The notes beneath the pieces are model-generated. The model saw only the letters and a program-made list of their open reading frames with translations, was not told the origin of the DNA and made no database searches. DNA of 64,000 bases, taken from the IMG/VR virus record IMGVR_UViG_3300027782_000030, positions 1 to 64,000 of that record. One strand, 5' to 3'. This DNA is from a virus. The first letter of the stretch is position 1. Each line of letters begins with the position of its first letter. This document shows positions 1-64,000 of this stretch, piece after piece. Made by a program: the position numbers and the translations under genes.

Positions 1-2
1 GC

Positions 3-2069
3 AACGGTGAATCTATTATTCTAGGAACTGATGCCTATGCTAATGTCATGGTCAATGTTAATGGTAATGTGTATATACAAGCAGGTAATGCCGGTGGCAC
101 AAAGACTTGGAACTTTGACACAAGTGGTAACTTGGCATTACCAAATGGCGGTATCATCTATGAAACTAACATTCCAGGTGGAGTATTAACTGGCAATACT
201 ATTGTTCTAAAGCCACAGGGCGGAACCAATGCTGACCAACAGTTACTTGTTTATCCAACAGCAATTGGTGCTGACTTTAATCACTTACACTTGACTTCAG
301 GTAACTTATACAACACTGAATTGTTCTTGGGTAACGATGACTTCTATGTAAAATTAGCCAACACTGGTAACGTTATTATCAACAGCAATGATGACAATGG
401 TAATACTGCTATGTGGACATTTGACACAACCGGCAACGCAACATTCCCGGCAAACGGAACAACAGCTTTACATAATATCATAGGCAACGGTTTAGCATTG
501 TTTGGTCAAGTTCATATTGGTGGTAACTTAAATTATGCAGAAGATGCAAATCTAATAATAGTAGAAGATAAAAATAGTTTTGCAGATATTATAGCACAGA
601 ATAAAAATCCCGGTGGCAATGCATCTATGAATATAGTACTTGTCAATGATGATCCAGGTAATGTTTACATGGCTGTCGGAGTCAATTCAAGTAATTTTAC
701 TCCATTCTACAATACTCTATTTGAAATACCTAATGCTGGCTATGTTAGTCACAGTACTACCCAAATAATGGGACCGCAGAGCGCCGAATCTGGTGAATCT
801 AGAATGTTCTTTACCTACAGTAGTGGCTCTTACGCATTAGAACTTAATGATCACGGGGCTATTGGATGGGGTGCTAGTTATAATGGCAATCTAACACAAG
901 GTAATTTTGGTAATGTTGGACAAGTATTAACCAGCGCAGGTGAAAACAGTGCTCCTACTTGGAACAATACTGTTAGTGTAGTTGGCAACATCGCTGGTGG
1001 CAACATCTCAACTACCGGTCAAATAACCTCAACTCAAGCAGGTAATTTATCTACCGGTGGCGGACAGTTATATCTAAATGGCACCGGTAACAATAGAATT
1101 GACTTCAATACTAACGGAACAGGTGCACCGACATTCACTACAAGAAGTGCTGGTACTAAAGTTGTATTGTATCCAATCACCAGTGTAACCAACACAGATT
1201 ATGCACTGGGTGTTGACAGTGGGACATTGTGGTCAGGCATTCCAGCTGCTGATGCAGGTCTGTTCTTTAGATGGTATGCTGGTACAACAGAAGTAGCAAA
1301 CTTGAGTGGTACTGGTATATTAACAGTAACTGGTAATGCTAACGTAGGTAATGTAGGTGCTGCTCAGGGTATCTTTACGACAAGCGCTAACATTCCAATT
1401 ATACAAAATGGTAACTCTAATGTCACTATCACTGCAAATGCAAACATCTCAATGTTTGTTAACGGTAATGCTACCGCAAGAGCAATATTTACATCAACTG
1501 GTGCAAACATTACAGGTACACTAACTGCTACTGGCAATGTTACCGGTTTAAATCTAATATCAACTCAGGCTTCGGGTGATGAAGGCGGTGAAATTTCATT
1601 GGCAAAACCACCAAATGGGACTCTACCAGGTGGTATTACTATTGATGCGTATCAAAATACATTACGATTCTTTGAACAAGGTGGAACTGCAAGAGGCTTA
1701 TCAATAGATATTGCTAATACCCCGGCTGGTGGCGGCACTGCAATAGGTTATAGAGATATTCCTCAAGTGGCTGCAGGTAACGTTACATTGGCTGCAACCG
1801 ATGCAGGGAAACATTACTACTCAACATCAGCAGGTAACTTTACATTGACTATTCCAAATAATGCAACTACAGCATTTACAACAGGTACAGCAATCAGCAT
1901 TGTTGTTCAATCTGCTGGCAATGTCTTAGTAAATGCAGTAAGCGGTGTAACATTGTATATGGCAGGTAACTCAACAGCAGCAAATCGTGTTGTAAGTAAT
2001 TATGGTATGGCAACACTAATGAAGGTTGCAACTGATACTTGGATGATTAACGGTACTGGGGTAGCATAA
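3..2069 (+). CDS. Tail fibre / adhesin-like structural protein, 5' partial
   Basis: The frame is open from the left edge of the window, so the true start lies outside; the first internal ATG is at 48. About 689 residues are visible. They are rich in Gly, Asn and Thr with recurring short units such as TGNATVTGN and ATGNVTGLN, typical of beta-structured shafts of phage tail fibres. The last 80 residues (AAGNVTLAATDAGKHYYSTS onward) look like a compact C-terminal tip. There are no enzymatic motifs. It overlaps the next gene by 1 bp (TAATG), so the two are probably co-translated. The fibre role is inferred from composition and from the following surface-type genes. Confidence 0.75.
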   Translation, partial: NGESIILGTDAYANVMVNVNGNVYIQAGNAGGTKTWNFDTSGNLALPNGGIIYETNIPGGVLTGNTIVLKPQGGTNADQQLLVYPTAIGADFNHLHLTSGNLYNTELFLGNDDFYVKLANTGNVIINSNDDNGNTAMWTFDTTGNATFPANGTTALHNIIGNGLALFGQVHIGGNLNYAEDANLIIVEDKNSFADIIAQNKNPGGNASMNIVLVNDDPGNVYMAVGVNSSNFTPFYNTLFEIPNAGYVSHSTTQIMGPQSAESGESRMFFTYSSGSYALELNDHGAIGWGASYNGNLTQGNFGNVGQVLTSAGENSAPTWNNTVSVVGNIAGGNISTTGQITSTQAGNLSTGGGQLYLNGTGNNRIDFNTNGTGAPTFTTRSAGTKVVLYPITSVTNTDYALGVDSGTLWSGIPAADAGLFFRWYAGTTEVANLSGTGILTVTGNANVGNVGAAQGIFTTSANIPIIQNGNSNVTITANANISMFVNGNATARAIFTSTGANITGTLTATGNVTGLNLISTQASGDEGGEISLAKPPNGTLPGGITIDAYQNTLRFFEQGGTARGLSIDIANTPAGGGTAIGYRDIPQVAAGNVTLAATDAGKHYYSTSAGNFTLTIPNNATTAFTTGTAISIVVQSAGNVLVNAVSGVTLYMAGNSTAANRVVSNYGMATLMKVATDTWMINGTGVA

Positions 2070-2767
2070 TGAGTGGCATTATGCAAGCCACTATCGGAAG
2101 TTGGAAGTCTCTTTCTACTCCGCCGGTATTAGTTTATGATTTGGATGCGGCTAATTACTCTGCTGTTCCTGTAAATGGTTCTACCGTTGCTGGCACAGGT
2201 GCATATACTATTACTGTTGCTAATGCCAGTGGTAGTGTTGGTTGGTCGGCAACTAACGGTGGAATATTTACTAAATCCAATAATGTGGGAACAGACACTA
2301 TGTATGGTGGTCCAAACTGGGTTACTGGACAAAGTTATAGTGTGTTCATGGCATATCAGTTGACTGCAACATCAATAGGTAGATTGTTAAACACTCAAAA
2401 TGAGGCTAGCAAAGACTGGTTAATGGGTGCTTATAACGGAAATCCCAACACATTCTATCCTAATATCGCAGTGAATTTGCCCGGATCAGGCGCTGATCTT
2501 GTATGGCACTTTGGTTGGGGCACATGGAATACAACAACTAGCACAGGGCAACTGTATATTGCAACTAGTTCGCAACCTACCAATTATTCATATACAGCAA
2601 CTAATGGTGGTGGTGGTGGATTCAATCAATTAAGAATGTGGAGCCGTTCATCCGGCAGTGAAGTACAAACCGCTAATATAGGATTCATCAAAGTGTACAA
2701 CGGTGTATTAGATTTGGCTACTATCCAATCTCAATACGCAACTTACGCCTCAAGATTTGGATACTAA
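2069..2767 (+). CDS. LamG/concanavalin-like phage structural protein
   Basis: 232 residues. The opening VLVYDLDAANYSAVP and the later stretch on apparent surface loops (QLYIATSSQPTNYSYTA, FNQLRMWSRSSGS, ANIGFIKVYNGVLD) resemble the LamG/jelly-roll domains attached to phage tail proteins, which bind glycans. There is no signal peptide or catalytic motif. Translation is coupled to the preceding fibre gene (TAATG). It is probably a receptor-binding or fibre-associated protein; the lectin-like fold is inferred from pattern only. Confidence 0.6.
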   Translation: MSGIMQATIGSWKSLSTPPVLVYDLDAANYSAVPVNGSTVAGTGAYTITVANASGSVGWSATNGGIFTKSNNVGTDTMYGGPNWVTGQSYSVFMAYQLTATSIGRLLNTQNEASKDWLMGAYNGNPNTFYPNIAVNLPGSGADLVWHFGWGTWNTTTSTGQLYIATSSQPTNYSYTATNGGGGGFNQLRMWSRSSGSEVQTANIGFIKVYNGVLDLATIQSQYATYASRFGY

Positions 2768-2776
2768 AAACATAAT

Positions 2777-3628
2777 ATGATTAAACAAGATCCGCGTACA
2801 ATCATAGATAGTAATACAGACCATACATTTAATAAACCAATCCATAGTGTCTCTACTATTAAATTAGGTCCTAGGACACTTGCCGGTAAATTTAACCTGC
2901 AATGGACTCGTGATAAGATTGATACAAGAGACTATGTTTACAATGCGTCCAATGTAAGAGTTTCATCTACGGTAGATTTAAGGCGGTATTGTAGCCCAAT
3001 AGAAGATCAGGGCAATTTAGGCAGTTGTACAGGAAATGCTGTAGCAGGTGCGATTGAATTTCTTAACAAGAAAAATAATAACATGCTTGATGTAAGCAGG
3101 TTGTTTATTTACTACTATGTACGATTGATAGAAGGAACTGTTAATTATGATAGCGGTGCTTACATAAGAGATGCCATCAAAGCATGTTATCAATATGGCG
3201 CATCACTAGAAAGATTATGGCCATACAACATAAGTAAATTTAGGACAAAGCCATCAACTGCCGCAATCAGTGATGGGCTAAGAAGAAAAATAACTAGATA
3301 CGAACGCATTACCGATCAGTACACTGGATCAATTAACGCTCTATCTAATCAACATCCCATAATAATGGGCTTTGATGTATACAGCAGTTTTATCAGTACA
3401 GGTAGAACAGGAGTTATGCCTTACCCTAATACACGAACTGAAAGGTTGTTAGGTGGTCATGCTGTACTATTAGTAGGGTATGATATGAATAAAGAGGCAT
3501 TTATCGCTAGAAACAGTTGGGGCACTTCTTGGGGATTGAAGGGCTATTTTTATATGCCGTTCCAAGTGGTTCAGAACACTGCTATGAGTGATGACTTTTG
3601 GATAATAAAAACGGTTAACAACCCATAA
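2777..3628 (+). CDS. Papain-like (C1A) cysteine protease
   Basis: 283 residues. The C1A triad is visible: Gln78 and Cys84 in DQGNLGSCTGNA, His228 in GGHAVLLVGYD, and Asn246 in ARNSWGTSWGLKGYFYMP. About 60 residues precede the catalytic domain and could be a short propeptide or virion anchor. It lies 9 bp after the LamG-like gene and ends in a strong terminator, so it belongs to the fibre operon. It could process tail-fibre or prohead proteins, or act on host surface protein. The family call is firm; the substrate is unknown. Confidence 0.88.
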   Translation: MIKQDPRTIIDSNTDHTFNKPIHSVSTIKLGPRTLAGKFNLQWTRDKIDTRDYVYNASNVRVSSTVDLRRYCSPIEDQGNLGSCTGNAVAGAIEFLNKKNNNMLDVSRLFIYYYVRLIEGTVNYDSGAYIRDAIKACYQYGASLERLWPYNISKFRTKPSTAAISDGLRRKITRYERITDQYTGSINALSNQHPIIMGFDVYSSFISTGRTGVMPYPNTRTERLLGGHAVLLVGYDMNKEAFIARNSWGTSWGLKGYFYMPFQVVQNTAMSDDFWIIKTVNNP

Positions 3629-3633
3629 AAAAA

Positions 3634-3652
3634 GCCCCATAAGGGGCTTTTT
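3634..3652. terminator. Bidirectional rho-independent terminator
   Basis: GCCCC/GGGGC stem with a 4-nt loop, flanked by A-rich sequence on the left and T-rich on the right, so it can end transcription from both strands. It separates the plus-strand fibre operon from the convergent minus-strand early genes. Confidence 0.85.
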
Positions 3653-3666
3653 GTTTTGCGAACAAG

Positions 3667-4050
3667 TTATGCGTCGGGTGAATTTACCTCTTCCAAAATT
3701 TGTTCAGGGGTTACGGTTGCTTTTTTAGCACGGGCTTTGATTGCTGCCAAACTAGGTTTAGCCTTTTCAGCCTTAACCTTTACTTCACCTTTCTTAGATT
3801 CCTTGCTCTTATCAGCAAGACAATCGGCGATAGTAGCCTGATCACTAGGGCTTTGAAACTCGGCATGCTGAGCCAAATAGTTCAGTGCCTCAATTTTAGT
3901 CATCTCACTGGGCAATTCAACGAAGTCACACCGACTTGCTCCGCCCTTAGTGAATTGTTTGATGCGACGAACCATGTCATCCGTAAAACGGACCTTGATT
4001 GAATCGCCATGAACAGTAATACCCGCAACCTTAAAAGTCTGATTAGACAT
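3667..4050 (-). CDS. Conserved-type phage protein, unknown function
   Basis: 127 residues. The N-terminal half is mixed (VAGITVHGDSIKVRFTDDMV) and is followed by a long Lys/Ala-rich, probably helical segment (KKGEVKVKAEKAKPSLAAIK) and an acidic tail. There are no recognised motifs. It lies downstream of the sigma70-type promoter at 4319-4347 with two tiny ORFs, which suggests early expression. The basic middle could contact nucleic acid; this is a guess from composition. Confidence 0.7.
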   Translation of the reverse strand: MSNQTFKVAGITVHGDSIKVRFTDDMVRRIKQFTKGGASRCDFVELPSEMTKIEALNYLAQHAEFQSPSDQATIADCLADKSKESKKGEVKVKAEKAKPSLAAIKARAKKATVTPEQILEEVNSPDA

Positions 4051-4083
4051 TGTGATTCCTTTAAATAAAGTAGGATTTAAAAA

Positions 4084-4230
4084 TTAACACGGAGCAGCAG
4101 ATTCGGAAATCAACTGATTACCATACATTGCCCGCAACATTTGATATGCGTTATAAGGATTATCTGCTTGAACGGTAACACGCATAAAACCACCGACAAC
4201 AGTACGAACAAAAGCCCAGTAAGTATACAT
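4084..4230 (-). CDS. Small phage protein, 48 aa
   Basis: The product begins MYTYWAFVRTVVGGFMRVTV and ends ISESAAPC. A GGAG sequence lies about 9 nt before the ATG. It has an aromatic start, a short hydrophobic strand and a NPYNAYQMLRAMYG helix, resembling the small conserved proteins scattered through T4-like genomes. It sits between the 25-aa ORF and the 127-aa gene in the same early transcript. Function unknown. Confidence 0.65.
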   Translation of the reverse strand: MYTYWAFVRTVVGGFMRVTVQADNPYNAYQMLRAMYGNQLISESAAPC

Positions 4231-4231
4231 A

Positions 4232-4309
4232 TCAGTTACTCCAAATTAGAAAAACAAACACAAAAACACTAGTCAAAATTAATGTTTCGATTGGGTAAAA
4301 CATCAACAT
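4232..4309 (-). CDS. Putative 25-aa membrane micro-protein
   Basis: A 25-codon frame beginning MLMFYPIETLIL and ending FLIWSN, almost entirely one hydrophobic helix. The ATG lies about 9 nt downstream of the -10 box of the 4319-4347 promoter, so the transcript would start within a few bases of it. No Shine-Dalgarno is visible, and the stop is 1 nt before the next gene's ATG. It may be a real single-pass peptide or merely leader sequence. Confidence 0.4.
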   Translation of the reverse strand: MLMFYPIETLILTSVFVFVFLIWSN

Positions 4310-4318
4310 CAGAAGTCT

Positions 4319-4347
4319 AGTATACACCCAATCCGATATTTTGTCAA
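4319..4347 (-). promoter_or_regulatory. Sigma70-type promoter
   Basis: TTGACA (complement of 4342-4347) and TATACT (complement of 4319-4324) with a 17-bp spacer. It drives the small minus-strand genes down to 3667. Confidence 0.8.
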
Positions 4348-4353
4348 GCATAA

Positions 4354-4506
4354 TCATTCCTCGTACCTGTTGTACTTTGGCTTACGCTTGTAGGAATCCT
4401 TACGCTTCACAGCCTTGGGCTTGAAGGGGGAATCCTCAGAGAAGAGGACAAAGTGTGCCCGAGTTTTGGCTCGGGGAACTTTGAACGAGATAGTTTCTTT
4501 ACGCAT
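4354..4506 (-). CDS. Small basic phage protein, 50 aa
   Basis: Begins MRKETISFKVPRAKTRAHFV and ends in a Lys/Arg-rich tail (KRKDSYKRKPKYNRYEE). A longer in-frame start at 4569 is rejected because a consensus sigma70 promoter (4541-4569) covers that stretch; with transcription starting near 4534 the first usable ATG is 4506. No clear Shine-Dalgarno is seen. The high positive charge suggests nucleic-acid binding, but no fold is recognised. Confidence 0.6.
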   Translation of the reverse strand: MRKETISFKVPRAKTRAHFVLFSEDSPFKPKAVKRKDSYKRKPKYNRYEE

Positions 4507-4540
4507 GATCTGTGTTGCTAGTTGCTGACTCAATATAATA

Positions 4541-4569
4541 ATTATATCACCACGGGTATTTATCGTCAA
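4541..4569 (-). promoter_or_regulatory. Sigma70-type promoter
   Basis: TTGACG (complement of 4564-4569), 17-bp spacer, TATAAT (complement of 4541-4546). This near-consensus promoter decides the start of the 50-aa gene. Confidence 0.82.
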
Positions 4570-4602
4570 CCTTTGGAGATGTGTTGTTTTAACGCAACAG
4601 TT

Positions 4603-6108
4603 TTATTTGAGAAGGTCTTTAGATAGAATCGGTCGATTTCCCGTGTAGATTTTAAACTTCAACGGTCCCTGATCCGAATTTGGCCCTTGGGTATTGGTTA
4701 CTGGAAATCTCACAATATCGGGAATCCCGTCCCCATTAATGTCATCATAGATATAAGACTCGCCTTGTATATAAAAACCAACATTAGGTACAATTGCGGG
4801 ATCAATTCGGTTAAATGTACCAGTTTTGTCGTTAATGTAAATTAACGGAGGCCCAAAGTAAGCAGTCATAAGAATGTCATCATACCCATCGCCATTTACA
4901 TCTTTACACTTTAAATCTGATATAGCAAGACTTTGTATTTCATTGTTTAGTTTGAACGAGGAATTCCTAGTAAGTTTTCCGTTAGTAACATTGTACGCTA
5001 CCAACCACGACTTGTTTTGCAAGTAATCCGCGTTTTCATAAATTGTTTGCCCGTGATACCCATCCTTAATTTCTGCTCCCCAAACCAAGTCCAATAGAAT
5101 TGAATCAGGATCGTCTTTTTTTAACTTCATTTCGCACATGTTTTCAAGTTGCGAAAATGGCAAATAATCCTTTCCATCAATTGTTGTCATTGAAGCGTAA
5201 TTCAATGTTCCAGTCCACGAACCAAAAAGCACCATTGAGGTTTTATTGGAAAGTTCATCTTTCTTTACCCAAGAGTTATTTTCTTTATAATATAAGGCCA
5301 TTCCTGAATTAGGATAAGGAAGCCCAGTTACCGCTATTTGAGAACCTTGGGTGCTAGATTTTCGTTTGAAAAAAGTAGTTCCCGCGCCCTCTACCCAATC
5401 ATAAAACCCCCTCAATGACCAAGAGGATAAATAGTGCCATACTTCTTGTACAAAGTTGTATCCAATTGGACTACTTATTACATCTATTCCGCCCAACTCA
5501 TTGTCTGCGGCAACCAAGCCATAGTTCCAAGCGGCTTGTCCTTGTTTTATAAAATTATATCCTCCACTACCATTGCTGGTGATGAAAATATTTTGAGCAT
5601 TAATATTTGTCGCGCCATTGTCGTTGGGTAACCTCCCGTCTTCCCTAGAGATTGAAAAAACAATGTCTGGGTATCCGTCTTTATTGAAGTCATTTACTAC
5701 TGATCTTGTTGCAATGCCCCCTAAGTCAACATAATCTACCCCAAACAAGGATCTAGTTCCATCAATAAAAGATCCATTCTTTTGTTGGAGAAAAACAATA
5801 AACTTGTTTGGAGTTGACCCGTCGTATGGCTTTCCGATTTCACTGTTACGCAGACAAAAGAATTGCAACGCAATATCTTTGTTGCCGTCTTTATTTAAAT
5901 CTACTAAAAGTGCTTGGGGAGATATATCAGTTAAATTCCCGCACAACGAATCATACAACGGACGCAAATCGGGCAGTTCAATGGGAGTACTAGAAAATAA
6001 TGGTAGATTTTCTACATTGTTTTTAACTGCTACTGAAGTCGGGGAATCAGTTGCACCACCGCCACACCCAGCAAGTGCAACCGACATTGCCGCTAAAATC
6101 TTTTTCAT
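4603..6108 (-). CDS. Secreted FG-GAP/VCBS-repeat lipoprotein
   Basis: 501 residues. A lipoprotein signal ends in LAGC with Cys15 followed by Gly-Gly-Gly, so the mature protein should be lipid-anchored in the host envelope. At least four calcium-loop motifs of the integrin/FG-GAP type are visible: DLNKDGNKDIALQ, DFNKDGYPDIVFS, DVNGDGYDDILMT and DINGDGIPDIVRF, consistent with a beta-propeller. It has its own promoter at 6138-6167. Envelope lipoproteins encoded by phages often alter receptor access or exclude superinfecting phage; that role is inference. Fold confidence is high, function low. Confidence 0.8.
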   Translation of the reverse strand: MKKILAAMSVALAGCGGGATDSPTSVAVKNNVENLPLFSSTPIELPDLRPLYDSLCGNLTDISPQALLVDLNKDGNKDIALQFFCLRNSEIGKPYDGSTPNKFIVFLQQKNGSFIDGTRSLFGVDYVDLGGIATRSVVNDFNKDGYPDIVFSISREDGRLPNDNGATNINAQNIFITSNGSGGYNFIKQGQAAWNYGLVAADNELGGIDVISSPIGYNFVQEVWHYLSSWSLRGFYDWVEGAGTTFFKRKSSTQGSQIAVTGLPYPNSGMALYYKENNSWVKKDELSNKTSMVLFGSWTGTLNYASMTTIDGKDYLPFSQLENMCEMKLKKDDPDSILLDLVWGAEIKDGYHGQTIYENADYLQNKSWLVAYNVTNGKLTRNSSFKLNNEIQSLAISDLKCKDVNGDGYDDILMTAYFGPPLIYINDKTGTFNRIDPAIVPNVGFYIQGESYIYDDINGDGIPDIVRFPVTNTQGPNSDQGPLKFKIYTGNRPILSKDLLK

Positions 6109-6137
6109 GACGCATCCATAGTTATATCAATGCTATT

Positions 6138-6167
6138 ATAATAGCATTAGATACAATTTATTGTCAA
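6138..6167 (-). promoter_or_regulatory. Sigma70-type promoter for the FG-GAP lipoprotein
   Basis: TTGACA (complement of 6162-6167), 18-bp spacer, TATTAT (complement of 6138-6143). An overlapping TATAAT would have a 21-bp spacer. The leader is about 23 nt. Confidence 0.7.
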
Positions 6168-6469
6168 TCTTTGGTAATTGAAAAGGTAACTTTTTTTACA
6201 GATTTGATAGTAAAACTACGCCATGCTTGGGCTTCCAAATCGTAGACGGCTAGGGTATTTTCTGACTTTTTCCGTTCAGTTTTGCCCTCAGTTACAGGAG
6301 AAGGAGGAAGAATCTCGGGATCAAGAGTGCATTTCATCACCCGTTCGGATCCGTCTTTTTTGGTAAAGGTTACGGTTACTTCATTGGAATGCAATGCTCC
6401 CCTTAGCCAAGCAGTAAAGGTAGTCCAATCATTTTCGGCCCAATCTTCAGTTGGATTATACGGATTCAA
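6164..6469 (-). CDS. DUF2693-like SH3-barrel phage protein
   Basis: 101 residues. The core TAWLRGALHSNEVTVTFTKK, a DGSERVMKCTLDPEILP segment and the ending LAVYDLEAQAWRSFTIKSVK match the pattern of the small DUF2693 (SH3 barrel/WYL-like) proteins common in T4-like phages. It overlaps the upstream 105-aa gene by 14 bp. Function unknown; nucleic-acid binding is possible for this fold. Confidence 0.65.
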   Translation of the reverse strand: MNPYNPTEDWAENDWTTFTAWLRGALHSNEVTVTFTKKDGSERVMKCTLDPEILPPSPVTEGKTERKKSENTLAVYDLEAQAWRSFTIKSVKKVTFSITKD

Positions 6470-6773
6470 TGTGTTCCTCTTTCATGGTAAAAAATTGTCC
6501 AATTTTCTGTTCTTCAGACCAACTCCTAGCATAGTCATTATCCTGATCGCATAATACCAATGCTTCTTCTTTGCTAATTACTCGGCTACTAACAATGTTC
6601 TCGCCAATGTGTTGTTGGCTGAACTCTTTTGCCGCTTCCATAGATACTGTATCTAATGCCCATTCTTTTTTGTCATGTCCATAGTTATCGATTCCAACAG
6701 GAACTTCAACCAAGTACCGAATGCGGAACATTGATACACACTCAACCAATACTAATTGCGTTTCTTCTGACAT
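6456..6773 (-). CDS. Conserved-type small phage protein, 105 aa
   Basis: Core MFRIRYLVEVPVGIDNYGHD followed by WALDTVSMEAAKEFSQQHIG and CDQDNDYARSWSEEQKIGQFF. The layout (beta strand, helix, acidic patch) resembles hypothetical proteins of T4-like phages. An AAGGG sequence precedes the ATG. It overlaps the DUF2693-like gene at its 3' end, giving an operon with 6164-6469 and 6782-7069. No function is recognised. Confidence 0.65.
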   Translation of the reverse strand: MSEETQLVLVECVSMFRIRYLVEVPVGIDNYGHDKKEWALDTVSMEAAKEFSQQHIGENIVSSRVISKEEALVLCDQDNDYARSWSEEQKIGQFFTMKEEHIESV

Positions 6774-6781
6774 ATTATCCC

Positions 6782-7069
6782 TTATAAAAACATTCTAATT
6801 AAACCAACAGAATCAATGGAGACAAGCAAGAGGTAGTTAGCGAGCATACCAAATGAGCGACGAGAATAAGCACACCAGGCATAGATAGAACAACCAGTAA
6901 TCCAAGCAGGGTAAAGAACCACAAGTGGAGGGTTTGGTACTGTTCCAGCCATTGCAATAGCACACCCAATACTAAGAGCCCAAGCAACCAACTCCATAAT
7001 AAAGCGTATACGATCTGATCGGTAATCATCTATAATCCAGTGTACTGAATTATTTATAGCCTCGTTCAT
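6782..7069 (-). CDS. Small integral membrane protein
   Basis: 95 residues with three probable membrane helices: FIMELVAWALSIGCAIAMAG (about 23-42), LVVLYPAWITGCSIYAWCA (49-67) and MLANYLLLVSIDSVGLIRMF (75-94). It overlaps the upstream gene by 4 bp (ATGA). There are no catalytic residues. It could be an accessory holin/anti-holin-like or inner-membrane modifier; nothing in the sequence decides. Confidence 0.7.
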   Translation of the reverse strand: MNEAINNSVHWIIDDYRSDRIRFIMELVAWALSIGCAIAMAGTVPNPPLVVLYPAWITGCSIYAWCAYSRRSFGMLANYLLLVSIDSVGLIRMFL

Positions 7070-7563
7070 GATTCTTTGGCTATCGCCATCTCCAAAATTT
7101 GTTCAATCATTTTATTCAATGTGATATCACGCTTATGCGCTTCCATACACAATTGTAGCATAGTAGCATCATCTAAGTCAAGAGGCAATGTCACTCTGTG
7201 ATCAAAACTTAGCCCATTGAAGATAGCATGAGCCTTTTCAAGCCAATCATCTGCAACTTCTAAATCACACCAATTTGTATCATCCCAAGCATTATTAGGG
7301 TCAATTTTTTTATCGGCTGATTCAGCATAGTATGCGTCTTTATATTCAGGATTAAGCCAACGATATGGTGTTATCTTTTCGTCCTTGGCATTGACTGATG
7401 CTTCATATACCACTTGCGTTTTTGAATCAAATAACACACTAGCATGAGCATGGTCTGATTCATAATCCAAATACCTTGCGTTAGATCCGTAGCATTGCCA
7501 ATGATACTCACTACCACCGGTAATGCGGTTGTCTAATGCTTCGTTTATTTCACCTAGATACAT
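7066..7563 (-). CDS. Phage protein with ribbon-helix-helix-like C-terminus
   Basis: 165 residues. The N-terminal part contains WQCYGSNARYLDYESDHAHA and VVYEASVNAKDE, reminiscent of a small alpha/beta domain. The last 45 residues (RVTLPLDLDDATMLQLCMEA then MIEQILEMAIAKES) look like a ribbon-helix-helix module. The stop overlaps the next gene's start. It may be a DNA-binding regulator or a phage protein of unknown role. Confidence 0.65.
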   Translation of the reverse strand: MYLGEINEALDNRITGGSEYHWQCYGSNARYLDYESDHAHASVLFDSKTQVVYEASVNAKDEKITPYRWLNPEYKDAYYAESADKKIDPNNAWDDTNWCDLEVADDWLEKAHAIFNGLSFDHRVTLPLDLDDATMLQLCMEAHKRDITLNKMIEQILEMAIAKES

Positions 7564-7565
7564 GA

Positions 7566-7700
7566 TTAATCTTTTCCTTTATGTTCGGGTTGTTCAACTT
7601 TAGTTTCAAATTTAGGTTCAATATATTTGTCCCATACCTTCTGTCCACTGTTCCATCCAAATACTGAGAAAAATCCAAATATTAGTGCGCTCCAAATCAT
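7566..7700 (-). CDS. Small single-TM protein, 44 aa
   Basis: Begins MIWSALIFGFFSVFGWNSGQ, a hydrophobic N-terminal helix, and continues with a charged tail ending EQPEHKGKD. A GGGGAT Shine-Dalgarno lies 5 nt before the ATG. The start codon directly abuts the stop of the 28-aa ORF (TAAATG). The topology (short N-in or N-out helix with a cytosolic tail) is common among tiny phage membrane proteins. Function unknown. Confidence 0.65.
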   Translation of the reverse strand: MIWSALIFGFFSVFGWNSGQKVWDKYIEPKFETKVEQPEHKGKD

Positions 7701-7787
7701 TTAATATCCCCAAGAAAGTATACCACCAGTACCAGCCCAATAGTAATTATCACAACCAATTAATTGGACCGAATAAAATTCATTCAT
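7701..7787 (-). CDS. Tiny phage protein, 28 aa
   Basis: Begins MNEFYSVQLIGCDNYYWAG and ends ILSWGY. It overlaps the SGNH gene by 8 bp, is preceded by AAAGAGG with good spacing, and its stop touches the next ATG. Such exact packing argues that it is translated. No function can be assigned. Confidence 0.55.
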   Translation of the reverse strand: MNEFYSVQLIGCDNYYWAGTGGILSWGY

Positions 7788-8181
7788 GTTTTACCTCTTT
7801 AGCAATTTGTTTGTAACCTGCCCAACTAGGGTGAATTTTATCTGGTTGTAGGCGAGTGATTGGCACTACAGTATCACCGTATAAGGCAGCTATCACTTTG
7901 ACTATGCGTTGAATGTCTGGCTTGATTGCGGGCAATATCCAAAACACGCGGCCTGCTTGAACTTTTTCTCTCAAGCGTTCTAGTTCTTCTTGTGTTTTGA
8001 TGCCTTTATGATCATTGCTACCCAAACTGATGATCACCGTGTTGGCAGTGAGATCGTATTTTAAGTAGTCTCTATTCCATTGTGCAGTATTCCAACCGCC
8101 TTTGCTCAATGACTCGCATGGCGCTACATGATGATATACCCCTACTGCTATACTATCACCTAATACCAAACAGTCAATCAT
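7780..8181 (-). CDS. SGNH/GDSL-type hydrolase
   Basis: 133 residues from the ATG at 8181; a TTG four codons upstream is less likely because the ATG overlaps the previous stop. SGNH blocks are seen: GDSIAVG (block I, catalytic Ser), ISLGSNDHKG (block III Asn) and DKIHPSWAGY (block V, Asp/His). The family includes esterases and acetylhydrolases acting on sugars and lipids. The protein is short, about the minimum for the fold, and unsignalled, so it would act in the cytoplasm unless released at lysis. Confidence 0.8.
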   Translation of the reverse strand: MIDCLVLGDSIAVGVYHHVAPCESLSKGGWNTAQWNRDYLKYDLTANTVIISLGSNDHKGIKTQEELERLREKVQAGRVFWILPAIKPDIQRIVKVIAALYGDTVVPITRLQPDKIHPSWAGYKQIAKEVKHE

Positions 8182-8515
8182 GAGTAGTTCCAAATGTATT
8201 CAACGCTGGATTCAACTGTTTAATCAATTCTGTTTCACGGGCATGGGCTGGGCCCTTACCACGAATCGTTTCTAAGTGACCAAACACAAAAGCTTCAGGA
8301 CCATATTCACGCAGTGCGCGGCACAGGCCCCAAGTCTTGTTTTCTGTCATAGCCCGTTGTAGATGCTTCTGCATACGACGGGTAAGAGTGCGCCTTACAT
8401 TTCCGTTGTAGCACAGGGCAGTCAGACCAATGTACTGTTCTCCAGTCTTGGAATTCTGAATCATATAGATCAGGTGATTACGATCTGTTCGGCGCTTGCG
8501 TGTTGTTGTCATCAT
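8174..8515 (-). CDS. GIY-YIG endonuclease family protein
   Basis: 113 residues from ATG 8515 (or 8512). LIYMIQNSKTGEQYIGLT matches the GIY-YIG signature, followed by RRTLTRRMQKHLQRA and a conserved Glu region (ARETELIKQLNP). The sigma70 promoter at 8522-8550 puts the transcript start at about the ATG, so the mRNA is nearly leaderless and the longer upstream reading frame is ruled out. Likely a homing or phage-exclusion nuclease; neighbours show no split gene. Confidence 0.8.
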   Translation of the reverse strand: MMTTTRKRRTDRNHLIYMIQNSKTGEQYIGLTALCYNGNVRRTLTRRMQKHLQRAMTENKTWGLCRALREYGPEAFVFGHLETIRGKGPAHARETELIKQLNPALNTFGTTHD

Positions 8516-8521
8516 GTATAT

Positions 8522-8550
8522 ATTATAGCAAACCGCCCATTTATTGTCAA
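8522..8550 (-). promoter_or_regulatory. Sigma70-type promoter, leaderless start
   Basis: TTGACA (complement of 8545-8550), 17-bp spacer, perfect TATAAT (complement of 8522-8527). Only 6 nt separate the -10 box from the ATG of the GIY-YIG gene. Confidence 0.82.
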
Positions 8551-8578
8551 GTGTTGTTTTATACAACACTTTCCCACT

Positions 8579-8779
8579 CTATTTGACTTTTTTCAGGTAC
8601 TCTCTGCCTATTAGGCCTTGTTCAATTTCTTGCAATGCGGTAATAGCAGTTAGATTAGTTGTTTCAACTTTAGGTTTATAACCACGCTTTAATTCTCTTT
8701 GTCTTACAGCCGCAATTAAAATTAAATCATAACAATTACCAATTGCTTTAATAGCTTTTTCAGAACTAATTCTAGGCAT
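8579..8779 (-). CDS. rpoZ: RNA polymerase omega subunit homologue
   Basis: 66 residues from ATG 8779, chosen because AAAGGAAAT lies just upstream; an in-frame earlier start at 8830 lies inside dCMP deaminase. The conserved omega core is visible: IGNCYDLILIAAVRQRELKR, then GYKPKVE, and TAITALQEIEQGLIGREYL. In bacteria omega binds the beta-prime C-terminus and stabilises the core enzyme. A phage copy could replace or compete with host omega to redirect transcription, for example towards late promoters. A late-promoter-like box (8797-8804) lies upstream. The family call is strong; the role is inferred. Confidence 0.85.
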   Translation of the reverse strand: MPRISSEKAIKAIGNCYDLILIAAVRQRELKRGYKPKVETTNLTAITALQEIEQGLIGREYLKKVK

Positions 8780-8795
8780 ATAATTTCCTTTTGCT

Positions 8796-9248
8796 TTATT
8801 TATTAAAAACTTTTTGTATTTTAATACCACATTTATTTAAAAAATATACCCCATCTTCAGATCGGTAATCTTCTCCGTAATAGACTTCAGATATACCTGC
8901 TTGATATATTCCTTTCGCACATTCTAAACACGGAGCATGAGTTACAAATAAAGATGCTTTATTACCTGATCCATTAGTTTTTGCTAATTTCATTAATGCA
9001 TTCATTTCAGCATGTAATACTTCAGGTCTAGTTTTTAGTGTACAAGTATTATCTAATTCTTCACAAGGTGAAACAGGTATTTCATCTTCGCAATTGTTAT
9101 CCCAGCCAGCAGGCGTACCGTTATAACCATAACTGATAACACAATCATCTTTTACGATAACTGCACCAACTTGTAGCCTACGGGCATAACTTAATTGGGC
9201 AACTCGGGTAGCCCAATCCATATATAGATTAATAAATTTTTGTTTCAT
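8796..9248 (-). CDS. cd: Deoxycytidylate (dCMP) deaminase
   Basis: 150 residues. Zinc-deaminase motifs: HAEMNALMKLA (His ligand, catalytic Glu) and APCLECAKGIYQAG (two Cys ligands). The N-terminal part MDWATRVAQLSYARRLQVGA and GYNGTPAGWDNNCED are typical of phage dCMP deaminases. It converts dCMP to dUMP for dTTP synthesis and supports the NrdA/NrdB pathway encoded further right. It lies just downstream of tRNA-Gly(GCC) and may be read from the same transcript. Confidence 0.93.
   Translation of the reverse strand: MKQKFINLYMDWATRVAQLSYARRLQVGAVIVKDDCVISYGYNGTPAGWDNNCEDEIPVSPCEELDNTCTLKTRPEVLHAEMNALMKLAKTNGSGNKASLFVTHAPCLECAKGIYQAGISEVYYGEDYRSEDGVYFLNKCGIKIQKVFNK
8797..8804 (-). promoter_or_regulatory. 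T4-like late promoter box
   Basis: AATAAATA on the minus strand, 17 nt before the omega ATG, with a Shine-Dalgarno between. Confidence 0.45.
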
Positions 9249-9256
9249 TTGATGTT

Positions 9257-9330
9257 TGGAGCGGGTAGCGAGAATCGAACTCGCAAATAATCCTTGGCAA
9301 GGATTCAGGTTACCTTTACATCATACCCGC
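9257..9330 (-). tRNA. tRNA-Gly(GCC)
   Basis: Acceptor GCGGGTA/TACCCGC, anticodon loop TTGCCAA, T-loop TTCGATT, CCA encoded. The upstream radical SAM gene ends on the TGA formed by positions 8-10 of this tRNA. Confidence 0.93.
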
Positions 9331-10358
9331 GCTTTCAATGTAGCATTTACTCTACGAACACTGTGACTAATACCACAGTACTGTGTACACTTTGACATAA
9401 CATTCCTTAAGTTGTCAGTACCATACCAAAATCTTTTCAAGTCACCGTATCTCTTTATTTTAAACCCAGGGAACTTATGTGAGAAGCATAAACGGGCAAT
9501 CCCATCCATATCTACCATAATATTTCTGTCGAAGGAATTACAAATCAATTTTTCAGTACCTCGACCATTCCAACCGATCACCGCATCGTTGTTTTTGTGA
9601 ACACTACGATGGTACATCTCAACTGTTTCAATCCATTCAGGATCTAAACTTAGGTTATATTTTTCATTACAATCATTTAATATTTTAAACAACCCTTCAT
9701 GATCTCTAATGACATTGTTGTCGTAAAACTTATCAGCCCGTTGTTTGCCATCTTTATCTATCAGTGTACCAAACATTGGCTGAAGCCAATTTAATTTTAA
9801 CTTATCTGCTTTTAGATCATTCAATACAAAGTCATAAAATTTATCTAAATCTCTGTAATTTTGTTCGCACATTATAGACATTGCGTATACAGGATTAGAT
9901 TTATTTAATTCTTTTCTTGCTTGAAGCAATAGACGAATAGCATTAACAGCCATATCAAATGATCCTACCATGCCTCTAGTTGAATCATGTACTTCAGGTA
10001 TATAACTGTTTAGTGATATAGTAATCTCAGTTGGACCTTCAACGATTAACTTTTTAGCCATTGACAAATCAGTAACCATTGTACCGTTCATCACTGATAA
10101 ACATCTTAGTCCTAATTGGCGACAATATCTAGTAATTGGCCAATATCTTTCAGGATTCATTAATGCTTCACCGCCACATATTACTACTGCACCATGTGGA
10201 TTTAATTCATGAAATTCCTGAATAATATTCCCGCGTTCTTCTATAGTGATATGAGTAGGTAATACAACTTCTTCCCTAGTCCAATACATGCAGGTTTTAC
10301 ATTTTAGATTACACTGTAAGTTAGTATCTAAGAATAGAAATTTTGGCGGGTGATTCAT
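9321..10358 (-). CDS. Radical SAM protein with SPASM-like C-terminal cysteines
   Basis: 345 residues. CX3CX2C at Cys16, Cys20 and Cys23 (QCNLKCKTCMYW) binds the SAM [4Fe-4S] cluster, and VVICGGEALMNPE is the GGE motif. A C-terminal region LICNSFDRNIMVDMDGIARL plus Cys-rich SKCTQYCGISH resembles SPASM/Twitch cluster domains of peptide- or small-molecule-modifying enzymes. The ATG lies 5 nt after a CATAAATA box and has no Shine-Dalgarno. The stop lies inside tRNA-Gly. Substrate unknown. Confidence 0.85.
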   Translation of the reverse strand: MNHPPKFLFLDTNLQCNLKCKTCMYWTREEVVLPTHITIEERGNIIQEFHELNPHGAVVICGGEALMNPERYWPITRYCRQLGLRCLSVMNGTMVTDLSMAKKLIVEGPTEITISLNSYIPEVHDSTRGMVGSFDMAVNAIRLLLQARKELNKSNPVYAMSIMCEQNYRDLDKFYDFVLNDLKADKLKLNWLQPMFGTLIDKDGKQRADKFYDNNVIRDHEGLFKILNDCNEKYNLSLDPEWIETVEMYHRSVHKNNDAVIGWNGRGTEKLICNSFDRNIMVDMDGIARLCFSHKFPGFKIKRYGDLKRFWYGTDNLRNVMSKCTQYCGISHSVRRVNATLKARV

Positions 10359-10363
10359 TAATC

Positions 10364-10371
10364 TATTTATG
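10364..10371 (-). promoter_or_regulatory. Late promoter box, leaderless start
   Basis: CATAAATA on the minus strand, 5 nt before ATG 10358; transcription would begin at about the ATG. No Shine-Dalgarno is present. Confidence 0.6.
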
Positions 10372-11035
10372 CAGGTTTATGCCCACTACTGTCAGTACCT
10401 GTTAATATCCAAGACTTTTCATGTCCTATTTGTATTGTAGGATCTCCCCATATAGTATATCCTAATTGTTTTACTCTGTGACAAAATCCTGTATCTTCTG
10501 ATAAAAAGGTTTCTCTTTCACTATCAGAAAATACTAGAGGTTTGAACCACGGGAATGTCAATGATTCAAATACACCCTTTTGAACACCCATGAATCCCAT
10601 GCCAGTTGCTAATAATTCAATTCGCTCGCCATTAACATCGACCTCATTCCTAGGCATCCAATTCATTGTGTTTTTTTCTTTACCTTCAACTGCCTGTGCG
10701 TATATTTTATTATTGTGTTGAATATAAAATCCAGTTACAATTTTATGTTCGGGGTTACTAATTAGTTTTTCTAAATCCTTAGGTGTCCAAACGCTATCAC
10801 TATCAATCCAAACAATCCAATCGTATTTTACTTTTCCATTAAATGGCTTGAAATCTTTAGGAGGATATCCTGTTCCACCTAATAACCAATTACGGCAATT
10901 ATAAATTACAGGTGTATAAGTAGTGCTAACATTAAATGCTATACCTTCTTTGTTTAACCAATTAACCGTATTAGTCCAACATGTCACCCACGTTCTACTA
11001 AATGACATTCCAGGAAAACAAAATACTATATTCAT
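10367..11035 (-). CDS. GT-A type glycosyltransferase
   Basis: 222 residues. A DxD-like motif sits in YDWIVWIDSDSVWTPKDLE and the C-terminal acceptor/metal region is SEDTGFCHRVKQLGYTIWGD followed by IGHEKSW. This layout is typical of the family 2-like glycosyltransferases found in aquatic T4-like phages. It could decorate phage DNA, virion or host surface glycan. It is read downstream of tRNA-Val, with no clear own promoter or Shine-Dalgarno. Confidence 0.75.
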   Translation of the reverse strand: MNIVFCFPGMSFSRTWVTCWTNTVNWLNKEGIAFNVSTTYTPVIYNCRNWLLGGTGYPPKDFKPFNGKVKYDWIVWIDSDSVWTPKDLEKLISNPEHKIVTGFYIQHNNKIYAQAVEGKEKNTMNWMPRNEVDVNGERIELLATGMGFMGVQKGVFESLTFPWFKPLVFSDSERETFLSEDTGFCHRVKQLGYTIWGDPTIQIGHEKSWILTGTDSSGHKPA

Positions 11036-11049
11036 AATTATTATTAATT

Positions 11050-11123
11050 TGGTGCCTCGTGACAGAATCGAACTGCCGAAACCGCCGTGTAAAGACGGAG
11101 TTATACCATTTAACTAACGAGGC
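11050..11123 (-). tRNA. tRNA-Val(TAC)
   Basis: Acceptor GCCTCGT/ACGAGGC, anticodon loop TTTACAC, T-stem GGCAG/CTGTC, CCA encoded. Confidence 0.92.
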
Positions 11124-11133
11124 TTTTTTACTT

Positions 11134-11262
11134 TTAACCTTGCCCTCTATATTTTTTAAAACTTCTTTTTTCTGTTTTATTTAGAGTGCTAGTCTTAACC
11201 TTTCCACCTTGACTAGTTCGTTTAACAACCGATTTTGTAGTACCCTCAGATGCCTTAGCCAT
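11134..11262 (-). CDS. Small basic phage protein, 42 aa
   Basis: Begins MAKASEGTTKSVVKRTSQGG and ends FKKYRGQG. AAGGAT lies 7 nt before the ATG. It is very Lys/Arg/Ser/Thr-rich and probably unstructured, similar in style to tiny basic proteins recurring in T4-like phages of aquatic bacteria. It may bind nucleic acid. It sits immediately upstream of tRNA-Val. Confidence 0.65.
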   Translation of the reverse strand: MAKASEGTTKSVVKRTSQGGKVKTSTLNKTEKRSFKKYRGQG

Positions 11263-11321
11263 ATAATATCCTTTTTAAAAATGTACAGTATTTACTTAGA
11301 ATACAGATACAGAAAAAAATA

Positions 11322-11759
11322 TTAAGCTAGGTATTCGTAATTGACAGTTTCTTTATTGGCTCTGAATACCGAAGCCCCATTCTTTAAATGAAATCTACGG
11401 GCCATTTCAGTTGGTGGGCTTAATGTTACAAACCTACTAATATGGGGTTTATTGGATTTAATGTAGTCTACTGCGTTTAAAATTAAATCTCTTCCAGCAC
11501 CTGGCTTATAACTCCATATAGTATAGAATATAGCCATGTTAGGATTGCTACCAAGATTAAACAATTCACTTTCTGTTGTAGGTATTTGATCTTGATAACT
11601 AACACAAGTAATTGCTTTTACCGTATTATTTTCGTCTTTTAAAACAAATATGTCTCTATTATTTCCTATTCTAATTGAATGTGGTATATTAGGACGAACG
11701 GGGTCCTCAGCCAAACGGGTAAACAATTCATCTTGGTCTGATTTAATCAAGTATAACAT
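11322..11759 (-). CDS. GNAT-type N-acetyltransferase-like protein
   Basis: 145 residues from ATG 11759. The region SYKPGAGRDLILNAVDYIKS followed by RFVTLSPPTEMARRFHLKNG and GASVF fits the acetyl-CoA-binding and C-terminal blocks of GNAT folds. The longer frame reaching 11858 is rejected because it would start inside tRNA-Leu. An AATAAATA box ends 5 nt before the ATG and there is no Shine-Dalgarno, so the mRNA is probably leaderless. Acceptor unknown. Confidence 0.65.
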   Translation of the reverse strand: MLYLIKSDQDELFTRLAEDPVRPNIPHSIRIGNNRDIFVLKDENNTVKAITCVSYQDQIPTTESELFNLGSNPNMAIFYTIWSYKPGAGRDLILNAVDYIKSNKPHISRFVTLSPPTEMARRFHLKNGASVFRANKETVNYEYLA

Positions 11760-11764
11760 ATTGC

Positions 11765-11772
11765 TATTTATT
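11765..11772 (-). promoter_or_regulatory. Late promoter box, leaderless start
   Basis: AATAAATA on the minus strand, 5 nt before ATG 11759. Confidence 0.55.
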
Positions 11773-11797
11773 ATATGTAGATATAAAAGATATATTT

Positions 11798-11881
11798 TGG
11801 TGCCCCAGGTCGGACTCGAACCGACACGCATTTCTGCACTGGCTTCTAAGACCAGCATGGCTACCGTTACATCACCGGGGC
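11798..11881 (-). tRNA. tRNA-Leu(TAG)
   Basis: Acceptor GCCCCGG/CTGGGGC, anticodon stem CTGGT/GCCAG with loop CTTAGAA, long variable arm, CCA encoded. Confidence 0.93.
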
Positions 11882-11890
11882 TAATATAAT

Positions 11891-11964
11891 TGGAGCGGGT
11901 AGAGGGAATCGAACCCTCGTATGCAGCTTGGAAGGCTGCCGTTCTACCATTGAACTACACCCGC
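11891..11964 (-). tRNA. tRNA-Gly(TCC)
   Basis: Acceptor GCGGGTG/TACCCGC, anticodon stem GCAGC/GCTGC with loop CTTCCAA, CCA encoded. Confidence 0.94.
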
Positions 11965-11969
11965 ACTGT

Positions 11970-12059
11970 TGGTGGAAGCGGTGAGATTCGAACTCACGGA
12001 CCCCTTTCAGGGCCTTTAGTTTTCAAGACTAACGCAATAGGCCTCTCTGCCACGCTTCC
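11970..12059 (-). tRNA. tRNA-Ser(TGA)
   Basis: Acceptor GGAAGCG/CGCTTCC, anticodon loop CTTGAAA, long variable arm typical of serine tRNAs, CCA encoded. Confidence 0.94.
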
Positions 12060-12317
12060 TATATAGGGTGCTCTGCGTCCCTCGGCGGTAGTTATAGTAC
12101 ATCAAGCATATAGACCTCAGAACAACAATTAGTTCTTACCACATACTATCACACATACTTCACCCGCTCACGACAGGGACCGTTCTCGCATTGCCAGCGC
12201 CGGTTAGGTTAGACCGCATGTCGCCATGTGAAGATATTACTCTTCAGAACCACCCGTACATATCACTGTACTTCATATCCTCTGGGTCAGAGTATCCGTT
12301 GATTAGACGGAACGTCT
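12060..12317 (-). other. Inter-tRNA spacer, 258 bp, possible structured RNA or gene relic
   Basis: There is no intact gene of usual size between tRNA-Ser(GCT) and tRNA-Ser(TGA). The stretch is clearly richer in G+C than its surroundings. On the minus strand one frame reads ...LINGYSDPEDMKYSDMYGWF, hits a TGA, and then continues in the same frame as RVISSHGDMRSNLTGAGNAR for about 27 codons. It may be a decayed gene, a short translated ORF or a non-coding RNA; the sequence alone does not decide. Confidence 0.35.
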
Positions 12318-12405
12318 TGGCGGAGCGTTAGGGAGTCGAACCCTATCAACGATTACTCGTTGTACAGATTAGCAATCTGCTGCCTTACCATCCGGCCCAC
12401 GCTCC
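12318..12405 (-). tRNA. tRNA-Ser(GCT)
   Basis: Acceptor GGAGCGT/ACGCTCC, anticodon loop TTGCTAA, long variable arm, discriminator G, CCA encoded. Confidence 0.94.
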
Positions 12406-12413
12406 ATAATGGA

Positions 12414-12475
12414 TGAAAGAAGTGCGGGGGAAGGAGCAGTTACTCATCATCCGTTGTTTATCCCACACTCTTTCA
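12414..12475 (-). ncRNA. Inter-tRNA hairpin between tRNA-CAT and tRNA-Ser(GCT)
   Basis: In the minus-strand RNA, TGAAAGAGTGTGGG pairs with CCCGCACTTCTTTCA (one bulge, one G-U). The loop is about 33 nt. Similar hairpins separate other tRNAs in this cluster. Confidence 0.45.
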
Positions 12476-12478
12476 ACT

Positions 12479-12555
12479 TGGTGCCTCCGGAGGGACTTGA
12501 ACCCCCAACCAACGGCTTATGAGGCCGCTGCTCTAACCGATTGAGCTACAAAGGC
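12479..12555 (-). tRNA. tRNA with CAT anticodon (Met or Ile2)
   Basis: Acceptor GCCTTTG/CGGAGGC, anticodon stem GCGGC/GCCGT with loop CTCATAA, CCA encoded. The paired G1-C72 argues against initiator tRNA. Elongator Met and lysidine-modified Ile cannot be separated from sequence alone. The HNH gene's TAG stop is formed by positions 8-10. Confidence 0.9.
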
Positions 12556-12974
12556 AATTCTTTTTTGTAATACTTTGCTAAATTATTCTTAGACCAACGA
12601 CCATTTCCCCGATTTGCACCAGCGAAATTTTCTGTTTGACTATGACAATTGGGACAAAGCAATCGCAAATTCTTTGGTTCGTTATTGTCAGCATTGCCAT
12701 CTATATGATCTACCTGCAAAACAATCTCTTTGCCATTGTATTCTGAAATACTACAGCATTCACATTTATAACCTCGTAACTCTGAAAGAATCTTTCTAAT
12801 TCTAGGTCTATGTGATACTTTACCCTCCATAAATTCTTGCTTACTTTTTTCGTGTATTTGTTTGGACCTTAGTTCAAGTTGACACTTATTGTTGCAGTAC
12901 TTATGTGTATAAGTATAACCCTTAAAAGGGATAAGGCTATCGCAATTCAGACATTTAAAAATATTATTTTTCAT
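12546..12974 (-). CDS. HNH endonuclease (homing type)
   Basis: 142 residues. An N-terminal zinc-ribbon-like part (FKCLNCDSLIPFKGY, YCNNKCQ) precedes the HNH core: YKCECC, VLQVDHIDGNADNNEPKNLR and LLCPNCHSQTENFAG. It is free-standing in the tRNA array and its TAG stop is supplied by nucleotides 8-10 of the downstream tRNA, so the gene inserted flush with the tRNA. Upstream is a CATAAATA box at 12997-13004. Probably a homing endonuclease cutting phages that lack it. Confidence 0.88.
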   Translation of the reverse strand: MKNNIFKCLNCDSLIPFKGYTYTHKYCNNKCQLELRSKQIHEKSKQEFMEGKVSHRPRIRKILSELRGYKCECCSISEYNGKEIVLQVDHIDGNADNNEPKNLRLLCPNCHSQTENFAGANRGNGRWSKNNLAKYYKKELPL

Positions 12975-12996
12975 GGTTAAAGCACTCTCTACTACT

Positions 12997-13004
12997 TATT
13001 TATG
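12997..13004 (-). promoter_or_regulatory. T4-like late promoter box
   Basis: CATAAATA on the minus strand, 22 nt before the HNH ATG. Confidence 0.45.
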
Positions 13005-13032
13005 CCTTAACCGAAATAATCATTTGTATACT

Positions 13033-13118
13033 TGGTGCCCGGGGCCGGACTCGAACCGGCACGCCTTGTGAGCGAGAGATTTTAAGTCTCTTGTGTCTAC
13101 CTATTTCACCACCCGGGC
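13033..13118 (-). tRNA. tRNA-Leu(TAA)
   Basis: Acceptor GCCCGGG/CCCGGGC, anticodon stem AGAGA/TCTCT with loop CTTAAAA, long variable arm, CCA encoded. It follows its own sigma70 promoter. Confidence 0.95.
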
Positions 13119-13160
13119 GTTAATTTTTAAAGAACTTCTGATTTCTCAGTGTATGTATAC

Positions 13161-13189
13161 ATTGTACACGACACCTGAACATTTGTCAA
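13161..13189 (-). promoter_or_regulatory. Sigma70-type promoter of tRNA operon
   Basis: TTGACA (complement of 13184-13189), 17-bp spacer, TACAAT (complement of 13161-13166), about 40 nt upstream of tRNA-Leu(TAA). Confidence 0.8.
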
Positions 13190-13765
13190 TTATTTTAAGA
13201 GGCTTTCTACCCGATCTACAACTAGATCCCAATGTTCAGTAAACCTGTGACCACCGTTCTCTAAGACGGTCGTTGTTGCGTAAGGAAAGCCTTCTAGCAT
13301 AGACTCATAGGGGATGACCTCATCATCTTTAGCGACAAACAAGCTTATCAAGCTAGGTTCATATATCCTACGAACATATTCTCGCATATCGTCTAGCTTA
13401 TCCAAGTGGGCTAGAGAAACCAAAAATTCTTCACCAGTATGATAGTTTTTATTGGGTCCCAACTTCTCCTTAAGAGTCTCACTGGGTGTAACACTAGGGT
13501 TGACTAACACAGCACAACTGTCATATAAGTGACCGAAATGATTTGCGTAGAATGCTCCTAGACTAGTGCCAACGAATACCAATTTTTCATCTGGTCCCCT
13601 AGTTTTCATAAAGTTATGCACAATATTGTGCATTAGCGAGAACACTTCATCGGGGTCAAAAGGAAGATCGGGAGCGATTACCTTATCGTCGCCGAACCGT
13701 TCCTTAAGCGCAGTGACCTTATCACTAGCACCTGAACTCGCAAAACCGTGTAAGTAAACTATCAT
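13190..13765 (-). CDS. YqiA/UPF0227-like alpha/beta-hydrolase
   Basis: 191 residues from ATG 13765; a TTG four codons earlier is less likely. MIVYLHGFASSG gives the oxyanion-hole region, FVGTSLGAFYANH the nucleophile elbow (GxSxG), VAKDDEVIPYE the acid and NGGHRFTEH the catalytic His. Length matches the YqiA esterase family. There is no signal peptide, so it acts in the cytoplasm. It is driven by the promoter at 13797-13825, which suggests early expression. Substrate unknown. Confidence 0.82.
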   Translation of the reverse strand: MIVYLHGFASSGASDKVTALKERFGDDKVIAPDLPFDPDEVFSLMHNIVHNFMKTRGPDEKLVFVGTSLGAFYANHFGHLYDSCAVLVNPSVTPSETLKEKLGPNKNYHTGEEFLVSLAHLDKLDDMREYVRRIYEPSLISLFVAKDDEVIPYESMLEGFPYATTTVLENGGHRFTEHWDLVVDRVESLLK

Positions 13766-13796
13766 GTTGATGTCCAAAAGTTTCTATCTGAACTAT

Positions 13797-13825
13797 AGTA
13801 TAGCAAACTATAAAATAATTGTCAA
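13797..13825 (-). promoter_or_regulatory. Sigma70-type promoter
   Basis: TTGACA (complement of 13820-13825), 17-bp spacer, TATACT (complement of 13797-13802), upstream of the YqiA-like gene. Confidence 0.82.
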
Positions 13826-14451
13826 ATTTTGGATGCGATATTATCAGGAAGATTCTTTAAATCAAAGCCTAAATTAGCTAATTTTTCTTTACCTTGTGGA
13901 CTTAATTTGACAAATCCAACTATTATCTTTTCATGCGGTTCACCCTGAATTAATCTAGTATAATGATATCCATCAGGGTTTAATTCTAATATCTTTTTAC
14001 CAGTTAAAAACTCAGCATATTTATTGTCAATTGGCTTTGCGCCTGCTTTAAGCATTATTTTTTCAGCAGGTCCGCTTACTTCTGCCCATGCTCTTTTTGT
14101 TTTAATGTCATCATTTTTGAGCATATTATAATCTTTTAATCCTTGTGTAGTGGCTTTATATTTACCTTCAGGATTAAGTTCTGTTTCAGTAGCACTAGCA
14201 ATCATTTTAAAATTATCCGTATTAGGTACTTGTTTATAAACACCTAATGCAGTTATGTGATCACCACGGCGAACTACTTTCCAATAACCAGGATCATTTG
14301 CTAATTCTTCAGGACTATTGGCACTTTTAAAGCCGCCAATCTTTTTGTAACTACGCTGAAGCATATCCCATATTTTATCCGCATACTTCATTTTTTCTTC
14401 AGGAGTATGTAGATTAAGAACCTTTTCAACTAATAATTGATGATAACGCAT
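13822..14451 (-). CDS. Phage protein of unknown function, 209 aa
   Basis: MRYHQLLVEKVLNLHTPEEK opens the protein. A middle segment (WKVVRRGDHITALGVYKQVP, then SATETELNPEGKYKATTQGL) and KRAWAEVSGPAEKIMLKAGA have the flavour of a GNAT or related alpha/beta domain, but no acetyl-CoA motif is clear. The CATAAATA box ends 4 nt before the ATG and there is no Shine-Dalgarno, so late leaderless expression is likely. It may be a virion-associated protein. Confidence 0.6.
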   Translation of the reverse strand: MRYHQLLVEKVLNLHTPEEKMKYADKIWDMLQRSYKKIGGFKSANSPEELANDPGYWKVVRRGDHITALGVYKQVPNTDNFKMIASATETELNPEGKYKATTQGLKDYNMLKNDDIKTKRAWAEVSGPAEKIMLKAGAKPIDNKYAEFLTGKKILELNPDGYHYTRLIQGEPHEKIIVGFVKLSPQGKEKLANLGFDLKNLPDNIASKI

Positions 14452-14455
14452 CTAG

Positions 14456-14463
14456 TATTTATG
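14456..14463 (-). promoter_or_regulatory. Late promoter box, leaderless start
   Basis: CATAAATA on the minus strand, 4 nt before ATG 14451. Confidence 0.6.
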
Positions 14464-14490
14464 CAATGCGGCAATATCATATCTACAATG

Positions 14491-14498
14491 CATAAATA
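14491..14498 (+). promoter_or_regulatory. Late promoter box, near-leaderless start
   Basis: CATAAATA on the plus strand, 7 nt before ATG 14506; divergent from the box at 14456-14463. Confidence 0.6.
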
Positions 14499-14505
14499 AC
14501 AATGT

Positions 14506-15396
14506 ATGAACAATATCTATTTAGTTTCGTTTCTTGGTGGAGGAGGTGGTGATTTTTTATGCTCTCAAATTTCTAAAGACTGTAATTTTTATCCATTAGA
14601 ATATACAATTAATTCTGTTACTAATACCTGTGATTTAACAAATCCATTTTTAAAATGGAATATTGACTTAAAAAATCATCTTAGATTTAAAGTATTAGAA
14701 ATTTCTGATGTTATCTTAGAAGAAATAGATTTATATTATAATGAAAAAAATTTAGTAGCACCTACTCATTTTTTTGGTAATCTTAGTGAAATTAAATTGC
14801 CTAGGCTTAAAGGAGTTCACCTATACACTAAACAATTTTTTCCCCTTTTCTATCTGTTGTTATGGATAAAAAGATGGGTTCTCATACAAGAGTTTGAAAA
14901 TAAAGAGATTTTTTTAAGAAAGGTAATAAGTGCTAGTAGTTTGCCCAATGATGCCTATGCTAAAATCTTTAGAGATAAAATAGCAGATAATATATTGGCA
15001 AATAGAAATTTTGTGTATGAGTTTGAACTAAGAGCCGCAACCAGATTATTTCGTAATGCTATAGATTGCGTTGAATGGTTTTATAGATATTATTGTTTTG
15101 TTTTTGCCTTTCCTAATCCTCACACCGTATCTAAAGATTGGATTCCATATAATATAGATAATCTCTACTTAGACCCAGTTAATAACTCAGAAGAATTTTG
15201 TCAACTGTTCAATATGGAAAAACCAATCGATCCTGAAATTATTGTATCATACTATTCTAAAAATTTACAGGTAATCGAAGAAATATTCGGCGAACCATAT
15301 GAAGTTTTTATTCTAGGTGACTGGTTATCAAAATTAAAAAAATGGATTGAACTTAAATGTCCAAATTCATATTCAGTCGATTTTAAAATTTTATAG
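14506..15396 (+). CDS. Tandem paralogue A, sulfotransferase/P-loop-like, unknown
   Basis: 296 residues. The N-terminal glycine-rich loop SFLGGGGGDFLCSQISKD follows a hydrophobic strand and looks like a nucleotide- or PAPS-binding loop. The C-terminal block (WIPYNIDNLYLDPVNNSEEF, GEPYEVFILGDWLSKL) is nearly identical to the next gene, so this is a recent tandem duplication. Conserved aromatic/basic stretch FYLLLWIKRWVLIQE in both. The late-promoter box lies 7 nt upstream. Sulfotransferase-like identity is only a suggestion. Confidence 0.6.
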   Translation: MNNIYLVSFLGGGGGDFLCSQISKDCNFYPLEYTINSVTNTCDLTNPFLKWNIDLKNHLRFKVLEISDVILEEIDLYYNEKNLVAPTHFFGNLSEIKLPRLKGVHLYTKQFFPLFYLLLWIKRWVLIQEFENKEIFLRKVISASSLPNDAYAKIFRDKIADNILANRNFVYEFELRAATRLFRNAIDCVEWFYRYYCFVFAFPNPHTVSKDWIPYNIDNLYLDPVNNSEEFCQLFNMEKPIDPEIIVSYYSKNLQVIEEIFGEPYEVFILGDWLSKLKKWIELKCPNSYSVDFKIL

Positions 15397-15404
15397 GAAA
15401 ATCA

Positions 15405-16301
15405 ATGAACAATATCTATTTACTTGCATTTAATGGCGGATCAGGAGGAGATTTTTTATGCTCTCAAATCTCTAAAGATAGTGATTTTTATCCATTAGAA
15501 TATAAAATTAATCCTATTACCAATACCTATGATTTAGAAAATCCATTTGCAAAATGGAATTTAAATACAAAAAACCAATTCATGCAAGATTTACTAGTTA
15601 CTACCGACAATACATTAGAAAATATAGATTTACATTATAATGAAAAAAATTTAGTAGCACCTATTCATTTTTTTAGTTATTTTAATCAAGCGCATTTAGA
15701 TACAATATATAGATTACCTAGACTTAAGATAATTAGAGTATATAGTAATCAATTAACTCCCCTTTTTTATTTATTACTATGGATAAAAAGATGGGTTCTC
15801 ATACAAGAGTGTGAAAATAAAGAGATTTTTATTAGAGAACACATTTCAATATATACCTCTAAATTCCATATATCTACTAGAAATAAAATACTTGATAGCA
15901 TATTTGCAAATAGAAATTATTATTATGCATTTGAAATTTTAGCCATGTCAAATTTATTTAATAATTCCACGGATTTTGTTAAGAATTTTTTTTTAAAAAA
16001 ATATAATTATTATAATACCTTCGTTCAAAATAACACTGGTAAATGGATTCCATATAATATAGATAATCTCTACTTAGACCCAGTTAATAACTCAGAAGAA
16101 TTTTGTCAACTTTTAAATATGGAAAAACCAATCGATCCCGAAATTATTTCAAACTACTACTTTAGAAATTTACAGGTAATCGAAGAAACATTTGGCGAAC
16201 CATATGAAGTTTTTATTCTAGGTGATTGGTTATCAAAATTAACAGAATGGGTACAAATTCAGTGCCCAAATGCATATTCAGTCGATTTTAAAATTTTGTA
16301 A
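15405..16301 (+). CDS. Tandem paralogue B, sulfotransferase/P-loop-like, unknown
   Basis: 298 residues, with the same layout as the preceding gene: AFNGGSGGDFLCSQISKD loop, FYLLLWIKRWVLIQECENKE centre and a near-identical C-terminus ending YSVDFKIL. The middle third has diverged strongly while both ends are conserved, which hints at gene conversion or different substrate pockets. An AGGAAA Shine-Dalgarno precedes the ATG, so it is translated from the upstream gene's transcript. The last 24 bp overlap the convergent Bug gene. Confidence 0.6.
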   Translation: MNNIYLLAFNGGSGGDFLCSQISKDSDFYPLEYKINPITNTYDLENPFAKWNLNTKNQFMQDLLVTTDNTLENIDLHYNEKNLVAPIHFFSYFNQAHLDTIYRLPRLKIIRVYSNQLTPLFYLLLWIKRWVLIQECENKEIFIREHISIYTSKFHISTRNKILDSIFANRNYYYAFEILAMSNLFNNSTDFVKNFFLKKYNYYNTFVQNNTGKWIPYNIDNLYLDPVNNSEEFCQLLNMEKPIDPEIISNYYFRNLQVIEETFGEPYEVFILGDWLSKLTEWVQIQCPNAYSVDFKIL

Positions 16302-17234
16302 TATAGGAACCCATTGTTCTCTTAGTTGAGTCATACTATTTTTAAAACCAGCAGGTGTTAATTCTCTTTCTTCTATAAACATATAATTTTGATCAAAAAA
16401 CTTTTTGGCTTCAACAGATCGTATTGTACGAGAAAAGTTTTCCACATACCATTTAACTATATCCTGATCAATACCTTTGGGCAATATTATACCCCAAGCT
16501 GCATATACATTCATTCCCGGCACCCATCGATTCATCAATGGAGCATCAATTCCTGCTATAGGTTTTTCACCACATATGCCAATAAATTTAATTTTTCCAC
16601 TAGACAACAATGTAGCGGCTACCGCAGTAGGGACAATACCAAACTCAACATGACCTCCGGCAACGTCTTGTGCGGCTTGAGCAGGACCTTTATATCCCAC
16701 AGTCTTAACTAAATCACTGACTTTGACTTTGGTAGTCATATATTCAAATGCTAATTTATGAGCACCGCTACCAGCAGCAAAAGTAATAGGTTTGTCGGTA
16801 TTTTTAATTTTTTCTAATAATTCAGGCACACTATTAACAGTGCTACCACTATAAGCAATAATGGCTAATGGACTTTTGCCAATGGTAACTACATATTCAA
16901 AATCTTCTAAAGTATATTTTACAGCTGGTTTATTGAAGAATTCAGCAGTGACCCAAATTCCTTGATGACTAGGCACATATAAATGATAGCCATCTGCTGG
17001 CTTTTTGATGAATTCATTCATAGCCACCACACCATCTGCGCCTGGCTTGTTTTCAATAACGAAATTAATTTTAGGATTAGATTTTTCTAATATACTACCA
17101 ATACCACGAAACCCTATTTCATTACCCGATCCTGGTGCGAACCCTATCAGTACATTAATAGGTTTAGTTGGTTCCCAAGCTAAGGCCAACATTGATGATG
17201 TTGCTAATAGCAAACTAATAAATGCTTTTTTCAT
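16278..17234 (-). CDS. Bug/TctC-family periplasmic binding protein
   Basis: 318 residues. Signal peptide MKKAFISLLLATSSMLALAW; mature protein starts EPTKPINVLIGFAPGSGNEI, the typical Bug N-terminus, with ENKPGADGVVAMNEFIKKPA, then FAAGSGAHKLAFEYMT and AGGHVEFGIVPTAVAA. Bug proteins bind carboxylates such as tricarboxylates or nicotinate for TTT transporters and are abundant in Burkholderiales. A phage copy is probably an auxiliary metabolic gene and points to a betaproteobacterial host. AGGAAA precedes the ATG. No transporter membrane genes are present here. Confidence 0.92.
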   Translation of the reverse strand: MKKAFISLLLATSSMLALAWEPTKPINVLIGFAPGSGNEIGFRGIGSILEKSNPKINFVIENKPGADGVVAMNEFIKKPADGYHLYVPSHQGIWVTAEFFNKPAVKYTLEDFEYVVTIGKSPLAIIAYSGSTVNSVPELLEKIKNTDKPITFAAGSGAHKLAFEYMTTKVKVSDLVKTVGYKGPAQAAQDVAGGHVEFGIVPTAVAATLLSSGKIKFIGICGEKPIAGIDAPLMNRWVPGMNVYAAWGIILPKGIDQDIVKWYVENFSRTIRSVEAKKFFDQNYMFIEERELTPAGFKNSMTQLREQWVPILQNFKID

Positions 17235-17241
17235 ATTTTTC

Positions 17242-17469
17242 CTATTTGAAATAAAGATAAAGTAATCCGGGGATTATAATAAAAAATTGAGGAATAAAAT
17301 TAAGCATCAATGCTTTTTCTTTCCATTTATACCCAACATATATCCATCCACTAGCCCCTATCATTTGTACAATACTATTCCATGGGGTAATCCCTAAAAC
17401 ATGTAATACCATTGCACATAGTATTATTAAAGCACTAGCATATTTAATATAAAAAACATGGTCTTTCAT
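17242..17469 (-). CDS. Small membrane protein, 75 aa
   Basis: Starts MKDHVFYIKYASALIILCAM at an ATG that overlaps the upstream stop (ATGA). Three hydrophobic segments: YASALIILCAMVLHVLGI, VQMIGASGWIYVGYKW and FIPQFFIIIPGLLYLYF. It resembles small conserved membrane proteins seen near glycan and fatty-acid genes in aquatic phages and proteobacteria. Located between a sulfotransferase-like gene and the Bug gene. Function unknown. Confidence 0.65.
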   Translation of the reverse strand: MKDHVFYIKYASALIILCAMVLHVLGITPWNSIVQMIGASGWIYVGYKWKEKALMLNFIPQFFIIIPGLLYLYFK

Positions 17470-18056
17470 TTTAATATAGTTACTAATATATCTGACCATT
17501 TATTTTTTACCTCTATAGTTTGATTAAAGTTAGAGTCAATCCAACTTGATGTAAAGTAACTCCAAGTCAGATTATGCTTATAAGCAAATTCTAATATATG
17601 AGCATTTTGATTGCTTATTTCCCCTAACATATTGGTACTGTTTTTATACCATGTATAATCAGGATACTTAATGCTAAACCCACCTGCTTCATGCCACCAA
17701 GCATAACTAGTTATGTCCGGTCTATAAATTAACATTATCCAATCATCAGGAAAAAATGTTTTAACATCATCTAAGATGTATGCCCAATCATGGCTTTTGA
17801 TTAATCTTGTACCATCTAAATTAGACCATGCTTGATCTATGTATTCAGCATCAAGCATTGCATCGAACTCCATGTTTTGTCCGAAATACGCACCTTTATG
17901 CCCGGTGAAACCATTGTGATTATATTCTCTTTCAGGAGTGCGGTCACTTGTATTGAATCCATCTAGGCTTTCAATAGTCTGTGCTATGCCACTCCAGCGA
18001 CTTCCTGGTACTCCAGTAAAAAATATCCTTTTAGGAAGTTCTATGCCATTCTGCAT
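17466..18056 (-). CDS. Sulfotransferase-like P-loop protein
   Basis: 196 residues. RIFFTGVPGSRWSGIAQTIE is a phosphosulfate-binding-type P-loop, and DDWIMLIYRPDITSYAWWHE resembles the 3'-phosphate-binding strand of sulfotransferases. WIDSNFNQTIEV closes the fold. It overlaps the upstream methyltransferase by 26 bp and the downstream membrane gene by 4 bp, so the three form an operon. PAPS-dependent transfer onto a glycan or lipid is plausible but unproven. Confidence 0.65.
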   Translation of the reverse strand: MQNGIELPKRIFFTGVPGSRWSGIAQTIESLDGFNTSDRTPEREYNHNGFTGHKGAYFGQNMEFDAMLDAEYIDQAWSNLDGTRLIKSHDWAYILDDVKTFFPDDWIMLIYRPDITSYAWWHEAGGFSIKYPDYTWYKNSTNMLGEISNQNAHILEFAYKHNLTWSYFTSSWIDSNFNQTIEVKNKWSDILVTILK

Positions 18057-18564
18057 ATAATCTAGGTCTTGTTAGATGTTCATCTATTTTTTCTACTGTT
18101 TGAACATAATTATGCTTTTTGGCAAATACATTTAATTTTTCAAAAGTCCAAGGAAAAAAAGGAACATTAAAACATTCCTTATTTTCATGATCATGCCGTC
18201 CTGGGTTTAATCTCCAATATATTCTTGATGTCGGAGCTAAACAATTTACTACTTTGTCAATTTGCCGTTCTATAATTTCGGTATTGCCAAAATTTATACT
18301 GCCCAAACAAGTGGCTACATCAAATAATCTAGTTGGTTGATAATCCTCTATTGTACATTTAAAATCAGCTTGATCAAATGCAGGATCTATGCCTATAACA
18401 TTTTTTACTAGAGATTTAAAAGGATTAGTGCCACATCCTACATCTAACAACCATTCATTATCATTAATGAAGGTTGAGATTCTTGCGGGGCTAGTTAATC
18501 CTCTTGAGTCACCTGATACCCAATGTTTAGAAAAATATTTATTTATTAACGTTTGATCATGCAT
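18031..18564 (-). CDS. SAM-dependent methyltransferase
   Basis: 177 residues. Motif I is NEWLLDVGCGTNPFKSLVKN, with VIGIDPAFDQADFKC as the acidic strand-2 loop and FDVATCLGSINFG as motif IV. Class I Rossmann methyltransferase of compact size. First gene of a three-gene minus-strand operon with a sulfotransferase-like protein and a membrane protein. A late-type AATAAATA box (18591-18598) lies 26 nt upstream. Acceptor unknown. Confidence 0.82.
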   Translation of the reverse strand: MHDQTLINKYFSKHWVSGDSRGLTSPARISTFINDNEWLLDVGCGTNPFKSLVKNVIGIDPAFDQADFKCTIEDYQPTRLFDVATCLGSINFGNTEIIERQIDKVVNCLAPTSRIYWRLNPGRHDHENKECFNVPFFPWTFEKLNVFAKKHNYVQTVEKIDEHLTRPRLYAEWHRTS

Positions 18565-18590
18565 TTAATCATTTACCGCAATTAGAAAAA

Positions 18591-18598
18591 TATTTATT
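18591..18598 (-). promoter_or_regulatory. T4-like late promoter box
   Basis: AATAAATA on the minus strand, 26 nt before the methyltransferase ATG. Confidence 0.4.
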
Positions 18599-18626
18599 AT
18601 CTTATCTATACACGGAAAATATTATT

Positions 18627-18704
18627 TGGAAGTGCGGGTGGGATTCGCACCCACGGCTTTACGGATTTGCAATCCGTTCCATTGGACTACTCTGGCACCG
18701 CACT
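18627..18704 (-). tRNA. tRNA-Cys(GCA)
   Basis: Acceptor AGTGCGG/CCGCACT with discriminator T as expected for Cys, anticodon loop TTGCAAA, unusual T-loop TGCGAAT, long D-loop, CCA encoded. Confidence 0.9.
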
Positions 18705-18772
18705 ATAGATCAGGCTTCGCACCTGACTGGACATTTGCTAGCGCACTCAGTTTAATGTCTAAATCATCAACT

Positions 18773-18846
18773 TGGCAGGGGTATAGGGACTTGAACCCCA
18801 ACGAACGGAATCAAAATCCGGTATGCTACCATTACATCATACCCCA
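18773..18846 (-). tRNA. tRNA-Gln(TTG)
   Basis: Acceptor TGGGGTA/TACCCCT with T1 opposite T72 (unpaired), anticodon loop TTTTGAT, discriminator G, CCA encoded. The open first pair fits the weak 1-72 pair favoured by GlnRS. Confidence 0.9.
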
Positions 18847-18853
18847 ATTGTCT

Positions 18854-18930
18854 TGGTGGGTCCACCCGGACTCGAACCGGGAACTCTCAGTTTAAAAGAC
18901 TGATACTCTGACCAATTGAGTTATGGACCC
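18854..18930 (-). tRNA. tRNA-Lys(TTT)
   Basis: Acceptor GGGTCCA/TGGACCC, anticodon stem TCAGT/ACTGA with loop CTTTTAA, CCA encoded. Confidence 0.95.
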
Positions 18931-18944
18931 GAAAACTTAGCTCC

Positions 18945-19054
18945 CCATTATAGAAGCACACTCGCATCTGCCTTTGGAGCCGCGTGTTCTCCGCCCTTGA
19001 TTCTAGACTAGTACTAGGGGCGTGTGCTCATTTACACCAGTGCTTCTATAATGG
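18945..19054 (-). ncRNA. Inter-tRNA long hairpin between tRNA-Asn and tRNA-Lys
   Basis: A perfect 15-bp inverted repeat (18945-18959 with 19040-19054) begins exactly with the CCA of tRNA-Asn and encloses an 80-nt G+C-richer loop with an inner CGCCC/GGGCG stem. No ORF is seen. It could be a stable RNA like the extra RNAs of the T4 tRNA cluster, or an RNase III processing site. Confidence 0.5.
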
Positions 19055-19127
19055 CTCCCCGGGGTAGGATCGAACTACCGACACCCTGATTAACAGTCAG
19101 GTGCAACTACCGCTGTGCTACCGGGGA
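19052..19127 (-). tRNA. tRNA-Asn(GTT), copy 1
   Basis: Acceptor TCCCCGG/CCGGGGA, anticodon stem CCTGA/TCAGG with loop CTGTTAA, discriminator G, CCA encoded. A second, differently built Asn tRNA lies at 22131-22206. Confidence 0.94.
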
Positions 19128-19133
19128 ATAAAC

Positions 19134-19340
19134 TTACAACTCTACACGCTCACGAAAATAAGAGTCCCAACCCTCTTCAGGAGGAGCTCCTATTACACGA
19201 GTTTCAACAAAAAATCGGTAATCTCCAAAAGTTACAGTGTATTCACGGGCGGCGTCAACTGCCTGTGAACGTGATTCATAGACACCAAGAACTTCTGTCC
19301 CTTCAGGACCTTCATCAGTGACTAGAACATATACTTGCAT
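19134..19340 (-). CDS. Small phage protein (DUF7336-like)
   Basis: 68 residues: MQVYVLVTDEGPEGTEVLGV then YESRSQAVDAAREY and an acidic C-terminus. The strand-strand-helix layout resembles the small DUF7336 family of phage and bacterial proteins. AAAGGA lies 7 nt before the ATG, and the promoter at 19382-19410 is near-consensus. It is transcribed into tRNA-Asn 7 bp downstream, so it could be an early gene leading the tRNA operon. Function unknown. Confidence 0.65.
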   Translation of the reverse strand: MQVYVLVTDEGPEGTEVLGVYESRSQAVDAAREYTVTFGDYRFFVETRVIGAPPEEGWDSYFRERVEL

Positions 19341-19381
19341 GATCGTTCCTTTGCTGTTCGTTTTTTCTCACTACAGAAACT

Positions 19382-19410
19382 ATTATACATGCCTACCGAT
19401 TAATTGTCAA
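19382..19410 (-). promoter_or_regulatory. Sigma70-type promoter
   Basis: TTGACA (complement of 19405-19410), 17-bp spacer, TATAAT (complement of 19382-19387). Perfect hexamers; one of the strongest promoters in the window. Confidence 0.85.
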
Positions 19411-19448
19411 ACGCTTGTTGCTAGTTGTTTTTTAGCAACAATTAAATT

Positions 19449-19525
19449 TGGTGCCTCCACCTGGATTTGAACCAGGGACTTCCACCTTATCAAGATGGCA
19501 CTCTGACCAACTGAGTTATAGAGGC
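19449..19525 (-). tRNA. tRNA-Ile(GAT)
   Basis: Acceptor GCCTCTA/TGGAGGC, anticodon stem CCATC/GGTGG with loop TTGATAA, T-loop TTCAAAT, CCA encoded. Confidence 0.93.
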
Positions 19526-19529
19526 TATT

Positions 19530-19604
19530 TGGTACTCGGTACGGGAGTCGAACCCGTCTTTCCAACGTGAAAGGCTAGCGTCCTAACCAATAGACGAACC
19601 GAGC
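19530..19604 (-). tRNA. tRNA-Glu(TTC)
   Basis: Acceptor GCTCGGT/ACCGAGT (G-U first pair), anticodon loop CTTTCAC, CCA encoded. Its 5' two-thirds is duplicated in the hybrid at 20503-20577. Confidence 0.93.
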
Positions 19605-19615
19605 AATAGTTGAGG

Positions 19616-19623
19616 GATAAATA
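19616..19623 (+). promoter_or_regulatory. Late promoter box, leaderless start
   Basis: GATAAATA on the plus strand, 5 nt before ATG 19629. Confidence 0.6.
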
Positions 19624-19628
19624 TTGCT

Positions 19629-20327
19629 ATGTTTAATTATAACTCAATATACATTAATTATGCAAATATGAGCATACCCTGGTGTCCAATGGACACGGCA
19701 CAACTCTATATGAAAAATCGTATTAAAAATATCAAAATGTTAAAACAAAACGGTTGGATAAATAATACTTTTGATTATTCATTTAATTCTAAAGGATTTA
19801 GATGTAAAGAGTTCACATCTGATCCTACAATTATGTTTTTAGGCTGTAGTTATACCTGTGGTATTGGGTTACCTGTTGAAACTATTTGGCCTGAATTAGT
19901 AGCCAAATCATTAAAAATGAAATGTGCTAATTTGGGACAGGGCGCAGGATCGTGTGATACTGCATTTAGATTATGTTTGGGATATATTGATAAAATTAAA
20001 CCAAAAATTGTTATTTTTTTACAGCCACCAAATATTCGTTGGGAATTAGTTTCAAAAAATAATATAAATTTATTAGGTATATGGGCAGTAGATAAGATTA
20101 GTAATTATAAAAGTTATATACAAGACTATAGCATTGACGAAAATAATAACTATTTTAATAGTTATAAAAATATTCTAGCAGTTGAATCGTTGTGTGAAAA
20201 AAGGCAAATAAAATTTTTGCATTTTGATTCATATAATCATGGCAAATCTGATTTAGCAAGAGATTTAGTACATCCCGGAATTGAGGCTAACTTACAATTT
20301 TCTACCATGGTATTATCTAAATTATAA
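19629..20327 (+). CDS. SGNH-hydrolase-like protein inserted antisense in tRNA array
   Basis: 232 residues. IMFLGCSYTCGIGLPVETIW carries a block-I-like GCS (for GDS), NLGQGAGSCDTAFR resembles block II, and DLVHPGIEANLQFS block V with the Asp/His pair. SGNH-fold esterase is therefore probable, with the Gly-Cys-Ser variant noted. It is the only plus-strand gene between tRNA-Glu and tRNA-Pro and carries its own late box 5 nt before the ATG with no Shine-Dalgarno, the hallmark of an inserted cassette. Confidence 0.65.
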   Translation: MFNYNSIYINYANMSIPWCPMDTAQLYMKNRIKNIKMLKQNGWINNTFDYSFNSKGFRCKEFTSDPTIMFLGCSYTCGIGLPVETIWPELVAKSLKMKCANLGQGAGSCDTAFRLCLGYIDKIKPKIVIFLQPPNIRWELVSKNNINLLGIWAVDKISNYKSYIQDYSIDENNNYFNSYKNILAVESLCEKRQIKFLHFDSYNHGKSDLARDLVHPGIEANLQFSTMVLSKL

Positions 20328-20337
20328 GGTTAATTTT

Positions 20338-20415
20338 TGGTCGGGGATGCAGGATTCGAACCTGCGACCTTCTGCTCCCAAAGCAGACCGTCTAACCGGA
20401 CTGACGTAATCCCCG
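20338..20415 (-). tRNA. tRNA-Pro(TGG)
   Basis: Acceptor CGGGGAT/ATCCCCG, anticodon stem TCTGC/GCAGA with loop TTTGGGA, CCA encoded. Confidence 0.95.
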
Positions 20416-20527
20416 AATTCTATGGCTCCGGTGGATGGAATCGAACCACCACTAGCGGTTTTGGAGACCGCCGCACTGCCATTATACTACACCGGAATTG
20501 TTTGGTGGAGTGTACTGGGATCGAACC
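20416..20527. repeat. 112-bp direct repeat, left copy
   Basis: Identical to 21814-21925 (offset 1398 bp). It contains the whole tRNA-Trp and the 3' part of tRNA-Tyr up to the T-loop. Confidence 0.92.
20423..20496 (-). tRNA. tRNA-Trp(CCA), copy 1
   Basis: Acceptor TCCGGTG/CACCGGA, anticodon stem GCGGT/ACCGC with loop CTCCAAA, CCA encoded. Identical to 21821-21894. Confidence 0.94.
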
Positions 20528-20577
20528 CGTCTTTCCAGCGTGAAAGGCTAGCGTCCTAACCAATAGACGAACCGAGC
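20503..20577 (-). pseudogene. Chimeric tRNA: 5' Glu(TTC) fused to 3' Tyr
   Basis: The 5' part through the T-loop is tRNA-Glu (one change from the copy at 19530-19604), and the 3' part is that of tRNA-Tyr. The switch lies in the conserved T-loop TTCGA. Acceptor halves GCTCGGT and ACACTCC cannot pair, so it should not fold or charge. Confidence 0.88.
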
Positions 20578-20602
20578 AATTTATGTGTTATTAAGGTTTT
20601 AT
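20565..20602. repeat. 38-bp direct repeat, left copy
   Basis: Matches 21276-21313 with one mismatch. It contains the 5' end of the Glu-type tRNA and the following spacer; together the copies bracket the 2OG-like gene 20656-21276. Confidence 0.9.
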
Positions 20603-20641
20603 GTAATAATGGCTATATACAAATTTATTTTTATCAATAGT

Positions 20642-20649
20642 ACTAAATA
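20642..20649 (+). promoter_or_regulatory. Late promoter box, leaderless start
   Basis: ACTAAATA on the plus strand, 6 nt before ATG 20656; it lies inside the repeat-bounded cassette. Confidence 0.5.
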
Positions 20650-20655
20650 GTTAGT

Positions 20656-21276
20656 ATGAACCTCTATTCTACAACTCTTAAATTTGATTTACCTCTTTTT
20701 AAAACTAACCTAACACCCGTAGAATTTTTAAAAAATCATCCACTATGGGAAGATAGTATTAAAAAAAATCCTAACTCAATGAGTCATATTAAGTTAGACT
20801 GGCAAACTAATTTAAGTGACCAACTAAATCAATTCTTTTTAGATCATGATCTAGAAATTCGATTGTGCGAGGTTCTTTATAAGCCACCCAATGCATTTAG
20901 TAAAATACATATTGACGGTAACGATCCCTCCAAAAACGATTTAACTAAAATAAATTGGGTTATAGGCGGTGAAGATAGTAAAATGGTTTGGTATGATATC
21001 AAAGATTCCTATTACGCTAAGCCTTTAAGTGATTCATTGGTTAAAACCTCGACTTCATACGCGGCATATGCTATTGTTTATATACCAGAAGATGTCAATG
21101 AAGTATATAGTGAAAATATTCGAGGTCCTTCATTAGTACAAGTTGGTATACCTCACAATGTCATCACCAACAGTCAAGCACGTTGGTGTATGAGTATAAT
21201 TTTTAGAGATCTTAAACTTGGACGACGACCTACAATGATGGAAGCTAGAGAGATATTCAAACAGTATCTACCTTAA
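20656..21276 (+). CDS. 2OG-Fe(II) oxygenase-like protein 1 (HxD...H...R family)
   Basis: 206 residues. His85-x-Asp87 in FSKIHIDGNDPS, distal His167 in VQVGIPHNVI and Arg176 in NSQARWCMSIIF form the iron and 2-oxoglutarate-binding pattern of aspartyl/asparaginyl hydroxylase-like double-stranded beta-helix proteins. The WCMSIIFRD ending is shared with the protein at 38563. The gene carries a leaderless late box and is bracketed by 38-bp direct repeats, so it looks like an inserted cassette. Substrate unknown; a small molecule, protein or glycan are all possible. Confidence 0.72.
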   Translation: MNLYSTTLKFDLPLFKTNLTPVEFLKNHPLWEDSIKKNPNSMSHIKLDWQTNLSDQLNQFFLDHDLEIRLCEVLYKPPNAFSKIHIDGNDPSKNDLTKINWVIGGEDSKMVWYDIKDSYYAKPLSDSLVKTSTSYAAYAIVYIPEDVNEVYSENIRGPSLVQVGIPHNVITNSQARWCMSIIFRDLKLGRRPTMMEAREIFKQYLP

Positions 21277-21313
21277 GACGAACCGAGCAATTTATGTGTT
21301 ATAAAGGTTTTAT
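21276..21313. repeat. 38-bp direct repeat, right copy
   Basis: Second copy of 20565-20602. It begins at the last base of the 2OG-like gene's stop codon and carries a fragment of the 5' end of tRNA-Glu. Confidence 0.9.
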
Positions 21314-21798
21314 TTATTAAGTACTTCTTTGATGTAATTCCAATCTTCATATAAACTTAAAGAGAATATAAATCTTGTTTCTGATGTTGGATTATTCACA
21401 CTGTGAATTACCGTAGTGTTAATTACACTAGGAAAAAGCTCATTGTAGGCATGTTCACAAATTAAATTAAGGTTTTCCGTACGAAAACATACAGGACTTT
21501 TACTCCAAGTTCCAATCAATGGAAAATTAATTGATGCTTTTCTAACTACATCTTTATGTGGTATTAAAACTTTGTACGGACTCAACTCTGAAAAAAATGT
21601 TTTTCTTAACTCAATTTCAAAAAAAGGAAATTGTTTATACAAATCTTCAAATACAGTGTTAAAGTTTGGTCTCAAATATTTAGTAGTTTTAATTTCATTT
21701 ACCCAAGATTCCTTAGGATAACTTTGCATTATATCAATAAGTGCTTGCTTATCCCATTTAATATTTGGCAATTCAATATAGCAATCATCATCGTTCAT
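21310..21798 (-). CDS. 2OG-Fe(II) oxygenase-like protein 2
   Basis: 162 residues. KVLIPHKDVVRKASINFPLI holds the HxD pair and NTTVIHSVNNPTSETRFIFS the distal His and Arg. Shorter than paralogue 1 and on the opposite strand, back-to-back with it inside the duplicated tRNA segment. AAGAGAG precedes the ATG, so it can be translated from the tRNA-Trp/Tyr transcript. Its stop lies in the right 38-bp repeat. Confidence 0.7.
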   Translation of the reverse strand: MNDDDCYIELPNIKWDKQALIDIMQSYPKESWVNEIKTTKYLRPNFNTVFEDLYKQFPFFEIELRKTFFSELSPYKVLIPHKDVVRKASINFPLIGTWSKSPVCFRTENLNLICEHAYNELFPSVINTTVIHSVNNPTSETRFIFSLSLYEDWNYIKEVLNK

Positions 21799-21813
21799 TT
21801 TACTCTCTTTTAA

Positions 21814-21925
21814 AATTCTATGGCTCCGGTGGATGGAATCGAACCACCACTAGCGGTTTTGGAGACCGCCGCACTGCCATTATACTACACCGGAATTGTT
21901 TGGTGGAGTGTACTGGGATCGAACC
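21814..21925. repeat. 112-bp direct repeat, right copy
   Basis: Second copy of 20416-20527. Here the Tyr part continues into an intact tRNA-Tyr. Confidence 0.92.
21821..21894 (-). tRNA. tRNA-Trp(CCA), copy 2
   Basis: Identical in sequence to the copy at 20423-20496; CCA encoded. Confidence 0.94.
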
Positions 21926-21986
21926 AGTCGTGCCATAAAGACGGCGGATTTACAGTCCACTGCATCACCATTGATGCTTCCACTCC
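21901..21986 (-). tRNA. tRNA-Tyr(GTA)
   Basis: Anticodon stem GTGGA/TCCGC with loop CTGTAAA, long variable arm, acceptor GGAGTGG/ACACTCC with the seventh pair mismatched, CCA encoded. Confidence 0.9.
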
Positions 21987-22053
21987 ATATTGAAACACAC
22001 TCTTCTCTTTATGGTCGCCGCCTAGGTTCGGCTCAGAATGTGCTTCAATATGG
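21985..22053 (-). ncRNA. Inter-tRNA hairpin between tRNA-Arg and tRNA-Tyr
   Basis: A 15-bp inverted repeat with one G-U pair joins the CCA end of tRNA-Arg(TCT) to the first bases of tRNA-Tyr. The arms share the GAAGCAC core with the hairpin at 18945-19054. The loop is about 39 nt. Confidence 0.5.
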
Positions 22054-22126
22054 CGCGACTGGAGAGATTCGAACTCCCGACAGACCGGGTAGAAGCCGGA
22101 TACTCTATCCACTGAGTTACAGTCGC
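22051..22126 (-). tRNA. tRNA-Arg(TCT)
   Basis: Acceptor GCGACTG/CAGTCGC, anticodon loop CTTCTAC, T-stem GGGAG/CTCTC, CCA encoded. Confidence 0.92.
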
Positions 22127-22130
22127 AATA

Positions 22131-22206
22131 TGGCTCCTCGACCTGGGCTCGAACCAGGGACCAACGGATTAACAGTCCGGCACTCTACCAACTGAGCTAT
22201 CGAGGA
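22131..22206 (-). tRNA. tRNA-Asn(GTT), copy 2
   Basis: Acceptor TCCTCGA/TCGAGGA, anticodon stem CCGGA/TCCGT with loop CTGTTAA, CCA encoded. It differs throughout from copy 1, so it was acquired independently. The upstream DUF6492-like gene stops on its positions 8-10 (TAG). Confidence 0.93.
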
Positions 22207-23015
22207 AAAAATTTTGTAAATGTGTTATTTAATAACGTTGTATTTAAACCTCTAAAACTTAAATATTCTATCAAGAAAGATAAACTATTATTATTTTCTT
22301 TAATACGCAAATTTCTATGTATTCCTAAAACAAAACTGTTTTCATATATCTTTTCTAAGACTTTTTCTGTAGGCAATGAAGTTCGGTAATTCATAAACAA
22401 CTTATTCATGCCGCTACTACATTGTAGTAATTCTGAATTAGGTAAAAACATATTATATAATGCAAACTCACTTGGCAATTCATCCTCAAAAAATAATGAC
22501 GTATAATCAGTACAAATTATAGAATTGACTATAGATGCATTCATCTTATAAGGAGTCATATATTCAATATGAAGTTTTGGAATTTCTTTATTATATTTTT
22601 TAGAAGCTTTTTCTAAAAAAACATCTACATCCATTCGTTTTTTATTACCTTTATAATAAATGAACAAAGATCCATTACCGTGAGGTACATTCCAATCAGT
22701 AAGAGTGAATGGCTTTATAAAAAAATTCCTAGTATCTAATATCAAATAATTTTCAGTATTAATTTTTTTAGCAATTTCTAATTTTAGAATTTGCTGTTGC
22801 CGCCAGCCACATTGTAATACTAAATCGTTTTGTATTAGTACTAATTTATGTCTAGTATAATACGGCGACAATGCAGATTGCCACTGATTTAATTCAATTT
22901 TAGTATCCTGAATTATAACAAAATGAGTTACATTGTCTACTACAAATTCCAAACTTGATGCTTGCAATAACATTGCATCAAAATCGGTACTAAAGGTAAC
23001 AGTAACAAAATTCAT
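22197..23015 (-). CDS. DUF6492-like glycosyltransferase
   Basis: 272 residues. GWRQQQILKLEIAKKINTEN then NYLILDTRNFFIKPFTLTDW is the DUF6492 signature (helix followed by an acidic LDxD-like strand). FVTVTFSTDFDAMLLQASSL is the N-terminal Rossmann-like strand. Probably a retaining or GT-A type sugar transferase. Its TAG stop is formed by positions 8-10 of tRNA-Asn copy 2, so it sits flush against that tRNA like the HNH and radical SAM genes do elsewhere. Confidence 0.7.
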   Translation of the reverse strand: MNFVTVTFSTDFDAMLLQASSLEFVVDNVTHFVIIQDTKIELNQWQSALSPYYTRHKLVLIQNDLVLQCGWRQQQILKLEIAKKINTENYLILDTRNFFIKPFTLTDWNVPHGNGSLFIYYKGNKKRMDVDVFLEKASKKYNKEIPKLHIEYMTPYKMNASIVNSIICTDYTSLFFEDELPSEFALYNMFLPNSELLQCSSGMNKLFMNYRTSLPTEKVLEKIYENSFVLGIHRNLRIKENNNSLSFLIEYLSFRGLNTTLLNNTFTKFFPR

Positions 23016-23046
23016 ATTTAAATTACTGTCAGTAATGAGGAGCTAT

Positions 23047-23250
23047 CTATTTCATCAAAACCATTACTTTTTCAAAAGTTTCCTCAACTTCCCATGTACC
23101 GTGGGGAGGAGCAAACACAAAAGTAACTTCTTCTGATGTTCCATCTTCACGCAAGATAGTACTTCTATGTACCGTTGCAATCAAATCTTTTCTAATTGCG
23201 ACTTTTTTCCCTTTATGTGCGGGGTTAGCGTTGGTGAGTTTAATAAACAT
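23047..23250 (-). CDS. Small phage protein, FlbD-like layout
   Basis: 67 residues: MFIKLTNANPAHKGKKVAIR, KDLIATVHRSTI, then an acidic segment and WEVEETFEKVMVLMK. The strand layout (a 'ligand loop', a Ser/Thr-rich strand, V-x-E-T ending) resembles the small FlbD-like proteins found in many phages. Transcribed just after tRNA-Thr. Function unknown. Confidence 0.6.
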   Translation of the reverse strand: MFIKLTNANPAHKGKKVAIRKDLIATVHRSTILREDGTSEEVTFVFAPPHGTWEVEETFEKVMVLMK

Positions 23251-23272
23251 TGTATTTTCTTTTAAAGTAAAT

Positions 23273-23348
23273 TGGTGCCCCCTGACGGATTCGAACCGCC
23301 GACCTACTGATTACAAATCAGTTGCGCTACCAGCTGTGCCAAGAGGGC
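23273..23348 (-). tRNA. tRNA-Thr(TGT)
   Basis: Acceptor GCCCTCT/AGGGGGC (one G-U), anticodon stem ACTGA/TCAGT with loop TTTGTAA, CCA encoded. Confidence 0.93.
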
Positions 23349-23372
23349 GTGTTAATATTTAATTAGTATACA

Positions 23373-23933
23373 CTAACTCAATAAAATTCTACTATGTTTT
23401 GGTAATCCTGCTCTTAAATAATCCATCTGATCAGCCAAAATATTACGATTTTGTAATATCATATTTTCAAAATGATTTGGCACATATGGAACATATAGAA
23501 GTTCCATTCTTGCCTCTTTAAGAGTTTTACACCCTTTCATAGCGTTACAATCTCTACACGCCGTAACTACATTCATCCATACATTTTCCCCACCTTTGCT
23601 TTTGGGGATAATATGGTCTCTGCTTAGGCTGTTAACATTGGGAAAATAATCACCACAATATGCACAGATATGTCTATCTCTACCAAACAATGTTCTATTG
23701 CCTAGTGCTACTTTACTATGCTTAGTTGGATTAAATCCATGTCCTTTGATAGCAATAATTGATTGAGTTTCAATGTAACTTAGTTCGCCATTGCGTTGAA
23801 TTCCACCACGATATTTAGCCACAATTTCACCCATAGTCCATGCAACACTTTTGGTTGCATGGTAAAGAATTGCGTTATCATATGAAATCCACTGTCGGGG
23901 CGTTCCCGATATATCCAGTGCTAAAACTGACAT
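23373..23933 (-). CDS. HNH endonuclease (bacterial type)
   Basis: 186 residues. RDRHICAYCGDYFPNVNSLS, RDHIIPKSKGGENVWMNVVT and ACRDCNAMKGCKTLKEA form the HNH core with two Cys pairs. The N-terminal region (MSVLALDISGTPRQWISYDN) and C-terminal YVPYVPNHFENMILQNRNI are as in the chromosomal HNH proteins of proteobacteria, a different type from the HNH at 12546. AAAGGAG precedes the ATG. Could be a homing or restriction-like nuclease. Confidence 0.88.
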   Translation of the reverse strand: MSVLALDISGTPRQWISYDNAILYHATKSVAWTMGEIVAKYRGGIQRNGELSYIETQSIIAIKGHGFNPTKHSKVALGNRTLFGRDRHICAYCGDYFPNVNSLSRDHIIPKSKGGENVWMNVVTACRDCNAMKGCKTLKEARMELLYVPYVPNHFENMILQNRNILADQMDYLRAGLPKHSRILLS

Positions 23934-24033
23934 TAAAAACTCCTTTTTACTAACTATTTACATTATGGACAATTTGGTAGAAATATCTATATGATACGCA
24001 CCGCATTATACTAAATATATCTACACCATACTA

Positions 24034-24110
24034 TGGTGCACCCTGAGAGATTCGAACTCCCGACCTTTGGTTTCGAAGACCAACACTCTAATCCACTGAG
24101 TTAAGGATGC
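24034..24110 (-). tRNA. tRNA-Arg(TCG)
   Basis: Acceptor GCATCCT/AGGGTGC, anticodon stem TTGGT/ACCAA with loop CTTCGAA, CCA encoded. Confidence 0.93.
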
Positions 24111-24112
24111 AA

Positions 24113-24292
24113 TTATGCAAGTTTACTTTCTGGTATTTTTTTAAGAGAATCTTTGCGAACCAAACAATCTCTTTGAGTACCATATTTAAACACACGCAAA
24201 TATTCAATACCATCAATCAACCTAATGTCGTTAGGGTTCTTACATGAATATTTTTCTTTATTAACTAAATTTTCAAAATATGTTGTTTTCAT
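24113..24292 (-). CDS. Small phage protein, 59 aa
   Basis: Begins MKTTYFENLVNKEKYSCKNP and ends KKIPESKLA. AAGGAGTAATC precedes the ATG. Contains NDIRLIDGIEYLRVFKYGTQ, a compact beta-rich centre. It is read from the promoter at 24501-24529 through a structured leader and continues into tRNA-Arg(TCG) 3 bp downstream. Function unknown. Confidence 0.68.
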   Translation of the reverse strand: MKTTYFENLVNKEKYSCKNPNDIRLIDGIEYLRVFKYGTQRDCLVRKDSLKKIPESKLA

Positions 24293-24307
24293 GATTACTC
24301 CTTATAA

Positions 24308-24400
24308 TGAACACTCTGGGGCCTCGCCTTACCAGGGCAAGCCTATGTCCGTCCCAAAGTGTGTAGTAAAACATACTACAATGTAATATGCTTTACTACT
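24308..24400 (-). ncRNA. Structured 5' leader with two hairpins
   Basis: In the minus-strand RNA a 13-bp hairpin (GTAGTAAAGCATA with TATGTTTTACTAC, one G-U) is followed by a second stem ACACTTTGGG/CCCAGAGTGT that encloses CTTGCC/GGCGAG. The second stem ends close to the Shine-Dalgarno of the 59-aa gene. It could be a regulatory leader or stable RNA. No known riboswitch is recognised. Confidence 0.45.
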
Positions 24401-24500
24401 CGGTATTTTTCAAGCCACATGAGACTATCCATCCACCGCGCCGCCCGTTTCTCCTATTTATAGTGCGGAGTAGGTCCTCGTTACCTTACACTGTCTTTCA

Positions 24501-24529
24501 ATTGTATCTCAATCTTCCTTTTCTGTCAA
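24501..24529 (-). promoter_or_regulatory. Sigma70-type promoter
   Basis: TTGACA (complement of 24524-24529), 17-bp spacer, TACAAT (complement of 24501-24506), directly downstream of a terminator. About 200 nt of leader precede the 59-aa gene. Confidence 0.8.
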
Positions 24530-24532
24530 CCA

Positions 24533-24562
24533 TAAAAAAACCTCGGAATATTCCGAGGTTCT
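24533..24562 (-). terminator. Rho-independent terminator
   Basis: Perfect 22-bp palindrome AACCTCGGAAT/ATTCCGAGGTT followed on the minus strand by a run of T. It ends the transcript coming from 24716-25318. Confidence 0.88.
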
Positions 24563-24584
24563 GATAATTTGTATGATTTACTTG

Positions 24585-24680
24585 TTATCCAAACCTCGGA
24601 GTAGCCCTTCTATTAGATAGAGGATAGGCTGTCTCCAACGACCATGATTTAATATAGGTTGATAAGAAACAAGTTTTCAT
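24585..24680 (-). CDS. Putative 31-aa peptide behind a leaderless late box
   Basis: Begins MKTCFLSTYIKSWSLETAY and ends RRATPRFG. A CATAAATA box (24686-24693) ends 5 nt before the ATG, the same spacing as in the larger leaderless genes, and a terminator follows. The matching architecture is the only support; the DNA can also fold into a hairpin, so it may be an RNA. Confidence 0.35.
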   Translation of the reverse strand: MKTCFLSTYIKSWSLETAYPLSNRRATPRFG

Positions 24681-24685
24681 AAAGC

Positions 24686-24693
24686 TATTTATG
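24686..24693 (-). promoter_or_regulatory. Late promoter box
   Basis: CATAAATA on the minus strand, 5 nt before the ATG at 24680. Confidence 0.5.
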
Positions 24694-24715
24694 CCTCATA
24701 AATTATTTTAAATAA

Positions 24716-25318
24716 TTACCAACTAGCTAACACACAATACCTAGTGTATACTTCCAATGGCAATGTCCAAGCATCTTCTATTTTAAATCCACGAGCTACT
24801 AACTCTTGTATCAAAGGATCGGTACTAGTAACTGTATTAATATGTGTATCTATTTGAAAATCGGTGCTTTGTAGATAAACATATCCTGAATCAGACTTTT
24901 TAAAGTTTAGCCAATCATAGTTCATGTGTTCACATGACGTATTAACTATCAATGTCTCATTCTTAATATTATCTTCCCACGCATTACATTGAGTTACATC
25001 GGCGATGATTGATTTAAAGTCCCAATCATAGTTTAATTTTCTACTGAAATTAGCCCAAAAATGATCTAGTTCAATTCCTATAGCACTTTTGATAATATCA
25101 TGTTCATGTAACATATGGGGCAGCATACCATGCCACTGACCCATAAAGATACAATAATAATCAGTTAAATTAGATAGATGTTTAACTGCACCTATCTTGC
25201 TATGCAGTTGTGAATAAGTTAACCCATGTCTTAGATGCCTATGTGTGGCTTCATCAACATTTAAACCCCATTCACTAACTTGTATGAGTCGCCCAATTGA
25301 ATTGGCTAGTTTTTCCAT
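24716..25318 (-). CDS. SAM-methyltransferase-like protein
   Basis: 200 residues. YYCIFMGQWHGMLPHMLHEH is a degenerate motif I, SAIGIELDHFWANFSRKL the strand-2 acidic loop, and TLIVNTSCEHMNYDWLNF motif IV. This pattern is seen in phage Rossmann methyltransferases that lack the classical GxGxG. An ATTAAATA box lies 6 nt before the ATG with no Shine-Dalgarno. It diverges from the next methyltransferase gene across a 46-bp gap with two opposed late boxes. Confidence 0.65.
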   Translation of the reverse strand: MEKLANSIGRLIQVSEWGLNVDEATHRHLRHGLTYSQLHSKIGAVKHLSNLTDYYCIFMGQWHGMLPHMLHEHDIIKSAIGIELDHFWANFSRKLNYDWDFKSIIADVTQCNAWEDNIKNETLIVNTSCEHMNYDWLNFKKSDSGYVYLQSTDFQIDTHINTVTSTDPLIQELVARGFKIEDAWTLPLEVYTRYCVLASW

Positions 25319-25324
25319 ATACTA

Positions 25325-25332
25325 TATTTAAT
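25325..25332 (-). promoter_or_regulatory. Late promoter box, leaderless start
   Basis: ATTAAATA on the minus strand, 6 nt before ATG 25318. Confidence 0.5.
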
Positions 25333-25352
25333 ATATGAGTTAGGTTTAATAA

Positions 25353-25360
25353 TATAAATA
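25353..25360 (+). promoter_or_regulatory. Late promoter box, leaderless start
   Basis: Perfect TATAAATA on the plus strand, 4 nt before ATG 25365. Confidence 0.68.
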
Positions 25361-25364
25361 TTGT

Positions 25365-26036
25365 ATGCCAAAAATAAATTATTTTTTAGATTCATACAAA
25401 TATTTTTGCCAATTAAACCAAGAGCCAATCACAGGTTCCGTATTAGACTATGGCTGTAACTATGGTAGATTTTTAGAAAGTAGCAGAAGTTTATTCCCTG
25501 AAAACATGTACACTGGCATAGATGTAGATTTACAAGCTTTACAAGCTGGGGAGATAATGTTTCCAAATGCAAAATTTATTCATTATGACAAACATAATTT
25601 TATGTACAATCCAACCGGGGCTAAAAGCTTTTGGCCCGAGATTAATGACCAATTTGACTGTATTATAAGCTATAGCGTTATAACGCATACCACAAAAGAA
25701 GACATGTTAGATGCTATTGCATGGCTCTATACTAAGTTGAAATCAGGTAAAAAAATGTTTATTACTTGGTTAGATCATGAAAATAAAATAGCTTTAGCTT
25801 ACTTTTATCAAAAACGTATGAAAGATTTTGGTAGTTGTGATAGGATTCAAACAGAAGATTACGTTTACCTCATTGACAATAAAACATCCAAAGTACCCAA
25901 TGATGGAATGTTTTTAGCTTTTTACAAAAAAGAATATTTGGCTAGCTTGTTGTCCGATTATAATTTTTCTTTAGAGCAATCACCTGATTTTACTAATAGA
26001 TGTTTTCAAGACTGTATAATTATAAAGAAAATATAA
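25365..26036 (+). CDS. SAM-dependent methyltransferase
   Basis: 223 residues. Motif I is GSVLDYGCNYGRFLESSRSL; YTGIDVDLQALQAGE is the ribose-binding acidic loop; FDCIISYSVITHTTKEDMLD is motif IV. Class I fold, UbiE/Methyltransf_25-like. It starts on a consensus late box with a leaderless ATG and ends TAATG, coupling it to the 2OG-like gene that follows. The pairing suggests sequential methylation and hydroxylation of the same target, which is inference. Confidence 0.85.
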   Translation: MPKINYFLDSYKYFCQLNQEPITGSVLDYGCNYGRFLESSRSLFPENMYTGIDVDLQALQAGEIMFPNAKFIHYDKHNFMYNPTGAKSFWPEINDQFDCIISYSVITHTTKEDMLDAIAWLYTKLKSGKKMFITWLDHENKIALAYFYQKRMKDFGSCDRIQTEDYVYLIDNKTSKVPNDGMFLAFYKKEYLASLLSDYNFSLEQSPDFTNRCFQDCIIIKKI

Positions 26037-26569
26037 TGAAATATTATTTTAAAGTTAATTTTTTAGAGACTAGGAAGTACACTGATTATTTTTTAAAATT
26101 AATTTCCTCGACAGTTTTTATTAATAACAGTGTTGCTTCGGTGTCATTTAATATCAATGATCCGATGATAAAAGAAATTTCTTCAACATTGAAAGAACTG
26201 CAATTACCTATGATTGGTCAATTTATATTTTTTAAACATCACCGTAATCAAGATATACACAAAGAAGATATCAGATGTAGTTTAAATTTGCCTTTAATAG
26301 GATATGAAAACTCATTGATGCATTTTTATCAAATTAATGCTTTACCTATAAAGAAAAAAAGTGCTTATTATTATAAAGAAACTGATGAAAAAACAATAAT
26401 AGAGACTTTACCAGGTACAAACGAATGGGTTTTGGTTGATTCTTCCGTACCACATTGCATTGTTAACAGCGATTTTAATAATCCTAGATGTACGATAGCC
26501 TTAAGATTTTTAGGAAACCCGACACTGGAAGAATTGAAATTTAAAATTAAACAATTACAGCAACATTAA
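26036..26569 (+). CDS. 2OG-Fe(II) oxygenase-like protein 3
   Basis: 177 residues from the ATG overlapping the methyltransferase stop (TAATG). NQDIHKEDIRCSLNLPLIGY supplies HxE/D, and SSVPHCIVNSDFNNPRCTIA plus LRFLGNPTLEELK the distal His and Arg. Its C-terminus (RFLGNPTLEEL) matches that of the paralogue at 38563 (RFKGNPTFEEC), so those two are close relatives. The last 15 bp overlap the convergent radical SAM gene. Confidence 0.7.
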   Translation: MKYYFKVNFLETRKYTDYFLKLISSTVFINNSVASVSFNINDPMIKEISSTLKELQLPMIGQFIFFKHHRNQDIHKEDIRCSLNLPLIGYENSLMHFYQINALPIKKKSAYYYKETDEKTIIETLPGTNEWVLVDSSVPHCIVNSDFNNPRCTIALRFLGNPTLEELKFKIKQLQQH

Positions 26570-28024
26570 TTTTTCATAATATTGATTTTTTAATATTACC
26601 GTTTTTTCATCTAATTTTTTACCAAATGATTCAAAAGTTAAAGTATCATCTTGTAGAAATTTAAATAAATCTTCCATAGTATATCCTAAATTAAGAATTC
26701 TTCCTACCCAAGTAGCAGCGCCAAATTTATTTTTCTTTTGAACTCTTGGGTCGTTTCTAATATCTTTTACTAAAGCAACTGCTTCTTGAAAAGTCATATC
26801 ATCATTTTCCCACGGACGATCCTTTTCTATTTTAAACCCGAATTTTTTAGGATCCCTATCTATTTTACTAGAATTTCTTCCATCTGGAGAGTCTCTAACA
26901 GTAAGAGGCAAAAATCCAAATACATCAAGAGGACAATCATCACTAACTAAGTAATCTACGCTAGCCAGTATACTTTCCCTACTTTCACCAGGAAGTCCGG
27001 CAATAAAAGTACTACTCGCAATAATATTATTTTTCCATAACTCATTACAATAACTTAAAGTTTCTTTAATTCTATTTGGGCCCAGTCCTTTACCTATTTT
27101 TTTACCTGCTTCTTCATTAAGTGTTTCTATGCCAAAGTGAAGACTTTTTGCACCGCTTTCCAAAAGCAATTCTCTCATCTCAGGAAACTTCCAAATTAAA
27201 TCTAATCTCGCATAACTAGTATATGTTAATTTAAATGGTAATTTAGTTAATACACTATGTATGAATTCCATTTTAGGGACACTTTCATTGATTAGTTCAT
27301 CAGTAAACATATAATGAGTAGTGCCATATAGTTCATAATTTCTAAGTAATTCTGATTTTAAAGTTTCTCCATTTTTTTGCCAATCACCTGCTTTTTTGCC
27401 GATCAGGTCAAATCTGCAAAATGCACAACTAAAAATGCATCCTCTGGCTATTTCTACAGGTAATGATTCCCCTTGAAAAATGATATCATGGGGTTCATAT
27501 ATGATTTGACTATGAGCAAATTGTTCTTGAGTATAAAAATAATCATTTCCATCGATATATGCACATTGATCTTTTTTCATTATTTTTATATCATCACCGT
27601 CTTTGAGATGTTTAATCAATTTAATTATAACATTATCAGCCTTGTTTAGTATTATGTAATCAGTTCCTTCCCAAAAACAATTATCGGTTAGTCTTGCTCC
27701 TCCTAAACAAATTTTAACTTTTGAGTTTTTAGATTTAGCATAATTGGCTATACTAGTAAATTCTTCATTAGGTCTTCCAAAATTCAAAACTTTTCCGTTG
27801 ATTCTTTTTTCCATCAAAGTAGCACCAAACCCCACTAACAAAGTATCTTTGGTTACAAATTTGTCAATGATTTTTTCTAACTGGCTATATTGATAAAAAC
27901 TAAAAAGATCGATAACTTGGCAGGTGTAACCATGTTTTCTTATTTCAGTAGCTACTTTATAAGTACCTGCATATTTTCCATATCCATATGTATCAGCAAC
28001 GTCAGTAAATAATATTATCTGCAT
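26555..28024 (-). CDS. B12-binding-type radical SAM enzyme
   Basis: 489 residues. The N-terminal third (VGFGATLMEK, KICLGGARLTDNCFWEGTDY) has the layout of a cobalamin-binding Rossmann domain. CX3CX2C at Cys196, Cys200 and Cys203 (ARGCIFSCAFCRFDLIGKK) binds the cluster; MFTDELINESVPKMEFI, SLHFGIETLNEEAGKKIGKG and ASSTFIAGLPGESRESI are radical SAM core strands. Such enzymes methylate unreactive carbons or act on lipids and peptides. No B12-binding DxHxxG is obvious, so cobalamin use is uncertain. Confidence 0.85.
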   Translation of the reverse strand: MQIILFTDVADTYGYGKYAGTYKVATEIRKHGYTCQVIDLFSFYQYSQLEKIIDKFVTKDTLLVGFGATLMEKRINGKVLNFGRPNEEFTSIANYAKSKNSKVKICLGGARLTDNCFWEGTDYIILNKADNVIIKLIKHLKDGDDIKIMKKDQCAYIDGNDYFYTQEQFAHSQIIYEPHDIIFQGESLPVEIARGCIFSCAFCRFDLIGKKAGDWQKNGETLKSELLRNYELYGTTHYMFTDELINESVPKMEFIHSVLTKLPFKLTYTSYARLDLIWKFPEMRELLLESGAKSLHFGIETLNEEAGKKIGKGLGPNRIKETLSYCNELWKNNIIASSTFIAGLPGESRESILASVDYLVSDDCPLDVFGFLPLTVRDSPDGRNSSKIDRDPKKFGFKIEKDRPWENDDMTFQEAVALVKDIRNDPRVQKKNKFGAATWVGRILNLGYTMEDLFKFLQDDTLTFESFGKKLDEKTVILKNQYYEKLMLL

Positions 28025-28052
28025 GTCATATTTCGATTGGTAAAAAGCCGTA

Positions 28053-28060
28053 GATAAATA
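28053..28060 (+). promoter_or_regulatory. T4-like late promoter box
   Basis: GATAAATA on the plus strand, 33 nt before ATG 28094, inside an inverted repeat (GTAGATAAATA/TACTTATCTAC). Confidence 0.4.
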
Positions 28061-28093
28061 TACTTATCTACAGTAGCGGTATTAGATAATTAA

Positions 28094-28597
28094 ATGATAA
28101 AAATATTAGATCAAATTGAAGTAAGTAAAGTTTTAGAGGCATATTATGCTCTAGAAAACGGGATAGTTTGGACTGAATATGGTCAGAATAGTAGACAGAC
28201 AGGTCTTCAATATAAATTAGATGAGGATCCTTGGACAAGCGGTGTAGGTAAAAGTAAGGGACATGAGTTAGAGTATGATATAATTAATCCCTTTTTTAAA
28301 GACACAATATTTGAAAATATTATTGAAAAGTATTCTTTAAAAAGAGCTAGGTTCATGTGGCTTGGACCACATTCTTGTTATAGTATGCATAGGGATTATA
28401 CAATAAGGATTCATATTCCAATAATAACAAATCCAGACTGCTATTTTGTTTTTAAATTAGGGGAAGTTATTCATTTGCCAGTTGACAGTGTTTATCAAGT
28501 TACTACTACTCAACTTCATACTTTTATTAATTGTTCCAACAGCTATCGATTACATTTAATAGGAATACCAACATTTGCTAATATTAGGTCAAGTTAA
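28094..28597 (+). CDS. 2OG-Fe(II) oxygenase-like protein 4
   Basis: 167 residues. SCYSMHRDYTIRIHIPIITN holds HxD (with an extra His two strands on), and TTQLHTFINCSNSYRLHLIG the distal His and Arg. NPDCYFVFKLGEVIHLPVDS lies between, as in the aspartyl hydroxylase fold. Followed after 5 bp by an acetyltransferase-like gene and then a desaturase, all on the plus strand. Confidence 0.72.
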   Translation: MIKILDQIEVSKVLEAYYALENGIVWTEYGQNSRQTGLQYKLDEDPWTSGVGKSKGHELEYDIINPFFKDTIFENIIEKYSLKRARFMWLGPHSCYSMHRDYTIRIHIPIITNPDCYFVFKLGEVIHLPVDSVYQVTTTQLHTFINCSNSYRLHLIGIPTFANIRSS

Positions 28598-28602
28598 GTA
28601 AA

Positions 28603-29229
28603 ATGTTTACAATTAAAAGTATTTTTGATAATGATTATTATCTAACGCATAAATCTCAATTATTGAATTATTTTTATAATGTTTATCAGGAAAAGACCTA
28701 TCCTAGCCATATTAATATGTGGGATGAAAATTGGGAAAAAAAAAATTTCACTTTGCCTTACTTAATTTACAAAAGTGAAAGGTTTATAAATGGACATGGT
28801 GACATGCATATTATACTCGATGAGCAAGAAAATATTATTGCCAATGCAGGAGTCAACATATCTGATTTCGATCCTTATGTAGCTTTAGCCGGTGTTAGAT
28901 CTTGGGTAAATAAAAAGTATAGAACACAACTTTTAATAGCCAAATATATTTTACCTAAGCAATTGAGTTGGGCGAAAGAAAAAAATTTAAAAAGCATTGC
29001 CATATCGTTTAATGACTATAATAAAAATTTAGTAAAGTATATAACAAGATCAGGACTAGGTATTAAGAAAAGAAGAGGGCCACATAGTATGTTTTATAAT
29101 GGACATCATGAAGTTGAATTCCCAGTAACTATTAACTATGCTAAACAATGGGTTGTATATCATAAAATAGACGAGGATTATATCCCAAATTGGGAATCAA
29201 TAAAATATATAGAAAATGAAAATGAATAA
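28603..29229 (+). CDS. GNAT-like N-acyltransferase
   Basis: 208 residues. HIILDEQENIIANAGVNISD and VALAGVRSWVNKKYRTQLLI followed by AKYILPKQLSWAKEKNLKSI and AISFNDYNKNLVKYITRSGL follow the GNAT strand order, the last being the C-terminal 'N-x-x-x-Y' type block. It overlaps the desaturase by 14 bp, so the two are probably co-translated. It may acylate a small molecule or peptide. Confidence 0.65.
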   Translation: MFTIKSIFDNDYYLTHKSQLLNYFYNVYQEKTYPSHINMWDENWEKKNFTLPYLIYKSERFINGHGDMHIILDEQENIIANAGVNISDFDPYVALAGVRSWVNKKYRTQLLIAKYILPKQLSWAKEKNLKSIAISFNDYNKNLVKYITRSGLGIKKRRGPHSMFYNGHHEVEFPVTINYAKQWVVYHKIDEDYIPNWESIKYIENENE

Positions 29230-29989
29230 ACTTATCTCTAATAATACACTAGTAACCCAACTTTTTTTAATTATAGCAATTATAGGAGGGATCTTTGGAA
29301 TCTATGTTTATGAAATTACCATAAACAACTTAATTTTAATTATCGTTGGGTATTTTTTATACAGTTGCTTAGGCATTGTAGTAACATTTCATAGGCAATT
29401 GACTCACCAAAGTTATAATACGTATCCTATACTAAATAACTTCTTTAGTTTTTTAGGTTGTATGGCTAATACTGGAAGCTCAATATCGTGGGTTGCCACA
29501 CATATCAAACACCATTTGCATTCTGATAGACCGGGCGATCCACATAGTCCATGGATTTCAAAATGGAGAATATTCCTTCTTGATTACCCCAGTGACAGTG
29601 AAATCAAATGGAGAATGCGTAATCTTATTAGGAATCCCTTTCATTTATTTTTACATAGATATTACAATCTTTTAATTATCTCGTATAGTTTGGTATTGTT
29701 TGTAGTAGGAGGCTGGGAATTAATGATATTTTTACATTGGATCCCAAGTATAATAGTAGCATTAATGAGCAATATTGTGAACTATGCAGGACATAAAGAT
29801 AATTGGTACGGGTCATATAGAAACTTTAATCTAAATGATCATAGTGCTAATAGTTGGATATTTGCTATACCGAGTTGGGGAGAAACTTGGCATAATAATC
29901 ATCATAGATATCCAAAGAAATATACCACTAGATATCGTTGGTATGAATTAGATATATCTGGTTTAATTATACAACTTATTAAAAAATGA
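29216..29989 (+). CDS. Membrane acyl-CoA/lipid desaturase
   Basis: 257 residues. The three His boxes are intact: HRQLTH (59-64), HIKHH (96-100) and HNNHH (226-230), which bind the di-iron centre. Membrane segments flank them (LFLIIAIIGGIFGIYVYEI, LIIVGYFLYSCLGIVV, LIISYSLVLFVVGGW, LHWIPSIIVALMSNIVNYA). Typical length for delta-9-type desaturases. A viral desaturase could raise membrane fluidity during infection or modify a lipid product of the surrounding block. It needs host electron donors; the rubredoxin nearby at 36585 is a possible partner. Confidence 0.93.
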   Translation: MKMNKLISNNTLVTQLFLIIAIIGGIFGIYVYEITINNLILIIVGYFLYSCLGIVVTFHRQLTHQSYNTYPILNNFFSFLGCMANTGSSISWVATHIKHHLHSDRPGDPHSPWISKWRIFLLDYPSDSEIKWRMRNLIRNPFHLFLHRYYNLLIISYSLVLFVVGGWELMIFLHWIPSIIVALMSNIVNYAGHKDNWYGSYRNFNLNDHSANSWIFAIPSWGETWHNNHHRYPKKYTTRYRWYELDISGLIIQLIKK

Positions 29990-30027
29990 GGTAAAAAATG
30001 AATTATTCAATATTATCAAAAATAAAT

Positions 30028-30939
30028 TTATTTGATATTTAAATCGTTAAGAATTTTTTGATGTTGTTTTAAAATTTTTATGCTTTCAATTTTAGCAGCC
30101 TCACCAAATATGCCAATTGGGATAGACCCTTTACTTAGCATATCTCTTCTAGTCTCTGCTGAATTCATTTCAGTTTGAAAGTCATTGATAATTTTTTCTT
30201 TAACAGATAAAGGTAATGACTTATCAACAACTACCCCTAAAGTTAATTGCGTTGGAAATTTTTCTTTATACTCTTCGACCCAAGTATTAACCTTTACACC
30301 CGTAAAAGAAATATCGTGAGTAGAAATTATTAAATTTATTTTGTCATTATTGATGAAAGAGAGTATTGTAGGTAAATTTGCAAAATAGCAATCTACATGT
30401 CCTCCCAACAAATCAAGTGTTGGTTTATTTCCACCCGTAATATAGTTAACTATTTGATGATCTTTGTTTATTTTATTAAAAAATATTTTAGAAGTTATTT
30501 CTTCTACCCCGTTAACAGCGGTACTTGCAAAATTCAAATCCTTTTTATAATTTGATATATCACGAACATTTTTAAATCCCAAATCTGTCCTACATGCTAA
30601 TACAGCCGGACTTGATGCAATTAATCCAATTATCTCAAGGTCATCTACATTGTAAATTAAATTTTCCTTATATATAATTTTATTAGTAACAAATGTATTT
30701 TCCATGACAACGAATGACATAGATTTTTTTTCTTGCATTTCTCGTATACCAAGCTGACCGTTTGCCCCTGGTTTATTAGTAACTATATAATTTAATGATA
30801 ACTTATTTTTTATCAATGCTCTAGCTATAATATCAGTATTACCACCAACCGCATACCCAACAATTAGTTCTTGTTGACGATTAGCAAAGCTATTTGTTAT
30901 TAACCCAAAAATTAAAACTAATTTAATTAGAACTTTCAT
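30028..30939 (-). CDS. Bug/TctC-family periplasmic binding protein 2
   Basis: 303 residues. Signal peptide MKVLIKLVLIFGLITNSFA; mature QELIVGYAVGGNTDIIARAL, TNKPGANGQLGIREMQEK and GGHVDCYFANLPTILSFI match the Bug pattern. It is well diverged from the copy at 16278, with a lower G+C base use like its neighbours. It overlaps the end of the PP-loop gene by 17 bp and has an AGGAAA Shine-Dalgarno. Probably binds a carboxylate ligand in the periplasm. Confidence 0.88.
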   Translation of the reverse strand: MKVLIKLVLIFGLITNSFANRQQELIVGYAVGGNTDIIARALIKNKLSLNYIVTNKPGANGQLGIREMQEKKSMSFVVMENTFVTNKIIYKENLIYNVDDLEIIGLIASSPAVLACRTDLGFKNVRDISNYKKDLNFASTAVNGVEEITSKIFFNKINKDHQIVNYITGGNKPTLDLLGGHVDCYFANLPTILSFINNDKINLIISTHDISFTGVKVNTWVEEYKEKFPTQLTLGVVVDKSLPLSVKEKIINDFQTEMNSAETRRDMLSKGSIPIGIFGEAAKIESIKILKQHQKILNDLNIK

Positions 30940-32077
30940 TTTTCATTTTTCCTACTCTGTAAATTTTTTTAAATGATACGAGGCCCTCAGGACCGTTGTC
31001 ATTTGTATACACATATTTACTAGCCATTTTAACCATAGAGTTTATTCCCTCTTTCCAAATTTGGTAGGCTCTAGATTCTGTATGGTTGATTAAAAACCAA
31101 TGGTCATACTCTCTATTCCAATCTAAGATTGGCTTATCAGCTTGAAACCAATTATTATTCCAAGTTGAATAAATTATATTTCTCAGCATTTTCTCATGAA
31201 TAAGATTATAAACTTTAGTACCAATTGGTACAGTCCAAATTTTTTGATGTACAGGATTTAACTCTAAGTATTTTTTAATAACATGTGCTTGTTTACATAT
31301 TATTTCAAATGCATTTGGGTTCCAGTAAAAATACTCTACTGTTGCATTATCATATCCTTGAAGGTAATTTTCTACCCCCGAATTAGTAGCTCTATCGGTA
31401 AAACCAACAACAAAATCATTAAATTTATTAATAGCAGATCTAGGTTTACATACACCTAATATTACACCAATTTTTTGATTTTTATCTAAAACTTTTCTTA
31501 CATCATCAATAGCAGCAATATCCCACCTGACCCCACTGACCGGGCTTAGTAATTCTCTCCGATTTTCAATCCATCCATCGTCATTGCTTTTTAAATAAGA
31601 ATCAAAGACATGGTCAGTTAAATCCGATACCGTAATTTTTATATCAGGATATAAATTGTGAATATCTTTCAGCCTAGGTATTGTTTGTAAAACATGCTCA
31701 GAATATAATGAATTGGATGAAGATTGATCGTTTTTATCTAAGTTTTTTACTGAAACTGTTCCTTTTTCAAAATGAATAACTAGCAGTTCATCAACCTTTA
31801 AATTTTGACGAAGGAAGCTAGTTAACAAATTATGTGAGTCTGCTCCACCACTATATAGAATTATAATATAATCATATTTTTCCCGCAATTCCCTGGCTCT
31901 TTTGTCATATAACTCATCAAGAGTTTGGTTAGGTTCTACTGTCCAATCAAATTTATCAAAAGCATTATCATAAAACGCCCATTCTACTTCTTGATTAGTT
32001 TCGGTAGCATGAATGCAAGCTAAAATTTTATTAGTAAATGTTTTAGATCCTACACGGTAGTAGCTGTTATTTTTCAT
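30923..32077 (-). CDS. PP-loop (asparagine-synthetase-like) ATPase
   Basis: 384 residues. DYIIILYSGGADSHNLLTSF contains the SGGxDS pyrophosphatase loop at 76-81. N-terminal EVEWAFYDNAFDKFDWTVEP and the middle LGVCKPRSAINKFND are as in the uncharacterised PP-loop proteins of aquatic phages. No glutaminase domain is present, so it would adenylate a carboxylate or nucleotide and use free ammonia or another nucleophile. An AATAAATA box ends 6 nt before the ATG, with no Shine-Dalgarno. Confidence 0.8.
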   Translation of the reverse strand: MKNNSYYRVGSKTFTNKILACIHATETNQEVEWAFYDNAFDKFDWTVEPNQTLDELYDKRARELREKYDYIIILYSGGADSHNLLTSFLRQNLKVDELLVIHFEKGTVSVKNLDKNDQSSSNSLYSEHVLQTIPRLKDIHNLYPDIKITVSDLTDHVFDSYLKSNDDGWIENRRELLSPVSGVRWDIAAIDDVRKVLDKNQKIGVILGVCKPRSAINKFNDFVVGFTDRATNSGVENYLQGYDNATVEYFYWNPNAFEIICKQAHVIKKYLELNPVHQKIWTVPIGTKVYNLIHEKMLRNIIYSTWNNNWFQADKPILDWNREYDHWFLINHTESRAYQIWKEGINSMVKMASKYVYTNDNGPEGLVSFKKIYRVGKMKNESSN

Positions 32078-32083
32078 ATTATG

Positions 32084-32091
32084 TATTTATT
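32084..32091 (-). promoter_or_regulatory. Late promoter box, leaderless start
   Basis: AATAAATA on the minus strand, 6 nt before ATG 32077. Confidence 0.58.
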
Positions 32092-32092
32092 G

Positions 32093-32100
32093 AGTAAATA
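32093..32100 (+). promoter_or_regulatory. T4-like late promoter box
   Basis: AGTAAATA on the plus strand, 22 nt before ATG 32123, divergent from the preceding box. Confidence 0.4.
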
Positions 32101-32122
32101 ATAGTAGTTTATATTTCATCGA

Positions 32123-33292
32123 ATGAATCCAAAAACCTGTATGTTTCCTTTCACTTCATTGAGTGTGTCGCCCCGAGGCGCAATCAGACCATGCTGCATG
32201 TATAATAGTCCTGATATGCCCACTTGGGAAAATATCAAAGACTTAACATCGGAAGTACCATGGCCTAGCAAATCTATTAAGATACTTCAAGAAAAAATGT
32301 TGAGTGATCGCATAGAAGAATTAACTCCATTGTGCAACTCTTGTTGGGAACCTGAAAATGCAGGACTTGATAGTCATAGATTAAGATACCAAAGATTATT
32401 AGCACTTCCAAATGAAGAGTTAATTAAAACCCCTAAACTAACATTTTTAGATTTACAGTTTGGATACTTATGTAATTTAAGTTGTATTATGTGCCATCCC
32501 GAAGAAAGTTCACAGGTTCAAAAAACAATTTTCAAATTAATAGACAATACTTCAAATACTAAACAAAAAAAAATTTACCAATCTAAGGTAAATTTATATG
32601 ACAACCATGATTGGACTGTAGATGAAAATTCGTATCAAAAAGTTTTGGAATTATGCCAGCCTGTCAAGAATATTAAAATATCAGGGGGAGAGCCATTTTT
32701 TAATCCAAAATTTAAACCTTTCTTAGAATTTTTATTATCAAAAAAAGTTCCAATTGAATACTTACATGTGACCACAAATTTAACTATATACGATAAAGAC
32801 ATTGTTGAACTGTTAAATAGGTTTACTAATGTTAGATTTAGATTCAGTTTAGAATCAATTGAGAAGGAAGATGATTTCCTCAGATGGCCTAGCAGATGGG
32901 AGGACAAACAAGAAAATTTACATGCATATTTAAATCAGTTACACACAAAAAACATTGTTTCTAGTACATGCATTCAAAGTCTAAATTTATTTTCTTTTTT
33001 CAAAACAACCAATTATTTGAAGAATCTAAATTATAATATAACCATTCAACACCAAATCGCTGAAAATTCGTTGGCTGGACTCTATTATTCTGATAAACAA
33101 TATATTCAATATTATTTAAAAAATAATGACACAAATTTTATTTCTAATTACTTAGAAAAAATAATGAATCATAATAATAATTCAGAATTTCAAGTGAATT
33201 ATTTTTTAGATATGGCTAAATTACAAAACAAAAGTATGCAAAATGAATTTCCAATTTGGTATGAATATCATAATAAATACATGTATGAATGA
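32123..33292 (+). CDS. Twitch/SPASM-type radical SAM protein
   Basis: 389 residues. The CX3CX2C motif is at Cys117, Cys121 and Cys124 (QFGYLCNLSCIMCHPE), with GGEPFF (KISGGEPFFNPKFKPF) as the SAM-binding motif. Unusually, extra cysteines lie before the core: Cys6, Cys24, Cys25, Cys71 and Cys74 (RPCCMYN, LCNSCWEPE), as in Twitch-type auxiliary-cluster proteins. The stop overlaps the following 2OG-like gene by 8 bp. Likely modifies a peptide or small molecule with that oxygenase. Confidence 0.85.
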   Translation: MNPKTCMFPFTSLSVSPRGAIRPCCMYNSPDMPTWENIKDLTSEVPWPSKSIKILQEKMLSDRIEELTPLCNSCWEPENAGLDSHRLRYQRLLALPNEELIKTPKLTFLDLQFGYLCNLSCIMCHPEESSQVQKTIFKLIDNTSNTKQKKIYQSKVNLYDNHDWTVDENSYQKVLELCQPVKNIKISGGEPFFNPKFKPFLEFLLSKKVPIEYLHVTTNLTIYDKDIVELLNRFTNVRFRFSLESIEKEDDFLRWPSRWEDKQENLHAYLNQLHTKNIVSSTCIQSLNLFSFFKTTNYLKNLNYNITIQHQIAENSLAGLYYSDKQYIQYYLKNNDTNFISNYLEKIMNHNNNSEFQVNYFLDMAKLQNKSMQNEFPIWYEYHNKYMYE

Positions 33293-34016
33293 TATTTATA
33301 GGCCCATAACAGGACGTTACGTCTTTAATTCAGAAATTTTAAAAAAAGAAATAGATGAATTAATAAAGAATCGTGCTGAAGAAAGAACATTACCTTTTAA
33401 AAACGGGAGAAGTATTTACGATCCAAATGGATTATTGTCTATTGCGTCCGAATCAGATTTAAATGACACTACAAGATATTATCTTAACGAAAATCAAGAA
33501 AGAGTACCTATTATAGGAAAATTTAAAACTTATCATGTTTTTAATTTAACCTATTTACCTGAGGAACCGGAATCGTTAATAGACATATATAAAAAAGACG
33601 ATCCAAAAAAAACAATTTTTTGGCACAAATATAAAAAACCTTTCACATGGCGAAATGAGCTATTATCAACTGAAATTAAAAAATCTGTGGAACAATTACC
33701 GCTTGAATACATTCAATGTGTAAGATTAATATACATGAGTCCACCTAGTATTGGTCAAATTCATGTTGACAGTCATTATACTTCTAATGTTAGATATTAT
33801 AAAGAAGGATTTGCTAGCATTAGTTTTAACATAGATCATGGTGAAGGGACGTTAAATTATCTAGATAGAAAAGGTGCTCAACATTCGGTTGACAATAATG
33901 TTAAAATTTTTCATTTTGATGACAGTGCGCCTCACGGAGTAACCCCAATTAAAAAAAATAGATATCAATTAAGAATATGGGGCAAATTAGCGATTCCTTA
34001 TGAGGATCTATTTTGA
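33285..34016 (+). CDS. 2OG-Fe(II) oxygenase-like protein 5
   Basis: 243 residues from ATG 33285, inside the end of the radical SAM gene. SIGQIHVDSHYTSNVRYYKE carries HxD; FHFDDSAPHGVTPIKKNRYQ the distal His and Arg; SISFNIDHGEGTLNYLD the central strands. It is the longest of the family, with a 100-residue N-terminal extension (RPITGRYVFNSEILKKEIDE). Its stop TGA overlaps the TTG start of the next family member. Confidence 0.72.
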   Translation: MNDIYRPITGRYVFNSEILKKEIDELIKNRAEERTLPFKNGRSIYDPNGLLSIASESDLNDTTRYYLNENQERVPIIGKFKTYHVFNLTYLPEEPESLIDIYKKDDPKKTIFWHKYKKPFTWRNELLSTEIKKSVEQLPLEYIQCVRLIYMSPPSIGQIHVDSHYTSNVRYYKEGFASISFNIDHGEGTLNYLDRKGAQHSVDNNVKIFHFDDSAPHGVTPIKKNRYQLRIWGKLAIPYEDLF

Positions 34017-34510
34017 AATATTATTCCCCATTAAAAATTCAATCTAAAATTGTTAAAAATATATTAGATAAGGTTGAGATTTCTAAAGATTCTGATTGGA
34101 TATTTCATTCTACTCAAGATATTTTTTTATTATCAATAGACGATTTTAAATTAGATCCCAAAATAGTGGAAATTATTGAGGAATTTGGGGATAAAAAAAG
34201 AATTGGTGTATATAAATTAGCGCCTAATGTCTGTTATAATTGGCACTTCGATGGAAAACGAAAATCGTCAATAAATATGCTGCTAGACGGGTTTGATAGT
34301 CTTTGTATATTTGGAACTGACATTGGCGATAATAGATTGTCTAATTTAGATGTACTTACATATCATCCAAATACATATTACTTGATGAATGTAAAAGAAC
34401 TGCATACTGTTTTGAATTTTAATAACATGCGATATGTATTAAGTATCAGTTTGCCAAATTACGATTATGAAGACCTTTTAAAAATTTTTGAAATAAAAAA
34501 ATTATTGTAA
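34013..34510 (+). CDS. 2OG-Fe(II) oxygenase-like protein 6 (TTG start)
   Basis: 165 residues starting at TTG 34013, which overlaps the previous stop as TTGA and is preceded by GAGGAT at proper spacing; no earlier or nearby ATG keeps the fold. CYNWHFDGKRKSSINMLLDG holds HxD and MNVKELHTVLNFNNMRYVLS the distal His and Arg. Closest in size to paralogue 4. Convergent with paralogue 7, overlapping it by 9 bp. Confidence 0.72.
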   Translation: MKYYSPLKIQSKIVKNILDKVEISKDSDWIFHSTQDIFLLSIDDFKLDPKIVEIIEEFGDKKRIGVYKLAPNVCYNWHFDGKRKSSINMLLDGFDSLCIFGTDIGDNRLSNLDVLTYHPNTYYLMNVKELHTVLNFNNMRYVLSISLPNYDYEDLLKIFEIKKLL

Positions 34511-35221
34511 TTTTAATTCAAAATTTTTATTAATTTTATGAAGATATTCATAAAATTCATCATTTAATCTTGATTTATGCCTATTAGTAAATGTAATTAC
34601 TAATGCAATCCTTTTATCTGTTAAAAATTTAGCACCGTGAACAATGTCAGTTCTAAAGTAATACCAAGTTTTTGGTTTTAAAATTGTATTAGTTATTTCT
34701 TTCCACCCTCTTATATCTCGTATATTTTTCATTGTTTCATGTTTATATAACGAGCTATTTGGATCATGGTACCAACTAGTAACAATGTTTTCACCGCCCA
34801 AATCTATAAAATATATAAGTTCACCGGCTCTTCCCATATCAACATGTGGGGTTTGCCAACCAGTTTTTTCTGTGGATTTGGGCCATGTTGTTTGAAGATG
34901 AACCATCCAATCACCTATTGGATCTTCCACCCCGCCATATTTATATGGAAATTCAGAAAGTAAAGGAAAGGTTTTTTTAGCCCATTCAATCATAGGTTCT
35001 AATTCATTTGGATCTAGCTTATGATGTAAGAAATAAGCGATATTTGAAAATCTTCCATCATCAGTATCAACATATGCTCTTCTATTAGGATCATTTAATT
35101 GATCTAGTTCATTAGCTATTAATCGTTGCGGATCAGGTTTATAGTTTTTAGGAACAGGGGTCTCCAAATTTCTATCCCCTAAGTTCATATCCATATAGCA
35201 AAGAATTTTAGAATAGTCCAT
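34502..35221 (-). CDS. 2OG-Fe(II) oxygenase-like protein 7
   Basis: 239 residues. TGWQTPHVDMGRAGELIYFI has HxD; TWYYFRTDIVHGAKFLTDKR and IALVITFTNRH the distal His and Arg. The N-terminal part (KPDPQRLIANELDQLNDPNR) is a helical cap unique to this member. A perfect TATAAATA box lies 17 nt before the ATG. Convergent with paralogue 6 and divergent from the PP-loop gene at 35261. Confidence 0.74.
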   Translation of the reverse strand: MDYSKILCYMDMNLGDRNLETPVPKNYKPDPQRLIANELDQLNDPNRRAYVDTDDGRFSNIAYFLHHKLDPNELEPMIEWAKKTFPLLSEFPYKYGGVEDPIGDWMVHLQTTWPKSTEKTGWQTPHVDMGRAGELIYFIDLGGENIVTSWYHDPNSSLYKHETMKNIRDIRGWKEITNTILKPKTWYYFRTDIVHGAKFLTDKRIALVITFTNRHKSRLNDEFYEYLHKINKNFELKLQ

Positions 35222-35228
35222 TTTGTCT

Positions 35229-35236
35229 CATAAATA
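35229..35236 (+). promoter_or_regulatory. T4-like late promoter box
   Basis: CATAAATA on the plus strand, 24 nt before ATG 35261, with AGAGAAG between. Confidence 0.55.
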
Positions 35237-35238
35237 TC

Positions 35239-35246
35239 TATTTATA
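35239..35246 (-). promoter_or_regulatory. T4-like late promoter box
   Basis: TATAAATA on the minus strand, 17 nt before ATG 35221; paired back-to-back with the plus-strand box. Confidence 0.6.
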
Positions 35247-35260
35247 ATAAGAGAAGTTAA

Positions 35261-36205
35261 ATGTTTTTTACTGGCCATAATAATTGGTATCAATGGGGGT
35301 ATGACAATAAAAATTGGTTAGGAAGACGAGATTCGATAAATCAAACATTTAGTAGTAGATATGTTATTGATGAAATAAAATCAATGCCATTTGCAGAAGC
35401 TTTGGATTATAACTTAAAGACCTTTGTTAATGACTTTCCAAATGAAAAATATGCATTGTTATTGTCCGGAGGGTCAGAAAGTGAAACAGTGTTCCGAACC
35501 TTTATAAAAAATAAAGTTGACTTTACTCCATATATTTTTCGTTATGAAAACGACATAAACATTTACGATGTATCATACGCTATTACACTGTGTGAATCAC
35601 ATGAGAAAAAATATAGGTTAATTGATCTAAATTTAAAAAAATTTTTTGAACATGATGCCGAAAAAATAAGCGAATATGCTCAAATTGACAACCCCCGTTT
35701 GTTACCACAATTAAAGTTTTTAGATTATATTGATGAAATGCCAATTGGCTGTCACGGTGAACCGAGCTGGCATAGGCTTAATCATAGTTACGAAGAGCCT
35801 GGTATATGGGTTAATTCTGAATTTGAATTTGAAATGGGATGGGACAAATATATTCAACGCACCAATCGAACATCTATAATGTTATGGTTTAAATATACCC
35901 CCGAACTTGCATTAGCATATAACCAAACACCGTGGATTAATACGTTAATAAATGACGGATTTTATGGTAAGCTTGGGCCTAGAAGTACAAAAATTCAAGC
36001 ATATAAACAAGTTTACCCTGAAATGCTTTTTAGAAAAAAACAAACCGGATTTGAAAAAATTGAATTCGTTATTGACGAATTTGAAAAATTTTTATATCAA
36101 AAGTATAATGGATTTTTATACCGAGGAATAGTACAACGATCTAGAGAGGAAGTTTTTAAAATATTATTGAAAAATGTAAATACTTTTATGACGTTACTGC
36201 CGTAA
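35261..36205 (+). CDS. PP-loop ATPase-like protein with altered loop
   Basis: 314 residues. KYALLLSGGSESETVFRTFI is a PP-loop in which the usual SGGxDS reads SGGSES (Glu73 for Asp); this may weaken metal binding. WLGRRDSINQTFSSRYVI and the later KLGPRSTKIQAYKQVYPEML with FRKKQTGFE resemble asparagine-synthetase-like C-terminal domains. Second PP-loop gene of the block, near three oxygenase-like genes. It overlaps the convergent 108-aa gene by 20 bp. Confidence 0.72.
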   Translation: MFFTGHNNWYQWGYDNKNWLGRRDSINQTFSSRYVIDEIKSMPFAEALDYNLKTFVNDFPNEKYALLLSGGSESETVFRTFIKNKVDFTPYIFRYENDINIYDVSYAITLCESHEKKYRLIDLNLKKFFEHDAEKISEYAQIDNPRLLPQLKFLDYIDEMPIGCHGEPSWHRLNHSYEEPGIWVNSEFEFEMGWDKYIQRTNRTSIMLWFKYTPELALAYNQTPWINTLINDGFYGKLGPRSTKIQAYKQVYPEMLFRKKQTGFEKIEFVIDEFEKFLYQKYNGFLYRGIVQRSREEVFKILLKNVNTFMTLLP

Positions 36206-36512
36206 CTAATTGATGCGTAATATTATTTTCCAAACAATAAGCGTCTATTAAAGATTCAAATCTTGCCAAACCTAAAGGATCCGATTTAAAGTTTAGATAT
36301 TGCTCTTCACTTTGCCAAATATTATGCATAGTAAGAGTTAGATTATCTTCTGAATATTCAAACTGTGAGGTTAACCAAAACATAGTCTGTACATAATTAT
36401 TACTAAAGTTTATACAGTATTCAATTTCCTCCGGTGAAGAAAATGACCATTGTGGTATATAAAAATTTACTGAAGTGCTAGGTCTTACTTGAGTTCTTGT
36501 CACAGTGTACAT
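36186..36512 (-). CDS. Small phage protein, ABM/ferredoxin-fold-like, 108 aa
   Basis: MYTVTRTQVRPSTSVNFYIP, then FEYSEDNLTLTMHNIWQSEE and QYLNFKSDPLGLARFESLID. The strand-helix-strand pattern with a QYLxF helix resembles dimeric alpha/beta-barrel (ABM-like) proteins common in aquatic phages. GGGAGAA precedes the ATG and a late box lies 20 nt upstream. Function unknown. Confidence 0.6.
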   Translation of the reverse strand: MYTVTRTQVRPSTSVNFYIPQWSFSSPEEIEYCINFSNNYVQTMFWLTSQFEYSEDNLTLTMHNIWQSEEQYLNFKSDPLGLARFESLIDAYCLENNITHQLVTAVTS

Positions 36513-36532
36513 ACTATTCTCCCATTATAATG

Positions 36533-36540
36533 TATTTATT
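36533..36540 (-). promoter_or_regulatory. T4-like late promoter box
   Basis: AATAAATA on the minus strand, 20 nt before ATG 36512. Confidence 0.45.
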
Positions 36541-36548
36541 ATAATTAG

Positions 36549-36578
36549 AATTAAACCTTTGGTTACCAAAGGTTTAAT
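36549..36578 (-). terminator. Hairpin after rubredoxin gene
   Basis: ATTAAACCTTTGG/CCAAAGGTTTAAT perfect inverted repeat with a 3-nt loop. It lies just past the rubredoxin stop; the flanking sequence is A/T-rich but has no long T run, so strength is uncertain. Confidence 0.55.
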
Positions 36579-36584
36579 AGTCCA

Positions 36585-36722
36585 TCACAGAAGTTCGTAG
36601 TCCTGTTTACCTACTCCACATTCAGGACAAGCAAAATCATCAGGTAAATCTTCCCAATGACCTTCTAGTTCTTCATTGTGGACATGACCACATACGATAC
36701 AAACGTGTTCTTGATTAGCCAT
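36585..36722 (-). CDS. Rubredoxin (free-standing, 45 aa)
   Basis: Two iron-binding Cys pairs: VCIVCGHVHNEELEG (Cys8, Cys11) and FACPECGVGKQDYELL (Cys32, Cys35), with the aromatic HWEDLPDDF between. Exactly the C-terminal rubredoxin domain that normally ends rubrerythrin, here as its own gene overlapping the rubrerythrin stop by 8 bp. It would pass electrons to rubrerythrin or to another oxidoreductase such as the desaturase. Confidence 0.9.
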   Translation of the reverse strand: MANQEHVCIVCGHVHNEELEGHWEDLPDDFACPECGVGKQDYELL

Positions 36723-37173
36723 GAGTTAACTCCTCCAATTTTTGTAGATAGGCGGCCGCATGACGTTCTTCAACTCGCTTAAGAGCGGCAAAACGTTTTT
36801 CTGCCTTAGCTAAAATTTGTGCAAATTGTTCAGCATGCTCTCGGCTTTCTTCAATTTGTTCACCAAATTCTTTGACTGCATGACCATACATTTCATCGGA
36901 TGCTTGTCCTTGGAACGTTGGATACATTTCCATGTATTCGTAAGTTTCCCCTTCAATGGCTTTAGTTAAACATTCTACAGTATTGGGCTTGCCAATAAGT
37001 AATTCAAGATGCCCCCAAGCATGTTTGAGTTCTTGGTCCGCTGTATGCTCAAAATGTTGGGCAATATCTTCATGCCCTTCTTCACGAGCGATCCGAGCAA
37101 AATAGCGATATTTAATATGAGCCATTGATTCGCCTGCCAATGCGCTCTCTAAGTTCTTAAGTGTGTTTGACAT
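36715..37173 (-). CDS. Rubrerythrin (ferritin-like diiron protein)
   Basis: 152 residues. Diiron motifs: NLESALAGESMAHIKYRYFA (first Glu), EHTADQELKHAWGHLELL (ExxH-type) and CLTKAIEGETYEYMEMYPTF, then QIEESREHAEQFAQILAKAE. It removes peroxide using rubredoxin electrons. The usual rubredoxin domain is split off as the next gene. AAAGGAG precedes the ATG. A phage-borne peroxide detoxifier may protect infected cells or replenish redox balance for the oxygenases of this block. Confidence 0.92.
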   Translation of the reverse strand: MSNTLKNLESALAGESMAHIKYRYFARIAREEGHEDIAQHFEHTADQELKHAWGHLELLIGKPNTVECLTKAIEGETYEYMEMYPTFQGQASDEMYGHAVKEFGEQIEESREHAEQFAQILAKAEKRFAALKRVEERHAAAYLQKLEELTHG

Positions 37174-37204
37174 AATGTCTCCTTTGTGTGTGATGTTATT
37201 TAGT

Positions 37205-37230
37205 CAAAAAGGGCCGTACGGCCCTTTTTA
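37205..37230. terminator. Bidirectional terminator
   Basis: AAAAAGGGCCGTAC/GTACGGCCCTTTTT perfect palindrome between the rubrerythrin operon and the OMP gene; U tracts form in both directions. Confidence 0.88.
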
Positions 37231-37245
37231 TCATTTTAAATTAGT

Positions 37246-37800
37246 TTAAAATGAGTGAGTGTACGCTACGTTATAGCTGTGATTGAAACTGTCACCACGA
37301 ACTAGGTCATAACGAAGACCAACACTATCATGCTTAGTGATAGCATAACTAACACCTGCACGAGCAGTATGAGTTGTGTCAAGATTGCCGTTCGTGCCAA
37401 AACCATTGCGGAAACGATAACCAACTTTAGCGGTTAGCTTGTCAAACATGGTGTATGTAACACCTGGCTCAACACTATAGTAACCAAAATTAGCGCCATT
37501 AGTAAACTTCTCACCTGTAGCAACACGGGTGTAAACACCAACTGGGCCAACTGGCATAGAGCCAGTAACACCAATTTCAATACGGTCGCTAAGTGCTTTA
37601 GTACCAGCCTGTTGATAGGCAGTAAAGCCAATATCACCAGCAAACATTTTGCCAAATGATTCTTTAACGCTGAGTTGATAGTTGCTGCTGTCGCGGGCAC
37701 CACGATCACCCTTTTGGATTTGATCTTCAAGAGTAATGCTGGCTGCATTGGCTAGACCAGTAACAGCCATTAGTGCTGCGATTGCGAAAACTTTCTTCAT
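37246..37800 (-). CDS. Outer-membrane beta-barrel protein
   Basis: 184 residues from ATG 37800, preceded by AAAGGAG. Signal peptide MKKVFAIAALMAVTGLANAA; alternating strands follow (QLSVKESFGKMFAGDIGFTA, VGVYTRVATGEKF, VEPGVTYTMFDKLTAKVGYR) and the chain ends in SYNVAYTHSF, the terminal Phe signal for BAM. An 8-10 strand porin-like barrel of host origin is likely. A second ATG nine codons upstream overlaps the late box region. Possible receptor mimic or superinfection blocker. Confidence 0.8.
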   Translation of the reverse strand: MKKVFAIAALMAVTGLANAASITLEDQIQKGDRGARDSSNYQLSVKESFGKMFAGDIGFTAYQQAGTKALSDRIEIGVTGSMPVGPVGVYTRVATGEKFTNGANFGYYSVEPGVTYTMFDKLTAKVGYRFRNGFGTNGNLDTTHTARAGVSYAITKHDSVGLRYDLVRGDSFNHSYNVAYTHSF

Positions 37801-37835
37801 ATAGATATCTCCTTTAAAAAGTTTCATACAGTATA

Positions 37836-37843
37836 TATTTATT
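37836..37843 (-). promoter_or_regulatory. T4-like late promoter box
   Basis: AATAAATA on the minus strand, 35 nt before the OMP start at 37800. Confidence 0.45.
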
Positions 37844-37882
37844 CTAAAGTGGTGTCAATATAATTTTTACCCATAAAAAATG

Positions 37883-37890
37883 TATAAATA
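37883..37890 (+). promoter_or_regulatory. T4-like late promoter box
   Basis: Perfect TATAAATA on the plus strand, 17 nt before ATG 37908, with AAAGGA between. Confidence 0.65.
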
Positions 37891-37907
37891 TTAAAAAAGG
37901 ACAATAT

Positions 37908-38534
37908 ATGAGTGAGATTGTAATACCTTCAATTCGTGAAACATTGCGTATACAACGTTGGGACGATCATAGATACTATCATCATAGCAGAATTAATCAA
38001 TTCTTACATTTGATTTCGGCTACCAGTTTCTTGGTAGCATATGTATATTTGTTCATTAATCCTGTTATCAGTTCTTACATCGCTTGGTTCATTGCTATGA
38101 CAACACGCCAAATTGGGCATTTCTTTTTTGAACCCGATGGTTACGATGAATATAATAAGGCCACTTTTGAATACAAAGAAAAAATCAAAGTAGGTTTCAA
38201 TCTCAAACGTAAACGAGTGTTACTAGCATGTTGGGCAGCAGTACCTATACTAGCTTACTTTGATGCCGAACTTTTTAACTTTATCATGCCCGATGCTAGC
38301 CCAGATACACTGTTTAATCGTATTGGGTGGGGTTGGTTATGGTTGGGTGTAGCAGGTGTAGTATTTAGAATGATTCAACTTACCGCAATCGATAGTCGCC
38401 GAACTGCTATTACTTGGTGTATTAAGATCATAACAGATCCATTCCATGACGTAATTATCTATCGTAACAGTTGGTTATATTTGTTGCGGGGCCAACTCAT
38501 TGACCCCGACTTAAGACAAGACTACGAAGATTAA
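37908..38534 (+). CDS. Integral membrane protein, Mpo1/DUF962-like
   Basis: 208 residues. HRYYHHSRINQFLHLISATS with clustered His near the first membrane segment, then IGHFFFEPDGYDEYNKA and a C-terminal ITDPFHDVIIYRNSWLYLLR recall the His-rich core of Mpo1/DUF962 fatty-acid dioxygenases. Four hydrophobic helices are visible. It starts from a consensus late box with Shine-Dalgarno. Its last five codons are copied in the repeat at 39148. Lipid oxidation is a plausible role, given the desaturase nearby. Confidence 0.6.
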   Translation: MSEIVIPSIRETLRIQRWDDHRYYHHSRINQFLHLISATSFLVAYVYLFINPVISSYIAWFIAMTTRQIGHFFFEPDGYDEYNKATFEYKEKIKVGFNLKRKRVLLACWAAVPILAYFDAELFNFIMPDASPDTLFNRIGWGWLWLGVAGVVFRMIQLTAIDSRRTAITWCIKIITDPFHDVIIYRNSWLYLLRGQLIDPDLRQDYED

Positions 38535-38538
38535 TTTT
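38517..38538. repeat. 22-bp direct repeat, left copy
   Basis: Spans the last five codons and stop of the Mpo1-like gene plus TTTT. An exact copy is at 39148-39169; the copies bracket the 2OG-like gene 38563-39135. Confidence 0.92.
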
Positions 38539-38550
38539 CAAGACTTAGAT

Positions 38551-38558
38551 ATTAAATA
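38551..38558 (+). promoter_or_regulatory. Late promoter box, leaderless start
   Basis: ATTAAATA on the plus strand, 4 nt before ATG 38563, inside the repeat-bounded cassette. Confidence 0.5.
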
Positions 38559-38562
38559 ACTG

Positions 38563-39135
38563 ATGTACTATTTAGAATTGCCTAATTTTCCAACAGATGT
38601 ACTGACCGAGCAGTATCAACGTCCAGGCTCGTATGATATTAAAGTTAATTATTGGAATGTTAAAATAGAATTTTTTAAAAAACAGATAATTGATTTTTTT
38701 GTAAGTCATAATCTAGAATTAAAAGATGGAGAAATATTTAAGAAAAGTCCCGGAATAATAGGTATTGTTCATACTGATGTTGTTTGGGATAGTTTTCAAT
38801 CTGCATGGACCCGTTGGCATTGTGCTGTTAATATTAACCTTGACAACACTAATTCATTGATGTATTGGTTTTCAACTACCGATACTGAAGTGTATCCCAT
38901 GCCAGGAGCAACTGGATTAAGAGGAATTCATTATGGCACTAAAAATAATAACAACTTTCATGACCGTGATGAATATACAGTCCTCGATAGTTTTTGCATT
39001 AATGGTCCAACGCTAGTAAGAACCAGTGTTCCTCACTTGGTTAAGAATTTAGATAATAAAGATCGATGGTGCCTTAGTCTAAGATTTAAGGGAAACCCAA
39101 CTTTTGAAGAATGTGCTAAGAAATTGCTCCTTTAA
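38563..39135 (+). CDS. 2OG-Fe(II) oxygenase-like protein 8
   Basis: 190 residues. His70-Thr-Asp72 in IIGIVHTDVVWD, distal His158 in LVRTSVPHLVKN and Arg in NKDRWCLSLRFKGNPTFEEC complete the iron and 2OG-binding set; HCAVNINLDNTNSLMYWF forms the central strands. The RWC-S block is shared with paralogue 1 and RF-GNPT-EE with paralogue 3. The cassette is bounded by 22-bp repeats and has a leaderless late box. Confidence 0.74.
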   Translation: MYYLELPNFPTDVLTEQYQRPGSYDIKVNYWNVKIEFFKKQIIDFFVSHNLELKDGEIFKKSPGIIGIVHTDVVWDSFQSAWTRWHCAVNINLDNTNSLMYWFSTTDTEVYPMPGATGLRGIHYGTKNNNNFHDRDEYTVLDSFCINGPTLVRTSVPHLVKNLDNKDRWCLSLRFKGNPTFEECAKKLLL

Positions 39136-39147
39136 AGTGATCTACAC

Positions 39148-39169
39148 CAAGACTACGAAGATTAATTTT
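39148..39169. repeat. 22-bp direct repeat, right copy
   Basis: Exact copy of 38517-38538; overlaps the 3' end of the following minus-strand gene. Confidence 0.92.
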
Positions 39170-39515
39170 TAGACATTGACCCAATTTTATTAGGCATATT
39201 CATTCTGTCTTCAATGACGGCAATATGCTGACGATTCTCAGCAATCATGTCACGATTCTTTTGAATCTCTTTCTCTAAGTCTTGTCTTAGTTTCTCTCTC
39301 GCTAACTCTGCACCTGAGTTGGTTGCTTGTTTGTTATCACTAGTAACCACTAGAGAAATCTTACCATTTAATATAGTAACATCGTGGCTGAGATTTTGTA
39401 GGGCACTCATTAGATAAACTACACATGAGAATAATAATGGTAATAGAGCAAAACTAATCTTTTCAATTAATTGGCTTTTGGCGTGTGCTTGGTCAACTTT
39501 TTCCTGCATATCCAT
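39162..39515 (-). CDS. Membrane protein with C-terminal coiled coil
   Basis: 117 residues. One membrane helix ISFALLPLLFSCVVYLMSAL (about 20-40), then a heptad-like region AREKLRQDLEKEIQKNRDMI and ENRQHIAVIEDRM. AGAGGAG precedes the ATG and a late box lies 16 nt upstream. Last gene of a minus-strand set that includes a second coiled-coil membrane protein, so the two may form a complex. Resembles small membrane proteins near lysis or virion genes in T4-like phages. Confidence 0.65.
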   Translation of the reverse strand: MDMQEKVDQAHAKSQLIEKISFALLPLLFSCVVYLMSALQNLSHDVTILNGKISLVVTSDNKQATNSGAELAREKLRQDLEKEIQKNRDMIAENRQHIAVIEDRMNMPNKIGSMSKN

Positions 39516-39531
39516 AATCTCCTCTTTTAAC

Positions 39532-39539
39532 TATTTATT
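39532..39539 (-). promoter_or_regulatory. T4-like late promoter box
   Basis: AATAAATA on the minus strand, 16 nt before ATG 39515. Confidence 0.45.
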
Positions 39540-39547
39540 ATAATATA

Positions 39548-40168
39548 CTATTTACCAGCTAGTGGATTATCTATAGCTTTTTGAATCTTTTGGTCAACTT
39601 CTCTTTTTAGTACTTCTACTTCACGGTTTATTTCTCTACGGGCAGTAGTAAACTCTGAATTAATCTCTTTACGAGTTTGTTCCATATCTTTGCGTATGGT
39701 AGCAGCCTCACTACGGGCTCTTTCTAAATCTTCACGCACTGCTTTACGCATATCACGCATTTCTTGTTCAGTTTCACGCTGTGCTTGTTTAACGCTGCGT
39801 TCTACTTGTTCTGTAACACTTTCATTACGACGGATATCATTCTTTAAATCGTTTTTGATATCTCTAGTATAGTCACTAGTCTTGCCTGAATTTTCTTCCA
39901 TTACAGCCAATCGTTTATCAAAGCCCGACAGATCAGGAGCAGTGTATTCAGAAATCTTTTTCTTCATACTTTGATAGTCTTTATATACTTCAAAACAGCC
40001 ATATAAGCCACCCAATGTACTACTAACAATAGTAAATGCTACCATAAGTTTAGCAGGGGTAAATTCATAGCCACCAATACTAATTACAGTATCTTTGCTA
40101 GCATATTTTTTTACTGCGGCTTCGGCGTCATCAATCTTAGCGTCTACGCTTTTAATTTCTTCAGTCAT
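39548..40168 (-). CDS. Membrane-anchored long coiled-coil protein
   Basis: 206 residues. A membrane helix at about 36-56 (LMVAFTIVSSTLGGLYGCFE) is followed by some 140 residues of highly charged heptads (EQVERSVKQAQRETEQEMRD, KAVREDLERARSEAATIRKD). It starts 1 bp after the 792-aa gene stops, so it is translationally coupled to it. Rod-like architecture resembles phage membrane proteins that organise virion or envelope components. Function unknown. Confidence 0.7.
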   Translation of the reverse strand: MTEEIKSVDAKIDDAEAAVKKYASKDTVISIGGYEFTPAKLMVAFTIVSSTLGGLYGCFEVYKDYQSMKKKISEYTAPDLSGFDKRLAVMEENSGKTSDYTRDIKNDLKNDIRRNESVTEQVERSVKQAQRETEQEMRDMRKAVREDLERARSEAATIRKDMEQTRKEINSEFTTARREINREVEVLKREVDQKIQKAIDNPLAGK

Positions 40169-40169
40169 A

Positions 40170-42548
40170 TCATCTCCTATACTGTTGTTCTATCATCTGT
40201 TGATGCAGGCGGTCTGTTGATAACTGTCTTAACGCTCTAGCATTATCAACTGGTACTTGATTCTTATAGATTTCTTTTGGTTCATACATTTTCCCATCTT
40301 TGAGTACTAAATTAGTATAGTTACTGTAACCAACTGGAGTAGTAGCCATCTTATTAATATCTACATTACCTGCTAGTTCGTTTGCTGCGACATTAGTTTT
40401 TACTTTTTGATTTGACTCTGTAGTAGAATTTGTAGTTACAATCGGTTTTGTTTCAACTACTTCATTAAGTGGGTCTGTGCGATTAGTCACAAATCCTGCT
40501 GTACTGCTAACCTGTTCTACTTCCGCTTGTCTAGTAAAACTCACCTGCTGTGCTGTGGTCTGTTGCTGCTGTTCAACAGGTGCTGCTGCCATAGCATAAA
40601 ACAATGTGTTCTGAGGTTGTACATAGGCAAACGTCATAGAAGATTGTTGATCGGTTGAAGATTGTGAAAATACAGGTGTATTTGGTGTAGTAATTGTTGA
40701 AGTTACTGCGGTCGCCACTGTTGTATTAGCAGATTTGTTAGGTTGCGGGGGTAGACTACTTGTTACTGTAATTTGAACAGGTTGAGTTGATTGTACCCTG
40801 TTAAAATAAGTTTGAGCAGCAGATATCATGCTATATTGTGAATCATTAGCCGTTGATGTAGTAGGTGACACAGCAGCAACTACGGGTGTAGATACTCTCA
40901 ATGGGGCGGTTTGAACAGTTGTTGCCACTGTGACAGATTTATTTTCTGTATTAAGGGATGCTGCATTAATCATTGATGGACCTGATTGCGCTTGGCTAAC
41001 AGGCGCATTCGCAGTAGCAGTATTGGCTTGTCGTTGAGTCTGTACCGATAAGTTGGATAATGTTTGGCTCATTGTCACTGCGGCTGCGGCCACTGACACT
41101 GCCTGTTGTTGAACCTGATCCCCAGTTGCTGCTGCTTCTGTTATAGCCATTTGCACTGCGGAATTTTGTATTGTCTGCTCACGTTGTTGGTTCTTGGCAA
41201 TTGTGCTGAGTGCTGCTGCTACAGTTTTGGATTGAGGACTGCCTTTGGTCGTTGTGGTATTACTTGTTTGCTGTGGGGGCAATGATTGGACAACGTTAAC
41301 AGTGGTACTAGATACAGACGGTTCTATTGTTGGCGTAGATACTGTATTGCTAGCACTAAGTTTAGCAGCCATTGCTTGAGCAAAGCCACTACAGTCGGAA
41401 CTATACAATGGATTCTTAACGCAAGGATCTGGTGTATAGATTAAGCTCATTGAATAATTGCCAATTGAAGACCCTACACCAGATGCTCCTCCTGAAAGTC
41501 TAATATTGCCCAGTGAAGTTTGATTCATACTGCTTGATAGTAGAAGTTGTGAATTTACTGTTCCACTAGTACCTTCACTGTTGAAACTATGATTTCTTGA
41601 AATTAGTGTTTGATTATTACTGTTGGTCATTGAAGCACTAGCACTTACATATGCTGGAGTGTTCATCATCCAACTACATGACCCATCTTGATTCCAAGCA
41701 GTACATCCAAAGAACCCTTGCCCTACTGTATAATCAAATTTATAATTAAAGCCATGTACTGTAGCACCAAACCCAGCACTTTTTAATGCTGTGTTAATAG
41801 CAACTACTTGAGTCATTGAAGTAGATACAGCATCAGGATTTGGGGCAAGATTGCCGGTAGTTATTATGTTACCAAATCCCGAGCAAGTAGAACTGTAAGC
41901 AGGATTTAATTTACAAGGATCTACCGTGTATAGCAAATTGAAACTGTCAACATGAACTCTAGGGCCATAATAGCCTAGCCAAGTATTTTGATCCTTTCCA
42001 GTAAAACTAACTGTTAGGCTACTAGCTGAAGCAATATCATAGCGATTATTAAAAAATTGCGTACCCGAAAATGAAGTAAAGCTTGGCAAGTTTTGATTAT
42101 AGTTGTAGTTGAAACTTTCTATAATATTACCAGTAGCTCCCTTTAGCGATACATTACCGGTCAGTGTTCCCCTATTACCCTCGTAATTGTTGAGGTCATT
42201 ATTGATTTGCCATAGGTATCTGTATCCACTAAGTTGAACTCCTGCTCCAGCATTTGCCAATGCTTGATTAATAGCAACTGTTTGACTAACAGTGCGAGAA
42301 GCATAACTAAAGATGATGTTACCCGTGCCAGGATTATATGCTGGTGTAGGTCCACCACTGGTTCCACCTGCCTCACCAGTAACAGTATTGTTCCATGGTA
42401 GTCCCCCACCTAAATTCAGTATATTATTAGTACTGTTAAGTTGTAGTCCTGTAACTGGATCTAGATTTTGAGCATTAATGGAAGCCGAATAGCTTGAAAG
42501 CAACCATGCCCAACAAACTACCCAACCCAATTTTCTTAAGAGAATCAT
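40170..42548 (-). CDS. Large exported phage protein with Cys-containing repeats
   Basis: 792 residues. Signal peptide MILLRKLGWVVCWAWLLSSY ending SINA. Two related domains each close with a Cys block: YTVDPCKLNPAYSSTCSGFG and YTPDPCVKNPLYSSDCSGFA. A long Ala/Gln/Ser/Thr-rich segment (about 390-720) follows, then a compact tail (LVLKDGKMYEPKEIYKNQVP). Its start overlaps the end of the repeat-protein gene by 74 bp. Exported phage proteins of this size are rare; it may form a surface structure with its neighbours. Confidence 0.7.
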   Translation of the reverse strand: MILLRKLGWVVCWAWLLSSYSASINAQNLDPVTGLQLNSTNNILNLGGGLPWNNTVTGEAGGTSGGPTPAYNPGTGNIIFSYASRTVSQTVAINQALANAGAGVQLSGYRYLWQINNDLNNYEGNRGTLTGNVSLKGATGNIIESFNYNYNQNLPSFTSFSGTQFFNNRYDIASASSLTVSFTGKDQNTWLGYYGPRVHVDSFNLLYTVDPCKLNPAYSSTCSGFGNIITTGNLAPNPDAVSTSMTQVVAINTALKSAGFGATVHGFNYKFDYTVGQGFFGCTAWNQDGSCSWMMNTPAYVSASASMTNSNNQTLISRNHSFNSEGTSGTVNSQLLLSSSMNQTSLGNIRLSGGASGVGSSIGNYSMSLIYTPDPCVKNPLYSSDCSGFAQAMAAKLSASNTVSTPTIEPSVSSTTVNVVQSLPPQQTSNTTTTKGSPQSKTVAAALSTIAKNQQREQTIQNSAVQMAITEAAATGDQVQQQAVSVAAAAVTMSQTLSNLSVQTQRQANTATANAPVSQAQSGPSMINAASLNTENKSVTVATTVQTAPLRVSTPVVAAVSPTTSTANDSQYSMISAAQTYFNRVQSTQPVQITVTSSLPPQPNKSANTTVATAVTSTITTPNTPVFSQSSTDQQSSMTFAYVQPQNTLFYAMAAAPVEQQQQTTAQQVSFTRQAEVEQVSSTAGFVTNRTDPLNEVVETKPIVTTNSTTESNQKVKTNVAANELAGNVDINKMATTPVGYSNYTNLVLKDGKMYEPKEIYKNQVPVDNARALRQLSTDRLHQQMIEQQYRR

Positions 42549-44013
42549 CTTCTTTTACCTCTATTGCTACTGGCATTTTTTCAGGATTAGCCTCCCATGC
42601 TGCTCTTGCTGCTTCACCTATCTTACCTTCATACGGGCAAGGTGTGCCTGCGCTCCACATAGCATCAAACACACGGCGATCCTGACACATTGTGGCAACT
42701 GCTGCTACCTTCATACCCATATCGTAAAGTGTTTTGGCTAACTTTAGTCTTTCGCAATTAACATCTCTAATAGTAGAACCACTACTAACACCAAAGATTT
42801 GTGTTTGAACAGCACCACTTACACCAGTGGTACATAGGTCAGCATTACCACCACTCATCATTGTGGGGGCAATGGCTGTGGGAGGAGGTTGAATGACTCG
42901 TTGTGTAATTTCTGATGAGTTAATATTGCGGTTAGTCATGTCACCAGTTTGTACGTTTTGATTGACATTGTTGCTATTATTAACATTATTGCTAGTACTT
43001 GCACTTACACTAGTGTTGACATTATTGTTATTGTTAGTCATTGTACCAGTGTTAATGTTATTATTGGTATTGACATTACTATTTGTGCTGGTACTAGTAT
43101 TAATATTTCTATTGGTCATACTGCCACTAGTAATATTATTATTGGTGTTGACATTTGTGCTTGTGCTTGTGCTGGCATTGTTATTATTGTAAGTCATTGT
43201 GCCAGTGTTCACATTAATGTTTTTATTAGTACTTGTGCTAGTATTGACATTATTATTGTTATTAGTCATTGTACCATAGTTGAAATTGGTACTGGTATTA
43301 ATGTTTTTATTTGTGCTTGTACTGGTATTGATATTTTTATTAACGTTGTTGCTAGTACTGACATTATTATTATTGTATGTCATTGTACCAGTATTGACAT
43401 TGATGTTTTTATTGGTATTAGTGCTGGTACTTGTGCTGGTATTGTTATTATTATATGTCATCGTACCTGAATTAATATTATTATTGGTATTAACACTAGT
43501 ACTAGTACTAGTACTAGTACTAACATTGTTGTTATTATTAGTCATTGTACCACTATTGACATTATTGTTGTTGTATGTCATTGTACCACTATTAACATTG
43601 TTATTAGTATTAACACTGGTACTGACATTGTTATTATTGTTAGTCATTGTACCGGTGTTTACATTGTTATTGTTGTAGGTTACTGTTCCACTATTAACAT
43701 TATTATTGTTATTATTGTAGGTAACCGTACCACTGTTGACATTGTTATTGGTTACAGTGCCACTTTGAATATTATTATTTGTATTGACACTGGTATTGAG
43801 ATTAGTACTATTACTGTTTACTGTACTAGCACTGGTGCTGGTACTATTACTGGTGCTGGTATTATTGGTATTAACCGTACTGGTGCTATTACTTGTACTA
43901 TTGGTGTCTACTAATGTCTTAGAATCGTATCCACCTTGATTAATTAAGGTTTGAGCATTAACCGTAATTGCAGACAACAATATACTGGTATATACCAATA
44001 TTTTTTTAAGCAT
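42475..44013 (-). CDS. Exported Asn/Ser/Thr repeat protein
   Basis: 512 residues. Signal peptide MLKKILVYTSILLSAITVNA, then about 340 residues of degenerate units such as NVNTGTMTYNNNN and NSGTMTNNNNNVSTS, which suggest a beta-solenoid or an extended surface filament. The C-terminal domain (GGNADLCTTGVSGAVQTQIF, LAKTLYDMGMKVAAVATMCQ, GTPCPYEGKIGEAARAAWEA) is folded and has four Cys; it ends in a hydrophobic helix. AGGGGAAAAG precedes the ATG. First gene of the exported-protein operon. Confidence 0.72.
   Translation of the reverse strand: MLKKILVYTSILLSAITVNAQTLINQGGYDSKTLVDTNSTSNSTSTVNTNNTSTSNSTSTSASTVNSNSTNLNTSVNTNNNIQSGTVTNNNVNSGTVTYNNNNNNVNSGTVTYNNNNVNTGTMTNNNNNVSTSVNTNNNVNSGTMTYNNNNVNSGTMTNNNNNVSTSTSTSTSVNTNNNINSGTMTYNNNNTSTSTSTNTNKNINVNTGTMTYNNNNVSTSNNVNKNINTSTSTNKNINTSTNFNYGTMTNNNNNVNTSTSTNKNINVNTGTMTYNNNNASTSTSTNVNTNNNITSGSMTNRNINTSTSTNSNVNTNNNINTGTMTNNNNNVNTSVSASTSNNVNNSNNVNQNVQTGDMTNRNINSSEITQRVIQPPPTAIAPTMMSGGNADLCTTGVSGAVQTQIFGVSSGSTIRDVNCERLKLAKTLYDMGMKVAAVATMCQDRRVFDAMWSAGTPCPYEGKIGEAARAAWEANPEKMPVAIEVKEDDSLKKIGLGSLLGMVAFKLFGFH
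42950..43900 (-). repeat. Degenerate coding tandem repeats (Asn/Ser/Thr units)
   Basis: Irregular units of roughly 30-60 bp built from AAC/AAT, AGT/ACT and GTx codons inside the 512-aa gene. The units are not identical, vary in length and stay in frame, so this is protein-repeat evolution and not a CRISPR or satellite. Confidence 0.8.
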
Positions 44014-44047
44014 AAACTTTTCCCCTATTGTTAGAGAAGTTACTTAA

Positions 44048-44055
44048 TATTTACT
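44048..44055 (-). promoter_or_regulatory. T4-like late promoter box
   Basis: AGTAAATA on the minus strand, 34 nt before ATG 44013, with a strong Shine-Dalgarno between. Confidence 0.45.
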
Positions 44056-44064
44056 CTATTATCA

Positions 44065-45066
44065 TTAACATTTATCTACTAAGTTATCTCTGAAGATGCG
44101 CCAACATTCTTCCCAACTCCAACGTAGGCTAGCTTCTTCTACACGAATACGATCCAATCTTAAACATTGATCTATGGCTGTTTTTAAATCTTCATCCATA
44201 TAGCCTGTAACACCTTGATCTATAACATCTTTAGGTCCAACAACTGGATATGCTGCTACTGGTGTACCACAGGCCATTGCTTCAATCATTACTATACCAA
44301 ATGTATCCCAACGACTGGGGAATACAAATACATCAGCATCGGCATAATATTTGGCTAGTTCTGCCCCACGCTTCACCCCAACGAATTCAACATCAGGGTA
44401 TTCACGCTCCATACGGCGCCGGCATGGGCCATCACCTACTACTATTTTGGTAGCACCGGGATATGCTAACCTACAAAACTCATCTAAATTCTTTTCTTTA
44501 CTAACACGCCCTACGCTTAACAATATGGGTTGTGACTGTTCTGTAGCTGTTCTAGTGCTACTACCAAATATGCTACGATCAACCCCGCGAGTCCAAGGTT
44601 TAATATCAGTTCTAAATCCACGATTGGCTAGATCATCCACCATGCTTTGTGTAGTAGTTAGTACACGACCGCTGTGTTTATGAAACCAGCGTAAATAGCG
44701 ATAACTCCAACTTGTTGGTATGCCCGCAATCTTTTCTAGTGCTTCGGGGAAACGAGTGTGATAACTGGTATTGTAACACCAACCCCAATAGTCCATCCAA
44801 CAACGAGCAGCGAAGCCTACTGGCCCTTCTGTAGCAATGTGTATGTAGTCAGGATTTACTTTTTCAATAATCCTGCCAATCCCCCAAGTCCAACTAAGTT
44901 TGATCTCATTATAACCAGGGCAGGGAATATTATGGAACTGCCTGGGGTCAAGATAAACAAAATCATACCCATCACGCTCAGCCAAAACTTCCAAGTTATG
45001 AAATGTTGTAACAACGCCATTGATTTGTGCAGGTTCATTGTCGGTTATGATTAATACTGTTTTCAT
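44065..45066 (-). CDS. GT4-family glycosyltransferase
   Basis: 333 residues from ATG 45066; a GTG two codons earlier is too close to the AGAGG Shine-Dalgarno. GT-B halves are visible: NEPAQINGVVTTFHNLEVLA at the N-terminus; ILLSVGRVSKEKNLDEFCRL, VVGDGPCRRRMEREYPDVEF and VFVFPSRWDTFGIVMIEAMA (EX7E-type) at the C-terminus. Resembles the glycolipid or mannosyl transferases that are paired with LpxH-like phosphatases in proteobacteria, and the upstream gene here is such a phosphatase. Probably modifies the host surface lipid or LPS. Confidence 0.88.
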   Translation of the reverse strand: MKTVLIITDNEPAQINGVVTTFHNLEVLAERDGYDFVYLDPRQFHNIPCPGYNEIKLSWTWGIGRIIEKVNPDYIHIATEGPVGFAARCWMDYWGWCYNTSYHTRFPEALEKIAGIPTSWSYRYLRWFHKHSGRVLTTTQSMVDDLANRGFRTDIKPWTRGVDRSIFGSSTRTATEQSQPILLSVGRVSKEKNLDEFCRLAYPGATKIVVGDGPCRRRMEREYPDVEFVGVKRGAELAKYYADADVFVFPSRWDTFGIVMIEAMACGTPVAAYPVVGPKDVIDQGVTGYMDEDLKTAIDQCLRLDRIRVEEASLRWSWEECWRIFRDNLVDKC

Positions 45067-45820
45067 TTTCACGCACCTCTGACCAAGTTATAATTTCCCA
45101 ACGACCATCCCAATGTTCAACTAGTGCGGTACAACTTTCACACCAGTCACCATCGTTCATGTAGATTACGCCGTTGATTTCTTTGATTTCAGCCTTATGT
45201 ATATGCCCACAGATCACACCATCGTAGCCCTTCTTTTTGCAATAACCGGCTAGATTTTGTTCAAATTGAAACATAAAGTCTACCGCTTTTTTGACCCGGT
45301 GCTTAAGGTACAAGCTAAGGCTCCAGTAGCCAAAACCCAAACGATGACGAATCCAATTGAGTTTAGTATTGATATTGAGTACGCAGTCATATGCTTTGTC
45401 TCCTAATATGCTGAGCCAAGGGGCCAGCCTAGTAATACCATCAAATAAATCACCATGAACTACAAGATACCTTTTTCCATCTATACCGGTGTGAATAGCC
45501 TGATTACAGATTTTAATACGACCAAAACTAACACCATATGGTATAAGTGGGCGTAAAAATTCATCATGATTGCCTGCTACATAAACTACCTGTGTTCCGT
45601 GTTTAGCATGTCCTAATACACGGCGAATGACATTGGTATGGCTTTGATGCCACTTTAATGTGTTTTGTTTCATTTTCCACGCATCTATTATGTCACCCAC
45701 TAGATACAGTGTTTCACATGTATTATGTTTAAGAAAGTTGTTTAGATAGTCTGCTTTACAGGCTTTGGTACCGAGATGTACATCACTGATAGAGATTGTA
45801 CGATAAGTTTTTTGCGCCAT
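45035..45820 (-). CDS. LpxH-like metallophosphoesterase
   Basis: 261 residues from ATG 45820. Metallophosphatase signature: ISDVHLGTKACKADYL, YLVGDIIDAWKM, VVYVAGNHDEFLRPLI, LVVHGDLFDGITR and VICGHIHKAEIKEI. Matches the UDP-2,3-diacylglucosamine diphosphatase-like family. GTTAAATA lies 5 nt before the ATG with no Shine-Dalgarno. It overlaps the GT4 gene by 32 bp; the pair is known from bacterial chromosomes as a glycolipid module. Confidence 0.88.
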   Translation of the reverse strand: MAQKTYRTISISDVHLGTKACKADYLNNFLKHNTCETLYLVGDIIDAWKMKQNTLKWHQSHTNVIRRVLGHAKHGTQVVYVAGNHDEFLRPLIPYGVSFGRIKICNQAIHTGIDGKRYLVVHGDLFDGITRLAPWLSILGDKAYDCVLNINTKLNWIRHRLGFGYWSLSLYLKHRVKKAVDFMFQFEQNLAGYCKKKGYDGVICGHIHKAEIKEINGVIYMNDGDWCESCTALVEHWDGRWEIITWSEVRENENSINHNRQ

Positions 45821-45825
45821 ACTAC

Positions 45826-45833
45826 TATTTAAC
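45826..45833 (-). promoter_or_regulatory. Late promoter box, leaderless start
   Basis: GTTAAATA on the minus strand, 5 nt before ATG 45820. Confidence 0.5.
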
Positions 45834-45887
45834 AATAGTTATATTACAAACCTATTACATATAAAAGCAACAACATAAAGAAATTAA

Positions 45888-46499
45888 TTATGTATGGTAA
45901 GTTACTATTATTTCTTCTTTTTCAAAACTCGGGAATATGAATTCATTATTATGATGCATTCTTTTATTCTTTTCTAAATTTTCAAATCCAATTCCTAACA
46001 TTACTAATGGATTATCTTCTAAATTTAATATTTCTTTTATTACTTGATTATTAAAACAAGAACAAAATCCGGTGTAATACCCTAGAATATGGGATATCAT
46101 ATTTATATATCCAAGAGCGATTCCTATTGAAATATAAGCATCTCTTACATAAGAACTATCGGTAGATTCTCTAATCTGATCAGGATATCTTTTTTTATTA
46201 ATTATTGAATCGCTTGGCGATTTACGTTCAAACACTAATAATAGATTAGCTAAAACTTGAGGATTTGTATAAATGTGACCAAACCCTAAAGTGTTTTCAT
46301 GTATTTTTTCAATAATTTCCCTGTTCGTAATAGCATGAATTTTATAATGTGCAATATTTTGTTTACTTGGACATTGGGTAGCAGCCGTTATAATTACATC
46401 TAAATCTTCTTTTGAAATTTCTTTAGATAGATTCCAATTCCTCTGACAATGCTGGCTTCGATTAATAATATTCTTAAGTTCAGGTTGATCTAATATCAT
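45888..46499 (-). CDS. Nitroreductase-family flavoprotein
   Basis: 203 residues. SKEDLDVIITAATQCPSKQN contains the S-K-Q-N FMN phosphate-binding turn; YVRDAYISIGIALGYINMIS is the dimer/flavin helix; LVMLGIGFENLEKNKRMHHN the C-terminal strand. FMN-dependent NAD(P)H oxidoreductase of unknown substrate; some relatives act in B12 or quinone metabolism. The terminator at 46540-46563 isolates it from the upstream gene. Start relies on a weak AAGAGA. Confidence 0.82.
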   Translation of the reverse strand: MILDQPELKNIINRSQHCQRNWNLSKEISKEDLDVIITAATQCPSKQNIAHYKIHAITNREIIEKIHENTLGFGHIYTNPQVLANLLLVFERKSPSDSIINKKRYPDQIRESTDSSYVRDAYISIGIALGYINMISHILGYYTGFCSCFNNQVIKEILNLEDNPLVMLGIGFENLEKNKRMHHNNEFIFPSFEKEEIIVTYHT

Positions 46500-46539
46500 T
46501 TACTCATTCTCTTAATCCTAAGTATTTATTCTAACCATA

Positions 46540-46563
46540 AAAAAAGAGCCTCACGGCCCTTTA
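46540..46563 (-). terminator. Rho-independent terminator
   Basis: On the minus strand AAAGGGCC-GTGA-GGCTCTTT followed by TTTT; ends transcription of the 46646-47287 gene. Confidence 0.78.
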
Positions 46564-46645
46564 GTGCTGGTTACGAGCTTCCAGCGATCCCTCTATCATG
46601 GGTCCGTTTTAAACAACCTTTTAATCCATATTCTTAATCTAAGTA

Positions 46646-47287
46646 TTACTTTCCCAATAAACTGTCGACCTTTGCTTCAACTGCATCTAACCGATGTTCA
46701 ATTTCATCTAGTGCAGGATCTGCTGGAGCGGAAACTGCTTCAAATATTTGTTGATGGACTTCAGAATTAACTGCTTCTCCTGTTGCTGTTGAAACAATAT
46801 GAGCTACCGCAGCGGCAATTTCTTCTGTACCTGCAGTTGGTGCAGGCATTTCAGCAACTGCTGCTGTAATAGCGGCTGTAATTGCTTCAGGGTCTGTGAC
46901 AACTTCAGGCTCTGCTGTAACAACTGCTAGTACCGCTGCTTTTACAATATCAGCAACTTCAGGGTTAACAATTGCATCTGCTTCGTGTTGAGCAGCTACT
47001 ACATCGCCAACAATGCCTGCGGCTTCTGCATGGTCAGCACTTGGTGAAAGTGCTAGTACATCTTCAACAGAAACTGGTGCTTCATCAGCTACGGAATAAA
47101 CAATGGCGTCAATATGGCTCTCAGTTTTTTCAGCGATCAAATGATCAACTTGAACTTCAACAACTGACAATCTGGTGTCTAGTTCTTCAATGCTTGTGGC
47201 ATAATCTGTGTTAACTTCTGTGCCAGTTAGTGTTGCTAACTTAGCTTCTACTGCTACTAATCTTGCGGCTAAATCTTGTAATCTCAT
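46646..47287 (-). CDS. Acidic Ala-rich coiled-coil protein, probably structural
   Basis: 213 residues from ATG 47287 (AAAGGAGC upstream). Opens with MRLQDLAARLVAVEAKLATL and closes with DEIEHRLDAVEAKVDSLLGK, two matching coiled-coil heptad blocks at the ends. The middle is Ala/Glu/Val-rich (AAITAAVAEMPAPTAGTEEI). The symmetric ends suggest a trimeric or dimeric rod. Charge and composition resemble decoration or scaffold-like phage proteins. Function unknown. Confidence 0.6.
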   Translation of the reverse strand: MRLQDLAARLVAVEAKLATLTGTEVNTDYATSIEELDTRLSVVEVQVDHLIAEKTESHIDAIVYSVADEAPVSVEDVLALSPSADHAEAAGIVGDVVAAQHEADAIVNPEVADIVKAAVLAVVTAEPEVVTDPEAITAAITAAVAEMPAPTAGTEEIAAAVAHIVSTATGEAVNSEVHQQIFEAVSAPADPALDEIEHRLDAVEAKVDSLLGK

Positions 47288-47372
47288 GGGTTGCTCCTTT
47301 AGGTTAGGTGAGTGAATCATGTCCACTCACCCTTATTTAACTGCTACTATATTAAAGTAATATTACAAAATA

Positions 47373-48947
47373 TCAGAAACTCAATAATAGTAGCTGTCCA
47401 CCTTCAACCAGTTCAGCAGCATTAGTACCAGTGGCTAGTTTATGATTTTGATCAACCAACAAGAAGTAACGCTTGCCATCTGTACGACCTAAGATACTAG
47501 TGATTTCAATGATACCGCTGGTTTCTTCGTCATTGGTCTCAGTTCCAACAACACCTGTGTAATAATCACCAAACAGCTTCTCATCATGTTGAGCAAGTAG
47601 TGTCAATGCCTTAGTAACAGGATTGTATTTCCAAATCTTACCATTGTGATTGTTACCACCAACATCCTCTTGTAGAATGATTGTGCCATCGCTAGCAACA
47701 GTCATGTTGTCAAACATCTGTGTTCCATGAATACGGCCGGCAACTGTAACAGTTTCAGTACCATCGAGCACCATTTCAAGGATGCCACCCGATTCAGGAC
47801 GGGTTAAATCAGTAAATGTCATGCTCCAAAGGCGTGTGCGACCAACTTGAGCAGTATTAGTAATACTGGTATTGATCTTGCCCCCGGTGTTGTCTTTAGC
47901 AGCATCTACTGTGTTGGTTGTTACAAAGTAGTAGCGGTTCTTGTTAACTGTATCCCAAGCACCATCTTCTGGACGCAAGAAACTTGTACCAGCAACACCA
48001 GTTACTGGGACATTAGGAACAAAACTAAATGTAGCAGTCTTATTGACCAGTCCTAGTCCAGCATCAACAGCGGTAGTTTCATTAGCAGCAACACCGCCAA
48101 CATTGACCACAGCACGATATAGCGTACCATTAGTTAGACCTGCTTTATCAACTTCAGTAGCACCAGTCTTGTTTTTAGTGCCAACATACATATAAACACC
48201 ATTGCTGCCACTGTCGCTATTGGCCATAACAATGGTCTTGTCACCGCTGTTGGGATGTGCGATTAGATTTTCCCAGCCTACACCAAATGTGGTAAATCCA
48301 CCAAAGTGTGGGAGAATGTATGCTTTGCCTTTGTCTGCTCCGCTGGCCACGATAGCAAGACCGCGTCCCATTGTAACAGTACCGTTAGCGGTTTCTTCAC
48401 CAGTCATAAACATTTTAACCGAAGAACCATTGCCTGTTGCTGAGTTGAAGAAAGCGCCGGCTGCTGGTAGATCGGCTGAACAGAAACGCTGAAATGCTAC
48501 AGCAGTTTGCTCGGCCCAAGCACCATTGACCTGTGCATAAACTTTTTTCATTAGGTCACTACCGCTCTTGACCTGTAGAGTAGTTTTATCAATAACCCAC
48601 TCACTAACAAAAGCACCAATACCACCATGAGCACGGGCAATACCAACAGTGTTGGCCAGTTCATGAGCCATTAGCACGGTGAATGTGTTGTCACCATTAT
48701 CATAAGCACCCAGTCCATCTGGAATACCCACCATGCGATAAGTGCCAACAGCGTCACCAACGGTTAAGATACTGGCAACTTTAACGCTGCTGTCAATTGG
48801 AACAATGTAGGGATCTACTGAACTGCTAACTGCTTTGCCTGATGTAAAACCAGTAACTTCTTTAGGTGCTGCTACAGTGGTGTCATCGCTACCACATGCT
48901 GTTAATAGAGCCGTTGCTACGGCTACTGCTAGAACGGTATATTTCAT
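47373..48947 (-). CDS. phoX: PhoX-type alkaline phosphatase lipoprotein
   Basis: 524 residues. Lipobox LLTACGSDD gives Cys18 as the anchor. PhoX/DUF839 blocks: DGLGAYDNGDNTFTVLMAHE, SFLRPEDGAWDTVNKNRYYF, RIHGTQMFDNMTVASDGTII and LQEDVGGNNHNGKIWKYNPV. PhoX hydrolyses organic phosphate esters with Ca and Fe. It follows pstS by 25 bp and shares its control region. Phage phosphate genes are known auxiliary metabolic genes in aquatic phages. Confidence 0.85.
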   Translation of the reverse strand: MKYTVLAVAVATALLTACGSDDTTVAAPKEVTGFTSGKAVSSSVDPYIVPIDSSVKVASILTVGDAVGTYRMVGIPDGLGAYDNGDNTFTVLMAHELANTVGIARAHGGIGAFVSEWVIDKTTLQVKSGSDLMKKVYAQVNGAWAEQTAVAFQRFCSADLPAAGAFFNSATGNGSSVKMFMTGEETANGTVTMGRGLAIVASGADKGKAYILPHFGGFTTFGVGWENLIAHPNSGDKTIVMANSDSGSNGVYMYVGTKNKTGATEVDKAGLTNGTLYRAVVNVGGVAANETTAVDAGLGLVNKTATFSFVPNVPVTGVAGTSFLRPEDGAWDTVNKNRYYFVTTNTVDAAKDNTGGKINTSITNTAQVGRTRLWSMTFTDLTRPESGGILEMVLDGTETVTVAGRIHGTQMFDNMTVASDGTIILQEDVGGNNHNGKIWKYNPVTKALTLLAQHDEKLFGDYYTGVVGTETNDEETSGIIEITSILGRTDGKRYFLLVDQNHKLATGTNAAELVEGGQLLLLSF

Positions 48948-48972
48948 TTTAAAACTCCTTTTGTATGTTTGT

Positions 48973-49953
48973 TTATTTGACTAACTTTGCCCAATCGGCA
49001 CGAACTTGATCCTTAACCTTTTGGGGTAATGGAACATAATCTAGGTCTGTAGCGTCCTTGTCACCCTTTGTATAGACCCAATCAAAAAATTTGGTAACTT
49101 GTTTTGTTCGCTCTCCAGTAGGATATATGAGAATAAATGTAGCGGCAGTAATAGGCCATCCATCTAAATCATTGAGATTAACTGCCATGTTGGGCACTGA
49201 CCAGTCAGCAGTCTTGGCACTTTCAGCAAATGTTAAGTCATCTGGTTGAACTACAGCACCTTTGCGGTTCTTCATGGCCACATGAGTTAGTTTGCTCTGT
49301 TTAGCAAATGCGTACTCAACATAACCAATTGATCCTGCTAGTTGTTGAACGTTAGCAGCAACACCAGCATTACCTTTACCTGCTGAAAGACTTGTTGGCT
49401 TCCAAGTAACAGTTTTACCTGTACCAGTACCTGTTTTGAACTCAGGACTTACTTTACTCAAGTAATCAGTAAACACAGCAGTTGTACCTGATCCATCAGC
49501 ACGAACCACTACATTGATAGCAGCATCAGGAAGTGCTAGACCTGGGTTAAGTTTAACAATAGCAGCATCGTTCCACTTGCTGATTTTACCTTGATAAATG
49601 TCAGCTAGTGTCTTGCCATCAAGAATCATTTTACCTGGCTCAATACCTTTGATATTGATTACAGCAACAACTCCACCGATAACTGATGGGAATTGATATA
49701 GTCCAACTTCTTTTAATTTAGTATCTGGTGTAGGATCATCACTAGCACCAAAGTCTACGGTTTTAGCAATGATTTGAGCGACACCGCCACCACTTCCGAT
49801 TGGATTGTAGTTAACAGTAGTACCAGTTTCTTTGTTGTAGGCTGCTGCCCATTTTGAATAAATAGGAGCCGGGAAAGTTGCCCCGGCTCCAGTAATCTGT
49901 GCTTGTGCAGCAAATGCGGCTGCGGCTAATAGAATTCCAACAATTTTTTTCAT
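48973..49953 (-). CDS. pstS: Phosphate-binding protein PstS
   Basis: 326 residues. Signal peptide MKKIVGILLAAAAFAAQA; mature QITGAGATFPAPIYSKWAAA, YNPIGSGGGVAQIIAKTVDF and VVVRADGSGTTAVFTDYLSK carry the phosphate-binding Ser/Thr/Asp/Gly contacts of PstS, with TAATFILIYPTG near the end. Full length. It binds periplasmic phosphate for the host PstCAB transporter, helping the phage through phosphate limitation. A Pho-box-like site and a hairpin lie upstream. Confidence 0.95.
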   Translation of the reverse strand: MKKIVGILLAAAAFAAQAQITGAGATFPAPIYSKWAAAYNKETGTTVNYNPIGSGGGVAQIIAKTVDFGASDDPTPDTKLKEVGLYQFPSVIGGVVAVINIKGIEPGKMILDGKTLADIYQGKISKWNDAAIVKLNPGLALPDAAINVVVRADGSGTTAVFTDYLSKVSPEFKTGTGTGKTVTWKPTSLSAGKGNAGVAANVQQLAGSIGYVEYAFAKQSKLTHVAMKNRKGAVVQPDDLTFAESAKTADWSVPNMAVNLNDLDGWPITAATFILIYPTGERTKQVTKFFDWVYTKGDKDATDLDYVPLPQKVKDQVRADWAKLVK

Positions 49954-49965
49954 CTAATTTCCTTT

Positions 49966-49993
49966 ATAGTATTGTGCATTTGCACAATACTAT
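49966..49993 (-). promoter_or_regulatory. 13-bp inverted repeat in pstS leader
   Basis: ATAGTATTGTGCA with its exact complement across a 2-bp loop, just before the AAAGGAAAT Shine-Dalgarno of pstS. It may be an RNA hairpin that protects or regulates the leader. Confidence 0.6.
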
Positions 49994-50007
49994 TTAAACA
50001 TATTAAT

Positions 50008-50025
50008 GTTACAGGAATATTACAA
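50008..50025 (-). promoter_or_regulatory. Pho-box-like operator upstream of pstS-phoX
   Basis: On the minus strand TTGTAAT-ATTC-CTGTAAC: two half-sites with 11-bp period resembling the PhoB-binding CTGTCAT repeats. It lies about 55 nt upstream of pstS, where PhoB would replace the -35 element. Confidence 0.5.
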
Positions 50026-50061
50026 GGCGCCCAAAATAGGTAATATTTTTAGAAAATTAAA

Positions 50062-50442
50062 TTAGACAGATTGTTTTGATTTATAATCTTCAATAGCCGA
50101 CTTGATTGCGTCTTCTGCTAAGATTGAGCAGTGGATTTTGACTGGCGGGAGGGCGAGTTCTTCTGCAATCTGTGTGTTTCTAATTGTTGCTGCCTCGTCG
50201 AGGGTTTTGCCTTTAACCCACTCTGTGACAAGACTTGAGCTAGCAATCGCTGACCCGCACCCATACGTTTTAAATCTAGCATCTTCTATTACTCCATTTT
50301 CATTTACTTTAATTTGAAGTTTCATCACATCACCGCATGCTGGGGCTCCGACTAGTCCAGTACCTATTGTATTGTCAATTTCAAATTTTCCAACATTGCG
50401 TGGGTTTTCATAATGCGATAATACTTGTGGTGAATAAGCCAT
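50062..50442 (-). CDS. iscU: Iron-sulfur cluster scaffold IscU
   Basis: 126 residues, full length. The three scaffold cysteines are present: Cys36 in VGAPACGDVM (with Asp38), Cys62 in KTYGCGSAIASSS and Cys105 in KIHCSILAEDAI (with His104). NVGKFEIDNTIGTGLVG is typical of the family. The LPPVK motif (97-101) recognised by the HscA chaperone is present. It could supply Fe-S clusters for the phage's radical SAM enzymes. A late box (50461-50468) and AAAGGAGA precede it. Confidence 0.95.
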   Translation of the reverse strand: MAYSPQVLSHYENPRNVGKFEIDNTIGTGLVGAPACGDVMKLQIKVNENGVIEDARFKTYGCGSAIASSSLVTEWVKGKTLDEAATIRNTQIAEELALPPVKIHCSILAEDAIKSAIEDYKSKQSV

Positions 50443-50460
50443 TGAAGTTCTCCTTTGTTG

Positions 50461-50468
50461 TATTTAGT
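50461..50468 (-). promoter_or_regulatory. T4-like late promoter box
   Basis: ACTAAATA on the minus strand, 18 nt before the iscU ATG, overlapping the previous gene's stop. Confidence 0.4.
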
Positions 50469-50991
50469 CATTAGTGGGAGATTCAAAAACTAACCACCCC
50501 AATTTAAATAAGTCATCTTTAATTTCTTCCGTGATTACACTTTCACTAACATAGCCCTTCATACCATCTTCGTCACCATTACCGAGACCACTGCCCATAC
50601 CAGAACAATACCAATCCATGTAGTCACCTTGTTCTCTGATATCCGCTACGATGCCACCGGCATATCTCCAAGAACAACTCCATGTTTTTTCTTCAAGAAT
50701 CGGCCATACTTCATTTTTTATAAACTGATTATTACATAGTGCGGCATAAAGAGTCTGAGCATACCTATCATCTTTACATTTTTCTGCCATCCAATCGGAA
50801 GTCAACAAATCATATTCCATATTGTTTTCTTGCCATGCAGCACTGCGCTCATTAATCAATCGTTCACCTATCATCTTTTCCCAAAAATTTAAGTAGTCTT
50901 GGTTAGGTTCTTGATCCTTTTCTTTACATCTTTCTATGTAACTTTGACGCTGAAAGGTGTACTTATCAGGACTAGAACGAAGTTTAGACAT
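50464..50991 (-). CDS. Phage protein of unknown function, 175 aa
   Basis: Acidic protein rich in Trp and Glu: FWEKMIGERLINERSAAWQE, then YAALCNNQFIKNEVWPILEE and WSCSWRYAGGIVADIREQGD plus a Gly-rich loop CSGMGSGLGNGDEDGMKGYV. Resembles conserved hypothetical proteins of aquatic T4-like phages but no catalytic set is clear. Its ATG abuts the stop of the upstream membrane gene (TAAATG), tying it to the lysis-type genes. Confidence 0.62.
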   Translation of the reverse strand: MSKLRSSPDKYTFQRQSYIERCKEKDQEPNQDYLNFWEKMIGERLINERSAAWQENNMEYDLLTSDWMAEKCKDDRYAQTLYAALCNNQFIKNEVWPILEEKTWSCSWRYAGGIVADIREQGDYMDWYCSGMGSGLGNGDEDGMKGYVSESVITEEIKDDLFKLGWLVFESPTND

Positions 50992-51306
50992 TTACTTAAA
51001 ATAGATAAGCACCAGTGCCATTGCTTGAAGCATAAATCCTACGCCAATAGTAGCGATATTAAGCAAGTCTTTAAGCAAAATTGCACGGAAAAATAACAAA
51101 CATAGTGCAGACCACAACATCAATACAACATCTACATTAGGGGCTTTGTCAGTTAACCCTGTCATCAGTGCTAACAAAGATGGCAGAGTAGCCGCATGAA
51201 GCGCAATATTTGCTAGCCAACCTAAAGTATCCGCAGAAATTTTGTGTAGTTTAGTGGTAAAAAATTCAATTAAAGATGTATAAAGGTCTACTAACTTAGT
51301 CATCAT
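50992..51306 (-). CDS. Small membrane protein, candidate holin
   Basis: 104 residues with three hydrophobic segments: ANIALHAATLPSLLALMTGL (about 31-50), VDVVLMLWSALCLLFFRAIL (58-77) and IATIGVGFMLQAMALVLIYF (84-103). It overlaps the hydrolase stop by 4 bp (ATGA). Size, helix number and position next to a peptidoglycan hydrolase fit a class I holin, but no sequence signature proves it. Confidence 0.55.
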   Translation of the reverse strand: MMTKLVDLYTSLIEFFTTKLHKISADTLGWLANIALHAATLPSLLALMTGLTDKAPNVDVVLMLWSALCLLFFRAILLKDLLNIATIGVGFMLQAMALVLIYFK

Positions 51307-51845
51307 GCTTTGTCCTTGTAAAAAATATGATTGCCGATTTTGTTAATTTTTTGGTATGGCCAAGCTGGGTTTACATACACAGCATGATAATACAGTGCAT
51401 CGTGCAAACTGTCAAGTCTAAATCCTTCTAACAACACTTTTTTGGCTACCGCATAACTTTCTTTATATGCTTCGTCTGTGGGCTTATTTTTATTCTTGCC
51501 TATACAATACCAACTAAATTGGCATACTACCTTTTCCATGATGATGTTCTTTTGGTAAACTACAGCACATACATCTTTGGGAAATCTAGGATCATCTACA
51601 CGATTAAGGGTTACTTGAGCAACTGCTACTTTACCCTCAAACGACTCTTGCGCCGCTTCTTTATAAATATTCATAGCCAAACAATCTAGTGTTCTGTCTA
51701 CATTTTTTGCGGATACATATGACCGAGGTTTTTCTAAAGCCACTTCTTGAACAGAGCCAAACTTAAAAGCGGTTACTGCGTTAATAACTACTGCAAGTAA
51801 TAAAATACCAAAAATACTATTAATCATTCTGATTGAAAATGCCAT
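51303..51845 (-). CDS. SleB-like cell-wall hydrolase (endolysin candidate)
   Basis: 180 residues from ATG 51845; a TTG two codons earlier is less likely as AAAAGGAG fits the ATG. One N-terminal hydrophobic helix (INSIFGILLLAVVINAVTAF) acts as signal-anchor. Catalytic region: CLAMNIYKEAAQESFEGKVA then AVAQVTLNRVDDPRFPKDVC and the CQFSWYC and ALYYHAVYVNPAW blocks match the Hydrolase_2/SleB family, which cleaves the glycan strand. With the membrane gene after it, this is the likely lysis cassette. Confidence 0.85.
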   Translation of the reverse strand: MAFSIRMINSIFGILLLAVVINAVTAFKFGSVQEVALEKPRSYVSAKNVDRTLDCLAMNIYKEAAQESFEGKVAVAQVTLNRVDDPRFPKDVCAVVYQKNIIMEKVVCQFSWYCIGKNKNKPTDEAYKESYAVAKKVLLEGFRLDSLHDALYYHAVYVNPAWPYQKINKIGNHIFYKDKA

Positions 51846-51924
51846 TTTCAACTCCTTTTAGTAAAAGTAACTCGTCGGATGAGTATATCATCCTTTCCAA
51901 TTCCACTCAATAGAAACGGGTTAC

Positions 51925-53676
51925 TTAATTTATCCAACAGTCACAATTGCACTTGATGACTTCTTCAATTGCATCTGCTACATTGTAAACTGATGGCGAC
52001 AAAACTGCTGCGGTCAGAGCCGCATTTAGATTTGGTGGAATAAGGTTGCTCACCGGTGATCCGGCTAAACTACCTGGGAACGCAGGTCCTCCTATATCTA
52101 ATGGAGTACCTTGTGAATTTGGACCTCCTGCTATAACAGCAATAGGTTCTAACCCAGCTGATCCAGCTTCTAAAATTGCAGAAACTAAACCTGATCTGGG
52201 GTTAACTGATGGTTTGGAAATACCACCTGCAATAGGACTAGTAGCCGATATGATAGGTTGAGCGGGCCCTGTTCCATTTTTAGCAGGTCCTAATAAATTT
52301 TTATTATTAGGATTATTTCGTGCTGTATTTAAAATTTGTTTAATAGGTGATATAGGCTGAGTTGTTGCTAACTTAAATTGAGTAGTATTAGGGTCATAAT
52401 ACCCAATTGGCTGAGCAACAGAATTGCTAGGTAAAGTAAAGGTAGTATTTGGGTTATCAAAGTCTCCGTTAATACCTGTAACTGTAATTCCCTCTATGCC
52501 TGTAGGTAGTGTGCCATTAGAAATCAAAATTTCTATTTCTTGTTGATCCAATTCACCTGGTATATTATTGTCTAACTCTATACCGATCTCTTGTAATCTA
52601 GCACCATTTCTTTCTTGTCGCATCATTGCTACGATGCTTTGACCACCAACTGTAGTTAAATCACTAATAGCCTCTAGCGTTTGAGCATACATATGAGGTA
52701 GAGTGCTTTTTGCAATAGTAGGTATTGAGTCAACAAATACATATAGAGAAGTTGGATACAAGTTTAGCCAAATATCTCTTGTAGGGCTAGGAACTGGAGC
52801 TATACCTGTGTACCTAGTTCTTTGTTCTATAGTAAGTTGCGTACCAAATGCATCATATATCGTGTTTAAATCTACACTGAGTATAGGATTAACTGTCCGT
52901 ATAACTGCTATCTCTGCATTAGCAGCATCAATATAGTATTGTACCGCTGTATTCATTCCTGGCCATCCTGCACTACCATAAGTAGTTGGAGGATTGGCTA
53001 CTGTTCCTGTAGGTACTATCACCGTAACTGGCCCTGCTGAAGTTAGCGCAACTGAAAGTATTCTACCATAAGTAGATAAATCATTAGGATCAGTGCCGAT
53101 AGTAGTACTACCCGTCCCGCCGTTACTTAAAGTAATGCTAGGCGCAGCAGCACCTTCTCTACCATACCCGCCACCTGAATCAGTTAATGTTATTCCTGTA
53201 ACAGTATAGTTTCCAAACCCATCATCAGTATATTGAACAGAAACAGTACCAACTTCCCATATAACTGCTAGATATAAATTTTGATATATGTTTACTAATG
53301 TAGTTGTTTGTAGCGACTGAATACTTGATTGAATGTCAGTCCAAGCATATGGTAAACCACTCATACAACCTAAAAAATCACTCATGGTATAGGTGCCATA
53401 TGGACCGCTCCCCAAAGCAATACGATCATATGCTGCTGAAGCTAAATTAGTACTAGTTGGCACATCTGTACCATTAACTTGATCTAATCCTTTAGTTGTT
53501 TCAATGTTAAAAACTACTTGAGAAAATTTCTCAAAGTCAACGTTGCGGATATTTCTAATCTGCTGCATAGTAGCAGAGAAGGCTCCTGCTGTAACCGCTA
53601 TTTCATCAGGTAGTATCCCTGATAAATATGAACCAAAGCCTTCTTTTGCTACTTGAAAATTTAATGTATCTGCCAT
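51925..53676 (-). CDS. Large phage structural protein (baseplate/tail), 583 aa
   Basis: Begins MADTLNFQVAKEGFGSYLSG. Contains a Gly/Thr-rich domain (about 155-235: GITLTDSGGGYGREGAAAPS, NGGTGSTTIGTDPNDLSTYG) of the kind that decorates virion proteins, then a helical region (AQTLEAISDLTTVGGQSIVA) and a Pro/Gly-rich C-terminus ending CNCDCWIN. It is 2 bp from the Hint-containing protein and in the same transcript as PAAR, so a spike/baseplate role is inferred. No enzyme motif. Confidence 0.65.
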   Translation of the reverse strand: MADTLNFQVAKEGFGSYLSGILPDEIAVTAGAFSATMQQIRNIRNVDFEKFSQVVFNIETTKGLDQVNGTDVPTSTNLASAAYDRIALGSGPYGTYTMSDFLGCMSGLPYAWTDIQSSIQSLQTTTLVNIYQNLYLAVIWEVGTVSVQYTDDGFGNYTVTGITLTDSGGGYGREGAAAPSITLSNGGTGSTTIGTDPNDLSTYGRILSVALTSAGPVTVIVPTGTVANPPTTYGSAGWPGMNTAVQYYIDAANAEIAVIRTVNPILSVDLNTIYDAFGTQLTIEQRTRYTGIAPVPSPTRDIWLNLYPTSLYVFVDSIPTIAKSTLPHMYAQTLEAISDLTTVGGQSIVAMMRQERNGARLQEIGIELDNNIPGELDQQEIEILISNGTLPTGIEGITVTGINGDFDNPNTTFTLPSNSVAQPIGYYDPNTTQFKLATTQPISPIKQILNTARNNPNNKNLLGPAKNGTGPAQPIISATSPIAGGISKPSVNPRSGLVSAILEAGSAGLEPIAVIAGGPNSQGTPLDIGGPAFPGSLAGSPVSNLIPPNLNAALTAAVLSPSVYNVADAIEEVIKCNCDCWIN

Positions 53677-53678
53677 AA

Positions 53679-55373
53679 TTAGTTTAGAACCTCATTAGTA
53701 CCTATCACCTGTTTGACATTATGAGATACTAACCCTTCTGTCAAATAAGTATGAGCATCTGCTACAGTAATCTTTACTACTTCCCCAAAAGAATGTGGTT
53801 TAGTATATTTTACTACTGCTAACTTATTATGGGATGTGATAATATCCCCTGGCATTAATCTTTCAATTTCTATCCAACCTTCTTCTGTTAACATCCTATG
53901 ATTGGCCGAACCTACAAATATAGTATCGTCAACTACTACTTGCCATCTATTAGCATTTTCAAATGATACTGCGGTTACGGGGTACTCACCCCATTCTTTA
54001 GTAGTTTCATGCTGAGTATAAACTAACATACCCTCTTTAACATCTTTGGCATGTATTGAAGTTTTGTCTGCCAACATAATATTGATCCACGGTGCAGGAC
54101 ATCCACCACCTCTATATCGTTCAAGAGGAACTGCGGTTGGGGCTACTTCAGGTGGAATCGGAGCAGGTGGTTCTACTATAGCAGGTGGGCCAGGTGGGAT
54201 AATTACACCTATTTGTTCAACTATTGCAGGTGCTTCTAGCCTAGAACTCACTGAAGTATTGTCAAATATAGGATAGTATGTTTTAGAATTAGTTGGTCCT
54301 GGATTAGCATTATAGATAGGCACAGTCAATGATTGATAACTGTTAGGAAACAATTTCTTAATGTTTAACAAATCAGCAAGAGACTCTAATCCTTGGGTTT
54401 TACAATTTAATGGTATTAATATGTCATCTAAATCTTGACCTATAATAATTAAAAATGCCCCGTATATCTGTTGCTCTTGTAATTTAGTAGGGGTTAACAA
54501 TCTTCCACTAGCAATATCATCAATATCTTGTGATGCCAATCCTGCTGACAATAGCGACAATGCTAATGACTGTGTTATTGTATTATACTTTTTAATAGTT
54601 TGTAGTAGTACTGAGGGTAAACCAAACTTTAGTATCTTTGATAAGTCTATTACCTTACCTGCGGTAATACAGTCTTGACCAAACGCTTGAGTTGCTAGAC
54701 TAACACCAGTTACATCAGCACTGATGAGGTCATTCATATTACTATAAGTGCCTTTAAGGAACTTGCTAGATCCTTGTATTGCATTGATTGTAGTATTAGA
54801 ATAATCTATAAAATTTTGAGCATTTAGAAAACTTGATACAAAATCTTTATACTCAGGCATGCCTGAACCTGCTACAATGCCATTCCAATTAAATTCATTC
54901 CAAGCTTGAAGAGCATATAATCTCAAAAATCCCCATTGGGTAACACTTTTGTTATTATTAGTAGTATCATAAGGAATCCAAGTTGCACTTTGTCCATCGC
55001 CAGTATCACCAGCTGTTGAATAACCAGTCGTTGCCTCTCCTTGCCATTGACCAGTAGGGTCACTAGTAGTGTATCCTGGGCTTTTTGCATTACCTAATGC
55101 AGGGATAATATCTTCACCTATAGCAATTAAATTGTCATAGGTCGAAGTTCCTGTAGGAGTTTTAGCAACATTGCCATTATACGCAGCATATATGGCATAG
55201 GTCAAAGGTTTTAAACATGTGTTGTTAACTAGACTACCCGGAGTGTAAGTAGTATTTGTCTTACTGGTTCCTATGTACCCTTGATTAGTAGGGTTAATAC
55301 ATAGCCCTATATTTTGTAATAAGGAACTATTTACATTTACACCTAATGGACTTTGTTTACCTGTAATACTCAT
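53679..55373 (-). CDS. Baseplate/spike-associated protein with C-terminal Hint domain
   Basis: 564 residues. The first 400 look structural (NTTYTPGSLVNNTCLKPLTY, DIIPALGNAKSPGYTTSDP) and are followed by a Pro-rich linker (IGVIIPPGPPAIVEPPAPIP). A complete Hint domain occupies about 425-552: Cys425 at CPAPWINIMLADKTSIHAKD, block B GSANHRMLTEEGWIEIERL (His492), LMPGDIITSHNK, and the end TYLTEGLVSHN (His551-Asn552) followed by Val. The residue after Asn is not Ser/Thr/Cys, so splicing is unlikely but self-cleavage is possible. It overlaps the PAAR gene by 4 bp. Confidence 0.85.
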   Translation of the reverse strand: MSITGKQSPLGVNVNSSLLQNIGLCINPTNQGYIGTSKTNTTYTPGSLVNNTCLKPLTYAIYAAYNGNVAKTPTGTSTYDNLIAIGEDIIPALGNAKSPGYTTSDPTGQWQGEATTGYSTAGDTGDGQSATWIPYDTTNNNKSVTQWGFLRLYALQAWNEFNWNGIVAGSGMPEYKDFVSSFLNAQNFIDYSNTTINAIQGSSKFLKGTYSNMNDLISADVTGVSLATQAFGQDCITAGKVIDLSKILKFGLPSVLLQTIKKYNTITQSLALSLLSAGLASQDIDDIASGRLLTPTKLQEQQIYGAFLIIIGQDLDDILIPLNCKTQGLESLADLLNIKKLFPNSYQSLTVPIYNANPGPTNSKTYYPIFDNTSVSSRLEAPAIVEQIGVIIPPGPPAIVEPPAPIPPEVAPTAVPLERYRGGGCPAPWINIMLADKTSIHAKDVKEGMLVYTQHETTKEWGEYPVTAVSFENANRWQVVVDDTIFVGSANHRMLTEEGWIEIERLMPGDIITSHNKLAVVKYTKPHSFGEVVKITVADAHTYLTEGLVSHNVKQVIGTNEVLN

Positions 55374-55651
55374 GGGCAGTATACGTCCGGGCTACCATCT
55401 ACGATAGGATGACCGCATGTATTACCTGAACCAGTTCTTAATACAGGTTCTCCTTCAGCAAAAACAGTAGGACTACCTGATGTAGTTCTAGCAGCACTAT
55501 GCGGAGGATGGGGTTTTCCAAACGGAGCATGGGGAGTCATTACACTTACATGTAATCCCACAGGTATACCATTAGCGAATACCGTGCCGGCTCCCCGCAT
55601 AATTTTTCCACCTGCGGAATTTGCATCACCCTGTCTGCTCAATTGCGCCAT
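55370..55651 (-). CDS. PAAR-repeat spike-tip protein
   Basis: 93 residues. MAQLSRQGDANSAGGKIMRG, a central HAPFGKPHPPHSAARTTSGS and VFAEGEPVLRTGSGNTCGHP match PAAR proteins that cap the spike of contractile injection machines with a metal-bound tip (His/Cys ligands). It sharpens the tail spike for outer-membrane piercing. It is coupled to the Hint-containing gene, which therefore probably sits at or in the spike. Confidence 0.9.
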   Translation of the reverse strand: MAQLSRQGDANSAGGKIMRGAGTVFANGIPVGLHVSVMTPHAPFGKPHPPHSAARTTSGSPTVFAEGEPVLRTGSGNTCGHPIVDGSPDVYCP

Positions 55652-55652
55652 A

Positions 55653-55949
55653 TTATCCTAAGATTAATTTTTTATTAGGTACTGCTATTCCAGTTGTTGC
55701 TTGAGTATATTTTGCTTGTATACTCTCATCCGTTATTCCATAAATTGCAATACTATTAGTATTTAGCTTTATTTCACCCTCGGGATTTGCGGTAAACAGA
55801 CTAGGAACTAGTCCTAACCCCTGTGGTCCGGGTGCTACTGATACTGGATCAAAAATAGTAATAAAATCTGTTTCTACTTTAATTACTTTAGCGATCAATT
55901 CTTCTCCACTGTTTAATTTAAACGTGTAAATTTCATCTTTATTAAGCAT
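55653..55949 (-). CDS. Small LSm/SH3-like phage protein, 98 aa
   Basis: DEIYTFKLNSGEELIAKVIK then VETDFITIFDPVSVAPGPQG has the strand pattern of Sm-like barrels seen in phages. It ends IAVPNKKLILG. One bp separates it from the PAAR gene, so it may be a small tail or assembly factor. Function unknown. Confidence 0.65.
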   Translation of the reverse strand: MLNKDEIYTFKLNSGEELIAKVIKVETDFITIFDPVSVAPGPQGLGLVPSLFTANPEGEIKLNTNSIAIYGITDESIQAKYTQATTGIAVPNKKLILG

Positions 55950-55957
55950 TATATTCC

Positions 55958-56182
55958 TTAGGCTGCTAATTTTTGTTTGAGTTCTGGAAACCCACCCACA
56001 TACTCTTCACCGAGAAAAATTTGTGGCACTGATCGGGCAGTTGGTACTGCCTCTAATAATTCTTCTTTTGTCCAACCTTCACCAATTTTCTTTTCTTCAA
56101 ATTGAATTCCTTTGCTTGTTAGCAATGCTTTTGCTTGGTCACAATAAGAACAATTGTTTTTACTCCATACTGTAGCTTTCAT
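55958..56182 (-). CDS. nrdC: Glutaredoxin
   Basis: 74 residues. CxxC active site in VWSKNNCSYCDQAKALLTSK, then the TVP-like loop ARSVPQIFLGEEYVGGFPEL. Short monothiol/dithiol phage glutaredoxin that recycles ribonucleotide reductase, whose small subunit gene is 15 bp upstream. Confidence 0.93.
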   Translation of the reverse strand: MKATVWSKNNCSYCDQAKALLTSKGIQFEEKKIGEGWTKEELLEAVPTARSVPQIFLGEEYVGGFPELKQKLAA

Positions 56183-56196
56183 TTTCTTTCTCCTTT

Positions 56197-57300
56197 TTAT
56201 ACCTTAGGTAATTGGTCATAATCAAGTGATTCACTCATTACGCCCAATACATAGTTAGTTGATTCATTTTCCTGTAATGCTGTTTGTTTTTTACTTGTGT
56301 CACTGTGTTTATTAAACCAAGGGATCGGAGTAGTTTTTGGAACATTAGTATTGGTGTATTTGATTCCAATATCTTTTAATGCATGTAATGCGGTATAATC
56401 TACAAAATCTCGTAGAATGTTAGGATTAAGTCCAATTACAGGACCCATTTTAAACAAATAAGTAGCCCAATCTTTTTCTTCTCTAATAACATCCATATAC
56501 ATACTGTATACTTCTTGCTCACACTCTTGTTTTGCTTGAGCAAATCTAGGATCTTCTTTTACTACTTGATTAATCATCCAAGCAGTCCATTCTTTATGTA
56601 AAAGTTCATCCTGTAAAATTAGACTAATAATGTTACCATTGCCAATAAAGATTTTATTCTCGACCATAGCAAGACTAGTAGCAAAGCTAACCATAAAACG
56701 AAATGCTTCAAGCGCATAACTAGCATTAAGTGCTAGCCAAATAGCTCTTACATGTACCTTTTCACTGATTGCCTCGCCAAGTTCTTTATGGCAATTAATC
56801 ATATGCAATTGATCATAATAGTTACCCACACTGCTTGCCATGTCCACAATCTCTTTAGTGTCATGAATGGTGTTAAACACATCCTTTGGCACATTATAGA
56901 TATTACGAATGATATGACTATAACTGCGACTATGTATGTTAGTTTCAAAGAAGCTCCAATTATACATTAGTGCTTCTAGTTCAGGTAGACTAACAACAGG
57001 TGTAAAAACCTGTGCTGGCCCACGACCTTGAATACTATCAAGTGCGGTTTGTCTTAATAAGTTACTAGTAAAGATATGCTTAACTGCATCACTGGCATCT
57101 TTAAAATCATTAGCATCTTTAGATAGAGAAATTTCTTCGGGTACCCAAAAGAATCCCCTAGCTGTTTGTTCTATCTTTTGTAATTTATTATACTTGACTT
57201 CTTCAAAGCGTTGAATTGTAACAGGACCTTCAGGGTCTAGAAACATTTTACGATTTATATAGTCTGTTTTAGTGTTTAGGTTGTATTGGTGTTTTGACAT
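56197..57300 (-). CDS. nrdB: Class Ia ribonucleotide reductase beta subunit
   Basis: 367 residues. Diiron and radical site: LEALMYNWSFFETNIHSRSY (Glu, His, and the radical Tyr), ALEAFRFMVSFAT (Glu) and LILQDELLHKEWTAW (Glu, His). C-terminal MSESLDYDQLPKV contains the interaction tail for NrdA. Full length for T4-like NrdB. It provides the tyrosyl radical for dNTP synthesis. Two small genes lie between it and nrdA. Confidence 0.96.
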   Translation of the reverse strand: MSKHQYNLNTKTDYINRKMFLDPEGPVTIQRFEEVKYNKLQKIEQTARGFFWVPEEISLSKDANDFKDASDAVKHIFTSNLLRQTALDSIQGRGPAQVFTPVVSLPELEALMYNWSFFETNIHSRSYSHIIRNIYNVPKDVFNTIHDTKEIVDMASSVGNYYDQLHMINCHKELGEAISEKVHVRAIWLALNASYALEAFRFMVSFATSLAMVENKIFIGNGNIISLILQDELLHKEWTAWMINQVVKEDPRFAQAKQECEQEVYSMYMDVIREEKDWATYLFKMGPVIGLNPNILRDFVDYTALHALKDIGIKYTNTNVPKTTPIPWFNKHSDTSKKQTALQENESTNYVLGVMSESLDYDQLPKV

Positions 57301-57311
57301 AGTTTTCTATT

Positions 57312-57797
57312 TTAGTTATAATTATCGTCTTTGTCAAGCTCTATCCACGTATAGTCGCCTAACCATTTCACCTTGCATATGTACTCATAATGACTTGGTG
57401 GTCCGCTACTCCAATCATCAGGTCCATTATGTGTCAATATTGTGCATTTATCTACATGATTAAATGCTAGCCAATATATCTGCCCATGATATATTTGAAA
57501 GTTATATTTAGCACTATGCACTGATTCGGTAATATCTAGTCTACGTTTAATACTGGCTGCTTGTTTCTGTAGTACATTAACCAAATCCATAATACGATTA
57601 TATTCTTGTTGGGCGTGCATTTTGGCTACATTGACCATAATGTCTTTTTGTTTTTCAACAGGAATCAAATCAAATTTAGGCCCACTAGATTCTGTAGGAT
57701 AAGGAGTAATATTTCTATTGAAAAATTCAACCAAGCCTGTACTTAATTCAGCATCATAGCTCTCTCTGCCTTGTGCTAAATTACTTCTAGCGGTCAT
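57312..57797 (-). CDS. DUF2452-like phage protein
   Basis: 161 residues. MHAQQEYNRIMDLVNVLQKQ (helix), SAKYNFQIYHGQIYWLAFNH and a C-terminal YICKVKWLGDYTWIELDKDD match DUF2452 proteins (the GFYF-type C-terminal block), widespread in T4-like phages and some bacteria. Located between nrdB and nrdA. Function unknown. Confidence 0.7.
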   Translation of the reverse strand: MTARSNLAQGRESYDAELSTGLVEFFNRNITPYPTESSGPKFDLIPVEKQKDIMVNVAKMHAQQEYNRIMDLVNVLQKQAASIKRRLDITESVHSAKYNFQIYHGQIYWLAFNHVDKCTILTHNGPDDWSSGPPSHYEYICKVKWLGDYTWIELDKDDNYN

Positions 57798-57809
57798 TGA
57801 TATGTCCTG

Positions 57810-58445
57810 TTATTCATTTTTTTCGTCAATAGTGTAAAACCAATCATCTCCGGCAATCCATTTGCGTGTGCCATCCACTGTGAAAATAGTCTGCGCGGCT
57901 TTGAAGTCTGGGAATTTTACTTTGCCTGAAATCAAACTTTGATCATACCACAAACATCGATTGTTAGGCTGACAAGCAAACTGACCGTTTTCTAGACGAA
58001 TAAAATTAAATGACTTATGTTCTTCAGCAACCTCAGTAAAGCCAGTATCAACATCCATTCCGTCAGCACAAAAGTCTACTGTAAATAAATATATTCCGTG
58101 ATGCCATGCACGATCTTTTCCTAAAAACTTAACACCTAGATTACGCAGACCTATTTTTTCAATAATAGTAAAGCGATATCCCATGCAATCCCAAAGCTGT
58201 AAAGTATCTATAGGTAAATTTCCCGTATAGTTTTCTTGCCATACATAAGCGTGGATAGGTAGTTTATCATATAGTGCTCCGTAATTAGGTAATAATGATT
58301 CAATACGAAACACTTGCCCTCGTAGGGCTTTGAGGCTAACCCATATTGCAGGTTCTAACTCACCGTGACCTTTTTCAAAGTTATAAAGAAATTCTCTTTT
58401 AACAAAACATTTGATTGGTGGCAACGATCCGATAATATAACTCAT
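57810..58445 (-). CDS. Conserved phage protein, 211 aa
   Basis: MSYIIGSLPPIKCFVKREFL opens the protein from ATG 58445, preceded by AAGGAC. LEPAIWVSLKALRGQVFRIE and SLLPNYGALYDKLPIHAYVW, then WHHGIYLFTVDFCADGMDVD. The pattern is that of a conserved protein found beside nrd genes in aquatic T4-like phages. A longer upstream start would overlap nrdA. Function unknown. Confidence 0.7.
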   Translation of the reverse strand: MSYIIGSLPPIKCFVKREFLYNFEKGHGELEPAIWVSLKALRGQVFRIESLLPNYGALYDKLPIHAYVWQENYTGNLPIDTLQLWDCMGYRFTIIEKIGLRNLGVKFLGKDRAWHHGIYLFTVDFCADGMDVDTGFTEVAEEHKSFNFIRLENGQFACQPNNRCLWYDQSLISGKVKFPDFKAAQTIFTVDGTRKWIAGDDWFYTIDEKNE

Positions 58446-58459
58446 ATTGTATGTTGTCC

Positions 58460-60772
58460 TTATAATTTGCAAGCTTCACAGTCAGACTCATCATCAAAAT
58501 CGATAGGGACAAGAGGCGCTTCTTCGGTAACTGATTTACTTCCTGCTTTATTAATCAAACTATAATAAAAAGTTTTTAGGCCCCAAATATGAGCTTGCAT
58601 CAGATTTTTAGCTATAAGTGTTGTAGGAACTTTACGATCAGGGAAAAATGCCGGATTGTAGAAAGTGTTAGTACTAATGCTTTGGTCTATATAAGCAGCC
58701 AATACAGCGGCGGTTTTGATGTAACCATCACAGTCTCGCTGATCCCACATTAGTTGATATTTGTTTTTTAGTTTTTGATATTCAGGTACTACTTGAACGA
58801 AAGAACCAGCTTTGCTTTCTTTTACAGAGATTAAACTCATTGGCATCTCAATACCATTTGTAGAGTTAATAACTACTGAGGAAGATTCAACTGGTGCTAT
58901 AGCCATTAATGTAGCATTACGAACACCGTGTTTCATCATGTTTTCTCTGAGAGTTTCCCAATCAAGTTCAGGACTAAATTCTGCCAAATCGTTAACTGCT
59001 TCGGCTCGTAACTCCCACGGAAAGATACCTTGTCCATATCGTGTTCTAGCACTTTCTCTGCAAGGTCCACGTTCTTTGGCTAATTCTACAGTGGCTTCTG
59101 TTAGATAATATGCTTGATGCTCAACCCAAGTTTTAACATCTTGAAGTGCATCCTTTTCACCGTACTTGTAACCACGTTTGGCATGCCAGTAGGCCAAGTT
59201 AGTTACTCCAATGCCAAGTGGTTGAATTTCTTCATTACTTAGTTTAGATTGGATACTAAGGTAGTCCTGATAATCAAGGATATTGCACAGGCTGCGCTGG
59301 AGAATGCGACAAGCACGACGCATATCCTCAGGATTTCTGAACGCACCCCAGTTAATCGATCCCAAGGTACAAAGAGCGATACGGCCATCGCTGTCATCCA
59401 AACGCTTAAAAGGACGGGTAGGGAGTAGAATTTCACAGCAAAGATTACTTTGGTAAATTGTATGGTACTCGGGATCAAATGGACCCTGCTTCATAACATT
59501 GTCAATGAACACTAAGTAGATACGTCCTGTATCTGTGCGTTCTTTTAATATGCCACTCTTAAATACTTCTTCAGCACTGATAGTTTTTTTACGAAGACCA
59601 TCTTGGTGTTCGTATTTTACATAGAGTTTTTCAAAGAGTTCGGTGTTTTTGTAGAAGGCTTCGTAGAGGTCCGGTACTTGGTTTGGGTCGAAGAACGTAA
59701 TATTTTCTTTGTTCTTAAACCTACGCCAGAAGAATGCTGAGAGTACGACACCATAGTCCATATGTCTGACTCGGGTTTCTTCTGTTCCTTGATTATTTTT
59801 GAGCACAATAAGGTCATCAAATTGGTGATGCCAAATCGGATAGAACACAGTCGCAGAAGCATTTCTAATCCCTCCTTGTGAACAGGAACGTAAGTCCCCA
59901 AACCATTTCTTTAAGAACGGAATCATGCCAGTATGCATGATCTCGCCTCCCCTAATTGGACTACCCAATGGGCGTAGCCTACCAATCTCTAAACCTATGC
60001 CAGCACGTTTACTAGCATATTTAGCCATCATTTCTCCACTAGCAAATATGGAGTCAAGATCATCATCACTGCGTATGAGAACACAACTAGAAAACTGCTT
60101 TGTAGGAGTCCCAAGCCCAGCAAGAACAGGAGTAGCGAGAGTAAATAAACCGTCAGAGGCTGCATTGTAATATTCCTTAATATATTTTAATCTTGCTGAA
60201 AGTGGTTCTTCTTTATGAAATATTGTCGCGGCAGCGATCATATAACGAATTTGTGGCGTTTCATAAATTTCTTTTGAACTACGATTTCGTACCAAATACT
60301 TTTCAATTAACTGTTCAATAGCCGCATAACTATATTGTTCATCCCTTCCATGATCAATAAAGGCTTCCATTTTATTCCAATCATCTTCGCTATACCATTC
60401 TAATAATTCGGGGGTATATAAACCCACTTTTATATTTCGTACAACAACATCATAGAGTTTAGGAACAGTGTAGCTTCCATAAACATCTTTGCGTAGCATA
60501 CTTAGTCGCTGTTTACCTGCAACATACTGATAATTAGTATGACCTACATCAGGATTGGTCTCAACGTCAATCAAGTCAACAATAGCCCTTAATGTAATTT
60601 CATCAATTTCTTTAGTCGTTATGCCATCATAAAAATGTGGTTGCGCTTTGATTTCTATCATACTTTGGCTTACATCGGCAATTCCTGTACATATATTTGC
60701 TATCTGTGCCTGCCATTTTTCTATTGTAAGGGGCTCTTTTAAGCCTGAACGCTTAACGACATTTATTCTCAT
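58460..60772 (-). CDS. nrdA: Class Ia ribonucleotide reductase alpha subunit
   Basis: 770 residues from ATG 60772 (a TTG two codons earlier is the alternative). Catalytic set: FSSCVLIRSDDDLDSI (first redox Cys), QSNLCCEILLPTRP (Asn, radical Cys, Glu), RIALCTLGSINWG (second redox Cys), and C-terminal DCEACKL for electron entry. An N-terminal ATP-cone-like region (VVKRSGLKEPLTIEKWQAQI) is present. Reduces NDPs to dNDPs with NrdB and the local glutaredoxin. Confidence 0.97.
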   Translation of the reverse strand: MRINVVKRSGLKEPLTIEKWQAQIANICTGIADVSQSMIEIKAQPHFYDGITTKEIDEITLRAIVDLIDVETNPDVGHTNYQYVAGKQRLSMLRKDVYGSYTVPKLYDVVVRNIKVGLYTPELLEWYSEDDWNKMEAFIDHGRDEQYSYAAIEQLIEKYLVRNRSSKEIYETPQIRYMIAAATIFHKEEPLSARLKYIKEYYNAASDGLFTLATPVLAGLGTPTKQFSSCVLIRSDDDLDSIFASGEMMAKYASKRAGIGLEIGRLRPLGSPIRGGEIMHTGMIPFLKKWFGDLRSCSQGGIRNASATVFYPIWHHQFDDLIVLKNNQGTEETRVRHMDYGVVLSAFFWRRFKNKENITFFDPNQVPDLYEAFYKNTELFEKLYVKYEHQDGLRKKTISAEEVFKSGILKERTDTGRIYLVFIDNVMKQGPFDPEYHTIYQSNLCCEILLPTRPFKRLDDSDGRIALCTLGSINWGAFRNPEDMRRACRILQRSLCNILDYQDYLSIQSKLSNEEIQPLGIGVTNLAYWHAKRGYKYGEKDALQDVKTWVEHQAYYLTEATVELAKERGPCRESARTRYGQGIFPWELRAEAVNDLAEFSPELDWETLRENMMKHGVRNATLMAIAPVESSSVVINSTNGIEMPMSLISVKESKAGSFVQVVPEYQKLKNKYQLMWDQRDCDGYIKTAAVLAAYIDQSISTNTFYNPAFFPDRKVPTTLIAKNLMQAHIWGLKTFYYSLINKAGSKSVTEEAPLVPIDFDDESDCEACKL

Positions 60773-60774
60773 GT

Positions 60775-61215
60775 TCAACCTATTTTTTTAATTATTTTAG
60801 AAATATCTATTAATTTAGAAATTTTAAAATCTTGTAGACAACTATTTACTACCATATTGGGCCAGTAATTAAGTATATATTTTGCATCATCTACCAAAAC
60901 CAACACAACATCTTCATTATTGTAGTCTTTAGCGTGGGCAAAGTCAACACGATCCACACCCAATAGTAATAGAGTGTACACCATACCCAAACCACGAGCA
61001 ATAGTACAGTAGTTATTTTCTGCTAATAATTCCCATGGATTGGGCCAATCATTAATAAAATCAGTATGAAGGTAGTGATTCACTAGTGGTGCATGTTGCC
61101 ACCACCGATCAATTTCTACACAGGTAGTTTTTAACTCTGTATCTTCTAACGACTGTCGTAGACGATACCAACTCTTTAATCTAGTATCATATGCTGATTG
61201 AAATACATTGGACAT
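60775..61215 (-). CDS. Phage protein of unknown function, 146 aa
   Basis: SAYDTRLKSWYRLRQSLEDT then CVEIDRWWQHAPLVNHYLHT and FINDWPNPWELLAENNYC, then CTIARGLGMVYTLLLLGVDR and VVLVLVDDAKYILNYWPNMV. The predicted alpha/beta layout with a Trp-rich start is shared by hypothetical proteins near nrdA in aquatic T4-like phages. It ends just before the nrdA ATG, so both are probably co-transcribed. Function unknown. Confidence 0.65.
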   Translation of the reverse strand: MSNVFQSAYDTRLKSWYRLRQSLEDTELKTTCVEIDRWWQHAPLVNHYLHTDFINDWPNPWELLAENNYCTIARGLGMVYTLLLLGVDRVDFAHAKDYNNEDVVLVLVDDAKYILNYWPNMVVNSCLQDFKISKLIDISKIIKKIG

Positions 61216-61668
61216 TTATTTGAGTTCAACGCCAAATGACTCAAGTGCTTCTAATACTACATCATGAGTAACAAATGCTTCAGCGTTGAATTCACATTGT
61301 TCCCATAACCAAAATTGTTTTTCTCTTAGGTATTTTCTATCTTTAAGTAAATTAACATTTTCAGGGTGACCAAATATTACAGGATCGCTTTGGCCCCAAA
61401 GTACTATACCTGGTTTACCCTGATCCCAACAATAATGTTGGAAAAAACTATCAATACCCATCCAAGTCTTACATTCTTTAATCAATTCAGCGAGGTCTTC
61501 TAACGATAAATTTTGTCTAAAATCAGCCACTAGCGGTACTTCACCTTCTACCCCAACTTGAACGATATGCTCTTTGACTTGAGCAATTACTTCTTCCCAA
61601 TATGGATAATTTTTAGGATGTTGTTTTCCATTACGCATTGTCTTTGCGTAGGGTGATAAAATAATCAT
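61216..61668 (-). CDS. Heptosyltransferase-like (GT9) domain protein
   Basis: 150 residues. ADFRQNLSLEDLAELIKECK, then KTWMGIDSFFQHYCWDQGKP and GIVLWGQSDPVIFGHPENVN match the C-terminal nucleotide-sugar half of GT9 ADP-heptose transferases. The N-terminal half of the GT-B fold is missing or reduced (IILSPYAKTMRNGKQHPKNY remains), so it may be a minimal or non-catalytic version. It lies in a glycan-type operon with a methyltransferase and GT2. Confidence 0.72.
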   Translation of the reverse strand: MIILSPYAKTMRNGKQHPKNYPYWEEVIAQVKEHIVQVGVEGEVPLVADFRQNLSLEDLAELIKECKTWMGIDSFFQHYCWDQGKPGIVLWGQSDPVIFGHPENVNLLKDRKYLREKQFWLWEQCEFNAEAFVTHDVVLEALESFGVELK

Positions 61669-62156
61669 TTAAATGCTTCCACAGTTAAAAATAAATGAGC
61701 AGGATAATGCTCTAGGTACTTGCTAGCAGCAGGTAATCTATTTACAGTATTAAACCCTGTCCACATTAGATGAGTACGGAGTTGGTCTTCGGTAAATAAA
61801 AACAAATGTTCCTGACCCTTTATCCATGGCATTGAGAAAAAATGTCCATATAAATGTACTCTATAGTCAGGTGATCCGTTAACGAAATCTCTACAACTTG
61901 CTAAGAAATCAGGTGTTTCTAAATATAATCTACCGTTTGGTTTTAAAACCCTATGCCATTCTTTAAGTACATCTTTACCCTTATGCCAATCAAAATGTTC
62001 AATTATATGAAACGCTTTTATTTCATCTACTGAATTATCTTCATATGGAATTGTACTTACATCAAATCTAGCATCAACTTTTCCATCATGGTATAAGTCT
62101 ACATTGGTATACCCATCTAGGTAATCATCTCCGCAGGCTAAATTTAATTTAATCAT
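61665..62156 (-). CDS. SAM-dependent methyltransferase (glycan operon)
   Basis: 163 residues. IKLNLACGDDYLDGYTNVDL is motif I with the acidic follow-on, DNSVDEIKAFHIIEHFDWHK motif IV and VLKEWHRVLKPNGRLYLETP the following strand. Typical short Methyltransf_11-like protein of phage and LPS clusters. It overlaps both neighbours by 4 bp (ATGA-type). Confidence 0.85.
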   Translation of the reverse strand: MIKLNLACGDDYLDGYTNVDLYHDGKVDARFDVSTIPYEDNSVDEIKAFHIIEHFDWHKGKDVLKEWHRVLKPNGRLYLETPDFLASCRDFVNGSPDYRVHLYGHFFSMPWIKGQEHLFLFTEDQLRTHLMWTGFNTVNRLPAASKYLEHYPAHLFLTVEAFK

Positions 62157-63127
62157 GATTTATCCACATATAGTTTTCTAAATCCATCTTCTAAACTGCC
62201 CGTCCAATTCCATTGATCCATCTTCTGATATACATTGAAATGTTCAATTGCGCCAAATAACTGTTTAGCTTCGGCAATACTTCTACCAGGAACAATGTCA
62301 GGATAGCAAGTAAAAATGATAGGATTTTTAATATCAGGTAATACTTTCTTAAACACTATATGATCACCCATACCACAGTCTAATACAACTATAGTACTAT
62401 CTCCAAGATTCATTATGTTTTTAAATATCTGCTCATCATGCATGAACATTTCATAGTGACCATCTCTGATACCACCATCTTTGTTTTTTAAATGCCAAGT
62501 AACTGCATTTGGTACTATAAGATTTTTATAGCCCCGCTGTTTTAGTGCATAGGTAAATAGTGTTTCTTCTCTATGTGCTATTCTACTTAAGCCCAAATGA
62601 TAATCTGCTATTCCTGCTCTATATAAAAATGAACAATGTAAATGGTCTACTTCTTGTTTTTCTTTAATATAATACCACTGTAAATTGCCTTCATTATAAA
62701 TGTCTTCAATTTTACCAGTAGCCTGTATTTCTCCACCTAATGGAGGTGTTAATACACTACCACCTACTCCACCAACATCGTCGGCTATATGAGAGTATAA
62801 TACTTCTAAAGTATTGGCTTCGGCAACTGTATCGTCATCCATGCGCCAAACCCATTTATATCCCATTCTATTTGCTTTGTCATGATTAAAATGTTGACCT
62901 TTCTTTTCAGCAAATAACCATTCCCATTGAATGCCTTTTTGATCTAGCATTTGAAAAATGTATAGATAATGCTGATGTTCTCTTACATCAATAGGTTCTA
63001 CATTATCATCAAATACAATGAGTTTATCGGGCTTCATTGTTTGATTAACTACACTCATCATTGCTAATGGCAATGTAGTATCGTATCTACCTCTAGTAGA
63101 TATAGAACATAATATATTTTTACTCAT
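62153..63127 (-). CDS. GT2-family glycosyltransferase
   Basis: 324 residues from ATG 63127, whose ATGA overlaps the FkbM stop. CSISTRGRYDTTLPLAMMSV and VVNQTMKPDKLIVFDDNVEP are the GT-A nucleotide-sugar start; WVWRMDDDTVAEANTLEVLY carries DxD; a C-terminal half of about 80 residues (STIVVLDCGMGDHIVFKKVL) looks like a further Rossmann/GT9-type domain continued by the next gene's product. The split suggests one ancestral multi-domain transferase. Confidence 0.82.
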   Translation of the reverse strand: MSKNILCSISTRGRYDTTLPLAMMSVVNQTMKPDKLIVFDDNVEPIDVREHQHYLYIFQMLDQKGIQWEWLFAEKKGQHFNHDKANRMGYKWVWRMDDDTVAEANTLEVLYSHIADDVGGVGGSVLTPPLGGEIQATGKIEDIYNEGNLQWYYIKEKQEVDHLHCSFLYRAGIADYHLGLSRIAHREETLFTYALKQRGYKNLIVPNAVTWHLKNKDGGIRDGHYEMFMHDEQIFKNIMNLGDSTIVVLDCGMGDHIVFKKVLPDIKNPIIFTCYPDIVPGRSIAEAKQLFGAIEHFNVYQKMDQWNWTGSLEDGFRKLYVDKS

Positions 63128-63990
63128 CTTTTCCAACGTTGGTTACAATAAGGAAGTTCTTTCCAATTAAATTTATTACCCAAATGATCTACTTCATACC
63201 AATATATTTGATCCGATCTTACATTAGTAAATCCAAATTCTTTTAATTTGTTTTCTATTATTTCTTTACCTTTAAATGTAGGATGTAAATCAGTATGAAT
63301 TTCTAATACTATTTCGTTAATCCTATCCATTTCTTCTTGGGTAGCATTTAATAATACATCGTACTCAGCACCCTCACAATCAAGCTTTAATAATATGTTA
63401 TTACCTTCTATCATTTTTAAAATAGTAGTTAATGATAGGCTACGGACCATTTCACTATTTTCAGCAACATTATACATACTATTAGCACCAGCATTATCAT
63501 TATCGTTGCTAATCTGAAAATACTTTCCATGCTCTGCGGATACTACGTTTTTCAATGCTATAATAGAAGATAATCCTGATCGTTTTACATTAGATTGAAA
63601 AATATTAAAAGTTTTAGTGACAGGTTCTATTCCTATTACTTTTTTAGCTCCAAGTGATGCTGCTAATAATGAAAACGCTCCAATATTTGCACCTACATCA
63701 ATCACTGATCTACCTATCAATTCTTCTTTAGTAAGATTATATTGATTTGACTCAATGACTTCACGATGCATATTGGCATCTTGCTCTTTCAACCAACTTA
63801 AATCTATTTGTTCATCTTTATCCCAAATACATAGCATCAGATTTATATTATCAGGATCACCTCTTACTAAAGGTGCGTCTAATAATGCACCATCAGGCGC
63901 TATATATTTGAATTTAAAACTAGGAAAATACGATTCATCTAACATATGTAGTTTATGATGCGGACCCCATTTGCCCGGTGGCTCAAGCAT
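63124..63990 (-). CDS. FkbM-family methyltransferase, possibly 5' partial
   Basis: 288 residues to ATG 63990; the frame stays open to the window edge, so the true start may be outside. RSVIDVGANIGAFSLLAASL (motif I), KKVIGIEPVTKTFNIFQSNV and NILLKLDCEGAEYDVLLNAT (the FkbM LDCEGAE motif), ending with INEIVLEIHTDLH. O-methylation of a sugar or related small molecule is usual for this family. First visible gene of the glycan operon. Confidence 0.9.
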   Translation of the reverse strand: MLEPPGKWGPHHKLHMLDESYFPSFKFKYIAPDGALLDAPLVRGDPDNINLMLCIWDKDEQIDLSWLKEQDANMHREVIESNQYNLTKEELIGRSVIDVGANIGAFSLLAASLGAKKVIGIEPVTKTFNIFQSNVKRSGLSSIIALKNVVSAEHGKYFQISNDNDNAGANSMYNVAENSEMVRSLSLTTILKMIEGNNILLKLDCEGAEYDVLLNATQEEMDRINEIVLEIHTDLHPTFKGKEIIENKLKEFGFTNVRSDQIYWYEVDHLGNKFNWKELPYCNQRWKR

Positions 63991-64000
63991 AGGAACAGTT

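What the first reader, a model, noticed from the sequence alone, without database searches (positions are those of the whole stretch)
53679..54101. Self-processing Hint domain in a spike-associated protein
Residues 425-552 contain all Hint blocks with Cys at the start and His-Asn at the end, followed by Val. This is the layout of bacterial intein-like or Hedgehog-type domains that cleave but do not splice, usually found in toxins and adhesins. Next to PAAR it suggests a virion protein that matures or releases a part by autoproteolysis.
Basis: partly seen in the sequence, partly recalled or inferred. Interest (0 to 1): 0.6.

Follow-up and report, generated by a model that had tools for sequence, protein, structure and literature searches.

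The report
Self-cleaving tail on phage spike-region protein
A large freshwater bacteriophage ends one of its predicted tail-spike-region proteins with an intein-like domain that should cut itself off, and many uncultured phages carry such a domain at the same spot, where the protein is split in two genes instead of one, so phages seem to use it to finish tail proteins after they are made.

Summary
Residues 425-552 of the 564-aa ORF 53679-55373 (-) form a Hint (hedgehog/intein) domain with Cys425, a block-B S-x-x-H, block F, His551-Asn552 and +1 Val; dN/dS is 0.08. It follows a Pro-rich linker and Gly-Gly-Gly and leaves only a 12-residue tail. It best fits an A-type bacterial intein-like (BIL) domain. 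It is not an intein with a splicing +1 nucleophile and not a pretoxin Hint, since nothing lies downstream.

The context is the news. The protein lies directly after PAAR in 72 of 73 relatives. In 28 of 73 relatives it is one ORF with the next gene, and none of those carries a Hint. Of the 45 split ones, 21 end in a Hint, of two very different subtypes. Two phages about 97% identical differ by a clean swap of a 523-bp Hint module for an 85-bp plain tail. The second subtype also sits exactly where the T4-like VrlC baseplate protein is split in two, and ends other virion proteins. All 59 distinct copies are terminal.

Most likely the Hint removes itself at Gly424|Cys425, leaving the Hint-less form that close relatives encode directly. 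Conjugation through the Gly thioester is not excluded. No cleavage has been shown.

The parts
53679..55373 (-). Hint-bearing protein P0001, 564 aa (ORF incl. stop)
54186..55373 (-). conserved N-terminal virion-type domain, residues 1-396; >500 relatives in IMG/VR, none in cultured phages
54102..54185 (-). Pro-rich linker (residues 397-421) and Gly422-424 immediately before the scissile bond
   Evidence: Gly at -1 in 53 of 59 type-2 modules
53718..54101 (-). Hint domain, residues 425-552: Cys425 (block A), Ser489/His492 (block B), His541 (block F), His551-Asn552 (block G)
53682..53717 (-). 12-residue C-terminal tail VKQVIGTNEVLN; +1 residue Val, no splicing nucleophile
   Evidence: dN/dS 0.47 on only 5 changes
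51925..53676 (-). P0002, 583 aa, start codon 2 nt after the stop of P0001; fused to the P0001 N-domain in 28 of 73 non-redundant relatives
55370..55651 (-). PAAR protein (93 aa), ATGA overlap with P0001; conserved directly upstream in 72 of 73 relatives
   Evidence: (PF05488 E=7e-10)

Best explanation
P0001 is made as a precursor: a predicted baseplate/spike-region domain (1-396), a flexible Pro/Gly linker and a C-terminal A-type BIL-like Hint domain. Cys425 attacks the carbonyl of Gly424 (N-S acyl shift, helped by Ser489/His492), giving a thioester that is resolved by water or another nucleophile and releases the Hint. Asn552 cyclisation can release the 12-residue tail. With Val at +1 the canonical trans-esterification step is not available. 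The mature protein would be residues 1-424 ending in Gly-Gly-Gly, close in extent to the Hint-less orthologues that end at the same point. Shown by sequence: the domain, its intact catalytic residues, its strictly terminal position, its optional presence and its conservation. Inferred: that it cleaves, that the protein is in the virion, and what cleavage is for (most likely maturation of a baseplate/spike component during assembly).
For: Domain and catalytic residues. Purifying selection, dN/dS 0.078. The second subtype in the same position folds confidently as HINT (pLDDT 88.6) with matches NpuDnaB intein TM 0.75/0.84, Hedgehog 1at0, BIL 2lwy and BUBL BIL2 6tmm. The close relative L007 has no Hint and ends '...PLEQYRNN*' where the window reads '...PLERYR-GGG-Cys'. 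L053 and L062 are ~97% identical phages, one with a 523-bp Hint module, the other with an 85-bp plain tail, so the protein can exist without a Hint. All 59 distinct type-2 modules are terminal (tails 6-18 aa), Gly at -1 in 53, +1 never Cys (V 30, M 9, A 8, I 5, S/T 4). BIL domains without a +1 nucleophile mainly give cleaved products (PMC4031507, PMC7664689).
Against: No biochemical data. The block-F Asp is Lys in the window copy and block B has Ser instead of Thr, so N-terminal cleavage could be slow, with C-terminal cleavage dominating. Type-2 modules lack the block-B His. Virion location is inferred from synteny with PAAR only; no cultured relative exists. The full-length model of P0001 is poor.
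Confidence: 0.58

Rival explanations
1. Conjugating Hint: the Gly424 thioester is resolved by an amine (a Lys or the N-terminus of a partner), so the N-domain is covalently attached to another tail component, possibly the separately encoded second half (P0002), re-making post-translationally what other relatives encode as one chain. This is what Tetrahymena BIL2 does after Gly-Gly.
For: Closest solved relative by profile is BUBL1 BIL2, E=9e-10; BIL2 makes isopeptide bonds and dispenses a ubiquitin-like domain (PMC8616854). A-type BILs can ligate through a free amine (PMC4031507). Gly-Gly-Gly-Cys is nearly invariant. In two unrelated protein families (P0001/P0002 and VrlC) the Hint sits exactly between two halves that are one chain in relatives. 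A penultimate C-terminal Lys occurs in 55 of 59 type-2 tails.
Against: N-termini of the downstream halves show no Cys/Ser/Thr or other feature that tracks with Hint presence. Hint-less split phages do without re-joining. On other virion proteins (Xanthomonas/Stenotrophomonas phages) no second half is evident. The window tail lacks the penultimate Lys.
Confidence: 0.17
2. Remnant of a mini-intein once inserted in the fused gene, later cut off by a stop codon and now a passenger.
For: The Hint lies at the site where the gene is continuous in relatives; phage inteins are common.
Against: dN/dS 0.08. The terminal tails are not seen in the junctions of the fused relatives listed. Two very different subtypes occupy the same site and one of them is terminal on other, unrelated proteins. 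No case among 28 fused relatives has an internal Hint. No endonuclease.
Confidence: 0.08
3. Inert structural or assembly domain: the Hint fold serves as a C-terminal cap or intramolecular chaperone and does not cleave.
For: It is always C-terminal on virion-type proteins; the block-F Asp is lost in the window.
Against: Cys1 and His-Asn are retained in every aligned type-1 and type-2 copy, not expected for a purely structural role.
Confidence: 0.12
4. Pretoxin-type Hint that releases a downstream toxin.
For: The only Pfam hit is PT-HINT, E=0.003, below cut-off.
Against: Only 12 residues follow the Hint; tails of 6-18 aa in all type-2 relatives; no toxin domain in P0001.
Confidence: 0.02

Closest known systems
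A-type bacterial intein-like (BIL) domains (Amitai 2003; Dassa 2004, via PMC4031507 and PMC7765530)
   Same: Hint fold, Cys1, C-terminal His-Asn, no +1 Cys/Ser/Thr, cleavage expected
   Different: Described BILs lie in hypervariable bacterial proteins; here the module is the C-terminus of phage tail-region proteins behind Gly-Gly-Gly, at gene-split points
BIL2 of the Tetrahymena BUBL1 locus (6Y75/6TMM)
   Same: Best profile match to the window Hint; preceded by Gly-Gly; no canonical splicing
   Different: Eukaryotic, between ubiquitin-like domains, Zn-regulated; conjugation is not shown here
Class-1 mini-inteins (Mtu RecA, NpuDnaB, gp41-1)
   Same: Blocks A, B, F, G; fold (type 2: TM about 0.66-0.87 to these)
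   Different: No +1 nucleophile, no C-extein beyond 12 residues, block-F Asp replaced by Lys
Hedgehog C-terminal autoprocessing domain (1AT0)
   Same: C-terminal module releasing the N-terminal part via a thioester; fold match for type 2
   Different: No sterol-binding region; keeps the His-Asn of block G
VrlC-type (DUF4815, phrog_358) T4-like baseplate-region protein
   Same: Carries a type-2 Hint at a split in uncultured phages, the same arrangement as P0001/P0002
   Different: Unrelated in sequence to P0001; single ORF without Hint in phiM9 and Mosig

Membership tests
HINT superfamily | Sequence/fold similarity over the whole domain, blocks A, B, F, G | tested here: met
   (E 9e-10, profile of 3 rows); type-2 relative by fold
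Class-1 intein | Cys/Ser/Thr at +1 and a C-extein to ligate | tested here: not met
   Val553, 12-aa tail; +1 never Cys and only 4 of 59 S/T in type 2
A-type BIL domain | Cys1 plus terminal His-Asn with variable, non-nucleophilic +1 | tested here: met
A-type BIL domain | Autocatalytic cleavage at the N and/or C side | not testable with these tools
   needs expression and mutants
Hedgehog C-terminal domain | Sterol-recognition region after the Hint | tested here: not met
   12 residues follow the Hint
Pretoxin-HINT (PF07591) | Score above Pfam cut-off | tested here: not met
   18.2 bits vs 27.7
Pretoxin-HINT (PF07591) | Toxin domain C-terminal to the Hint | tested here: not met
   tails 6-18 aa
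BUBL-type conjugating BIL | Isopeptide formation through the C-terminal Gly | not testable with these tools
   Gly-Gly-Gly-Cys context present; activity unknown
Virion (baseplate/spike) protein | Presence in purified particles | not testable with these tools
   PAAR directly upstream in 72/73; T4-type gp23 capsid gene in the same record

The most novel reading that the evidence does not exclude
A phage-wide, ATP-independent protein-conjugation system: Hint modules at the C-termini of tail-baseplate proteins form a Gly thioester and transfer the protein onto an amine of a partner, covalently welding tail parts or re-joining the two halves of proteins (P0001/P0002, VrlC) that other phages make as one chain.
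Probability: 0.16. Interest if true: 0.88.

Novelty: new variant of a known kind. Interest (0 to 1): 0.6.

Why it matters
Self-processing Hint domains are known from inteins, Hedgehog proteins, BILs and toxins. Here they are a recurrent, optional C-terminal module of uncultured phage tail-region proteins, placed at points where a protein is divided into two genes. If active, it is a route to tail maturation or covalent tail assembly without a protease or ligase, and near-identical natural variants with and without the module make it directly testable. I found no description of this in the open papers searched.

Tried and rejected
Pretoxin/polymorphic toxin: no downstream domain. Splicing intein: no +1 nucleophile, and none of 28 fused relatives has an internal Hint. 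Split intein across P0001/P0002: the Hint is complete in P0001 and P0002 has no Hint hit. Cys-dependent ligation to P0002: N-termini carry no matching nucleophile and do not track with Hint presence. Cultured-phage relatives of P0001, P0002 or a fused homologue: none. Bacterial genomes: no relative of the window Hint or of type 2 found with the patterns used. A search with a mixed type-2 alignment (A1) had no conserved stretch. Full-length AlphaFold2 of P0001 failed (pLDDT 55), so no fold search was made with it. hhalign of the type-1 pair vs type 2 gave only 52% probability, so the two subtypes' kinship rests on the shared fold class, not on direct sequence similarity. Annotated terminase/helicase/RNR inteins in phages are ordinary splicing inteins.

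Full report
Observation. The 564-aa ORF at 53679-55373 (-) carries, from Cys425 (codon 54101-54099) to Asn552, a Hint domain, followed by Val553 and a 12-residue tail VKQVIGTNEVLN. The motifs are C425 (A), S489-A-N-H492 (B), VVKITVADAHTYL (F) and SHN|V (G). Single-sequence searches are suggestive (PT-HINT E=0.003, below cut-off; Mtu RecA intein E=0.008). A three-row profile that includes a free-standing Lak-phage Hint protein (about 30% identical) hits the Tetrahymena BIL2 domain at E=9e-10 and the Mtu RecA intein at about 2e-6. The domain is under strong purifying selection against the copy in a 335-kb contig (dN/dS 0.078).

Context. The window is part of a 200,570-bp virus record with a T4-type gp23 capsid gene. 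P0001 overlaps the stop of a PAAR gene (ATGA) and is followed after 2 nt by P0002 (583 aa). Neither P0001 nor P0002 has a relative in cultured phages, but IMG/VR holds more than 500 relatives of the P0001 N-domain. PAAR is directly upstream in 72 of 73 non-redundant relatives.

Junction anatomy. In 28 of 73 non-redundant relatives P0001-N and P0002 are one ORF (mostly 900-1130 aa) and none has a Hint. In 45 they are separate genes; 24 of these have only a plain tail, 2 have the window-type (type-1) Hint and 19 a very different Hint (type-2: Gly-Gly-Gly-Gly-Cys-Val...Ile-Leu-His-His-Asn). Fisher p=7e-6 for Hint only in split genes, but the rows are related, so this is not a true probability; parsimony on the tree needs at least 5 Hint/no-Hint and 6 split/fused changes. 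The window's neighbour on the tree, L007, lacks a Hint and ends '...PLEQYRNN*' where the window reads '...PLERYRGGG|C'. L053 and L062 are about 97% identical over 2.86 kb upstream and 1.2 kb downstream of the junction, yet one has 523 bp with a Hint and the other 85 bp of plain tail. The Hint is therefore an exchangeable terminal module.

Type-2 fold. AlphaFold2 on 18 natural type-2 modules gives pLDDT 88.6; Foldseek's best matches are inteins (NpuDnaB TM 0.75/0.84), with BIL 2lwy, BUBL BIL2 and Hedgehog 1at0 among the top 40. Cys1 and His-Asn are invariant in all 18 and in the cultured-phage relatives. The block-B His position is Ala in all 18. Direct profile comparison of type 1 and type 2 is weak.

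Same module elsewhere. Type-2 modules end other proteins: the VrlC/DUF4815 baseplate-region protein (phrog_358), and proteins next to gp5-like hub, gp25 and gp6-like wedge genes. In the VrlC case the first ORF covers profile positions 5-1113 and ends in the Hint, and the next ORF covers 1191-2054, whereas phiM9 and Mosig have one 1737- and 2045-aa VrlC matched in order by both halves. So in two unrelated proteins the Hint sits exactly at a split. Modules also end proteins of Xanthomonas, Erwinia and Stenotrophomonas phages, at least one of them in a baseplate/tail gene neighbourhood; there no second half is evident. Of 59 distinct type-2 modules all are terminal (tails 6-18 aa), 53 have Gly at -1, +1 is never Cys, and 55 tails have Lys as the penultimate residue.

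Mechanism. Known chemistry (PMC4031507, PMC7664689, PMC7765530): Hint domains with Cys1 and His-Asn but no +1 nucleophile form the N-terminal thioester and cyclise Asn; they mainly cleave, and A-type BILs can ligate through a free amine. Tetrahymena BIL2 makes isopeptide bonds after Gly-Gly (PMC8616854; the Gly-Gly is seen in the chain aligned). The most economical reading is self-removal at Gly424|Cys425, giving a mature protein like the Hint-less orthologues. Conjugation to an amine, perhaps joining the split halves, is the bolder reading; it explains the Gly run and the split-point placement, but no matching acceptor feature was found at the downstream N-termini. Cleavage, virion location and purpose are all untested.

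Novelty. The chemistry and fold are known; the placement as an optional terminal module of phage tail-region proteins at gene-split points was not found in the papers searched (open-access library only).

Noticed in passing
L182:62-7689, L186:2-7676 (also G008, G009, G010, G011): VrlC/DUF4815 virion protein is split into two ORFs with a type-2 Hint at the end of the first; single ORF in phages phiM9 and Mosig.
   Followed up: yes
L053 vs L062: Near-identical phages differing by a clean swap of a Hint module for a short plain tail: a natural with/without pair.
   Followed up: yes
L088:4977-5450 (Prevotella phage Lak-B5): Free-standing 157-aa Hint protein (Asn-Gly-Gly-Cys ... His-Asn-Ser), not annotated.
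   Followed up: partly
type-2 tails, e.g. L166, L112, L186: Penultimate C-terminal Lys in 55 of 59 tails after the Hint; reason unknown (acceptor amine? strand? overlap with the next gene's ribosome site?).
   Followed up: partly
window 51925-53676: P0002 and its relatives end in a conserved C-N-C-D-C-W motif; its middle weakly matches phrog_460 (Hc2).
   Followed up: no
window 48973-49953, 50062-50442, 47373-48947: By eye, PstS-like phosphate-binding protein, IscU-like scaffold and a PhoX-like phosphatase: host-type metabolic genes beside the tail genes; not searched.
   Followed up: no
window 26555-28024, 32123-33292, 9321-10358: Three radical-SAM-like proteins in one phage window.
   Followed up: no
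L224:209-4465 vs L240:295-4471: gp5-like hub and a following Hint-bearing protein appear fused in L224 and separate in L240; the homology of the second parts was not tested.
   Followed up: partly
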